From assembly GCA_018650465.1 (NCBI GenBank), contig JABIFY010000099.1, positions 1 to 42,294 of the forward strand: DNA of 42,294 nt. The letters are read 5' to 3'. Made by a program: the position numbers and the translations under genes. Below are positions 1-42,294 of this stretch, in pieces. This DNA comes from Alphaproteobacteria bacterium (GTDB lineage Bacteria > Pseudomonadota > Alphaproteobacteria > UBA2966). How positions within the stretch are numbered: the stretch's first letter is position 1; every line of letters starts with the position of its first letter. The notes under the pieces are model-generated. The model did not search any database. It was not told where the DNA came from and saw only the letters and a list, made by a program, of their open reading frames with translations.

Positions 1-210
1 CAAAGGGGGATGTGCTCTCCTAACGGTGTGGATAAGGCCTTGCCAAGTAATTGCTGCATATTTTGAGACTTTCTTTGGTCGGAGAATCTCAAAGTATGAA
101 TCACTTCAGGGCTTTATCCTATTAAGTCGGGTACTGTGACACTGGATAAATTGGTGCAGGAGGAGGGGTTTCCTCTTCAACGAATCTCTGGGACGGCGGA
201 AAGAAGTAAT
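1..210. other. Window start and divK upstream region
   Basis: No gene can be assigned with confidence here. On the minus strand an open frame runs from an ATG at 59 off the left edge (begins MQQLLGKALS), preceded by a weak GAAAG. It could be the start of a divergent gene, but about 19 codons are too few to identify a family. On the plus strand frame 1 is open from base 1 to a TGA at 64-66 and could equally be a gene tail. The stretch from about 67 to 210 presumably holds the divK promoter; I see no convincing -35/-10 pair or CtrA full site. Confidence 0.3.
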
Positions 211-582
211 ATGGCCAAGACAATTCTGATTGTTGAAGACAATGAACTGAACATGAAACTGTTTCATGATTTGCTGGAAGCACATAATTACGAGACTTTG
301 CAAACCCGGGATGGTAACGATGCCTTGGCCTTGGCGCGCGAGCACAAACCTGATTTGATTCTTATGGATATCCAGTTACCTGGCGTTTCGGGCCTTGAAG
401 TAACCCGCCAGATCAAAGCCGACGACGAATTGAAATCAATTCCGGTTGTGGCTGTAACTGCCTTCGCCATGAAAGGCGATGAAGACCGAATTCGAGAAGG
501 CGGCTGTGAAGCATATATCGCCAAACCTATTCGCATTGACGAATTGATCTCGACTGTTCAGCAATTTATTGGAAGTGAATAA
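211..582 (+). CDS. divK: Single-domain response regulator DivK
   Basis: A 123-residue protein made only of a receiver domain. The acidic pair is E9-D10, the phosphoacceptor is D53 (in [10 protein letters not shown]), T83 is the switch threonine and K105 the conserved lysine (AKPI). Length, sequence and position directly before pleD match DivK, the polarity and cell-cycle regulator that in Caulobacter is phosphorylated by DivJ, dephosphorylated by PleC, and modulates DivL-CckA-CtrA signalling. The frame is open upstream to 136, but I chose the ATG at 211 because it begins the canonical [11 protein letters not shown]-terminus and follows AAAGAAG at about 5 nt. It lies 66 bp before pleD, probably in one transcript. 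The family is certain; the pathway role is inferred from Caulobacter. Confidence 0.95.
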
Positions 583-648
583 TCCAGTTTCGTTTATTAC
601 CGGGTAGATTCCGGTACTGAGCTTCGCCAGTAGTGATAAAGGAATTCA

Positions 649-2034
649 ATGCCTGCCCGCGTTCTTGTTGTTGATGACATATTGCCAAATGTGAAAGTGC
701 TTGAAGCCAAACTATCGGCCGAGTATTTCGAAGTGGCGACCGCTATGAACGGGCGGGATGCGCTGGCGTCCATGGCCGAGGATCCACCTGACATCGTGCT
801 GTTGGACGTCATGATGCCGGAGATGGACGGCGTTGAAGTCTGCCGCATCGTAAAGGCTGACCCCAAACTTTCCCATATTCCGATCGTAATGGTGACGGCG
901 CTTAGTGAACCCGGCGACCGGGTGCGCGGCCTGGAAGCTGGTGCAGATGACTTTCTGACCAAGCCGGTTAACGATGTGGCGCTATTTGCCCGCGTGCGCT
1001 CGCTGGTTCGCCTCAAAATGATGATGGATGAATTTCGTCTGCGCGAACAAACGTCCAGTGAAATGGGTGTTCTGGGCGAAGAAGGCGCGGTTCTGAACCT
1101 GGATACCACTGGTGCCAATATCCTGGTCATTGACGATAGCATTGCTGATGGTCGCGTTATTACCTCGACATTGGAAGTGGATAACCAGGTAACCGTCGTC
1201 TCGGAGCCCGAAAAGGCCCTGGATGTTGCTCGATACGGTAATTTTGATCTGATTATTGTCAGTCTGCTTTTGCGTTCCAGTGATGGTTTACGGTTGTGTT
1301 CCAACTTGCGCACAATGGACGATACCCGCCAGGCATCTATTTTGGTTTTGATTGAAGACAATCAAATTGACCAGCTTGTCAAAGCGCTGGATATCGGTGC
1401 CAACGACTATTTAATGAAGCCGATTGACCGCAATGAATTGCTGGCGCGGGCGCTGACCCAGATCCGGCGTAAACGCTATCAGGATCGCTTGCGAGAAAAC
1501 TATCAGCTTTCCATGGCAATGGCGGTCACGGATGTGTTGACGGGGCTGCATAACCGCAGATACATGGAATCCCACCTTGGCAATCTGGTTCGCCGGGCTG
1601 TTGAAGGGGGACGGCCTGTTTCACTGGTGATGCTGGATATCGATTTCTTCAAAGCGGTGAACGACACCCATGGTCATGATGTCGGCGACGAAGTCTTGAA
1701 GGAATTTGCCCACCGCATTCAACAGAATGTGCGTGGTATCGATCTGGCCGCTCGTTATGGCGGCGAGGAATTCATGATTGTTATGCCTGAAACAGATTTG
1801 ACGGTTGCGCAAACTGTTGCAGAGCGTCTGCGGGGCTTTGTCGCTGAACAACCCTTCAAGGTTAGCGCTGACGTCGGTGAACTGGTCGTCACAGTCAGCT
1901 TGGGCGTTACGGTCTCAGGTCCGGGAGATGTGCCGGAAACCATGATCAAACGCGCTGACGATGCATTGTACAAAGCCAAACACGATGGCAGAAATCGCGT
2001 CGTCATCATCGACGGTCCTCCCGCCGAAGATTAA
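649..2034 (+). CDS. pleD: Response regulator diguanylate cyclase PleD
   Basis: A 461-residue REC-REC-GGDEF protein that makes cyclic di-GMP from two GTP when phosphorylated and dimerised. REC1 (about residues 3-120) keeps D53 and K105. REC2 (about 156-270) is degenerate: the acceptor position is S205, although K257 remains, as in Caulobacter PleD where REC2 is an adaptor for dimerisation. The cyclase domain (about 292-455) has the active GGEEF loop at 371-375. The RGID at 362-365 is an RxxD inhibitory site, five residues before the loop, so product inhibition is expected. A ribosome binding site AAAGGA precedes the ATG. It follows divK by 66 bp; in Caulobacter PleD and DivK share kinases and control the swarmer-to-stalked transition. 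Confidence 0.95.
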   Translation: MPARVLVVDDILPNVKVLEAKLSAEYFEVATAMNGRDALASMAEDPPDIVLLDVMMPEMDGVEVCRIVKADPKLSHIPIVMVTALSEPGDRVRGLEAGADDFLTKPVNDVALFARVRSLVRLKMMMDEFRLREQTSSEMGVLGEEGAVLNLDTTGANILVIDDSIADGRVITSTLEVDNQVTVVSEPEKALDVARYGNFDLIIVSLLLRSSDGLRLCSNLRTMDDTRQASILVLIEDNQIDQLVKALDIGANDYLMKPIDRNELLARALTQIRRKRYQDRLRENYQLSMAMAVTDVLTGLHNRRYMESHLGNLVRRAVEGGRPVSLVMLDIDFFKAVNDTHGHDVGDEVLKEFAHRIQQNVRGIDLAARYGGEEFMIVMPETDLTVAQTVAERLRGFVAEQPFKVSADVGELVVTVSLGVTVSGPGDVPETMIKRADDALYKAKHDGRNRVVIIDGPPAED

Positions 2035-2039
2035 CAACC

Positions 2040-2134
2040 GGCCAACACTGGCTTGGCCAGAGGCCAACACTGGTCGGATCGAGACTTTATCATCGAGACT
2101 TTTTCAGAAGAATGCCACTTCAAAAGAATGCCAC
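2040..2134. repeat. Three successive short direct-repeat pairs
   Basis: Just after the pleD stop codon there are three different duplicated words back to back. GGCCAACACTGG occurs at 2040-2051 and 2062-2073 (period 22). ATCGAGACTTT occurs at 2078-2088 and 2092-2102 (period 14). AAGAATGCCAC occurs at 2108-2118 and 2124-2134 (period 16). Each word is copied once with a short divergent linker. They look like slipped-strand or microhomology duplications in non-coding DNA between convergent genes. No function is evident. Confidence 0.7.
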
Positions 2135-2136
2135 GC

Positions 2137-2162
2137 AAAAAGGCCGCCTCAGAGGCGGCCTT
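2137..2162 (-). terminator. Rho-independent terminator of rpmG
   Basis: A perfect 7-bp GC stem (GGCCGCC at 2142-2148, GGCGGCC at 2154-2160) closes a TCAGA loop. Read on the minus strand it is followed by TTTTT, which fits termination of the rpmG transcript about 70 bp after its stop. On the plus strand the hairpin is followed only by TTGTT, so it may weakly stop pleD transcripts too. Confidence 0.85.
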
Positions 2163-2232
2163 GTTCACTCAGGAAACCGACACATCACGCCCAAAAAATT
2201 ACATGAGGCGATGTTTCCGTTCCGCGGAATCT

Positions 2233-2400
2233 TTATTTGATTTTCGATTCCTTAAACTCGACGTGCTTGCGCACGACCGGGTCGTATTTCTTCAGCACCA
2301 TCTTCTCGGTGATGTTGCGGGGGTTTTTCTTCGTAACGTAATAAAAACCGGTATCCGCAGTACTGACTAGTTTGATCTTCTGTGTGGCTGATTTGGCCAT
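2233..2400 (-). CDS. rpmG: 50S ribosomal protein L33
   Basis: A 55-residue basic protein beginning [20 protein letters not shown] and ending [11 protein letters not shown], a full-length L33 of the large ribosomal subunit. The ATG is preceded at 7-8 nt by GGAGGCG, a strong ribosome binding site. The four-cysteine zinc site of the C+ L33 variant is absent, so this is the zinc-independent C- type. It lies 66 bp downstream of the MFS gene on the same strand and ends at a clear hairpin terminator. Its position convergent with pleD is common in alphaproteobacteria. Confidence 0.96.
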
Positions 2401-2466
2401 AACGACGCCTCCAAATGGGCGGTTGATATATGATGAACGCGGAAAATAGCCACTATCACGGCGAAG

Positions 2467-3663
2467 TCAAGAGCTTGATCTCGTCAAAGCGCCTGGATGT
2501 CGATAAATAGCCAAAATCAGAAACAATATGCAAGCACCGGCCACCGACCACATCAATCCATCAGGGCCTGAGACGTCCATCGCCACACCGCCGACAGGTG
2601 GGCCAAAAATACCGCCAATGCCCCAGACGATGGCAGTTGTGGCATTTACGGAAACAAGAGCCGCGCCTTGAAAGCGTTGGCCGATAATTCCGAGAGCAAT
2701 TGTGAAGATACCGTATGCAAACCCACCCCAGATAAACAGTAACGGCCAAACAAGCCAACTGGTGTCGATTGCATACGGGACCAACAAGGATGCGATCAGG
2801 GTAATTGTGGTTGTCAGTATGAGAGCCGTGTAGCGATTAATTCGGTCCGACACCCAGCCAATTGGCAGTTGCAGGAAAACATTGCCAAGTGCTGCCATCG
2901 ATAACATGGCAGTGGCAATTTCTTTCTCGAATCCATGTTTGACCGCATATACAGGCAAAAGGCCAAAGGCAGCAAAATCAATGAAAGCGATCAGCAATAC
3001 AGCGCCCATGATGGTCGGAATCAGGAAAAAGTATCTGAATATGTCCAGGCCAAATGGATGAGCTTCTATCTCGGGAACAATTTTGCGGGCAAACCACAAC
3101 GGAACCAGCGCCATGGAAACGATAACAGAACAAACGACGAAGGGCTTCAAGGTATCAAATCCCAGAATGGGGACCAGCAAGGGGCCTGCGGCAAAAGAAG
3201 CGGCCAAAACCGTTGCGTAAATTCCAATATACCGTCCACGATTACTGTCGTTGGCTATGGTATTTATCCAGGTTTCACTCATCAGAAAGAGACCATTGAT
3301 AGCCATGCCCAAGACAAATCTGATCAGGTACCAGGCGTTGGCATCATAAACAAGCCCCAACAACAGAAAACAAGTGGCGGTCATCACAACGCTGACGACC
3401 ATAATTTTGAGTGCGCCAAAGCGACGTGTAAGGCCAGGCAGGAAAAAGGATGATACCAGGATGCCAAACGCTGTCATGGCATGGTTGTAGCCAATCATCT
3501 CGTTCGTTAATCCGAAGGATTCCAGCGCCAGAGCCAGCATTGGAAAACTGATGCCGAGCGTAAAGCCGAATACCGCGACAGCGGCAAGCAAGGCCGTGAA
3601 GCTCAGGCGAATTACTTCAGGTGTCATCGTACTGTCACTATCGGTGACAGCCTTGTCAGGCAT
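2467..3663 (-). CDS. MFS transporter, YcaD-like
   Basis: A 398-residue membrane protein with about 12 hydrophobic segments, typical of the major facilitator superfamily. After the second segment comes a loop LTRRFGALKI, the family's basic A-loop. The segment around WINTIANDSNRGRYIGIYAT resembles the YcaD/YfkF-like group, where a central Trp-Ile-Asn is common. The substrate cannot be read from sequence. The gene overlaps the upstream NUDIX gene by 8 nt (the NUDIX TGA lies inside ATGCCTGA), so the two are probably translationally coupled. The whole DUF983-NUDIX-MFS run looks like one operon. Confidence 0.85.
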   Translation of the reverse strand: MPDKAVTDSDSTMTPEVIRLSFTALLAAVAVFGFTLGISFPMLALALESFGLTNEMIGYNHAMTAFGILVSSFFLPGLTRRFGALKIMVVSVVMTATCFLLLGLVYDANAWYLIRFVLGMAINGLFLMSETWINTIANDSNRGRYIGIYATVLAASFAAGPLLVPILGFDTLKPFVVCSVIVSMALVPLWFARKIVPEIEAHPFGLDIFRYFFLIPTIMGAVLLIAFIDFAAFGLLPVYAVKHGFEKEIATAMLSMAALGNVFLQLPIGWVSDRINRYTALILTTTITLIASLLVPYAIDTSWLVWPLLFIWGGFAYGIFTIALGIIGQRFQGAALVSVNATTAIVWGIGGIFGPPVGGVAMDVSGPDGLMWSVAGACILFLILAIYRHPGALTRSSS

Positions 3664-4345
3664 TCAGCACACGCGATTTCATACCGACAAAGCAGAAAAA
3701 CGGAACCGAACGGTCAGAAGATTGCACTGGCGGGTTTTCAAAATAATCCGGTAAAAATTCGCCCAACAGAAATTCTGTAACATCGATCAATTGCAGCTTC
3801 ATACACTGCTCAAGGTTCCGCCATTTCAGATCTTCAAGCTCACCGCTGCCTGCCAGTTCGCCTTCAGCTTGGCTGGCGTCTGCGACAAAAAAACGGGCAT
3901 CGAAGCGAATAGGGGACTGCGTTGGCGTCCGCGCCCGGGCCACGTAATCGAGACATAGCAGGTCGGGTGCAAATCCGGAATCAGCAACATGGCGCCAGGT
4001 TTCCGGCTGATTTTCGGCAATGTGCCCACCTGGTTTGCCCAACATCAGACCTGTTTCTTCATAGGTTTCACGAATAGCCGCCATGGCAAATGCTCTGGCC
4101 TTGGCGCGGTCATTCCTGCAAGAACGGGCAACCCGGGTCGTTACGTCATCACGGGCTTCTGTCGCTGCCAGAGCACGTCGGTCATCGGGGTCAACACGAC
4201 CGCCGGGAAAGACGTAATATTCAGGCACAAAGCTGTGCTTTACATGGCGACGGCCCATTAGAATTTCAATTTTGCCTGCATTACTGCGCCGATAAGGGAT
4301 CAGGCTCGCAGCATCCCGAGGGCGAACGATTGTTGATACAGTCAT
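3656..4345 (-). CDS. NUDIX hydrolase
   Basis: A 229-residue protein with a NUDIX fold: a YYVFPGGRVDP strand-loop, then the helix RETYEETGL (REUxEExGU). The metal-binding core RE..EE is intact, but about 40 residues separate the GG from this helix, where the classical box has only 12. This split arrangement is seen in NUDT19/RP2p-type and CoA-pyrophosphatase-related proteins, so a CoA-ester or nucleotide-diphosphate substrate is possible but unproven. The start ATG overlaps the stop of the DUF983 gene by one base (TGATG) and its own stop overlaps the MFS start. Confidence 0.85.
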   Translation of the reverse strand: MTVSTIVRPRDAASLIPYRRSNAGKIEILMGRRHVKHSFVPEYYVFPGGRVDPDDRRALAATEARDDVTTRVARSCRNDRAKARAFAMAAIRETYEETGLMLGKPGGHIAENQPETWRHVADSGFAPDLLCLDYVARARTPTQSPIRFDARFFVADASQAEGELAGSGELEDLKWRNLEQCMKLQLIDVTEFLLGEFLPDYFENPPVQSSDRSVPFFCFVGMKSRVLNA

Positions 4346-4740
4346 CAGACTTTGTCACTTTCACCGCCGAAGCCATGCATGCGCAAGCTCCATTGCAGAC
4401 CAACAATTGCACCCTTGACCAAGGGCAGAAGCGAAAGAGTCAATAGCAACGACATTGGCAACCAGACGGACATCTGAACCCAGGTCGGGGGCGCGAAAGA
4501 ACGCTCCATCATCAACAAACCTGGAACAACAATGTGCCCGACGATCATGATCGTAAAATATGGGGGTGCGTCATCTGCCCGCTGATGAAACATCTCTTCA
4601 TGGCATTGATCGCAGGCATCAGCAACGCGCGCGTATCCGGCAAAAATTTTGCCTTCGCCGCAGTGTGGGCAGCGACGTCGAAAGCCACGCATTACAGATT
4701 GAAACCATGGGCGGTCGTTGTGTACAGCAGAAATTGTCAT
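4345..4740 (-). CDS. DUF983 family membrane protein
   Basis: A 131-residue protein with two CxxC pairs near the N-terminus (CPHC and CDQC), probably a zinc ribbon, followed by two hydrophobic segments (YFTIMIVGHIVVPGLLM and MSLLLTLSLLPLVKGAIV). This is the DUF983 architecture, a proteobacterial family of unknown function. I chose ATG at 4740 (MTISAVHNDRP); an in-frame GTG at 4773 would add 11 residues. Neither has a strong ribosome binding site. Stop and start overlap with the NUDIX gene by one base. The family is well supported; function is unknown. Confidence 0.85.
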   Translation of the reverse strand: MTISAVHNDRPWFQSVMRGFRRRCPHCGEGKIFAGYARVADACDQCHEEMFHQRADDAPPYFTIMIVGHIVVPGLLMMERSFAPPTWVQMSVWLPMSLLLTLSLLPLVKGAIVGLQWSLRMHGFGGESDKV

Positions 4741-4928
4741 GAGGGTCCGTAAATGATCAAAGAGGTAGTGCACAAGTATATGGCGGCAAACTCCCTTCTA
4801 CGCAATGCCTGAACTGGCAGGGGGGGCAGGCGTGTTTTTGAAAACCAGATAGCTGATCTTTGTATTTTAGCAAAACCGAGCTAGATTATTTGATGTATAG
4901 TTAGCACTTTTGATGGCGGATATATTTG

Positions 4929-5711
4929 ATGGCTGAAGCTGTGAACCCAATGGAAGAAATGATGGCACGCATGCGCCGGGAATTTCTCGACACTGCGGAT
5001 GATCGTCTCGGAACACTTGACGAACTGGTCAGTGAAGTTCGTGAAAACAGGCCTGAATCACCGGGAAGGATGTCTGAATTCCGCCGTATTGCCCACAGCC
5101 TGAAGGGCATGGGCGGAACCTTTGGCTATCCACTTGTTTCTGTTATTGCCCACCGGCTTGAAGATTATATCGAAACAGAAAAAGACCTTCATCAGGCAAT
5201 CATTGTAGACGTGCAAAAATTCCTCGACCGTATGCGGGATGTAATCGAAGGCCAGCTTGGCGCCGATGATCCCAAAACCGCAGAAATCGTTCGTGCCTTG
5301 CCGGTGAAACGAGCTGGATTCGATATAGACGACATGCAGGTTCTGGACGTCGAAGTCATGACGGTTATGCCCAAGGGTACGGCAACAACGATCGTCGAAA
5401 AAGAACTCCGGGCCTGTGGCTACAGGGTTTCCAATGTTGAAGACCCCATTCAGGCACTGGTATACGCAGTGCGCACCAAACCAGATATGGTTATGGCTTC
5501 AGGGGTTTTGCCCGGTTTGAGCGGCGTTGACCTTGCCTGCGCTTTCAACGCCATGCCCGTGACAAAAGATATTCCGGTGGTTCTGTTTACCAGTTTTGAC
5601 CGTGGCCACAAAAGTCTGGTGGCGCTGCCCGAAGCTGTGCCAATTGTGAAGAAGGGTGGAACATTCAGTGAAGATCTTGCAAACGCCTTGTTTGATTCAG
5701 GCCTGACCTGA
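4929..5711 (+). CDS. Hpt domain protein with degenerate receiver
   Basis: A 260-residue two-domain signalling protein. An N-terminal histidine phosphotransfer domain (about 10-115) carries the motif HSLKGMGGTFG, with H56 the probable phosphorylated histidine. The C-terminal part (about 142-258) has the outline of a receiver domain (PDMVMASGVLPGLSG then VPIVKKGG), but the acceptor aspartate is S191 and the acidic pair is missing, so this half should not be phosphorylated. An ATG at 4929 directly follows a TTG at 4926; I use the ATG. The 188-bp gap to the divergent DUF983 gene probably holds its promoter. Partner kinases are unknown; closeness to divK/pleD is suggestive only. Confidence 0.82.
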   Translation: MAEAVNPMEEMMARMRREFLDTADDRLGTLDELVSEVRENRPESPGRMSEFRRIAHSLKGMGGTFGYPLVSVIAHRLEDYIETEKDLHQAIIVDVQKFLDRMRDVIEGQLGADDPKTAEIVRALPVKRAGFDIDDMQVLDVEVMTVMPKGTATTIVEKELRACGYRVSNVEDPIQALVYAVRTKPDMVMASGVLPGLSGVDLACAFNAMPVTKDIPVVLFTSFDRGHKSLVALPEAVPIVKKGGTFSEDLANALFDSGLT

Positions 5712-5716
5712 CCTGA
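5702..5716. repeat. (CCTGA)x3 tandem repeat at a stop codon
   Basis: Three tandem copies of CCTGA span the end of the Hpt gene and contain its TGA (5709-5711). Gain or loss of one unit would shift the last codons, though a TGA is met early in other registers too, so any effect would be small. Confidence 0.6.
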
Positions 5717-5723
5717 CGCGACC

Positions 5724-6188
5724 TTAACTTTCCTTTGCACCTTTTACAAAAGGCACATAAGCCAGATCTTCTGACTGGATGTGATCTTTCAGCCAGTCGC
5801 TAAGGAAGCGTAGAAATTCGTCCGTATCAAAGTCTTCAGGCATATCGAGATAGTCTTGTCTGTAATCCTTGATGTCCTGCTCTAAATCCCTGTGCAGCAC
5901 CTTATGGGCTTCAGTTGCAGGGTATTTGGCTACTTCCAGGTATTTTTCTTCGCGGGCAAAGTGTTCAGCAACATAGCTTTCCAAAGCATCCAGCGTAACG
6001 GCAACCTGAGCTGTGCTTTCTTTCATGCGAACACTGCGCTCAAAAGAATTGACGAGATCGAACAAGGTTCGATGATCTGCGTCTATCGCGCGAATGCCAA
6101 GTTTGTAGCTATCCAGCCAAGGCATGAAGTCGTCCGAGGCCTTTGCAGGAGGTTCTGGTGCAGCAAAAAGTTTCGACAGGCCAAACAT
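5724..6188 (-). CDS. Bacteriohemerythrin
   Basis: A 154-residue four-helix protein with all seven ligands of a hemerythrin di-iron centre: H39 (AIDADH), H76 and E80 (HxxxE), H95 and H99 (HxxxH), and H136 with D141 (HxxxxD). It should reversibly bind O2, acting as carrier, store or sensor. The first 20 residues (FGLSKLFAAPEPPAK) look like a short flexible leader and not a signal peptide, so it is probably cytoplasmic. It is convergent with the Hpt gene (12 bp apart) and lies about 100 bp downstream of rnr. An upstream GCGGAAAA could be its ribosome binding site. Confidence 0.92.
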   Translation of the reverse strand: MFGLSKLFAAPEPPAKASDDFMPWLDSYKLGIRAIDADHRTLFDLVNSFERSVRMKESTAQVAVTLDALESYVAEHFAREEKYLEVAKYPATEAHKVLHRDLEQDIKDYRQDYLDMPEDFDTDEFLRFLSDWLKDHIQSEDLAYVPFVKGAKES

Positions 6189-6288
6189 AGTTTTTCCGCT
6201 ATGAGTTCATAACACCATGAAAGGAGAGCATAATTCCATTTCCGGATTTTTGATAGTACAGAATTTCAGCGGGCTGTTTTGACATCGC

Positions 6289-8568
6289 CTATTTGCGATT
6301 GGAGTGGCGGATGTTTTTGGGCCGCCCTCGTTTGACCGGCTTGCCACGTCGTCCGCTTGGCGGTCTTCGGTCATTTTTCTTTCCACCCTTGCCGGGGGCT
6401 ATTTTCAGGGTCGACTCGGATAACAGTTCCAAACGTACAGAGCCGGTAATCGCGTCAGCTTCGACAACCTTGACTTCGACTGTATCGCCCAGGCGCCAAG
6501 CATCTCCACTATGTTCGCCGACCAGCGCGTGGCTGACTTCATCGTGGTGGAAATATTCAGAACCGATGTCCCGGATCGGTACCAGACCATCGGCACCGAT
6601 TTCATCCAGTGTGACAAACAGGCCAAATCTGGCGACGCCCGAAATTCGTCCGGAAAAAGTCGCTCCCGTTCGGGATTCAAGGTAGGCGGCCATATATCGA
6701 TCATTGGCTTCACGTTCTGCCGCAGAAGAGCGCCGTTCCAGGGTAGATATCTGCTCGCCAATTTCAACAAACTTTTCGCCGGCATCGTCGGCCAAGCCGT
6801 CTTCACCCAGCCCCAGCGAGGCAATCAGCCCGCGATGGACCATAAGATCAGCGTAGCGCCTGATCGGCGACGTAAAGTGGGCATAGCGCTGAAGGGCAAG
6901 GCCGAAGTGCCCGAGATTATCGGGGCTGTAGACGGCCTGCGACTGGCTGCGCAGAACAACTGTATTCACCAACGGCTCATGTGCCGTACCTTTGACACTG
7001 GCCAGAATGGCGTTGTAATGCCGGGGTTTAATCGCCTGGCCTTTGGCCAATTTGTAATCCAGTGTTTCCAGAAATTCACGCAGAGACGTCACTTTGTCAT
7101 CCGCCGGGGTGTCATGAACCCGGTACATGCACGGACTGCGCTTTTTCTCCAGGGTCTCAGCTGCAGCGACATTGGCCGCAATCATGAACTCTTCGACCAG
7201 CTTATGGGCATCCAGCCGGGCACGTGGTGCCACATGGCTGACGCGGCCATCCTTGCCCAGACTGACGCTTAACTCCGGCAGGTCCAGCGCGAGGGGCTGG
7301 CGAGCTTCGCGTGCCACGCAAATGGACGCGTAAGCGCCATACAGGGGCTTGATAACATCTTCCAACAGCGGGGCAGTTGCCTCGTCTGGTGTGCCATCCA
7401 TGGCAGTTTGCACCTGGGCATAGCTGAACCGGGCGCGGGACCTCATCAGACCCCGGACAAATTCATGTCGCAGTTTCTTGCCGTCGGCCCGCAACCACAT
7501 ATAGACCGCCATACAGGCGCGATCTAAGTCGGGTACCAATGAACACAGGCCCGCTGAAAGCGCTTCCGGCAGCATGGGCACAACCCGGTCCGGAAAATAG
7601 GTCGAGTTGCCGCGCAGCAAGGCTTCACGGTCCAGCGCGGAATCTGTTTTGACATAGGCCGCGACGTCAGCAATCGCAACCAGAACCTTCCAGCCACCGG
7701 GATTTTTTGGATCATCATCCGCTTCCGCCCAAACGGCGTCATCATGGTCGCGGGCATCAGGGGGATCGATCGTGATCAAGGGGATATCGCGCAGATCGGT
7801 GCGGTCACCAAGACCGGTCGCGACGGCATTCTCTGCTTCTGTCAGGGCTGTATCGGGGAAAATATTGCGAATACCGTGGCTTTTCAGAGAAATCAGGCTG
7901 AAGGTCCGGGGATCGGACATGGGGCCAACCAGTTCGCGAACACGGGCCTGTTTCAGGCCCATTTTGCGCCCGTCAACGACTTCCGCCAGAACGACATCAC
8001 CGGGGGCAGCGCCTTGGCTGTCTGCGCCCGTGACAGCATAATCAGACTTGGCCCGACGGTCAGTGGGCTGGATACGGCCCTGGCCATTTACCAGCTGGAA
8101 AACACCAACGACTTCTTCTTCGCTGCCGCCGATTTCCCGCATAATACGGGCTTCATACATGCCGCCAGACAGGTGCTTCAAACGGGCCAACGCCCGGTCG
8201 CCCGGTGCCATCGCTTTGGCGCCGCTGCGGCCTTGGGTGACAATAATCTTTGGCGGAGGCTGGTCGCTGTCCCACGAGGCAGGCCGCGCGAAAAGTTCGC
8301 CGTCCACATCAATCTCACTGATTTCGATGATTGTGACAGGTGGTAGCTCACCCGCCGCATGCACCTTGCGCCGATGGCCTTTTTCAATAAGGCCTTCGGT
8401 TTTCATTTCCCGGATGACCCGCTTCAACATCATGCGGTTCTTGTCACCCTTGATGCCGAAGGCGCGGGCAATTTCTTTTTTGCCAACTTTTGAGGGGCTT
8501 TCCTGAATAAAGGTCAGGATATCTTTTTTGTCAGGGAAATGCCTGGTTTTGCGGGGTTTTTTGTCCAA
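6289..8568 (-). CDS. rnr: Ribonuclease R
   Basis: A 759-residue 3'-to-5' exoribonuclease that degrades structured RNA. In order: an N-terminal winged-helix region (about 14-65), cold-shock-like OB folds (about 80-220), the RNB catalytic domain with IDPPDARDHDDA (metal-binding D268, D274, D276, D277), a C-terminal S1 domain (about 645-730; GATFSGRISGVARFGLFVTL) and a basic tail. The start is a TTG at 8568, only 12 bp after the topA stop. No strong Shine-Dalgarno sequence is visible, so translation may depend on coupling to topA. The arrangement dprA-topA-rnr is conserved in alphaproteobacteria. Confidence 0.95.
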   Translation of the reverse strand: MDKKPRKTRHFPDKKDILTFIQESPSKVGKKEIARAFGIKGDKNRMMLKRVIREMKTEGLIEKGHRRKVHAAGELPPVTIIEISEIDVDGELFARPASWDSDQPPPKIIVTQGRSGAKAMAPGDRALARLKHLSGGMYEARIMREIGGSEEEVVGVFQLVNGQGRIQPTDRRAKSDYAVTGADSQGAAPGDVVLAEVVDGRKMGLKQARVRELVGPMSDPRTFSLISLKSHGIRNIFPDTALTEAENAVATGLGDRTDLRDIPLITIDPPDARDHDDAVWAEADDDPKNPGGWKVLVAIADVAAYVKTDSALDREALLRGNSTYFPDRVVPMLPEALSAGLCSLVPDLDRACMAVYMWLRADGKKLRHEFVRGLMRSRARFSYAQVQTAMDGTPDEATAPLLEDVIKPLYGAYASICVAREARQPLALDLPELSVSLGKDGRVSHVAPRARLDAHKLVEEFMIAANVAAAETLEKKRSPCMYRVHDTPADDKVTSLREFLETLDYKLAKGQAIKPRHYNAILASVKGTAHEPLVNTVVLRSQSQAVYSPDNLGHFGLALQRYAHFTSPIRRYADLMVHRGLIASLGLGEDGLADDAGEKFVEIGEQISTLERRSSAAEREANDRYMAAYLESRTGATFSGRISGVARFGLFVTLDEIGADGLVPIRDIGSEYFHHDEVSHALVGEHSGDAWRLGDTVEVKVVEADAITGSVRLELLSESTLKIAPGKGGKKNDRRPPSGRRGKPVKRGRPKNIRHSNRK

Positions 8569-8580
8569 AGACTTTGCTGA

Positions 8581-11235
8581 CTATTCCTCTGCAGCGGTTG
8601 GGCTGGTATCAGCTGCCGCTTTCGCTTTTTTAGCTGCCGGTTTCTTCGCGGCCGCCTTTTTCTTGGCAGCGGCTTTCTTTTTCGGCGCTGCTTTCTTCTT
8701 TTTAGCAGCCGCTTTCTTCTTGGCAGGTGCCTTTTTCTTTGGTGCCTTGGCGGCCAGAAGCTCCAAAGCCCGTTCAATAGTTACATCTTCAGGCAACACA
8801 CCCTTTGGCAGGGTGGCATTAACTTTGCCGTGTTTGACATAGGCGCCATATTTGCCGTCCAGTACATTGATCGGTTTTTCGTCTTCCGGATGATTGCCCA
8901 GTGCCTTCAGCACAGATGCTGCCGGTCCCTGGCCACGCTTGGCATCGGCTTCGGCAATTAGCTGAACAGCCCTGTTCATGCCAATCGTCAAGACATCATC
9001 ATCGCCTTTGACAGAGGCATATTTCTGATCGTGACGCAGGAAAGGGCCAAAGCGACCAATACCGGCGACAATTTTCTTGGTGGTCTCCGGGTGATAGCCA
9101 ACTTCACGGGGCAGGGACAGCAAGGCCAGGGCCATTTCCATGTCCACTTCTGCCGGGCTGCGTTCTTTTGGCAGGCCAACGCGTTTGGGCTTTTCTTCGC
9201 CCTCCATCTCACCAACCTGAATGTAGTTGCCAAATGGCCCCTTGCGAACCGTGATCATTTTGGCATTTTCAGGATGTAGGCCAATTTGGCGCGGACCTTC
9301 ATCAACACCATCGCCTGATGTGGTCAACTGGCGTGTGAACTTGCATTCCGGATAGTTGGAACAGCCAACAAAGGCGCCAAATTTACCAAGCTTCAGACCA
9401 AGGCGGCCCTCACCACAGGTCGGGCACTTGCGCGGATCAACTTCCGGGTCGTCAGAATGGAAGAAGTGTGGCCCGAGAATTTCGTCGAGCCTGTCGAGAA
9501 CTTCACGGACGCGCAAATCCGCTGTTTCATCAACGGCAGCATTGAACGGCCCCCAGAAATTACGCAACAAGACTTTCCAGTCAACTTCACCCGCTGAAAC
9601 ACCGTCCAGCTGGGCTTCGAGGTCGGCGGTAAAGTCATATTCCACATATCGTGGGAAAAAACTGTCCAGGAAAGTCGTTACCACCCGGCCACGATCTTCC
9701 GGGTAGAATCGGTTGCGATCCAGACGCACATAGTTGCGATCCTGCAAAACTGACAGGGTGCTGGCATAGGTTGATGGGCGACCGATGCCCAGTTCTTCCA
9801 TGCGCTTCACCAGGGTCGCTTCCGAAAAACGGGGCGGCGGCTGGGTAAAGTGCTGTTCAGGTTTGACGGGGCCGCTGTTCAGGTCAGAACCTTCGTCGAC
9901 CTTTGGCAGCCGACCTTCTTCCGTATCGCCATTGGCATCATCGTCTTTGCCTTCTTCGTACAGCTTGAGAAAACCGTCAAACAGAACGATTTGGCCCGTG
10001 GCGCGCAACGTAGCGTTACCGCCAGCATCAATATCGATAGAAGCCTGCTGCAAGCGGGCCGAGGCCATCTGACTGGCCATGGTGCGCTTCCAGATCAGGT
10101 CATAAAGCTTTAGTTCCTCAGCACCCAGCACCCGTTCCAGTTCCTTGGGGCGGCGGGCAAGGCTTGTGGGGCGAATGGCTTCGTGGGCTTCCTGGGCGTT
10201 CTTGGCTTTGGATTTATACTCACGTGGTGCGTCGGGGACATAATTCTGGCCGAAGTCCTCGGCGATGACGTCCCGGCAGTTTGCAATGGCTTCGTTGGCC
10301 ATGTAGACGCCATCTGTACGCATATAGGTGATCAAACCGACCGTCTCGCCACCAATGTCGATACCTTCATACAGGCGCTGGGCTGTTTGCATGGTTTGGC
10401 GGGCACTCATGCGCAGCTTGCGCGAGGCTTCCTGTTGCAATGTTGACGTGGTGAAAGGCGGGTAGGGGTTGCGCGGGCGTTCTTTGGTCTCGAGCTTGGC
10501 GACCTTATAATAAGAGGCTGCCTGTATAGTCTGAACAGCGTGGGTGGCAGCATCCTCGTTCGGCAAATCGAACTTGCCGATTTTCTTGCCTTCAAGGTTT
10601 GTCAGGCGTGTGACCATATTGTCACCCGCCGGTGTCGTGAAATCAGCTTGCACGGACCAGTATTCAACGGGTTTGAATATTTCGATATCCAGTTCGCGCT
10701 CGCAAATCAGGCGCAGGGCCACAGATTGCACCCGTCCGGCGGAACGTGAGCCTGGCAATTTGCGCCACAATACCGGCGACAGGGTAAATCCAACCAGATA
10801 ATCCAGCGCCCGGCGGGCTTGCTGGGCGTTAATCAGGTTCATATCCAGATCGCGCGGATTGGCGATGGCTTCGTTGACGGCGGTTTTGGTGATTTCGTTG
10901 AAGGCTACCCGATGAATATCGACACCTTTGGTCACGCCCTTTTCTTCCAGGGCGGCCAGCACGTGCCAGGATATGGCCTCGCCTTCACGATCCGGATCGG
11001 TCGCGAGGTATAGATTTTCTGCCCCTTTGACGGCTTTGGTAATGGCCGTCATGTGTTTTTTCGACTTCGGATCCATCTGATACGTCATGGCGAAATCTTC
11101 GTCCGGGCGGACAGAACCATCCTTGGCGGGAAGGTCTCTGACGTGACCATAACTTGCCAGAACGATAAAATTATCGCCCAGATACTTATTAATGGTCTTG
11201 GCCTTGGCCGGTGACTCGACGACAACGACGTCCAT
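8581..11235 (-). CDS. topA: DNA topoisomerase I
   Basis: An 884-residue type IA topoisomerase that relaxes negative supercoils. The TOPRIM domain starts at residue 1 (VVVVESPAKAKTINKYLG) and has the DPDRE acidic motif at 80-84. The active-site tyrosine is Y304 in GLITYMRTDG. A C4 zinc ribbon (CPTCGEG...GCSNYPEC) follows at about 585-625, then topoisomerase C-terminal repeats. The last 55 or so residues are a lysine/alanine-rich low-complexity tail made of KKKA-type repeats, likely disordered and DNA-binding. ATG at 11235. It is 67 bp downstream of dprA and 12 bp upstream of rnr. Confidence 0.97.
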   Translation of the reverse strand: MDVVVVESPAKAKTINKYLGDNFIVLASYGHVRDLPAKDGSVRPDEDFAMTYQMDPKSKKHMTAITKAVKGAENLYLATDPDREGEAISWHVLAALEEKGVTKGVDIHRVAFNEITKTAVNEAIANPRDLDMNLINAQQARRALDYLVGFTLSPVLWRKLPGSRSAGRVQSVALRLICERELDIEIFKPVEYWSVQADFTTPAGDNMVTRLTNLEGKKIGKFDLPNEDAATHAVQTIQAASYYKVAKLETKERPRNPYPPFTTSTLQQEASRKLRMSARQTMQTAQRLYEGIDIGGETVGLITYMRTDGVYMANEAIANCRDVIAEDFGQNYVPDAPREYKSKAKNAQEAHEAIRPTSLARRPKELERVLGAEELKLYDLIWKRTMASQMASARLQQASIDIDAGGNATLRATGQIVLFDGFLKLYEEGKDDDANGDTEEGRLPKVDEGSDLNSGPVKPEQHFTQPPPRFSEATLVKRMEELGIGRPSTYASTLSVLQDRNYVRLDRNRFYPEDRGRVVTTFLDSFFPRYVEYDFTADLEAQLDGVSAGEVDWKVLLRNFWGPFNAAVDETADLRVREVLDRLDEILGPHFFHSDDPEVDPRKCPTCGEGRLGLKLGKFGAFVGCSNYPECKFTRQLTTSGDGVDEGPRQIGLHPENAKMITVRKGPFGNYIQVGEMEGEEKPKRVGLPKERSPAEVDMEMALALLSLPREVGYHPETTKKIVAGIGRFGPFLRHDQKYASVKGDDDVLTIGMNRAVQLIAEADAKRGQGPAASVLKALGNHPEDEKPINVLDGKYGAYVKHGKVNATLPKGVLPEDVTIERALELLAAKAPKKKAPAKKKAAAKKKKAAPKKKAAAKKKAAAKKPAAKKAKAAADTSPTAAEE

Positions 11236-11302
11236 GTTCGCTCCGAAATATATAACGTTCCGTCAAATGCCCAGTGAGCAAAAAGCCACTTAAGCTATTG
11301 AT

Positions 11303-12421
11303 CTATAATACTGAAACCAAATTTCCGGGGTGGCGTTCCAATCGCCCGGCCAGTTCAAGTTCCAGCAAAATGGTAAATACCATCGCCGCAGTCAAATGGC
11401 ACTGTCTGATCAGTTCGTCAATAGGCGTCGGTGTCGGACCCAGTTTTTCCTCAATCAAGTTTCGGGCATTTTCCAGTTCCTGATCGCTGGGCGGGGCCGG
11501 TTTGGCAACATCAAAGAGGTCTGGTTCCGGCTCCTGAACAGATGGCATGATCATGCCGCCCAAGGCATCGATAATGTCATCCACTGTCTCAACCAGGCGC
11601 GCGCCTTGACGGATCAGGTCGTTGCTGCCTCGACACCGGGGATCAAGCGGCGAGCCGGGTACGGCCATGACCTCGCGGCCCTGCTCATTGGCCATACGGG
11701 CCGTAATCAGGGAACCGGACTTTTTGGCGGCTTCGATGACCAAAACACCCAGCGATAGGCCGGAAATAACCCGGTTGCGCCTTGGGAAATGGCGGCCTTG
11801 CGGCTTTGTACCAACGGGTTGCTCGGCAATGATGGCACCAGCCTCGATGATTTGTTCGTACAATTGCTGGTGCTCAGCCGGGTAAACAATGTCAATTCCG
11901 CCAGCGACCACAGCTATTGTACCGGTTTTCAGCGATCCTTCGTGCGCCGCCGCATCAATACCGCGGGCCAGGCCCGAAGCCACTGTTAGGTCCTTGGCCC
12001 CAAGCTCAGAAGCGATCTGGCGGGCGAAACGAATGCCCGAGGCCGAGGCATTGCGCGCACCCACCATGCCAACACAGCGCCCGTTCAACAGGTGAGGGTG
12101 GCCCAGCACGGTCACAAGTGGCGGTGCGTCACTGGTGGCCGCCAGGGCCACAGGATAATCCGGCTCGCCAATGGAGATCAGATGGGCGCCAACAGCCTGT
12201 GTCGCCGCCCATTCATCCTCGGCGACAGACTTGCTGCAGATTTTATAGGGTTTCTTGCGTCCGCCACGCCTGGCCAGCTCTGGAATGGCCTCCAGGGCGG
12301 CGGTGGCTGTGCCATAGGCCTCCATCAACTGACGCCAGGTTACCGGGCCAACATTTTCGGAACGAAGCAAACGCAGTCGAGCAAGCCGTTCTGCGTCGCT
12401 GATTGAAGAAATACCAGTCAT
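11303..12421 (-). CDS. dprA: DNA processing protein DprA
   Basis: A 372-residue DprA/Smf protein. An N-terminal helical SAM-like region (about 10-75) is followed by a Rossmann fold with GMVGARNASASG, ASGLARGIDAAAHEG and VVAGGIDIVYPAEH, all family signatures. A C-terminal winged helix (about 310-372) contains LIRQCHLTAAMVFTILLELELAG. DprA loads RecA on incoming single-stranded DNA during transformation; in many non-competent bacteria it is retained for other recombination. It is the first gene of the dprA-topA-rnr run. No other competence genes are in the window. Confidence 0.95.
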   Translation of the reverse strand: MTGISSISDAERLARLRLLRSENVGPVTWRQLMEAYGTATAALEAIPELARRGGRKKPYKICSKSVAEDEWAATQAVGAHLISIGEPDYPVALAATSDAPPLVTVLGHPHLLNGRCVGMVGARNASASGIRFARQIASELGAKDLTVASGLARGIDAAAHEGSLKTGTIAVVAGGIDIVYPAEHQQLYEQIIEAGAIIAEQPVGTKPQGRHFPRRNRVISGLSLGVLVIEAAKKSGSLITARMANEQGREVMAVPGSPLDPRCRGSNDLIRQGARLVETVDDIIDALGGMIMPSVQEPEPDLFDVAKPAPPSDQELENARNLIEEKLGPTPTPIDELIRQCHLTAAMVFTILLELELAGRLERHPGNLVSVL

Positions 12422-12490
12422 CCCGGCACGATGGTTTGAAGCAGGGGGATCGTCAACCCTGAGTGGTTATTTAATGTCGTTCAACGTCAG

Positions 12491-12510
12491 AGAAAAAGAC
12501 CTACAGGTCT
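12491..12510 (-). terminator. Terminator overlapping the dehydratase stop codon
   Basis: On the minus strand the stem AGACC, loop TGTA, stem GGTCT is followed at once by TTTTTC. The TAG stop of the enolase-superfamily gene (12501-12503) lies inside the hairpin, so the coding sequence and terminator are fused. This would insulate dprA from the upstream gene. Confidence 0.75.
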
Positions 12511-13712
12511 GCTGACCTGGTTTTTCGAATGCGCACGTCGGGGCGCTTGAACACATCGGGTTGCAATTTCATACCGAGGCCCGGGCCTGACGGCGCACTG
12601 ATCAAACCATTTTCTATGGGCGGAAGCTCGGTCACAAAATCCTGATACCAGCCATAATAAAAGGCCCGGACCACCTCCTGAATGAAGGTATTCGGTGCAT
12701 GCAGGGCCATATGGGTTGATGCCGCCAAGGCCACAGGGCCGGTACAGTCGTGACCGGTGAAAGGCAGGCTGTGGGTGTCGCAATAAGAAGCCACTTTGCG
12801 GGCTTCAGTCAGGCCGCCACCCCAGACGATATCCATGATCACCAGGCCCACATCGGCTTTTTCGATCAAATCGCGATATTGCGCCCGTCCACCGAGCAAT
12901 TCACCAACAGCAATCGGGGTGTCTGTGATGGCTGCGATTTTACCCACATTGCCCTGGTGGTCCATGCGCACCGGGTCTTCAATCCAGGTCAGATTGAAGT
13001 CCTTCAAGGCGTGGACGATACGTTTGGCCGTTGGCACATTCCACAGGGAATGCAGTTCACACATAATCTCCATGCGGTCTCCAACGGCATTGCGGATCTT
13101 TTCGAAGGGCAGTATCGCAGTCTTGAGGTCTTCGTCGGAAATGTAGTTCCCGTCTGAAGCCTCAGCCGCGAAGTCAAAAGGCCAGATCTTCATACCGTTG
13201 ATGCCCATCTCCAGCAGGCTTTGGGCCAGTTCATCGGCGGTATTCATAAATCCGTCGAGATCTTCGTAAGGCCCTTCTGCGGTGGCCGATTTGATGCCGA
13301 AATTGGCCGTGATCTGAGCCGCTGCCTTGCGGACATACTTGTACCCGGCACAGGTATTATAGACCCGCACCTTGTCACGTGAGGCCCCGCCCAGCATTTG
13401 ATAGATGGGTTGGTTACAGGATTGCCCCCAGATATCCCACAGGGCAATGTCCACAGCCGATGTGCCGCGCATTTCCGCCCCTGAACCGCCGCGCCCGGCA
13501 TAGCCGGTCATACGGTGGCTGTGACGCTCGATATCCAGGGCGCTTTTACCCAAAAGATAAGGCGCGATGTATTCATGGATATGCGCTTCAACAGCATCGG
13601 CACCAAAAAAGGTCTCGCCCAAACCGACCAAGCCATCTTCTGTATGAACCTGAACCCAAAGCAAATTGGGGAATTCATCGACATAAATGGTTTCAATTTC
13701 AGTGATTTTCAT
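12501..13712 (-). CDS. Enolase-superfamily dehydratase (MR/MLE type)
   Basis: A 403-residue member of the mandelate racemase/muconate lactonizing group, related to galactonate and mannonate dehydratases. The N-terminal capping domain (about 1-120) is followed by the barrel. Probable Mg ligands are E219 (in CELHSLW), E245 (WIEDP) and E271 (GELLGG). H221 in the ELH motif and H321 in GHDCTGP are likely acid/base residues, as in galactonate dehydratase. The first ligand is Glu where characterised dehydratases have Asp. It probably dehydrates a sugar acid, substrate unknown. It sits between dprA and a Sel1 gene with no sugar-catabolic neighbours, so it looks like an insertion into an otherwise conserved block. 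Confidence 0.85.
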   Translation of the reverse strand: MKITEIETIYVDEFPNLLWVQVHTEDGLVGLGETFFGADAVEAHIHEYIAPYLLGKSALDIERHSHRMTGYAGRGGSGAEMRGTSAVDIALWDIWGQSCNQPIYQMLGGASRDKVRVYNTCAGYKYVRKAAAQITANFGIKSATAEGPYEDLDGFMNTADELAQSLLEMGINGMKIWPFDFAAEASDGNYISDEDLKTAILPFEKIRNAVGDRMEIMCELHSLWNVPTAKRIVHALKDFNLTWIEDPVRMDHQGNVGKIAAITDTPIAVGELLGGRAQYRDLIEKADVGLVIMDIVWGGGLTEARKVASYCDTHSLPFTGHDCTGPVALAASTHMALHAPNTFIQEVVRAFYYGWYQDFVTELPPIENGLISAPSGPGLGMKLQPDVFKRPDVRIRKTRSADL

Positions 13713-13759
13713 GGGAATCTGGTACCTGTTCGGGTCAAGTTAATTGCCAGGAATGAAGG

Positions 13760-14410
13760 TCAGCTACCGTTGGTTTTGAGCCAGTCGGCCGCCAGTTTCT
13801 TTCCCATTTCGATTTCCGCCTCTGTCATTTGTTTGGCAAGACTTCGCCGACGGTAATAGATTTTTCGCTTGCCAAATTCGCCCTTTGAGGAAGCAATGCT
13901 GATCTCCAGCCATTGCAGGGCTTTGACAAGGTCCTTTTGATAAATTTCGCCCGTGAGATAAGCGTGAGAGACCACATACTGGGCCCGCCAATGGAGTTGA
14001 TCGGCTGCATTCTGGTAAATTTTCAGCGCGTGAACCGGGTCTTTGTCGACGCCGCCCTGACCGTGAAGGTGGTATTGGGCAAGATGATACATACCGTTGA
14101 CGTTGCTCTGATCGGCAGATTTTTTGTGCCAGTCATAGGCTCGGACAATATCTTTGGGCACACCCAGACCTCGGCGGTACATTTCTCCTACCAGAACCTG
14201 CACTTCGGGGTCACCGGCTTCGGCCTGCGGTAGCCAGATATTCAATGCCTTTAGAAACCGACCCTGATCGAAGTCTATTTGTCCCGGACGAAGCTTGCTG
14301 TTGTCCTGTTTCCGAGGCCCGGTATCGTTGGCTTGAAGTGGGGTCACGAAAAGCAGGAGCAGGGAGACAACGAGACTTGTCAGGCGAATTCCGGGCATCA
14401 GGTTACTCAT
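13760..14410 (-). CDS. Secreted Sel1-repeat protein
   Basis: A 216-residue protein with a signal peptide (hydrophobic LTSLVVSLLLLFVTPLQA, cleavage near residue 27), hence probably periplasmic. From about 50 to 165 it has three or so Sel1/TPR-like repeats, seen as ALNIWLPQAEAGDPEVQVLV, AYDWHKKSADQSNVNGMYHL and ALKIYQNAADQLHWRAQYVV. Sel1 repeats mediate protein contacts; the specific role is unknown. It begins 14 bp after plsY and is probably transcribed with it. Confidence 0.8.
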   Translation of the reverse strand: MSNLMPGIRLTSLVVSLLLLFVTPLQANDTGPRKQDNSKLRPGQIDFDQGRFLKALNIWLPQAEAGDPEVQVLVGEMYRRGLGVPKDIVRAYDWHKKSADQSNVNGMYHLAQYHLHGQGGVDKDPVHALKIYQNAADQLHWRAQYVVSHAYLTGEIYQKDLVKALQWLEISIASSKGEFGKRKIYYRRRSLAKQMTEAEIEMGKKLAADWLKTNGS

Positions 14411-14424
14411 TTTGAAAGGCTGAT

Positions 14425-15048
14425 TTATGTGTCTTTTTTCTTGCCAATCCCGGGTTCTTCACCTTTCAGGATACGGCGGATGTTTTCATGGTGACGCACC
14501 CAGACCAGAACTGCAAGGAAGATAGAAAATTCCATGACCTGATCCGTTGAAAGGTACCAGGCGACAACCGGGCTGGCTGCAAGCGCCATTAATCCAGACA
14601 GTGAAGAAATGCGAAATATCAACGCTGTAACAGCCCATGTTAAACAAACACTTAAACCTACGGGCCAGGATATGGCGATTAATATACCCAATGTGGTCGC
14701 AACGCCCTTGCCACCGCGGAACTTCAGGTAAATCGGAAACAGGTGGCCGAGAAAAGCGCCGCCACCAGCCATCACGGCCATATCCGGGCCATACATGGCA
14801 CCACCGATTAGTACCGCCGCAGCGCCTTTGCCACTATCCAGGATCAGCGTCGTCAGGGCCAGTGGCTTGTTGCCCGTGCGCAGGACATTGGTGGCCCCGA
14901 TATTACCGGATCCGATCTTGCGCAGATCGCCATAGCCACCCAGCCGTGTCAGCACCAGGCCAAAGGGAATGGAGCCCAGCAGATAACCCAGAAATGCCCC
15001 AACCAGCAAAGGCCACCAAAGTGTGATGTCTCCCATGGGCTGCGGCAT
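14425..15048 (-). CDS. plsY: Glycerol-3-phosphate acyltransferase PlsY
   Basis: A 207-residue integral membrane enzyme that transfers an acyl group from acyl-phosphate to glycerol-3-phosphate in the first step of phospholipid synthesis. Family motifs are present: GYLLGSIPFGL, GSGNIGATNVLRTG (motif 1), and LGHLFPIYLKFRGGKGVATT (motif 2). About five to seven membrane segments are visible. The length is normal. The ATG is 3 bp after the stop of the dihydroorotase-like gene, so it belongs to the pyrB operon. Confidence 0.96.
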   Translation of the reverse strand: MPQPMGDITLWWPLLVGAFLGYLLGSIPFGLVLTRLGGYGDLRKIGSGNIGATNVLRTGNKPLALTTLILDSGKGAAAVLIGGAMYGPDMAVMAGGGAFLGHLFPIYLKFRGGKGVATTLGILIAISWPVGLSVCLTWAVTALIFRISSLSGLMALAASPVVAWYLSTDQVMEFSIFLAVLVWVRHHENIRRILKGEEPGIGKKKDT

Positions 15049-15051
15049 GGG

Positions 15052-16365
15052 TCAGGTCTCGCTCAGATCAAAGACGGTTTCACCGGCCACAATCGTGCGA
15101 ATGGCACGACCCTGTGCCGGGCGGTCTTCAAAGGCCGAGTTCTTGGAACGCGACAGGAACATGGATTCCGTAATGCGCCAGGGCATATCCAGATTGATCA
15201 GCACCAGATCAGCAGGCGCACCGGCAGCCAACCGTCCGGATGACAGTCCCAGCATCTTGGCTGGTGCCCGCGTCAGGGCGTCCAGCAGCCGCATCAGGGG
15301 CACTTGTTTGGTGTGGTGAAGCTCCAGAGCCAATGGCAGCACGGTTTGCAGGCCTATGGCGCCGTCAGCAGCCTGAGCGAAAGGCAGGCGCTTGGCTTCC
15401 TGGTCATGAGGCGAATGATCGCTGACGATACAATCAATAGCCCCGTCAGCCAGTCCGGCGACGACGGCCAGGCGATCTTCTTCGCTTCGCAAGGGCGGGG
15501 AAACCTTGGTAAAGGTACGATATTCACCTACCGCCAGCTCGTTCAGGGCAAAATGGTGGGCAGCGGCGGAACAAGTCACCGGCAAGCCCTTGTCCTTGGC
15601 CTGGCGAATGACATCAATTGAGGCTTTGGTCGAGATACACGCAGCGTGGTAGCGCCCACCCGTCATTTCGACCAGGCGCAGGTCGCGCTCGACCATCATC
15701 ACCTCGGCGATAGACGGCACACCGGGGATCCCGAGGCGCGTCGACATCTCACCGGCATTCATGGCCCCTGAGGCTGCCATGGAGGGTTCTTCCGGGTGCT
15801 GGATGACCAGCAGGTCCCAACCGGTGGCATAGGCCAACGCACGGCGCATGACCTGGGGCGAGCCTATGGCGCGGTGGCCATCGGAAAAAGCCACAGCGCC
15901 GGCTTCCGCCAGCATGCCCATTTCGGTGATTTCTTCGCCGCGACGCCCGCGCGTGACGCAGGCTGTCGGCACAACATTGACAATGGCCGTATCGCGGGCC
16001 CGGCGGGTGATGTACTGGACCAGCGCCACTTCATCAATGCAGGGGTCGGTAGACGCCATGGCGGCAATCGTTGTAATACCGCCTGCCGCCGCCGCTTGAC
16101 TGGCGGTGGCCATGGTTTCCTTTTGTTCCTGGCCCGGCTCACCCAGATAGGCCCGGGCGTCGATCAGACCAGGGGCCAGCAAGTGGCCCTCACAATCGAT
16201 AACTTCCGCCCCTTTTGGCGCGCCGTCCGCGAACAAACCAGGGGCCACGTCACTGATCTTGCCGTCTTTGACGATCAGGCCACCGGCGACGTCCAGATCA
16301 CTGGCCGGGTCCATCAGGCGGGCATTCACAAAGGCTTTTAACCCACTGTTTGGCAGGCTACTCAT
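15052..16365 (-). CDS. pyrX: Non-catalytic dihydroorotase homologue (PyrX/PyrC')
   Basis: A 437-residue amidohydrolase-fold protein of the dihydroorotase family lacking key metal ligands. The DxHxH motif reads D69-A-R71-A-Y73, so both histidines are lost. The HxxH site reads H240-A-A-C243, losing another. D162, H190 and D316 remain. The protein should therefore not hydrolyse dihydroorotate. In Pseudomonas and many alphaproteobacteria an inactive homologue beside pyrB is a structural partner of aspartate transcarbamoylase. I chose the ATG at 16365, giving a 4-nt ATGA overlap with pyrB; the frame is open to 16386. Automatic annotation would call it pyrC. The active enzyme should lie elsewhere in the genome. 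Confidence 0.88.
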
Positions 16366-17339
16366 GAGGCTTGCCTTTGTGCGCACAGTACCTCAAGGCA
16401 GGCCATACGCACGGCCACGCCCATTTCGACCTGCTCGCGGATGGCGCTGCGGTCGATGTCATCGGCCACGTCGGTGGCGATCTCCACGCCCCGGTTCATG
16501 GGGCCGGGATGCATGATCATGGCGTCGGGTTTCGCCGCTGAGAGCTTCTCGTAATCCAGACCCCAAAAATGAAAATATTCATTGGTGGAAGGGACGTAGG
16601 ATCCCTGCATGCGTTCCATCTGCAAGCGCAACATCATCACGATATCGACGTCTTTCAGCCCTTTACGCATGTCGTGGTGCACTTCCAGCCCCATACGCTC
16701 AAAGCTTTTGGGTACCAGTGTCGGCGGGCCGATGAGGCGCACTTGCGCACCCATGATGTTCAATAAATGAATGTTGGAACGGGCCACCCGGCTGTGGGCA
16801 ATATCGCCGCAAATCGCCACTGTCAGCCCGGAAAGCGTGCCCTTGCGACGGCGGATGGTCAGGGCGTCCAGCAAGGCTTGTGTGGGGTGCTCGTGGCTGC
16901 CATCACCGCCATTGATCACGGCACCATCGACCTTTTGCGCCAACAGGTTTACAGCGCCCGACTGATCATGACGCACCACCAGGATATCCGGCTGCATGGC
17001 GTTCAGGGTCATGGCCGTATCAATCAGGGTCTCGCCTTTTTTGATGGAAGATCCTTCGACCGCCATGTTGATGACGTCCGCCCCCATGCGCTTGCCCGCC
17101 AATTCAAAGGAGGCCCGCGTCCGGGTGGAGTTTTCGTAAAAGAGATTGATCTGGGTGCGACCCTTGAGGATGTCGAGCTTCTTGTCGACTTGCCGGTTAT
17201 GATCAACATAGCCTTCGGCCTTGTCGAGCAAATAACCTATTTCCAGCGGGTTCAGCCCTTCAATACCAAGAAGATGTCCCTCGGCCAACTGGCTACTGGA
17301 AGGGATCGGATTGTCGAGCGGTTTTGCGGCTTTAGTCAT
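16362..17339 (-). CDS. pyrB: Aspartate carbamoyltransferase catalytic subunit
   Basis: A 325-residue enzyme that condenses carbamoyl phosphate and aspartate to carbamoyl aspartate, the committed step of pyrimidine synthesis. It has the carbamoyl-phosphate loop [13 protein letters not shown] (S71-TRTR) and HPTQALLDA, then an aspartate-binding half with [11 protein letters not shown]. No pyrI regulatory subunit is adjacent; instead its stop codon overlaps the dihydroorotase-like gene, which fits a class A dodecameric complex of PyrB with the inactive partner. Start at ATG 17339. Confidence 0.96.
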
Positions 17340-17382
17340 TAAAAGTTGGTTATAAAGCCCGCGCGAATTAGGGGCAATAGTT

Positions 17383-18294
17383 TTACCATAATAACGGTAA
17401 AAGAACCGGCATCGTGACCATGGCCGCCAATGTTGAAACGGTAATAATCCCTGCCATCAACGCCACATCTCCGCCCATCTGTCGGGCCAGAATAAAGGAT
17501 GAAGACGCCGTTGGCAGCGCGCCCATCAATATGACAACTTTCGCTGTCAAGCCACTGACACCAAACAATAAACAAAGTCCGAACATTAAAAGCGGCATGC
17601 CCAGTAATCGTAACAGGCTGGCTTCGGTGACCCGGCGCCCGGCGGTACGCAGGACCCTTAAATCAAGACCGGCACCAACACATAAGATCCCGATGGGCAG
17701 CGCGGCCTGCGCCAGAATATCAATTACCGGCCCGACAACAGGCGGCAGGCCGATCCCTGTATAATTCAGTAAAAAGCCGGCAAGGCAGGCAATGATCAAT
17801 GGATTGCGCGCCATCATGAGCAAAACCGCCCGCACGCCGGGCGGATGGGCACCACTGAAACGCGCCAGGGCATATACACACAAAGCATTGGACATGGGCA
17901 CCATGATCGCCACCACAACAGCCCCCAGGGCATTGCCAGCCGCACCCCACAGTTCAGCCGCGATGGCCAGGCCGACGTATGAATTGAAGCGCACGGTCCC
18001 CTGAAACACCGACGTCAGCGCCGGTCCCTGGCCAAAGCGCCGCTTCAGGCCGATGGTGACAAATCCCATAATCGCCAGCGCACAGATGATGACGGCGGCC
18101 AACGGCCATACCTCAAACCCCTCCAGATCCGCCTTCGCCAGGTTGGAACCGAGAAGCGCCGGAAACAGCAAAAAATAAACCAGCCGCTCCAACGGCGGCC
18201 AAAGCTCATCCCCCGGAAACTTCAACTGCTTCAGGCCATAACCCGTTGCAATCAAAAGGAAAACCGGTAGCAGGGCAGCGATTATGGCGGTCAT
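17383..18294 (-). CDS. AEC family transporter
   Basis: A 303-residue membrane protein with about ten hydrophobic segments, beginning [20 protein letters not shown], as in the auxin efflux carrier/malonate permease (AEC) family. Conserved features include [14 protein letters not shown] in the middle and a C-terminal [20 protein letters not shown]. Bacterial members move mono- or dicarboxylates such as malonate; the substrate here is unknown. No Shine-Dalgarno sequence is evident. It ends 43 bp before pyrB, on the same strand. Confidence 0.87.
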
Positions 18295-18396
18295 GTGCGG
18301 GAATTTGAATGAGTGGTCATAGGGCGTATTGGAAGGGTATTTGATGGTGAGTCAAGATTTTCGACAAATGAGTTTTGATCTCGTCACCCCACCCAA

Positions 18397-18419
18397 CCCT
18401 CCCCCCTCAAGGGGGAGGG
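18397..18419 (+). repeat. Palindromic repeat A, copy 1
   Basis: A 23-bp palindrome with a 9-bp stem CCCTCCCCC/GGGGGAGGG and loop CTCAA. Copy 2 lies inverted at 18456-18478 with one base pair changed on both sides of the stem. Flanks are also partly shared between the inverted copies (ATC.C.TC...CC...CC before the stem). Confidence 0.8.
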
Positions 18420-18455
18420 CTACTTGTGGTAAAGACCGATCCCTCAATGTGAGTT

Positions 18456-18478
18456 CCTTCCCCCTTGAGGGGGGAAGG
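18456..18478 (-). repeat. Palindromic repeat A, copy 2 (inverted)
   Basis: A 23-bp palindrome, stem CCTTCCCCC/GGGGGAAGG with loop TTGAG on the plus strand. Read on the minus strand its loop is CTCAA, identical to copy 1. The third stem pair is T-A where copy 1 has C-G, a compensatory change. Confidence 0.8.
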
Positions 18479-18573
18479 GCAGGATGAGGGTGATAAAACC
18501 TCAATAACCTACTGAGATGTATAGGAAACTCTTGAACTCAATCCATCCTGAACCGCCACCATCACACTTGACT

Positions 18574-18609
18574 CGTCATGCCCGTGCTTGACACGGGTAC
18601 CCACGTCTT
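18574..18609 (+). repeat. Palindromic repeat B, left arm
   Basis: A 36-bp repeat unit containing a nested hairpin CCCGTG-CTTGA-CACGGG followed by TACCCACGTCTT. It is matched in inverted orientation at 18697-18732. Elements with a CTTGA loop flanked by CCCG/CGGG stems are common intergenic repeats in alphaproteobacterial genomes (general knowledge, not checked here). Confidence 0.82.
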
Positions 18610-18696
18610 AAAGGACATTGTTTCAGGCTGTGATCGTGAAATTGAGTGCAAGGCTCAGGATTTCATGGGTCCGTCCCTATTGCAATATGTTCCATG

Positions 18697-18732
18697 AAGA
18701 CGTGGGTACCCGGATCAAGTCCGGGCACGACG
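18697..18732 (-). repeat. Palindromic repeat B, right arm (inverted)
   Basis: On the minus strand this reads as the left arm with differences concentrated in the hairpin stem: CCCGGA-CTTGA-TCCGGG. The stem changes are paired (TG/CA in the left arm, GA/TC here), and the loop and the TACCCACGTCTT tail are unchanged. The arms are separated by 87 bp and could form one large cruciform or two separate hairpins. Confidence 0.82.
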
Positions 18733-18786
18733 CAGGTGGATGCCTGTAAGTTCCCTTCGCCAGTATGACGTCAGTACTGGAATACC

Positions 18787-19740
18787 CTACCCGGCAGGAG
18801 ACGTCAGGAACGTCGCCAGGATCGGGCCGGATTCGTCGGTGTTGATAAAGGGGACCGAGTGGTAACCGCCTTTGATCACGTGCAGTTGCAGGTGGGGCAC
18901 GGCGTTTTTAACCAGGTCAGCTTGCCAGACGGGGACGACGCTGTCCTGGTCACCCCAGATCGCCGCTACCGGCAGGCCTTGCTTGCCAACGACTTCATAT
19001 TGGGTCTGTAGCGTTGTAAGGGGGAAGTGGCGCATGGTTGAGACCATGGAGCGCAAAAACCCCTTGTAGGAAATCTGTTCTTTATAGCGTGCAACGATAT
19101 CGGGGATTATCGGGCCCTGGTTATGGGGTGCTGACATGCCGCGCATCATCAGTTTGCGACCAATTATGGTCATGAACCAGTCGCCAAATATCGGCATATT
19201 CATCATGCCGATCATTTTGGTGGTCACACCTTTCGGGTCCGGATAGCCTGCCGGGGCAAACAGCGCCAGCCTGGTCACAGCGTCCGGATGGTTGGCGGTA
19301 TAATTCACCGCCACTGCACCGCCCATGGAGTAGCCCACAAGGTTAACAGGTCCGCTGACCTTCTGGCTTTTCAAGAGTTCAACCAGTTGCCGGTCAAAAA
19401 ATTCGGCGTTGTTGTCGGCGTCTGGCCGGTCACTCCAGCCACGACCGTACAAATCATAAGTCAAAACCCGCAAACCCGCGTCAGTCATGTGTTTCAGCAA
19501 ACCCTTCCAGACAAATGACGGAGTCGATAGACCGTGCACCATGACAGTAATATCTCCGCCTTCAGGGCCGTGCCATTGATAATGGACCTGGCCATCGCTG
19601 AGAGTGGCAAAGCTACCGGGTGCCTTTTTGCGCGCTGCGTCGTCAAGGTCAATGAGACCGCTCTGGGCAACAAAATATGCGCCCCCCGCTATCACGAGGA
19701 TCAAAGCAACCAGGGAACCAAGCCACGTAAAAATTCTCAT
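18787..19740 (-). CDS. Membrane-anchored alpha/beta hydrolase
   Basis: A 317-residue alpha/beta hydrolase. An N-terminal hydrophobic segment (TWLGSLVALILVIAGGAYFV) is a signal anchor or signal peptide, so it acts at the membrane or in the periplasm. The oxyanion region is VMVHGLSTPSFVW; the nucleophile elbow is GYSMGG (Ser nucleophile); the acid is probably the Asp in AAIWGDQDSVVP and the base the His in VIKGGYHSVPF. Substrate unknown; esterase, lipase or C-C hydrolase are all possible. ATG at 19740 is chosen because upstream in-frame codons reach only a TTG at 19800. Neighbours give no clear pathway. Confidence 0.82.
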   Translation of the reverse strand: MRIFTWLGSLVALILVIAGGAYFVAQSGLIDLDDAARKKAPGSFATLSDGQVHYQWHGPEGGDITVMVHGLSTPSFVWKGLLKHMTDAGLRVLTYDLYGRGWSDRPDADNNAEFFDRQLVELLKSQKVSGPVNLVGYSMGGAVAVNYTANHPDAVTRLALFAPAGYPDPKGVTTKMIGMMNMPIFGDWFMTIIGRKLMMRGMSAPHNQGPIIPDIVARYKEQISYKGFLRSMVSTMRHFPLTTLQTQYEVVGKQGLPVAAIWGDQDSVVPVWQADLVKNAVPHLQLHVIKGGYHSVPFINTDESGPILATFLTSPAG

Positions 19741-19827
19741 TTTTTTAATAAACCTATAAATAAAATGGCTCTCAGACGTACATAGCTTTACACAAAGCAA
19801 AAAGCCGTTCTACCCGAGAGAGCAAGC

Positions 19828-21135
19828 CTACTCTGCCGCCTCGCCATAGGGCACGTTCTTGCCACCGTATCTGCGGACGCGGACGTTGGCTTGTTCGGCG
19901 TGGCCGACGAAGCCTTCCAATAGACATAAGCGGGAGCAGACTTCACCGACTTTTGTGGCAGCTTCATCGGTTAAGATGCGTTGGTAGCTGTGGGTCTTGA
20001 GGAATTTTCCGACCCAGAGGCCGCCGGTATAACGACCGGCTTTGCGGGTAGGCAGGGTGTGGTTAGTGCCGATGACCTTGTCGCCGTTGGAGACATTGGT
20101 GCGCGGGCCCAAAAAGAGCGCACCGTAGCTGGTCATGTTGTCCAGGAACCATTCGTCGCGGTCGGTCATGACCTGGACATGCTCAAAGGCCAAATCATTC
20201 GCAATATCAAGCATTTGATCGTAGTTATCGCAGACAATGACTTCACCATAATCGCGCCAGCTGGCCGATGCGGTCTCGGCTGTGGGCAGGATTTTCAGCA
20301 GGCGCTCGATCTCGGCCATGGTGGCTTGCGCCAGGCTGCGCGAGTTGGTGATAAGCACGGCGGGTGAGTTATAGCCGTGCTCGGCCTGGCCCAGCAGATC
20401 GGTGGCACAAAGCTCCGCATCCACGGTTTCATCGGCGATGATCATGGTTTCCGTGGGACCGGCGAACAAATCAATGCCGACACGGCCAAAGAGCTGGCGT
20501 TTGGCCTCAGCCACAAAGGCATTGCCGGGGCCGACCAGCATGTGAACGGCCTCAATGCTTTCAGTCCCCAGGGCCATGGCTCCCACGGCCTGGATCCCGC
20601 CGAGGCAATAGATTTCGTGCGCGCCGCCCAGGTGCATGGCGGTGACGATGGCGGGGTGGGGCTCGCCATTATTGGGCGGGGCCGAGGCGATGATGCGCGG
20701 CACACCGGCCACTGAAGCCGTTAACACCGACATATGGGCCGAAGCCACCATGGGAAATTTGCCGCCGGGCACATAACAGCCAACGGATTGAACCGGAATG
20801 TTTTTATGGCCGAGGATCACACCGGGCAGGGTTTCCACTTCGATGTCGGTCATGGAGGCACGCTGGGCTTCGGCGAAACCGCGAATTTGCACCTGGGCGA
20901 ATTTGATATCTTCCAGATCGCGTTTGCTGACGCGGCTGAGGGCTGTTTCGATGTCGGCCTCGGTTAAACGGAAAGCCTCGGGCGTGTAGTTGTCGAACTT
21001 GGTTGAAAGCTCCCGAACGGCAGCGTCACCACGGGTTTCGATCTCTTTCAGGGTGGCTTCAACAACTTCGCGCACCTTGGCGTCGTCTTCAGCGCGCTCG
21101 TCTTCGGGTTTTCCGCGTTTGAGATATTCGGTCAT
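19828..21135 (-). CDS. HisD-superfamily dehydrogenase, HpsN-like
   Basis: A 435-residue NAD-dependent dehydrogenase of the histidinol dehydrogenase superfamily. It has [34 protein letters not shown] and the zinc-binding segment [11 protein letters not shown]. It begins [10 protein letters not shown] and carries [20 protein letters not shown], features I associate with HpsN, the sulfopropanediol 3-dehydrogenase, and its paralogues, and not with biosynthetic HisD. There are no his genes nearby and no other sulfonate genes either, so the substrate (2,3-dihydroxypropane-1-sulfonate or another alcohol) is uncertain. ATG at 21135, 22 bp after ruvX, preceded by GAAAG; the frame is open to 21168 but would then overlap ruvX. 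Confidence 0.82.
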
Positions 21136-21157
21136 GATCAGCTTTCGAGTTAAAAGG

Positions 21158-21628
21158 TCAAACAGCACTCATATTCAAGGCATCCAGGGCGCCTTGCAGG
21201 ATATAGGCGGCGGCCATTTTATCGACGACTTCTGCCCGGCGTTTGCGGCTGGCGTCAGCCTCCAGCAGGGTCCTGGTCACGGCCTGGGTCGACATGCGTT
21301 CATCCCAATATGTTATAGGAATATCGAATTTTTCCAACAGGTTAGCAGCAAACTGTCGTGTAGATTGGCAACGCGGACCTTCCGTGCCATCCATATTATA
21401 GGGCAGGCCGAGCACCAGGGCACCGATCTCGTTGGCGTCGATAATCGCCTTTAATTCCAGGGCATCCTTGGTGAATTTTGTGCGCCGAATGGTCTCCAGC
21501 GGTGAGGCGATGGTGAAGGATAAATCTGACTTGGCGAGACCAATGGTTTTGCTGCCCAAATCAAGGCCCAGCACGGCCTGGCCGCGTTTGATCAAGGGTT
21601 TGATATCGACGGGGTTGCGGACGATCAT
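21158..21628 (-). CDS. ruvX: RuvX/YqgF family nuclease
   Basis: A 156-residue RNase H-fold protein with the YqgF motifs [29 protein letters not shown] and WDERMST, then a conserved aspartate in [12 protein letters not shown]. These proteins process the 5' end of pre-16S rRNA, and some cut Holliday junctions. It is divergent from gatC with a 101-bp gap, the usual alphaproteobacterial neighbourhood. The downstream HpsN-like gene follows after 22 bp. Confidence 0.93.
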
Positions 21629-21729
21629 GGGCGGTGATACTTTCGCGAATCTTTACGGTCTGGCCCTTGATACACAGGGCTTACAGCCTGATTACGGACT
21701 TGAATTTCTAACATCGGAGAAAGTGACAC

Positions 21730-22017
21730 ATGTCGCTGGATAAAGCTACCGTGGCGGGGATCGCCCACCTTGCGCGTATTAAAGTTGACGACGACCGCCT
21801 GGAAACCATGGTTGGCGAGTTGAACAATATTCTCGGCTGGATCGAGCAGCTGGATGAGGTCGATACCGACGGTGTCGCGCCCATGACGAGCGTCGCTGAT
21901 ATGGACGCACCGCAGCGCCAGGACATTGTAAATGATGGAGATTGTCGGGATCGTGTGCTGGCCAATGCGCCCGCAGCGGCCGATGGTTTTTTTGGTGTGC
22001 CGAAGGTGATCGAATAA
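21730..22017 (+). CDS. gatC: Asp/Glu-tRNA amidotransferase subunit C
   Basis: A 95-residue GatC that helps fold GatA and bridges GatA and GatB. It begins [20 protein letters not shown] and has [19 protein letters not shown] and the downstream MTSV motif, all typical. A ribosome binding site GGAGAAAG precedes the ATG. Its TAA overlaps the gatA ATG by one base (TAATG). Confidence 0.96.
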
Positions 22018-23516
22018 TGAGCACTTTGACTGATCTGACCCTGGCGCAAGCCCGCGACAAGCTGAAATCCCGCGAGATATCGTCGCGCGAGCTGACCGAA
22101 GCGCACATCGTCGCCATGGAAGATGCCCGCGATCTGAATGCCTTCATTACGGAAACACCAGAACATGCATTAACAATGGCTGATGCAGCTGATGCGCGTA
22201 TTAAAGACGAGCAAAATGGGGACAAAATAGGGCCTATCGAGGGCATCCCGGTCGCAATCAAAGACCTTTATTGCACCGAAGGGGTTCAAACGACCGCCGC
22301 GTCGCACATCCTGGAAGGGTTCAAGCCACAATACGAATCGACCGTCACGGCAAACATGTGGAAAGCCGGCGGCGTGATGTTGGGCAAAACCAATCTCGAC
22401 GAATTCGCCATGGGCTCGTCAAACGAAACCAGTTATTTTGGCAATGTGATTTCACCCTGGCGGCGCACTGATGATAATGCGGGCCAAATCGTGCCCGGTG
22501 GCTCCTCCGGTGGATCGGCTTCGGCTGTTGCCGCCCGCATCGCCATCGCCGCAACCGGCACCGATACCGGTGGCTCGATCCGTCAGCCCGCGTCTTTTGT
22601 TGGCATCGTCGGCATGAAACCAACTTATGGGCGCTGTTCGCGCTGGGGCATCGTGGCTTTTGCTTCATCTTTGGATCAGCCCGGCCCCATGACACGCACG
22701 GTGCGCGATTCAGCGATTTTGCTGCAAGCCATGGCCGGACACGATCCGAAAGACTCAACATCCGTCAATCAGCCGCTGCCGGATTTCGAAGCCGCGCTTA
22801 CCGGTGACATCAAGGGTTTGAAAATCGGTATCCCGCGCGAATACCGTATGGACGGCATGGCGTCGGAAATTGATGATCTGTGGAAGCAGGGCGTCAAGTG
22901 GCTGGAAGATGCCGGGGCAACCTGCGTCGAGATCAGCCTGCCGCATACCAAATACGCGTTGCCTGCTTATTATATCGTGGCCCCGGCGGAAGCGTCATCG
23001 AACCTCGCCAGATATGACGGCGTGCGCTATGGCCTGCGTGTGGATGGTGACAGCCTGGAAGAAATGTATGAAGCCACCCGCGGTGAAGGTTTTGGTGATG
23101 AAGTGCAGCGCCGGGTTCTGATCGGGACTTATGTTTTGTCGGCGGGTTATTACGATGCTTATTATCTGAAAGCGCAAAAGGTGCGCACGCGCATCGCCGA
23201 GGATTTCCGCAATGCTTTTGAACAGGTCGACGCCATCCTGACACCCACGGCACCTTCGGCAGCCTTTGCCGCAGGCGAGAAGGGCGACGACCCCATCGCC
23301 ATGTATTTGAACGATATCTTCACGGTGCCTGCCTCCATGGCCGGGCTGCCGGGTATATCGGTTCCGGCCGGTTTGTCGGCGGACGGTCTGCCGCTGGGCC
23401 TGCAAGTTCTGGGCAATGCCTTTGATGAAGAAACCGTGTTCCGCGTCGGCAGTGTGCTGGAGCAAGCCGCCGCGTTCGATGCCCGGCCCGCGAAGTGGTG
23501 GGGGGACAAATCATGA
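22017..23516 (+). CDS. gatA: Asp/Glu-tRNA amidotransferase subunit A
   Basis: A 499-residue amidase-signature enzyme that hydrolyses glutamine to supply ammonia for Gln-tRNA(Gln) and Asn-tRNA(Asn) synthesis. The Ser-cisSer-Lys triad comes from K82 (VAIKDLYC), the serines of [12 protein letters not shown] (163-164) and S187 ([12 protein letters not shown]). I take the ATG at 22017, which overlaps the gatC stop by one base; the frame is open upstream inside gatC. The gene ends in a 4-nt overlap with gatB, so all three subunits are translationally coupled. Confidence 0.97.
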
Positions 23517-24991
23517 GCGATACCGTTAAAGCCCCCGAGCCGCAATTAATCCAGGGTGCGACCGGCGACTGGGAAATCGTGCTGGGTCTGGAAATCCACG
23601 CCCAGGTCGTCTCCAACGCCAAGCTCTTTTCCGGCGCCGCCACTGAATTCGGGGCCGAGCCCAACACGCAAGTATCATTGGTCGACGCCGCCATGCCGGG
23701 TATGTTGCCGGTGATCAACGAAGTGGTGGTCGAACAGGCCGTTCGAACCGGGTTAGGTTTGAAGGCGCAGATCAACAATTATTCGGTGTTTGATCGCAAG
23801 AACTATTTTTATCCCGACCTGCCGCAGGGCTATCAGATTTCCCAGTTCAGCCAGCCCATCGTGGGCGAGGGCATCGTGCATGTGGAACTGGCTGACGGCA
23901 GCGTGCGCGAAGTTGGTGTGGAACGCCTGCACCTGGAACAGGACGCGGGCAAAAGTGTGCACGACCTGCACCCGCAACAAACCTATGTGGACCTGAACCG
24001 CTCTGGCGTGGCCTTGATGGAAATCGTCTCCAAGCCGGATATGCGCTCGGCCGAAGAAGCCGCCGCTTATGTGCGCAAGATCAGATCCATTCTGCGCTAC
24101 CTCGGCACCTGTGATGGCAACATGGAACAAGGCAGCATGCGCGCCGATGTGAACGTTTCGGTGCGAAAGCCAGGTGATGATCTGGGCACCAGGGCCGAGA
24201 TCAAAAACGTCAACAGTTTGCGCTTCATTCAACAAGCCATTGACTATGAAGCCCAGCGCCAGGTCGACATCATCGAAGACGGCGGCGCGATCAAACAGGA
24301 AACCCGTTTGTTTGACGCAGGTTCCGGCACCACGCGTGCCATGCGATCAAAAGAAGAAGCGCACGATTATCGCTATTTCCCCGATCCTGATTTGCTGCCC
24401 CTGGAATTTGATGACGCCTTCGTGGCCCGCATCAAGGCCGATTTGCCGGAACTGCCCGACGATAAAATGGACCGCTTCCAGGCTGAGCTGGGTCTGTCGC
24501 ATTACGATGCCGGGGTGCTGGTGGCGGAACGGGAAATCGCCGACTATTTCGAAGTGGTGGCAAATGGCCGGGACGCCAAAATCGCCGCCAACTGGGTCAG
24601 CGGCAATCTCTTTGGCTTGCTCAACAAGGATGGCACCGCCATCACCGACAGCCCGGTCACGGCAGAACAACTGGGCGGCTTGCTCGATCTCATGGCCGAC
24701 GGCACGATCTCCGGCAAAATTGCCAAAGACGTGTTCGAGGATATGTTCGCGACGGGCAAGGATGCCGCCACCATCGTCGACGAAAAAGGCCTCAAGCAAG
24801 TCTCCGACACCGGGGCGATTGAGACCATGGTGGACGAAGTCATGGCCGCCAACCAGGACAAGGTCGAAGAATATCGCGGCGGCAAGGACAAGCTCATGGG
24901 CTTCTTCGTCGGCCAGGTTATGAAAGCCTCAAAAGGCCAGGCCAATCCGGGCGTCGTCAACCAGATTTTGAAAAACAAATTATCGGGCTAA
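23513..24991 (+). CDS. gatB: Asp/Glu-tRNA amidotransferase subunit B
   Basis: A 492-residue GatB that phosphorylates the misacylated tRNA's Glu or Asp and transamidates it. The signature [20 protein letters not shown] is near the N-terminus, with [18 protein letters not shown] and [10 protein letters not shown] following. The C-terminal YqeY-like tail domain (about 345-492) binds tRNA. The ATG at 23513 overlaps the gatA TGA by 4 nt (ATGA) and follows GGGGGAC; the ORF is open to 23495 but that lies inside gatA. Confidence 0.97.
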
Positions 24992-25048
24992 GACCATTCT
25001 GGGCCGGTTCGGATTATTTAAAAACATTGCATACCGAACAGGTAACAA

Positions 25049-25118
25049 GCGCCATTGAGGCGCAAAGCCACCAGCGGCGCCTGAGCGACAAATCAAATCT
25101 CCCTGGAAGGGAGATTTG
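25049..25118 (+). other. Hairpin pair in leader of the small C2H2-like gene
   Basis: Two stem-loops lie between gatB and the small gene at 25147: GCGCC-ATTGA-GGCGC (25049-25063) and a perfect 10-bp stem CAAATCTCCC/GGGAGATTTG with loop TGGAA (25094-25118). No T-run follows either, so they are not classical terminators. They could be the end of the gat transcript, a leader structure, or a dispersed repeat. Confidence 0.55.
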
Positions 25119-25146
25119 GAAACAACTGACCGGGAAGGGAACGCCC

Positions 25147-25332
25147 ATGAAGACCGTTAAATGCGATTTGTGCGACCATGAAGCCCAGGGCGAAACATTC
25201 GATGACTGGATGAACGCCCTGAAACCGCACTATGGCCAAGCCCACGCCGATGTCATGCAAGACAGCAGTAAAACCCAGGCCGACATGGAAGCCTGGATGG
25301 TGGAGAACAAAGCCAGGTTTGACGCGGCTTAA
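25147..25332 (+). CDS. Small DUF1059-like C2H2 protein
   Basis: A 61-residue protein starting MKTVKCDLCDHEAQGETFDD. C6-x2-C9 and H28-x4-H33 form a plausible C2H2 zinc site. The order 'short strand with cysteines, GET, helix with His' recalls DUF1059, though the match is loose. ATG at 25147 is preceded by GGGAACG. Thirty-nine bases after its stop begins a VOC gene on the same strand. Function unknown; a regulatory or small metal-binding role is possible. Confidence 0.7.
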   Translation: MKTVKCDLCDHEAQGETFDDWMNALKPHYGQAHADVMQDSSKTQADMEAWMVENKARFDAA

Positions 25333-25372
25333 GACCAAATCATCGGCGGACAAAGGGAAAGTTAATATCGCT

Positions 25373-25978
25373 ATGGAACTTAACCACACAATAATTAATG
25401 CAGCAGACCAACAGAAATCTGCGCAATTTTACTGTGACATTTTTGGGCTTGAGTATCAGTCCGTATTTGACGGTCATTTTCTGGCGGTTAAAATTAATGA
25501 CCGCCTTGCCTTCGATTTCGAAAAAACCTCAGCTGCGAAAATTTCTTCCCAACACTATGCCTTCAAGGTAAGTGAGCAGGAATTCGATGAAATATTTGAT
25601 CGCATCAAGGCACGCAACCTGCCTTATAACAGCTCTCCGGATTATGCAGGCTTTGACATGAAGGTTAATCACCACAACGGTGGGCGCGGCGTTTATTTCC
25701 GTGATCTGGATGGTCATGTCCTGGAAATTTTGACGACAGACTATGATGATTCCAAGCCCTTCGAATACCCCATCATCCCTGCAACAGCGCCGGTCAGCAT
25801 TCCTGCAAAAACCAGGACAATTATCCAGGCGGTAACTGTAACCCCTTTTTCTTCCGACATAATTTCCCTCATGCAGTCCCCTGTCTACGATTTGGCCCGC
25901 AGAGCCCTCGTTTGTCGACCTGTTATCGTGTCGACTGGCTCCCCTCAGCAGGTCCTTCAAAATTATCTCAATGGGTGA
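25373..25978 (+). CDS. VOC (glyoxalase-fold) family protein
   Basis: A 201-residue protein whose first 122 residues or so form a vicinal oxygen chelate domain: MELNHTIINAADQQKSAQFY at the start and GVYFRDLDGHVLEILTTDY at the end of the fold, with candidate metal ligands H5, H61 and E117. This resembles glyoxalase/dioxygenase-like enzymes; the reaction is unknown. Residues 123-201 match nothing I recognise and may be a lineage-specific extension. The ATG at 25373 follows GGGAAAG at about 11 nt; the frame is open further upstream inside the preceding gene. Confidence 0.8.
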   Translation: MELNHTIINAADQQKSAQFYCDIFGLEYQSVFDGHFLAVKINDRLAFDFEKTSAAKISSQHYAFKVSEQEFDEIFDRIKARNLPYNSSPDYAGFDMKVNHHNGGRGVYFRDLDGHVLEILTTDYDDSKPFEYPIIPATAPVSIPAKTRTIIQAVTVTPFSSDIISLMQSPVYDLARRALVCRPVIVSTGSPQQVLQNYLNG

Positions 25979-26083
25979 AAAAGTAAATTTTTATCGCGCC
26001 CGATTTGAACCACATTTGCCCGTTCTTCGCTGCTTGTCCGGGTGGCCGAACAAGCGACTAACAGGCATTTGCCTATCGTTGAT

Positions 26084-26099
26084 AACAGGCTAACCTGTT
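26084..26099. other. Short hairpin upstream of the BASS transporter
   Basis: AACAGG-CTAA-CCTGTT, a 6-bp stem in the 184-bp gap between the VOC and BASS genes. It is followed by CCCCAG, not a T-run, so it could be a regulator site or weak structure. The rest of the gap shows no gene. Confidence 0.35.
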
Positions 26100-26162
26100 C
26101 CCCAGACTGCAGCGTCCTGACACAGACGACCTGCGCAACCAAACGAGCAGGGGGCAATAGCT

Positions 26163-27041
26163 ATGAACGATGTGCTGGTCGATGTGATCCTGCCGTTGGT
26201 TCTTTCTGTCATGATGTACACCATGGGTCTGACGTTACGTACGGATGATTTCCGGCGGGTGGGGCGCAAGCCGAAAGCATTTTTTCTGGGCGTCGTGAAC
26301 CAGATGCTGGTGCTGCCGGTGGCGGTATTTATGCTGGTAAGCCTAAGCGGTTTGCGGCCAGAATTTGCCGTGGGCTTCATGATCTTGGCGGCCTGTCCCG
26401 GCGGCATTACGTCGAACGTCATGAGCCACTATGCCCGTGGCGACACGGCCCTGTCGATCAGCCTGACGGCGATTATCAGTCTCGTCAGCTTTATGACTTT
26501 GCCGCTAATCGTTGCTTTTTCCATGGGGCATTTCATGACAGCAGACAGCAGCGCTGACTTTCCCATGATGCGCATTGCCCTGTTGCTGTTTGTGATCAAT
26601 GTCATCCCCGTGGGACTGGGGATGCTGACCCTGCACAGGCTGCCAGGCCTGGCCAGCAAAATCGCGCCGTGGTTTGACCGCATCACCGTTGTCCTGTTTA
26701 TCGCCGTGGTGGTTGGGGCGGTCCGGCGCAACTGGGACCTGGTCGTCACCAATATGGCAGAACTGGGCGGCACGTCTTTGTTGATTTGCACGGCCATGCT
26801 CACCATTGGTTTCCTCGTGGCGCGCTTTGCCCGCCTCGACAAGGCCCAGGCCACAACCATTTCTCTGGAGACCGGTGTGCAAAATGCTGCAACAGCCATC
26901 CTCATCGGCGGCACAATCCTTGGCAGCGAATTGCTGTATTTGCCTGGGGCCATTTATGGCGTCAGCATGTATTTACCTGCAGGATTACTATTGCTGTTCG
27001 CCCGCTACGTGGTGAACAAGCGGCAGGCGTCCACCGCATAG
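26163..27041 (+). CDS. Bile acid:sodium symporter (BASS) family protein
   Basis: A 292-residue membrane protein of about nine segments with both BASS signatures: LAACPGGITSNVMSHYARGD (crossing helix) and ISLETGVQNAATAILIGG. Bacterial homologues couple Na+ to uptake of bile acids, pantothenate, keto acids or other organic anions; the substrate here cannot be told. ATG at 26163, preceded by GGGGGCAA. It is followed after 127 bp by a dioxygenase gene on the same strand, possibly a substrate-uptake partner, but this is only proximity. Confidence 0.9.
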   Translation: MNDVLVDVILPLVLSVMMYTMGLTLRTDDFRRVGRKPKAFFLGVVNQMLVLPVAVFMLVSLSGLRPEFAVGFMILAACPGGITSNVMSHYARGDTALSISLTAIISLVSFMTLPLIVAFSMGHFMTADSSADFPMMRIALLLFVINVIPVGLGMLTLHRLPGLASKIAPWFDRITVVLFIAVVVGAVRRNWDLVVTNMAELGGTSLLICTAMLTIGFLVARFARLDKAQATTISLETGVQNAATAILIGGTILGSELLYLPGAIYGVSMYLPAGLLLLFARYVVNKRQASTA

Positions 27042-27168
27042 CCCAACTCAGGATGTCTGGTTTTGGATCAGGCACTGGTTTGCTAATTTCTGAATGCAGA
27101 TATTTGACCACCACGGGCAGGCATATGTAATACTGGAGCCTGTAATATTGTGATATGAGGAAACTGGA

Positions 27169-28143
27169 ATGAGAATAACGCCTGTCGAAAACAAACTATT
27201 TGGCGCCGTTGTGACCGAGGTGAATTTTTCCAATCTGAGCAACAATGATTTTGACGCGTTACAAGCGGCGCTTCTGGATTATGGCTTTCTGGCATTTCCT
27301 GAACTTTTCCCGTCGGATGAAGACAGCATTGCGTTTGGTAAACGGTTCGGAAACCTGGAATTTGCGGCCACGTCCGTATTGTCTAATCAAGAGGTCGACG
27401 AAAACCGCTCGGCAGGACAGGTTTTGGATATGGACTCACAGCGCATGCGGATGATTGTTGGCAACAGTTTTTGGCATACGGATTCAACCTACCAACCCCA
27501 CAGCGCCAAATGCGGCATGCTGTCGGCGGTCGTGATACCTGAACAGGGCGGCGGCACTGCACTTGCCGACACCCGGTCCGCATACGCGACACTGGATCAG
27601 GCAACAAAAGATCGTGTCGAAAATTTAAGCGCCTACCATTCAAACCAGTATTCCCAAGCGAATGATCTTGGCGATTTCCCTGACATACAGCCAGGCACTA
27701 TCTATCATGGAGAGGCCTATCTTCGGCCCTTGGTCAAGGTGCACCCGGAGACTGGCGTCAAAAGCCTTATTATCGGCAGGCATGCTTTTGGCATTCCAGG
27801 GCTGGCCCGGGACGAAGGCAGGGAACTCTTGCAATTATTGCTGGACCATGTGGTCTCGGATGAAGCGCGTGTTTACGAGCATAGTTACCAGCCGGGTGAT
27901 CTGCTCTTTTGGGATAACCGTGCCTTGATGCACCGGGCGCTGCCATATGATTACACAAAACCCCGCATTGTGATTGCGACGCGGATTGCTGGCGACGAAA
28001 GCGAATTTGCCTACAACCCATCTGACACGGCTGCACAAACCGGCAGGGAAGCGCTGGCCAATGAACTGGCCGCGCTGCGTGAGGAAACATCTGATCGGCA
28101 GTATCAGGCAACAACGGCCAGCAGCAAAGCTGTCGTCTTGTAG
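27169..28143 (+). CDS. TauD/TfdA-family 2-oxoglutarate dioxygenase
   Basis: A 324-residue non-haem Fe(II)/2-oxoglutarate dioxygenase. The facial triad is H103 and D105 (FWHTDSTY) plus H255 (WDNRALMHRA); R266 in KPRIVIATRI should bind the 2-oxoglutarate carboxylate. The family hydroxylates taurine, phenoxyacetates and other small acids. A ribosome binding site GAGGAAA precedes the ATG. The C-terminal 40 residues are polar and low in conservation. The substrate is unknown; the BASS transporter upstream could import it. Confidence 0.92.
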   Translation: MRITPVENKLFGAVVTEVNFSNLSNNDFDALQAALLDYGFLAFPELFPSDEDSIAFGKRFGNLEFAATSVLSNQEVDENRSAGQVLDMDSQRMRMIVGNSFWHTDSTYQPHSAKCGMLSAVVIPEQGGGTALADTRSAYATLDQATKDRVENLSAYHSNQYSQANDLGDFPDIQPGTIYHGEAYLRPLVKVHPETGVKSLIIGRHAFGIPGLARDEGRELLQLLLDHVVSDEARVYEHSYQPGDLLFWDNRALMHRALPYDYTKPRIVIATRIAGDESEFAYNPSDTAAQTGREALANELAALREETSDRQYQATTASSKAVVL

Positions 28144-28159
28144 ACCGGGACTGTCGGTC
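28143..28159 (+). other. Weak hairpin after the dioxygenase gene
   Basis: GACCG-GGACTGT-CGGTC immediately after the TAG stop at 28141-28143 could act as a transcript end but lacks a T-run. The rest of 28160-28321 has no gene; it should contain the promoter for the small gene that follows. Confidence 0.35.
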
Positions 28160-28321
28160 CAGCATGGCTGGTGTTATTTATTGACATATTCTGAAACATG
28201 CGAGAAATCCGCTAGATACCTATCTGCGCTCTAATCACCGTTAGAAATTGGTCGAAGGCATATGTGATCGAAAAATGCCAAAGCCAGTGATTTTGGTAAA
28301 TTTTAGTGTGGAGGATACAGG

Positions 28322-28627
28322 ATGTTGCCGGAAAAGAAGGATATCAATTCGAATGTGATTCCCTTTCGGGGGCACGATGATAGCGACCGCAATAGACCAC
28401 AACACTCGATAGCTGATATCGCTACAGATCTGAAAAACCAGTTGATCGAAGTTCAGCAATACAAAAAATCAATTGGTGTTCTGGACGATGCCATTCAACA
28501 ATTGCGAGCCACTGCTCTGGACTACCAGGCCGGGCTTCAAAAACTCAAAGTCGGACCGCTGAGGCGGCGTGCGAACCGTTTGTACAGTATCATGAACCAG
28601 GCGGAGATGAATTGCGCGCGATCATAG
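28322..28627 (+). CDS. Small conserved-looking hypothetical protein
   Basis: A 101-residue soluble protein that I do not recognise. It starts MLPEKKDINSNVIPFRGHDD with a disordered, polar N-terminus. Residues about 27-75 (ADIATDLKNQLIEVQQYKKS onward) look helical and able to form a coiled coil, ending in a basic LRRRANRLY patch. A strong ribosome binding site GGAGGATACAG supports real translation. It stands alone, convergent with the M81 gene. A structural or adaptor role is a guess. Confidence 0.6.
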   Translation: MLPEKKDINSNVIPFRGHDDSDRNRPQHSIADIATDLKNQLIEVQQYKKSIGVLDDAIQQLRATALDYQAGLQKLKVGPLRRRANRLYSIMNQAEMNCARS

Positions 28628-28697
28628 CAGGATTGTCCCTGTCGTCGGCTCGCCAAGCCAGCGCACGGTTTGAACAGGCACAGTTTGCAATCACCTC

Positions 28698-30224
28698 TCA
28701 ACTATTCGTCGAGGCCGGGTCGTTCACCTGATCCAGCGGAAAGATCGGGCGGCGCACGTGTTTGAAATCGAGCATGTCATAGTCTGAAGTGCAGACGCCG
28801 ATGCCGGCGCAGTCGATTGTTTCAGCTGCGATATGTTTGAACCCGGCGCGCCAGTGCACGCGACTTTTCAGGCCGAGGAATTTCTTGCGCGCCGGATCAA
28901 TCCCCAGGGTCAGGAAGGCGGCTTCGTCGTGCGGTTCCAGGTGACTTGAGATCACGATGATTTCCACCTTGCCGGTGTCGAACACCACCGTCGGGCCCAT
29001 ATCCATTTGCATGCCCGCAGACATGGGGCCGTGGTTTTTGAAGCGGCCATCGGAGATCAGCTTGACCCGCCCGGTGACCTCCAGCGGACTGGCTTTGTGC
29101 TTGATGGCGTCCAGATCGGTTTTGCCACCGAGGGCAATCGTGGTTTCATTCCCGATGCCGGCCTGGATCAATTGCTGTACGGCGTCCGGATCGAAGACCG
29201 CAAAAAAGGCAACGTCCGTCAGGCCAGCCTCCAGGATGCCTTCCAACACTTTCATGGTATCCATCGATCCACCGGAGGCGGCATTGTCATAGTGATCCAG
29301 CAAGACGATGGGACCCTTCTGTTCTGCGCTCTTTGTCTCCGCTGCCAGTTTTTTGGCCCGCACCAGAGATTCACCCAACGGTTCGATCTCATAAATAAAG
29401 TCACGACGATTGTCCCAGGCAAAATCCAGTAACTCGTCCCGCATCTTTTCCGCCAGTGCCATATCATTGTTGGTGACCACAACGGCGCTGGACCCGGCCA
29501 GTTCAATATCCGCATGGGGGAAGCCAGTAAAAAAGCTCGCCGACAGCGCCCCTTGCTGTTCCATGCGCTGAGCCATGGCCTGGAGTTCCTGGTTGGGAAA
29601 ATCACCTGATCCCTGGCGCATGACGTGCGGTAACATGGGACGGTTGCCCCAGGCCATGGTCGGGCGAATGCCGTCCTTGATCATAGCGATGATTGGCTTC
29701 GCTGCCCGGACGCCCGTCTCATAGATATCCACGTGCGGATAGGTCTGATAGCCCGCGATGACGTCAGCATAGGTCGCCATATCGGGGTAAAAATTGGTGT
29801 GCATATCCAGGGCAACGCCGATGGGTGTGTCGGGGGCCATCTCGCGCAAGCGCTTGATCAGGGGGCCTTCGCCATCGACCAGGCTTTCCGTCACCATGGC
29901 CCCATGCAGGTGTAACAAAATACCATCGCAGCCCTGTGCCACCGCGTCGCAGATTTTTGCCGTCATATAGTCGTAGGCGGCATCTTCTACGACGCCACTG
30001 GGCCAGGCGCTGGCAGCAATAGGGCAGATGATTTCAGCACCGTGTGATTCGGCCACTTCGATAAATCCGCCCAAGGCCGTGCCTGTGTCGCGAAAGGCCT
30101 CAATCGCTGCGTCCCCTTCATAGGGCACGGGTTCGGTATTGCCGCGGGCAAAGCGTTCCAACGGTGTAGGCACCGGTGAAAATGTATTTGTTTCGTGCTG
30201 CATCATGGCGATGATCAGGCGCAT
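28698..30224 (-). CDS. M81 family metallopeptidase (MlrC-like)
   Basis: A 508-residue protein of the MlrC/M81 family. It begins with the typical MRLIIAMMQHETNTFSP and has LLHLHGAMVTE and GEGPLI. Probable zinc ligands are D140 and H142 (DMHTNF) and H164 (YPHVDIYETG), with the 22-residue gap seen in Sphingomonas MlrC. MlrC cleaves linear microcystin fragments, but most homologues act on unknown, probably small amide or lactam substrates. It follows a molybdopterin oxidoreductase gene by 47 bp on the same strand, suggesting a shared catabolic step. Confidence 0.9.
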   Translation of the reverse strand: MRLIIAMMQHETNTFSPVPTPLERFARGNTEPVPYEGDAAIEAFRDTGTALGGFIEVAESHGAEIICPIAASAWPSGVVEDAAYDYMTAKICDAVAQGCDGILLHLHGAMVTESLVDGEGPLIKRLREMAPDTPIGVALDMHTNFYPDMATYADVIAGYQTYPHVDIYETGVRAAKPIIAMIKDGIRPTMAWGNRPMLPHVMRQGSGDFPNQELQAMAQRMEQQGALSASFFTGFPHADIELAGSSAVVVTNNDMALAEKMRDELLDFAWDNRRDFIYEIEPLGESLVRAKKLAAETKSAEQKGPIVLLDHYDNAASGGSMDTMKVLEGILEAGLTDVAFFAVFDPDAVQQLIQAGIGNETTIALGGKTDLDAIKHKASPLEVTGRVKLISDGRFKNHGPMSAGMQMDMGPTVVFDTGKVEIIVISSHLEPHDEAAFLTLGIDPARKKFLGLKSRVHWRAGFKHIAAETIDCAGIGVCTSDYDMLDFKHVRRPIFPLDQVNDPASTNS

Positions 30225-30271
30225 AAAGTTACTCCGGCCGGTTTGTTGCTGAGGGGCGTGTTAAAAAAATT

Positions 30272-32485
30272 CTAGACTGCGATGGCCTGCACCTGGTCCT
30301 CGACTTTGCTGATGCGGCACAGAAGACAGCGTGCGGTGGACCCACCCATCACCGGATCGATGTCGTCGCGCAGCGGCGTCAGCACATTGGCCCCGACCAT
30401 CAGGGTGCCGTCGATCAGGTCTTTGCCAGGCATGTACCAAAGGCCTTCCGCATTAACAACGCGTGGGTCCATACCGGGCAACAAGGTGACCTGTCGCACG
30501 ATGGTGTTCTCTGTTGTTGGCGCTTCGATACTGACCCAGTCACCTTCCTGGACACCAAATCTCTCGGCTGTTTCCGGCGCCATTTCCAGGCCAGGCCACG
30601 GGCGGCGCTTGCGCAGGCGGGGAATTGAAATACCCAGTGTCGAATAATATTCCACAGATCGTGTACCACTGATCAGCACCAGCGGATAATCCTCCGAGAC
30701 CGCCGTCGCCTCACCGTCTTCATCTTGCGGACTGAACATGGGCTCCATCACCTGGGGCAATGGATCATAGCCAAACTTTTCCAGTTGCTGGCTGGTGAAT
30801 TCGATTTTGCCGGAAGGTGTGTTAAAGCCAGGCTTGCCATCAGGGCGCAGATTGCCGGAGACATGTTTGCTGCGCTCGTCCGGGCCGATAAAAGACCCCA
30901 TTTCCGAAAATTCATCGAAGGTAATGCCCAGTGGCTCAAGCCGATAGTCGAGCAATTCCCGATAGCTTTGTACCGGCAGTTTATCGCCATAGCCCATGCG
31001 GCGCAGGACTTCGAGCACAGCGTCAGCTTCCTCACGCACTTCACCCCTGGGTTCGGTGCATTTGATGCGGGCGGTTATCAGATTAAGCCCGGCATATTCA
31101 GTGATGGCATCGGATTCCAGGTGGTTGGTTACCGGCAAGATATAGTCTGCCAGATGCGCCGTCGGGCTTTCGAACATATCCGAGACAATCAGAAGGTCCA
31201 GCGACTTCAGCGCCTTGAGCACACGATAGCTGTCTTCCAGACCGACCATGGGATTACAGTCTGTCCACAACGCCCGCACCGGATAGGGCTCTCCCGTCAA
31301 CATAGCGTCAATGACGTGCGAGGGATTGGGGTAGGGTGCTGTCAGGGCAGTGGGGCCGGAGAGCAGCGGGAATTTGTCGGCACTGATCTGGTCCGTCAGG
31401 CGCCCGGCGTCATCAGCAGAGGCACCAGGTCGATAGTAGCTTGGCAGACGCATGTTGACCGGCTTGAGAATGCAGTTGTTGCCGGACTGGTCGATGTGAC
31501 CTTTCAGCGCCGGCAGGAAGCCCATCAAGCGCAGCGTCGCAATCGAATTGCCGCCCATCGTGGCGCCAATGAAAGTATAGAGAGATGATTTTTTCGAGGT
31601 GGCGAACAGGCGCGTGGCCTCCAGAATATCAGCCTCGGGAATCCAGGTGGTGCGTGCGGTGCGTGCCAGGTCATATTCTGCAGCCCGTGCCTTCAGGTCG
31701 TCAAAGCCGATGGTCCAGTCGCGGACAAAGTCTTCGTCGTACCAGCCTTTTTGGATCATGATATTGACCATGCCCATGGCCAGGGCGGCATCAGTACCCG
31801 GTCGGATACGCAGCCACAGATCAGCCTCGCGCGCGGCCCGTGTCGGGCGCGGGTCGACGACCACGGTTTTGGCCCCGTGCTTGCGCACAGCATCTTTCAC
31901 CCGCACGGCTTTTGATCCGTTGGTCTCGGTCAGATTGACGCCCCACAGGATAAAAGTGTCACATTCCTCCACATCCATGAAATTGATGTAAGTCGCCAGC
32001 GATCCGTAGGTCAGCACATCCGACATCAATTGTGGCGTGAAGCAATTGTGGGCGTCGTGCTTGAAAAAAGTTGGACTGCCGATGGCCTCCAGGAACAGGT
32101 CGTAGGCGTAATATTCCTTCGGCGGCAGGGCCTGAACGCCGACGGCGCGCGCGCCATGTTTATCAATGATCTTGTTCATGCGTTCGGCAATATCCTGCAA
32201 CGCTTCATCCCAGCTGACACGCCGCCACTGACCTGAACCACGTTCACCCACCCTTTTTTGTGGGTAGATGATGCGGTCTTCGGCTTCCATCATGTCGACA
32301 GAGGCCTTGCCCTTCACACAGAGATAACCCTTGCTCAGGGGATGGTCCCTGTCGCCAATGAATTTTTTGATCTTGCCAAGTTTGGTGTTGGCCGAACGGG
32401 TATTGGTATTAACCGCCTCTTCGGTTTCGACCAGCATTCCGCATCGCACGAGACAGAGGCGGCAGGTTGTTCGGATGGAAGGCAT
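30272..32485 (-). CDS. Molybdopterin-dependent oxidoreductase
   Basis: A 737-residue catalytic subunit of the DMSO-reductase family. C8, C11, C15 and C56 (CRLCLVRC ... GYLCVKG) should bind a 4Fe-4S cluster; C148 in AHNCFTPQ sits where the Mo/W ligand is expected. The C-terminal domain (about 620-737) is the molydopterin-dinucleotide-binding barrel. No Tat signal is present, so it is cytoplasmic, and no electron-transfer subunit genes adjoin it. I chose ATG 32485 (MPSIRTTCRLC, preceded by GGGAA) because the upstream 59 residues of open frame are not family-like. The reaction is unknown; formate dehydrogenase-, acetylene hydratase- or thiosulfate reductase-like functions are all possible. Confidence 0.88.
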   Translation of the reverse strand: MPSIRTTCRLCLVRCGMLVETEEAVNTNTRSANTKLGKIKKFIGDRDHPLSKGYLCVKGKASVDMMEAEDRIIYPQKRVGERGSGQWRRVSWDEALQDIAERMNKIIDKHGARAVGVQALPPKEYYAYDLFLEAIGSPTFFKHDAHNCFTPQLMSDVLTYGSLATYINFMDVEECDTFILWGVNLTETNGSKAVRVKDAVRKHGAKTVVVDPRPTRAAREADLWLRIRPGTDAALAMGMVNIMIQKGWYDEDFVRDWTIGFDDLKARAAEYDLARTARTTWIPEADILEATRLFATSKKSSLYTFIGATMGGNSIATLRLMGFLPALKGHIDQSGNNCILKPVNMRLPSYYRPGASADDAGRLTDQISADKFPLLSGPTALTAPYPNPSHVIDAMLTGEPYPVRALWTDCNPMVGLEDSYRVLKALKSLDLLIVSDMFESPTAHLADYILPVTNHLESDAITEYAGLNLITARIKCTEPRGEVREEADAVLEVLRRMGYGDKLPVQSYRELLDYRLEPLGITFDEFSEMGSFIGPDERSKHVSGNLRPDGKPGFNTPSGKIEFTSQQLEKFGYDPLPQVMEPMFSPQDEDGEATAVSEDYPLVLISGTRSVEYYSTLGISIPRLRKRRPWPGLEMAPETAERFGVQEGDWVSIEAPTTENTIVRQVTLLPGMDPRVVNAEGLWYMPGKDLIDGTLMVGANVLTPLRDDIDPVMGGSTARCLLCRISKVEDQVQAIAV

Positions 32486-32537
32486 GTCAATTCCCGATCT
32501 GTTTTGGTGAAAAGCGCAGCGCGGCCAGGCAGCCACA

Positions 32538-32577
32538 GGAATATGGCTATTCCACATAACTATTATGGTCTTGTCAA
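32538..32577 (-). promoter_or_regulatory. Candidate promoter with two palindromes
   Basis: In the gap between the divergent oxidoreductase and DUF2062 genes are two neighbouring palindromes: GGAATA-TGGC-TATTCC (32538-32553) and CATAA-CTA-TTATG (32555-32567). On the minus strand a perfect -35 TTGACA (32577-32572) with 17-bp spacing reaches TGGAAT (32554-32549), a fair -10. Both palindromes therefore overlap the promoter and are candidate operators. No cognate regulator is nearby. Confidence 0.45.
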
Positions 32578-32705
32578 ACCGGAAAGCGGTGTTAGCGTGT
32601 GCTGGCACAAGGCAGTGCAAGTATGAATTCTGGCGGCAGGGTTCGACATGTTTCAAAAGCATGCTAGATTTGCCCGAATTGTTTTTTGAAGTCTGTAAAA
32701 AGCCT

Positions 32706-33275
32706 ATGCCGCCCAGGACTAAATCCTCACCCCTCAGCCGTCTATTGCGTCTACGCCTAGTGATTCCCTTGTTGCGGGGACGTCACGCAGCACAAAACAC
32801 GTCGCGTGGCTGTGCCGTTGGCCTGGTGGTGGCTATGACACCAACAGTGGGTATTCAGATGGCCATGTGCCTGGTGATCTGGCTGGTGGTGAGGGCGGTT
32901 AAACCGGCCTGGACCTTTAATTTGCTCGTTGCCGTTGGCTGGACGTGGATTACCAACGTCGTTACGGTCCCGCCGATCTATTACGTCTTCCTGGTTACGG
33001 GTCGCTTGATGATGGGCAATGGCCAAGGCATGTATGGTTTTGCCGATTTTCAGGCTGACCTCGACAGCGTCATGGCGATCCAGACCCATGGTTATGAATG
33101 GCTGTGGATTTATCTGGTCAAGTTTTTTGAACTCTGGGGCGTGCCGATGTTTGTTGGCTGTATTCCCTGGATGATCATCTTCGGCTGGGGTGGTTATGTC
33201 TGGAGCGCCCGCTTCCTTCGTAACTTCCGCGCCACCCAACGTCACAAACTGGTGGAACACGATCCTGCCGCATAA
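32706..33275 (+). CDS. DUF2062 family membrane protein
   Basis: A 189-residue protein with a basic N-terminus and three or four hydrophobic stretches. The segment AVGLVVAMTPTVGIQMAMCL carries the DUF2062 hallmark TPxxGxQ. Function is unknown. The start is uncertain: ATG 32706 (MPPRTKSS) gives the usual family length, and ATG 32661 would add 15 residues; neither has a strong ribosome binding site. It is followed 13 bp later by the Dabb gene and then by the selenoprotein gene, a likely operon. Confidence 0.85.
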   Translation: MPPRTKSSPLSRLLRLRLVIPLLRGRHAAQNTSRGCAVGLVVAMTPTVGIQMAMCLVIWLVVRAVKPAWTFNLLVAVGWTWITNVVTVPPIYYVFLVTGRLMMGNGQGMYGFADFQADLDSVMAIQTHGYEWLWIYLVKFFELWGVPMFVGCIPWMIIFGWGGYVWSARFLRNFRATQRHKLVEHDPAA

Positions 33276-33288
33276 GGAAATCTGATTA

Positions 33289-33597
33289 ATGATCAGACAT
33301 TGTGTCTTTGTTAAATTTCGTGCCGATGTAACCGCCGCACAAAAACAAGCCGTCTACGACAGCTTGAACGGCTTGCGCGACACCATCCCCGGCATGGTCG
33401 ATGCGGCATTTGGTCCGAATATCTCACCCGAAGGTAAATCCAAAGGGTACGACGATGGCTTCACCATGGATTTCGAAAATGCAGTCGCCCGTGACGTCTA
33501 TCTGGAAGACCCAGGCCATAAAAAGGCCGCTGGTGAAATGGTCAGTTTGCTGCAAGACGGTGGCGAAAGTGTGTTGGTGTTTGATCTGGAAATTTAA
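33289..33597 (+). CDS. Dabb (stress-response A/B barrel) protein
   Basis: A 102-residue single-domain alpha+beta barrel protein beginning MIRHCVFVKFRADVT and containing FGPNISPEGKSKGYDDGFTM and a DPGHKKAAGEM helix. These are typical of the stress-responsive Dabb family, small dimeric barrels of mostly unknown function, some with cyclase-like activity. It lies 13 bp after DUF2062 and 60 bp before the selW-like gene. Confidence 0.9.
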   Translation: MIRHCVFVKFRADVTAAQKQAVYDSLNGLRDTIPGMVDAAFGPNISPEGKSKGYDDGFTMDFENAVARDVYLEDPGHKKAAGEMVSLLQDGGESVLVFDLEI

Positions 33598-33657
33598 GAT
33601 TCCCGGTACAAATCATCTATGATCGAAAGAAGCGCGGAATTATCGAGGAGAAAAATT

Positions 33658-33870
33658 GTGAAAATTGAAATCGAATATTGCGTGGTTTGAAACTATCTAC
33701 CCAGAGCTCTCCGTGCGAGAGAAAGGTTAGAGAAATCTGATGACGTTTCAGTTGAACTGCTCAAGGGCGCAAATGGCGTCTTTGAAATCACAGTCGACGG
33801 CGAGTTGTCATTCTCCAAAAAACAACTTGGTCGCTACCCCACGGACGAGGAGCTCGACGCCCTGGTTTGA
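33658..33870 (+). CDS. SelW/Rdx-family selenoprotein (in-frame UGA = Sec)
   Basis: A 70-residue protein read through an in-frame TGA at 33688-33690 (codon 11). The translation begins MKIEIEYCVVUNYLPRALRA and contains GVFEITVDGELSFSKK and GRYPTDEEL. It matches the SelW/SelT/SelH (Rdx) thioredoxin-like fold, where CxxU or CxxC follows the first strand: here C8-V-V-U11. Rdx proteins are thiol redox proteins, perhaps linked to glutathione. Start GTG at 33658 has an ideal ribosome binding site GAGGAG 7 nt upstream. The frame stays open from 33691 to the true stop TGA at 33868-33870. A SECIS-like hairpin follows the UGA, and a terminator directly follows the stop. The alternative, a Cys-to-stop pseudogene, is less likely because the rest is intact. 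Confidence 0.88.
33697..33730 (+). promoter_or_regulatory. Bacterial SECIS-like hairpin
   Basis: Directly after the UGA the mRNA can fold: CUCUC (33707-33711) pairs with GAGAG (33717-33721) around a CGUGC loop. An outer helix of CUACCC (33697-33702) pairs with GGUUAG (33725-33730) with one mismatch. The apical loop starts 22 nt after the UGA and has G as its second base, matching the published bacterial SECIS pattern (loop 16-37 nt after UGA, G among the first two loop bases). It should bind SelB with Sec-tRNA. Confidence 0.75.
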
Positions 33871-33871
33871 A

Positions 33872-33891
33872 GCAGGGACCGTCCCGCTTTT
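33872..33891 (+). terminator. Terminator of the selenoprotein operon
   Basis: A stem GC(A)GGGA / TCCCGC with a CCG loop, followed by TTTT (33888-33891), starts one base after the stop of the SelW-like gene. It overlaps the convergent moeA stop. Its tight fit supports the reading that the translation unit ends at 33870 and not at the UGA. Confidence 0.65.
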
Positions 33892-35128
33892 AATACCCCA
33901 GAGGCTCCAGGTCGATGATGTCGACGCTATCACCGGCCGTGACCGCCTCGGCATGCGGTGCACGCAAAATCAAGGCGTTGGCGCGGGCGAGGCGGGAGAG
34001 CATGGAGCTGTCTTGTTTGCCAAAGGGCGTGACGGTCAAATTGCCGTTGTCGTCTTTCGTGGTGGTGGCGCGTAGATAATCCTGGCGCTGGTCATTTTTA
34101 CCAAGGTCGGATGTAATCGAGGCGCTGCGGGTTGCAAGGTCGGGCGCGTCAGCCCCCAGCAAGGCGGCGATGGCGGGTTTCAAAAACACCAGGCCGCAGA
34201 CCAGAGCGGAAACCGGATTGCCGGGCAGGCCGAGCATGGGCACGTCACCAAAGTGACCAAATATCAGCGGCTTGCCGGGGCGCATGGCGATGCGCCAGAA
34301 ATCCACATTCAGGCCGGACTCCCCAAGCACCGACTGGATCAAATCATGATCGCCGACCGAGGCCCCGCCGATGGTAATCAACAAGTCGGCCCCACGGGCA
34401 CCGGCGGCCATGGCCACCAGGCCATCGGCATCATCGGGGGCAATGCCCAGATCAATGGCCTCGCCACCGCTGGCGTCGATCAAGGCACAAAGCCCGACAT
34501 TGTTGGACGATACGATCTGGTTGGGGCCGATGGTGTCGCCTGGCATGACCAGTTCGTCGCCATTGGCCAGCACAGCCACGCGCGGTCTGCGGCGCACCCG
34601 CAACCACGGCACATTCATGGCGGCACACAAGGCGATGTCGCGCGCCGTCAGCGTGCGTCCCGCTTCGACACCCACATCACCGGCAGAAAAGTCGAGACCG
34701 GCGGGGCGGATGAACCGGCCTGCCAAAACGGCCTCTTTTACCGTGACCTGGTCGCCGTCACGCATCGTATCTTCCTGAATGACAATGGCATCAGCACCGG
34801 TGGGCACGGGGCCACCAGTGAAAATCCGCACGGCCTGGCCCGCACCGACATTACCATCAAAAGCGCCCCCCGCCGGGGCTTCGCCGATGACGGTCAGTGT
34901 CGCGGGAACGGAGGCCACGTCTGCGGCCCGGACGGCATAACCATCCATGGCCGAGACAGCCACAGGGGGCTGCGTCACGCGGGCAATGACATCGTCAGCC
35001 AGCACCCGGCCACGGGCTTGCGCCAAAGAAACGCTTTCCGCGCTGACGGTCTTCATGGCGTCCAAAATACGGGCGCGGGCGTCCGCGACGGGCATCAATG
35101 TAGATGCACTGGTTGAAATTTTGGCCAT
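33890..35128 (-). CDS. moeA: Molybdopterin molybdenumtransferase MoeA
   Basis: A 412-residue MoeA, which inserts molybdate into adenylylated molybdopterin. Typical motifs: AVSAMDGYAVRAAD near the N-terminus, PTGADAIVIQEDT, the MoCF domain with GGASVGDHDL, and MRPGKPLIFGHFG and GLPGNPVSALV. ATG 35128 is 6 nt after the moaC stop; GGAG overlapping the stop is its ribosome binding site. Two in-frame TTG codons (35134, 35131) lie upstream. It would serve molybdoenzymes such as the oxidoreductase at 30272-32485. Confidence 0.95.
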   Translation of the reverse strand: MAKISTSASTLMPVADARARILDAMKTVSAESVSLAQARGRVLADDVIARVTQPPVAVSAMDGYAVRAADVASVPATLTVIGEAPAGGAFDGNVGAGQAVRIFTGGPVPTGADAIVIQEDTMRDGDQVTVKEAVLAGRFIRPAGLDFSAGDVGVEAGRTLTARDIALCAAMNVPWLRVRRRPRVAVLANGDELVMPGDTIGPNQIVSSNNVGLCALIDASGGEAIDLGIAPDDADGLVAMAAGARGADLLITIGGASVGDHDLIQSVLGESGLNVDFWRIAMRPGKPLIFGHFGDVPMLGLPGNPVSALVCGLVFLKPAIAALLGADAPDLATRSASITSDLGKNDQRQDYLRATTTKDDNGNLTVTPFGKQDSSMLSRLARANALILRAPHAEAVTAGDSVDIIDLEPLGY

Positions 35129-35134
35129 CAACAA

Positions 35135-35623
35135 TTACTCCGAAACATCGGTAGCGTTCCACTCACCCGACTTGCCGCCGGATTTATGCAGCAAATGAAC
35201 ATTGCCGACCGTCATGCCGCGATCAACGGCCTTGCACATGTCATAGACGGTAAGGGCAGCGATTGAGGCCGCCGTCAGGGCTTCCATTTCCACGCCGGTG
35301 CGGCCCTTTAATTTGCAGGTCGCTTCAATATCAACGGCATTACGGTCTGGATCACAGGTCAGTTCCACAGACACTTTGCTAAGCGCCAGGGGGTGACACA
35401 GGGGGATCAGATCAGCGGTGCGTTTGGCAGCCATGATGCCGGCCAGGCGGGCCACGCCCAACACATCGCCCTTGCCAATACCACCGTCCATGATCAGGGC
35501 CAGGGTATCCGGCAGCATGGTAATGGTGGCGCGGGCGGTGGCGATACGGGCGGTTTGTTCCTTGTCTGAAACATCGACCATGTGGGCCTGGCCCTTGTCA
35601 TCGAAGTGGGTAAATCCGCTCAT
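35135..35623 (-). CDS. moaC: Cyclic pyranopterin monophosphate synthase MoaC
   Basis: A 162-residue MoaC that, after MoaA, makes cyclic pyranopterin monophosphate in molybdenum cofactor synthesis. Signatures: [46 protein letters not shown] and CKAVDRGM with the catalytic lysine and aspartate. Full length. It follows trpC by 20 bp and precedes moeA; the trpGDC-moaC-moeA order is conserved in alphaproteobacteria. Confidence 0.97.
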
Positions 35624-35643
35624 GGTCTTTATTCTTTCCGGGC

Positions 35644-36438
35644 TTACTTGCGAAGCAATGTTTGCGTTGCGGCTTCAACATCATCCTGGCGCATCAATGA
35701 TTCGCCAATCAGGAAACAGTTGGCACCAGCGGCGCTCATGCGAGCCAGATCAGCCGATGACCCCAATCCACTTTCGGCCACGGCCAGGGTTCCGGCTGGC
35801 ATCTCCGGCACCAGGCTTTCCGACATGGCGATGTCAACTTCCATGGTTTTAAGGTTGCGGTTGTTGACGCCGATCAAGCCACTTTTCAAATGTGTGGTCG
35901 CCCGTTCCAGTTCTTGCGCATTATGCACTTCGATCAGGGCATCCATACCAAGTTTAAGGGCGATGCATTCCAGCTCTTTTGCCTCTGCATCATCCAGGGC
36001 GGCCATGATGATCAAGATACAATCGGCGCCCAGGGCGCGGGCCTCATATATCTGGTAGGGGTCGACCATAAAGTCCTTGCGCAAGACGGGCAAATCAACC
36101 ACGGCCCGGCTCATCACAAGGTAATCATCGTGCCCCTGAAAATAAGGCATATCGGTCAGGATCGACAGGCATGAAGCGCCACCGGCCTGATAGGCACGGG
36201 CGAGGGCAGGCGGGTCAAAATCAGGCCGGATCAGGCCTTTGGATGGCGAGGCTTTCTTGATTTCAGCGATCAGGCCATAACGGCCGTCATCAACAGCGGC
36301 CTGCAGGGCTGCGCGAAAGGGGCGTACGGTTGGGGCTTTGCTGGCGGCATCTTCAATTTGCGCCAGGGGTGCCTTGGCAATGCAATCCGCGACGTGCAGA
36401 CGTTTGTCGTCGCAGATTTTTGTCAGGACGTCGCTCAT
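35644..36438 (-). CDS. trpC: Indole-3-glycerol phosphate synthase
   Basis: A 264-residue TIM-barrel enzyme that converts CdRP to indole-3-glycerol phosphate in tryptophan synthesis. Motifs include [15 protein letters not shown] (phosphate and catalytic lysine), [35 protein letters not shown] and [13 protein letters not shown]. The ATG overlaps the trpD stop by 4 nt. Unlike enteric bacteria it is not fused to TrpF. Confidence 0.97.
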
Positions 36439-37520
36439 TCCCGGTCTTTTCCATCAATCGAAAGACCTTCTTCGTCTTCTTCCGGCTCTGGCAGCACTTC
36501 ATTGGAGACTTCAATCAGCTTTTCCAAAACTTTGCGGGCAGCACCACTGTCGATGGACTTGGCGGCCATTTCAGCACCCTGTTCAAGGTAATCACAGACA
36601 CCGGCAGTGATAAGTGCCGCTGCGGCATTCAGAATCACGATATCGCGGTAGGCGCTTTCATGGCCGTCCAGCAAGGCATTCAGAGCCAGGGCATTGGTTT
36701 CAGCATCGCCGCCCAGCAAGTCCTTCAGTTTCGAGATCGGCAATCCGGCATCTTCCGGCGAGACCTCAAAGGTCGAGATCTTGCCGTCTTTCAGTTCAGC
36801 GACAAAAGTCGGCCCGGTCGTGGTCATTTCATCCAGACCGTCCGAGCCATGCACGACCCAGACATGTTCCGATCCCAACTGGCGCAGAACTTCCGCCATG
36901 GGTTCAACCCAGTCCTTCGAGAACACGCCGACCAACTGGCGTTTGACGCCCGCCGGGTTGGACATCGGCCCTAACAAGTTAAAGATCGTGCGGGTTGCCA
37001 GTTCAACACGGGCACCGCCCACATGACGCATGGCCCCGTGATGGCGCGGCGCCAGCATGAAACACATACCGGCCTCAGCCAGGGCCTTTTCGACCAGGAT
37101 CATGTCGTATTCAAGGTTGACGCCTAAGGCCGTCAGCACATCGGCGGTACCGGATTTCGACGACACAGCCTTGTTGCCATGCTTGGCCACGGGCACGCCA
37201 GCCCCGGCCACCACAAAACTGGCAGCGGTCGAAATATTATAAGTGCCGACAGAATCGCCACCCGTACCGACCACGTCGATGGCATTGTCGGGGGCCTTGA
37301 TGCGCACCATTTTGCTGCGCATGGTCATGATACCGCCGGTGATTTCGTCCACGGTTTCGCCGCGCACCCGCAAAGCCATCAAAAAACCGCCCATTTGCGC
37401 CGGTGTGGCATCCCCCGACATCATAATGTCGAAGGCCGCTCGGGATTGTTCAACGCTCAGGGTTTTGCCCAGGGCCAGTTCGGCAATCAAGGGTTTCAGA
37501 TTGGATGCCGTATTGGTCAT
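36435..37520 (-). CDS. trpD: Anthranilate phosphoribosyltransferase
   Basis: A 361-residue enzyme joining anthranilate to PRPP. It has the PRPP site [18 protein letters not shown], the [17 protein letters not shown] segment and [11 protein letters not shown]. The last 25 residues ([12 protein letters not shown]) are an acidic tail beyond the usual family end. Two ATGs compete: 37526, directly against AAGGAA, and 37520, which has proper spacing from AAGGAA and a 4-nt ATGA overlap with trpG. I prefer 37520. Confidence 0.95.
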
Positions 37521-38140
37521 GCCCATTTCCTTAGATCAACGGTCAGCGGAGTCACTTCGTTGAGATTATTGATACCGGCACTGCGCAGAAAATTACCGAT
37601 CAAGGCATGCCCATGTTCAGAGGCGATACTTTCCGGATGGAACTGCACGCCGTGGATTTCGTGATCGCAATGACGCAGGCCCATGATGATGCCGTCTTCG
37701 CTGGTGGCGGTAATTTCCAGCTCGTCCGGAAGGCTGTCTTTTTCGACCATCAGGGAATGATAACGTGTGACCTGAAAGCCGTCCGCCAGCCCGGCAAAAA
37801 CACTGCTGTTCTGATGGCTGATATGACTGACTTTTCCATGCATCATTTTCGGTGCGCGCACGACCTTGCCGCCAAAGGCCTGGCCGATAGTTTGATGGCC
37901 CAGGCAGACGCCCAACAAAGGGATATTTCCGGCGGCGGCGGCCACCAGATCAAGGCAAATACCGGCCTGATCGGGATCACACGGACCCGGTGAAAGTACG
38001 ATGGCTTGCGGCTTTGCCGACATGACCTCCTCGACGGATATCTTGTCATTGCGGTGGACCACAACATCAACACCCAGTTCGCCGATATAGTGAACCAGGT
38101 TATAAGCAAAGCTGTCGTAGTTATCGATAAGTATTATCAT
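37517..38140 (-). CDS. trpG: Anthranilate synthase component II (glutamine amidotransferase)
   Basis: A 207-residue class I glutamine amidotransferase supplying ammonia to TrpE (and perhaps PabB). The triad is C79 (LLGVCLGHQ), H168 and E170 (VQFHPES). It is the first gene of the trpG-trpD-trpC-moaC-moeA run and starts at ATG 38140. trpE is not in the window. I find no trp leader peptide with repeated Trp codons in the 258 bp upstream, so attenuation of the enteric type is not seen. Confidence 0.95.
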
Positions 38141-38314
38141 TCAGTGACTTACACGATTATCCCAAGGTGAAAACTTAATGTTATCACTCGATTGTACGCC
38201 CAGGGTTCAACCAAGGCTCAACTAGGGTACGCCCCAAAGAGTGCAGAAAACAGCCCCAGCCCCCTAAGGTCAAGCCCTCGCAGGGATTCCGGCTTACGAG
38301 ACCTTCAAATAAAA

Positions 38315-38347
38315 CCTTGACGTTACAGTAACTGGAAGGCCTATATG
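38315..38347 (+). promoter_or_regulatory. CueR-type copper-responsive promoter
   Basis: A -35 TTGACG (38317-38322) and -10 TATATG (38342-38347) are separated by 19 bp, the overlong spacer typical of MerR-family promoters. Within it is a 25-bp dyad (38315-38339): CCTT...GTTAC-A-GTAAC...AAGG. The TGGAAGG right half resembles the E. coli copA operator. CueR, encoded downstream, is expected to bind here and untwist the promoter when Cu(I) binds. Confidence 0.85.
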
Positions 38348-38398
38348 ATAGTGTGAAACGGGCACGAACGCCTGTCGCTCACACGTTGGATCACTGCC

Positions 38399-40813
38399 AT
38401 GAATATGAACGTACGAAAACCCGAAGTCACCGCGACGGCATCTATCATTTTGCCCGTGCGCGGCATGACCTGTGCCGCTTGTTCAACCCGTCTGGAAAAA
38501 GCCTTTGGTCGGGCTGACGGGGTTGAAAATGCCGTGGTCAATCTTGCGTCGGAACAGGCCGAAATCTCCTATGATCCGGCGACGACTTCACCCCTTGATC
38601 TAGGGAGCGTGGTCAGCCGGGCCGGATTTACGCTGCCGGATGAAACGCTGGAATTTCATATCACGGGTATGACCTGCGCCAGTTGCGCCGGTCGGGTGGA
38701 AAAGGCCCTGAAAAATGTGCCAGGTGTTGGCGATGTAATGGTCAATCTGGCAACGGATACAGCCGCCATCCGTGTCAGTACCGGTGTGGTGACGCCCGCT
38801 GATTTGATCGCGGCCATCGAAGCCGCTGGATATAATGCCACGCCTAAAACCACCGACGAGGAGCGCGAAGCTGTTTTAAGAGCCGAGGCCGAACAGAAAT
38901 TGCGCAACGAACAATGGGCTGTTGTAGGTGCCGCCTTGTTCAGCCTGCCGCTGGTGGGTCAGATGGTGCTGATGATTGCAGGCCTTGGCTGGCATTTACC
39001 GGCCTGGGGAGAACTGCTGCTGGCAGCCCCGGTACAGTTCTGGTTTGGCCGCCGTTTTTATGGCGCAGCCTGGCGCGCTGTGAAAGCCGGGTCCGGCAAT
39101 ATGGATTTGCTGGTGGTCATGGGCACGTCAGCGGCCTTTTTCTTCAGTCTTTATCAAATGAGCATCGGCGGACCGCTCTATTTTGAAGCTGCCGCCGTGG
39201 TCATAACCCTTGTTCTGCTGGGCAAATGGCTGGAAAGCCGGGCCAAACGCAGCACCACCGATGCCATCCGGTCATTGATGCAATTGCGGCCCGATACGGC
39301 GCGTGTGTTGCGGGATGGTGAGGAAACAGAGGTTTCCATCGCCGCCGTCGCCGTTGGCGATGTGGTTGTCGTGCGCCCGGGCGAGCGTTTACCGGTCGAT
39401 GGTTTGGTTACGGAGGGTGCCAGTGCCGTGGACGAAAGCCTGCTCACCGGCGAAAGCCTGCCCGTGGCCAAACAGGCCGGAGCCAAAGTCATTGGTGGGG
39501 CCATCAATGGCACGGGGCGCTTGCTGGTCCAGGCCACTGCCGTGGGTGCTGCGGCGACGCTGGCGCGTATTATCAAGATGGTCGAGGGGGCTCAGGCCAG
39601 CAAGGCACCGGTCCAGAAACTGGTCGACCGGGTCAGTGAAATATTTGTTCCGGCCGTGTTGGTCATTGCCGCCGCAACTTTCGGCGGCTGGTTGCTGGCG
39701 GGCGGCAGCCTGAGTGAAGCGCTGATTGCGGCGGTCTCAGTACTGGTTATTGCTTGCCCCTGTGCGCTTGGTCTGGCCACGCCCACAGCCATCATGGTGG
39801 GAACGGGGGCCGCGGCACGCTCCGGGATCCTGATCAAGGATGCCCTGGCCCTGGAAACAGCCCACAAAGTCACGGCTCTGGTGTTGGATAAAACCGGCAC
39901 CCTGACGGAAGGGCACCCTGTGGTTACGGAAGTTGTCGGCGCAGATGAGAATTTGATTTTGCGCCTGGCCGGGGCCGCCCAAAGCGGTAGTGAACACCCC
40001 CTGGCCAAAGCCGTGCTCGATGCAGCAGCAGAGAAAAAGATCGACTTACCCGGCGTCGCAAACTTTCAGAGCATAACCGGGCAGGGCCTGACAGCCGATG
40101 TGGAAGGCAAAAGCCTGGTTTTGGGCAATCGGACCTTGTTGGATGGGCTGAACATTGATCAGGCCCAATTTGAAGACAAGGCCGTGACCCTGGAAAGTGC
40201 GGGTCAGACGGTCATGTGGCTGGCCAATGAAGGCACTGTGTTGGGGCTGATCGCTGTGGCTGACCCCATCAAGAAGACCGCCATCGAAGCGGTGACCCGT
40301 TTGAAGGCAGCAGGCATCCACACGCTTATGCTTACTGGTGACAATGCGCGCACGGCAGCGGTTGTCGCCCAGGCCGTCGGCGTGGATGAAGTCATTGCCG
40401 AAGTCATGCCGCAGGAAAAAGCACAAGAAGTAGACCGATTGCGGGCACTGGGTCACGTCGTGGCCATGGTCGGTGATGGCATCAACGATGCCCCGGCCCT
40501 GGCAGCGGCGGATATCGGGTTTGCCATGGGCACAGGTACGGATGTGGCCATGCAGACTGCTGGTGTGACCTTGATGCGCGGTGATCCCTTGCTGTTGCCA
40601 GCGGCCATCAATGTCAGTCACGCCACCTGGGCCAAGATTAAACAAAATCTTTTTTGGGCCTTTGTTTACAATTTGGTAGGGATACCTCTGGCAGCATCAG
40701 GATTGTTAAGTCCGATGATTGCCGGTGCGGCCATGGCTTTCTCCAGTTTCAGTGTGGTGTCCAATTCGTTGTTGTTGCGCCGATGGCGCGCAAATGGAGG
40801 ATCGAACAAATGA
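38399..40813 (+). CDS. copA: Cu(I)-exporting P1B-type ATPase CopA
   Basis: An 804-residue membrane ATPase that pumps Cu(I) out of the cytoplasm. Two N-terminal metal-binding domains carry GMTCAAC (C25, C28) and GMTCASC (C93, C96). The transport motif CPC is C453-P454-C455 ([13 protein letters not shown]). The phosphorylated aspartate is D497 in DKTGTLTEG; the nucleotide-binding [11 protein letters not shown] (HP motif) and [16 protein letters not shown] follow. About eight membrane segments. It is preceded by a CueR-type promoter 52 bp upstream and overlaps cueR by 4 nt, forming a self-regulated copper operon. Confidence 0.96.
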
Positions 40814-41235
40814 ATATTGGTGAAGCCGCGGCCCTGTCAGGCGTTGCGCCCAAGAACATTCGCTACTATGAAAGCATTGGTTTGATCGGTCCGGCAAAAC
40901 GCGCCGCCAATGGCTATCGCGCCTATGATGAAACGGACGTGCGCTTGTTGGGTTTTGTTAATCGCGCCCGCAGCCTGGGCTTTTCGGTCAATGATGTCGG
41001 CGGCTTGTTGTCGCTGTATCAGGATCACGGCCGGGCCAGTGGGGACGTTAAAAAACTGGCTCTGGAACATATTGAAGACATTGACCGCAAGGTAGCTGAA
41101 TTGCAAAGCATGCGACGAACCCTGAAAGACCTGACGGATCGCTGCCATGGCGATGACCGACCGGATTGCCCAATCCTGGATGACCTGGCTGCTGGTCCAG
41201 ACGACAGGCCCGATACCGTGCAGGCGGCGGAATAA
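40810..41235 (+). CDS. cueR: Copper-responsive MerR-family regulator CueR
   Basis: A 141-residue MerR protein. The winged helix ([20 protein letters not shown]) is followed by a dimerisation helix and a metal loop C112-HGDDRPD-C120-PI, the Cu(I) ligands at the same positions as in E. coli CueR. It senses cytoplasmic Cu(I) and activates the copA promoter. The ATG overlaps the copA stop (ATGA), preceded by a GGAGG at about 10 nt. The gene sits downstream in the operon it controls, giving positive feedback. Confidence 0.95.
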
Positions 41236-41240
41236 CTTAC

Positions 41241-42294
41241 ATGCGGAATTTTGTCTCACGCCCCGTTGGCTATCTGATTGTTGGCAGCTTTGCCATGATC
41301 ATTGGCTTGTCGACTGGCGTGGGTATTGGTTATTTCTTTGGCGGGGCCGAACAGGCTGTGGAAGTCGTTGAAGTCTCTACACCGGCTGAAGACGACAAGG
41401 TGGTTTCCCTGAACCAGCCAGTGGCACCTCTGCCCATCCCGATCCCGCAAAAGCTTCCCGCGATTGAACCTGTGCCCGACGAAGATGTCTGGACGGCGAT
41501 CCCCGAAATGACAAAAACACGATCCGTTTCGGCTGACGCCCCGGCTCCCTGGCCCGAACTGGTCGAAAAAATTGAAGCCGACCGGTTGGAAAGCGAGACT
41601 GCCGCGCAGGAAAAGCTAAAAAATGAGCTGGCTCAAAAATTAGCCATGCAGGCTGTTCGGGAAAAGGATGAACTGGCCTGGGCTAAAATAGCCGAGGATT
41701 GGGCCAGGCAGATGCCTGAAGATCGTCAGGAAGAACCCGGTACCCGCATCGATCGTGAATCCGCTGTATGGGAGGACAATGCTGTTACGGTGCCGGACCC
41801 GGCGGGCAAACCCATGATCTCGATTGTTATCGATGATCTCGGTCTGAACCGCCGCAACACCGTGCGCACGATCCGCTTGCCCGGGCCCCTGACGCTGGCT
41901 TTCCTGACCTATGCCGAAGACCTTGAACGCCAGACCAGTTCGGCCCATGCCGCGGGGCACGAGCTGATGGTGCATTTCCCCATGGAGCCGCGTAACCCGG
42001 ATACCAATCCCGGCCCCAATGCCCTGCGTGAAGGTTTAAGCGAAACCGAAATTCGTCGTCGCCTGACCTGGGGACTTTCGCGCTTCAAGGGCTATGTGGG
42101 TATCAACAACCACATGGGCAGCGCCTTTACCGGCTATTCAAAAGGCATGGCCGTGGTCATGGACGAGGTGCGCAAGCGCGATGTGCTTTTCCTCGACAGT
42201 CTGACCACTCAAGCGTCTGCCGGACGCAAGACAGCAGCCCAGGCGGGCGTGCCCTTCGTTGCCCGCGATGTATTTCTGGACAATGAAATCGATG
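41241..42294 (+). CDS. Divergent polysaccharide deacetylase (YibQ-like), truncated at window end
   Basis: The first 351 codons of a gene that runs off the right edge. Residues about 10-33 form a hydrophobic anchor (PVGYLIVGSFAMIIGLSTGV), then come a long charged, proline-rich linker (about 35-185) and the catalytic-like domain starting MISIVIDDLGLNRRNT. It includes LMVHFPMEPRN and GINNHMGSAFT, typical of the PF04748 divergent deacetylase family, with the DD, H and NNHMGS motifs visible. Probably periplasmic; its substrate is unknown. ATG 41241 is 5 bp after cueR, but it need not be copper-related. Confidence 0.88.
   Translation, partial: MRNFVSRPVGYLIVGSFAMIIGLSTGVGIGYFFGGAEQAVEVVEVSTPAEDDKVVSLNQPVAPLPIPIPQKLPAIEPVPDEDVWTAIPEMTKTRSVSADAPAPWPELVEKIEADRLESETAAQEKLKNELAQKLAMQAVREKDELAWAKIAEDWARQMPEDRQEEPGTRIDRESAVWEDNAVTVPDPAGKPMISIVIDDLGLNRRNTVRTIRLPGPLTLAFLTYAEDLERQTSSAHAAGHELMVHFPMEPRNPDTNPGPNALREGLSETEIRRRLTWGLSRFKGYVGINNHMGSAFTGYSKGMAVVMDEVRKRDVLFLDSLTTQASAGRKTAAQAGVPFVARDVFLDNEID

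Follow-up and report, generated by a model that had tools for sequence, protein, structure and literature searches.

A SelW-like gene of an alphaproteobacterium whose in-frame UGA is most likely read as selenocysteine

Introduction

An in-frame UGA inside an otherwise intact gene may be a nonsense mutation, an assembly error or a codon that is translated, and a short gene of the Rdx family in an alphaproteobacterial draft genome raises the question of which of these applies. The gene lies on contig JABIFY010000099.1 (assembly GCA_018650465.1), of which we analysed a stretch of 42,294 nucleotides, referred to here as the window. A preliminary description, made from the sequence, had read it as a selenoprotein gene of the SelW/Rdx family. 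This reading was supported by the selenocysteine (Sec) machinery of the genome, by a PF10262 match, by the recurrence of the TGA in 38 relatives and by a covarying bacterial SECIS hairpin, and we consider the locus almost certainly a functional bacterial SelW-like selenoprotein gene.

The interrupted reading frame and its product

The frame opens with a GTG at 33658, meets a TGA at codon 11 and ends at a TGA stop of its own (Table 1); start, in-frame TGA, stop and the spacing of the GAGGAG motif all match the sequence as first described. Reading through the internal TGA gives a product of 70 aa (VKIEIEYCVVUNYLPRALRARERLEKSDDVSVELLKGANGVFEITVDGELSFSKKQLGRYPTDEELDALV), with the TGA at the C-terminal position of a CxxC/CxxU motif, and the claim of an intact Rdx protein with C8-V-V-U11 was confirmed by this translation and by the PF10262 match. 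The gene sits in a 292 bp intergenic gap between an ORF with a Dabb domain, which ends at 33597, and moeA, which is on the opposite strand and ends at 33890, and it was probably overlooked by gene callers and so far left unannotated. A whole-genome search returned it as the sole Rdx locus, with one internal stop only, a TGA. The terminator proposed after the stop codon is plausible but weak, the bulged hairpin and its UUUU being present but not listed by the pattern scan.

Table 1. Coordinates of the gene and its associated features in the window.
Feature	Position	Strand	Details and evidence
SelW-like (Rdx family) selenoprotein gene	33658..33870	+	70 codons plus TGA stop (33868-33870); PF10262, TIGR02174; 38 TGA relatives
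Shine-Dalgarno GAGGAG	33645..33650	+	7 nt to GTG start; read in sequence
C-V-V-U redox motif (Cys8 and Sec11)	33679..33690	+	Translation; Cys in homologues L020-L022, L036-L040, L042-L056
TGA codon most likely read as selenocysteine	33688..33690	+	39 distinct Sec-type sequences with TGA at this codon
Bacterial SECIS hairpin CUCUC-CGUGC-GAGAG	33707..33721	+	Fold, covariation over 39 sequences, frozen synonymous codons
Possible intrinsic terminator hairpin (one bulge) then TTTT	33871..33892	+	Fold, z = -2.3; absent from pattern scan

The alignment to PF10262 that had been proposed as a check placed the product in this family (residues 2-70, 58.9 bits, cut-off 22.6), and the CxxC/CxxU motif near the N-terminus is as expected of Rdx/SelW-like proteins. 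The product resembles both TIGR02174 (CXXU_selWTH) and NF041051 (SelT/SelW/SelH family (seleno)protein; SelTWH_Campy equivalog) over nearly its whole length, exceeding the cut-off of the former (54.7 bits, cut-off 34.2) and narrowly missing that of the latter (81.7 bits, computed with C substituted for U, cut-off 88), hence the protein was filed under the wider family only. Residues 3-62 of the product also matched the sequence of eukaryotic selenoprotein W (PDB 2npb; E = 2.7e-4), and residues 2-67 that of the bacterial Rdx protein Atu0228 (PDB 2fa8; E = 1.7e-8). This kinship suggests a thioredoxin-like fold, as known for the family, and the protein is probably a small thiol/selenol oxidoreductase, judging from its sequence.

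Capacity for selenocysteine insertion

The preliminary description had held that absence of selB, selC or selD would count against selenocysteine and had proposed a search for these genes and selA; all four are present in the genome (4.8 Mb draft, 163 contigs, 98.9% complete), so this objection falls. On contig C147, selA (39973-41334, 599.8 bits) adjoins a full-length selB (38060-39946, 467.7 bits), with the tRNA-Sec gene selC about 0.2 kb beyond selB (37724-37815, 69.1 bits; anticodon tca (UCA) by ARAGORN), and selD is found on contig C112 (98001-98930, 427.6 bits). We compared the occurrence of the Sec system across 49 genomes, 31 with a TGA-type Rdx and 18 with a Cys-type Rdx. selA scored above its cut-off in 30 of the 31 TGA-type genomes versus two of the 18 Cys-type genomes (Fisher p = 7e-10, which is only indicative because related genomes are not independent), and the lone TGA-type genome without selA (G025) is 77% complete.

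UGA read-through by tRNAs other than tRNA-Sec exists in general, and codon 11 could accordingly be imagined as decoded by a near-cognate tRNA as Trp, Cys or Arg, or UGA as reassigned throughout the genome. The complete Sec machinery and the bacterial SECIS speak against another amino acid at this codon, as does the co-occurrence of selA with TGA-type Rdx, and we give such decoding only a slim chance. Global reassignment was rejected, because TGA is also a normal stop in this genome, ending selA, selB and the Rdx gene itself.

The rest of the selenoproteome was sampled by family (PF00384, PF02627 and PF00578). In this genome, none of the 11 molybdopterin-oxidoreductase matches (PF00384) and none of the PF02627 matches contained a TGA, and one of the PF00578 matches did. 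This last is a redoxin-domain ORF outside the window (L105, G000:C32:32085-32420; AhpC-TSA, 72.3 bits) with one TGA, in the context WASW-U-GCRADL, at a position occupied by Cys in thioredoxin-like relatives. It is a probable second selenoprotein of the genome and, going by its motif, may belong to the Prx-like (UGC) selenoproteins that PMC2398784 lists. Within the window, a molybdopterin oxidoreductase is encoded near moeA (30272-32662, reverse strand), it reaches no listed NCBIfam cut-off and is not a selenoprotein because there is no stop inside.

Homologues with UGA or cysteine codons

Rdx was found in four of six other genomes searched in the same bacterial family, each time with exactly one TGA. 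Among 385 genomes sampled from the class, it occurred in 45, of which 27 had one TGA, 17 were stop-free and one was a Cys-type with a TAA elsewhere. A scan of named genomes yielded further loci, eight of the TGA type (L028-L035) and five of the Cys type (L036-L040), at identities of 40-71%, the fourteenth match (L041) being a short match only, which was excluded. The named TGA-type hosts belong to the Alphaproteobacteria, including a Rhodospirillaceae MAG, and to the Acidobacteriota.

Homologues with either Cys or Sec at position 11, which the preliminary description had suggested looking for, were thus both recovered. TGA lies exactly at the codon 11 position in 39 distinct sequences (the gene itself and 38 relatives, extracted and checked individually), and in the Cys-type homologues (n = 23) a Cys aligns with the in-frame UGA. 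None of the relatives found had TAA or TAG at the Sec codon. A worry raised at the outset, that relatives might carry scattered stops, was not borne out, as the 38 TGA-type relatives share the TGA and have no further stop inside the domain. Against the nearest relatives dN was 0.20-0.39 and dS was saturated or at least 1.5; the low dN relative to dS therefore indicates purifying selection on the frame spanning the TGA. In a tree from 73 alignment columns, with the root not placed, Sec and Cys types grouped strongly.

Two smaller variants were seen among the homologues. Three TGA-type loci (L068, L073 and L081), which cluster in the tree, have UGA-GGC (U-G-Y) rather than UGA-AAC (U-N-Y) after the Sec codon. 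In the Cys-type Rdx with a TAA from the class sample (L055, G349:C179:1227-1448), whose genome has selA, the TAA replaces the conserved Tyr just before CxxC (T*CTGC), and either the locus is a pseudogene or the TAA is a sequencing error.

The same-genus genome G001 had no Rdx match anywhere and does have selA, so that either SelW is absent from this particular lineage or the gene falls in a gap of the assembly, which is 94% complete. G001 keeps moeA, with a DUF2852 gene beside it (L084, G001:C79). Synteny was discarded as a line of support, the location next to moeA and the neighbouring genes not being conserved in the family. As G001 is without Rdx and the neighbours are not conserved, the Rdx gene appears to be dispensable.

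This absence, and the in-frame stop itself, are what would be expected of a decaying Rdx pseudogene, struck by a nonsense mutation at codon 11 with the remainder not yet eroded. Such decay is at odds, however, with 38 relatives that hold TGA at the same codon and no other stop in the domain, with a dN far below dS and with the covariation of the downstream hairpin, and given the conserved TGA we regard a pseudogene as very unlikely.

An RNA element downstream of the UGA

The bSECIS model describes a hairpin after the UGA, its apical loop 16-37 nt away, with a G at loop position 1 or 2 (PMC13188914). The hairpin of the Rdx gene conforms to this model: its five pairs span 17-31 nt after the UGA, the loop begins 21 nt after the UGA, and the loop has G at position 2, then U. 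The stability of this single hairpin was not unusual (z = -0.94), and because fold energy was uninformative, we used covariation in its place.

Across the 39 sequences the stem (+20..+24/+30..+34) was paired in 96.9% of cells. Doubly changed pairs were seen at three of the five positions (11 cells versus a shuffled mean of 1.3, 0/500 shuffles as high), and the covariation score was 0.212 versus 0.063 in shuffles and no more than 0.056 for slid versions of the stem. The second pair is U-A in the gene itself, C-G in most relatives and G-C in others, and the fourth is C-G or G-C in relatives. Codons within the hairpin are nearly fixed (Leu CTC 35/35, Arg CGT 37/37, Ala GCG 28/28, Arg AGG 27/31), CGT and AGG being minority Arg codons in the remainder of these genes. 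The frozen synonymous codons and the covarying stem therefore point to constraint on the RNA as well as on the protein. Neither the hairpin codons nor other signs of a SECIS were found in the Cys-type homologues.

These data also bear on a sequencing error, in which a TGC or TGT would have been recorded as TGA, as might happen in a draft of 163 contigs. The TGA, the AAC/GGC-TAC that follows it and the hairpin are nevertheless common to 39 distinct sequences from separate genomes, and Cys-type homologues are without the hairpin codons. Given these relatives, an error is very unlikely, to the point of being negligible.

Discussion

In bacteria, SelB carrying Sec-tRNA binds a hairpin in the mRNA to decode UGA. 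For the present SelW-like gene, SelB in complex with Sec-tRNA(UCA) and the downstream hairpin would decode codon 11 as selenocysteine, and the outcome would be a 70-residue protein of thioredoxin-like fold with a CxxU redox pair. Insertion of Sec at residue 11 is the most likely course, and a redox role of the product would follow from its family. The gene of eukaryotic selenoprotein W has its SECIS in the 3' UTR, unlike the gene described here, and Cys-type Rdx proteins, unlike the Sec-type, need no Sec machinery.

SelW-like selenoproteins of bacteria have been in the literature since about 2005: the Sargasso Sea data contained 48 of their genes (PMC1088965), and the GOS data 427, which made them the most abundant selenoprotein family there (PMC2398784). 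The present gene shares with them the short Rdx protein, the CxxU motif and the SECIS directly after the UGA, differs in nothing fundamental and is a further member. Our results differ from a 2006 paper, which reported FdhA as the sole selenoprotein among those Alphaproteobacteria that decode Sec and had been sequenced by that time (PMC1794560), in that SelW is frequent in the probably alphaproteobacterial genomes sampled here and the molybdopterin-oxidoreductase matches of this genome are without TGA. The family is already known and NCBI models for it exist, hence what is new is a member and an update of the distribution, not a new kind of selenoprotein. Tentatively, the alphaproteobacterial SelW genes may form a broad lineage whose SECIS loop is nearly frozen (CGUGC/CGUGU), and their hosts may retain the Sec system to make SelW and a few redoxins instead of formate dehydrogenase.

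The finding contributes a selenoprotein that would be lost in standard gene calling, and gives a frequency for UGA-type SelW among the class genomes sampled (27/385). For questions about what SelW does in bacteria, a set of 39 sequences of the Sec type in which the SECIS is clear is useful material.
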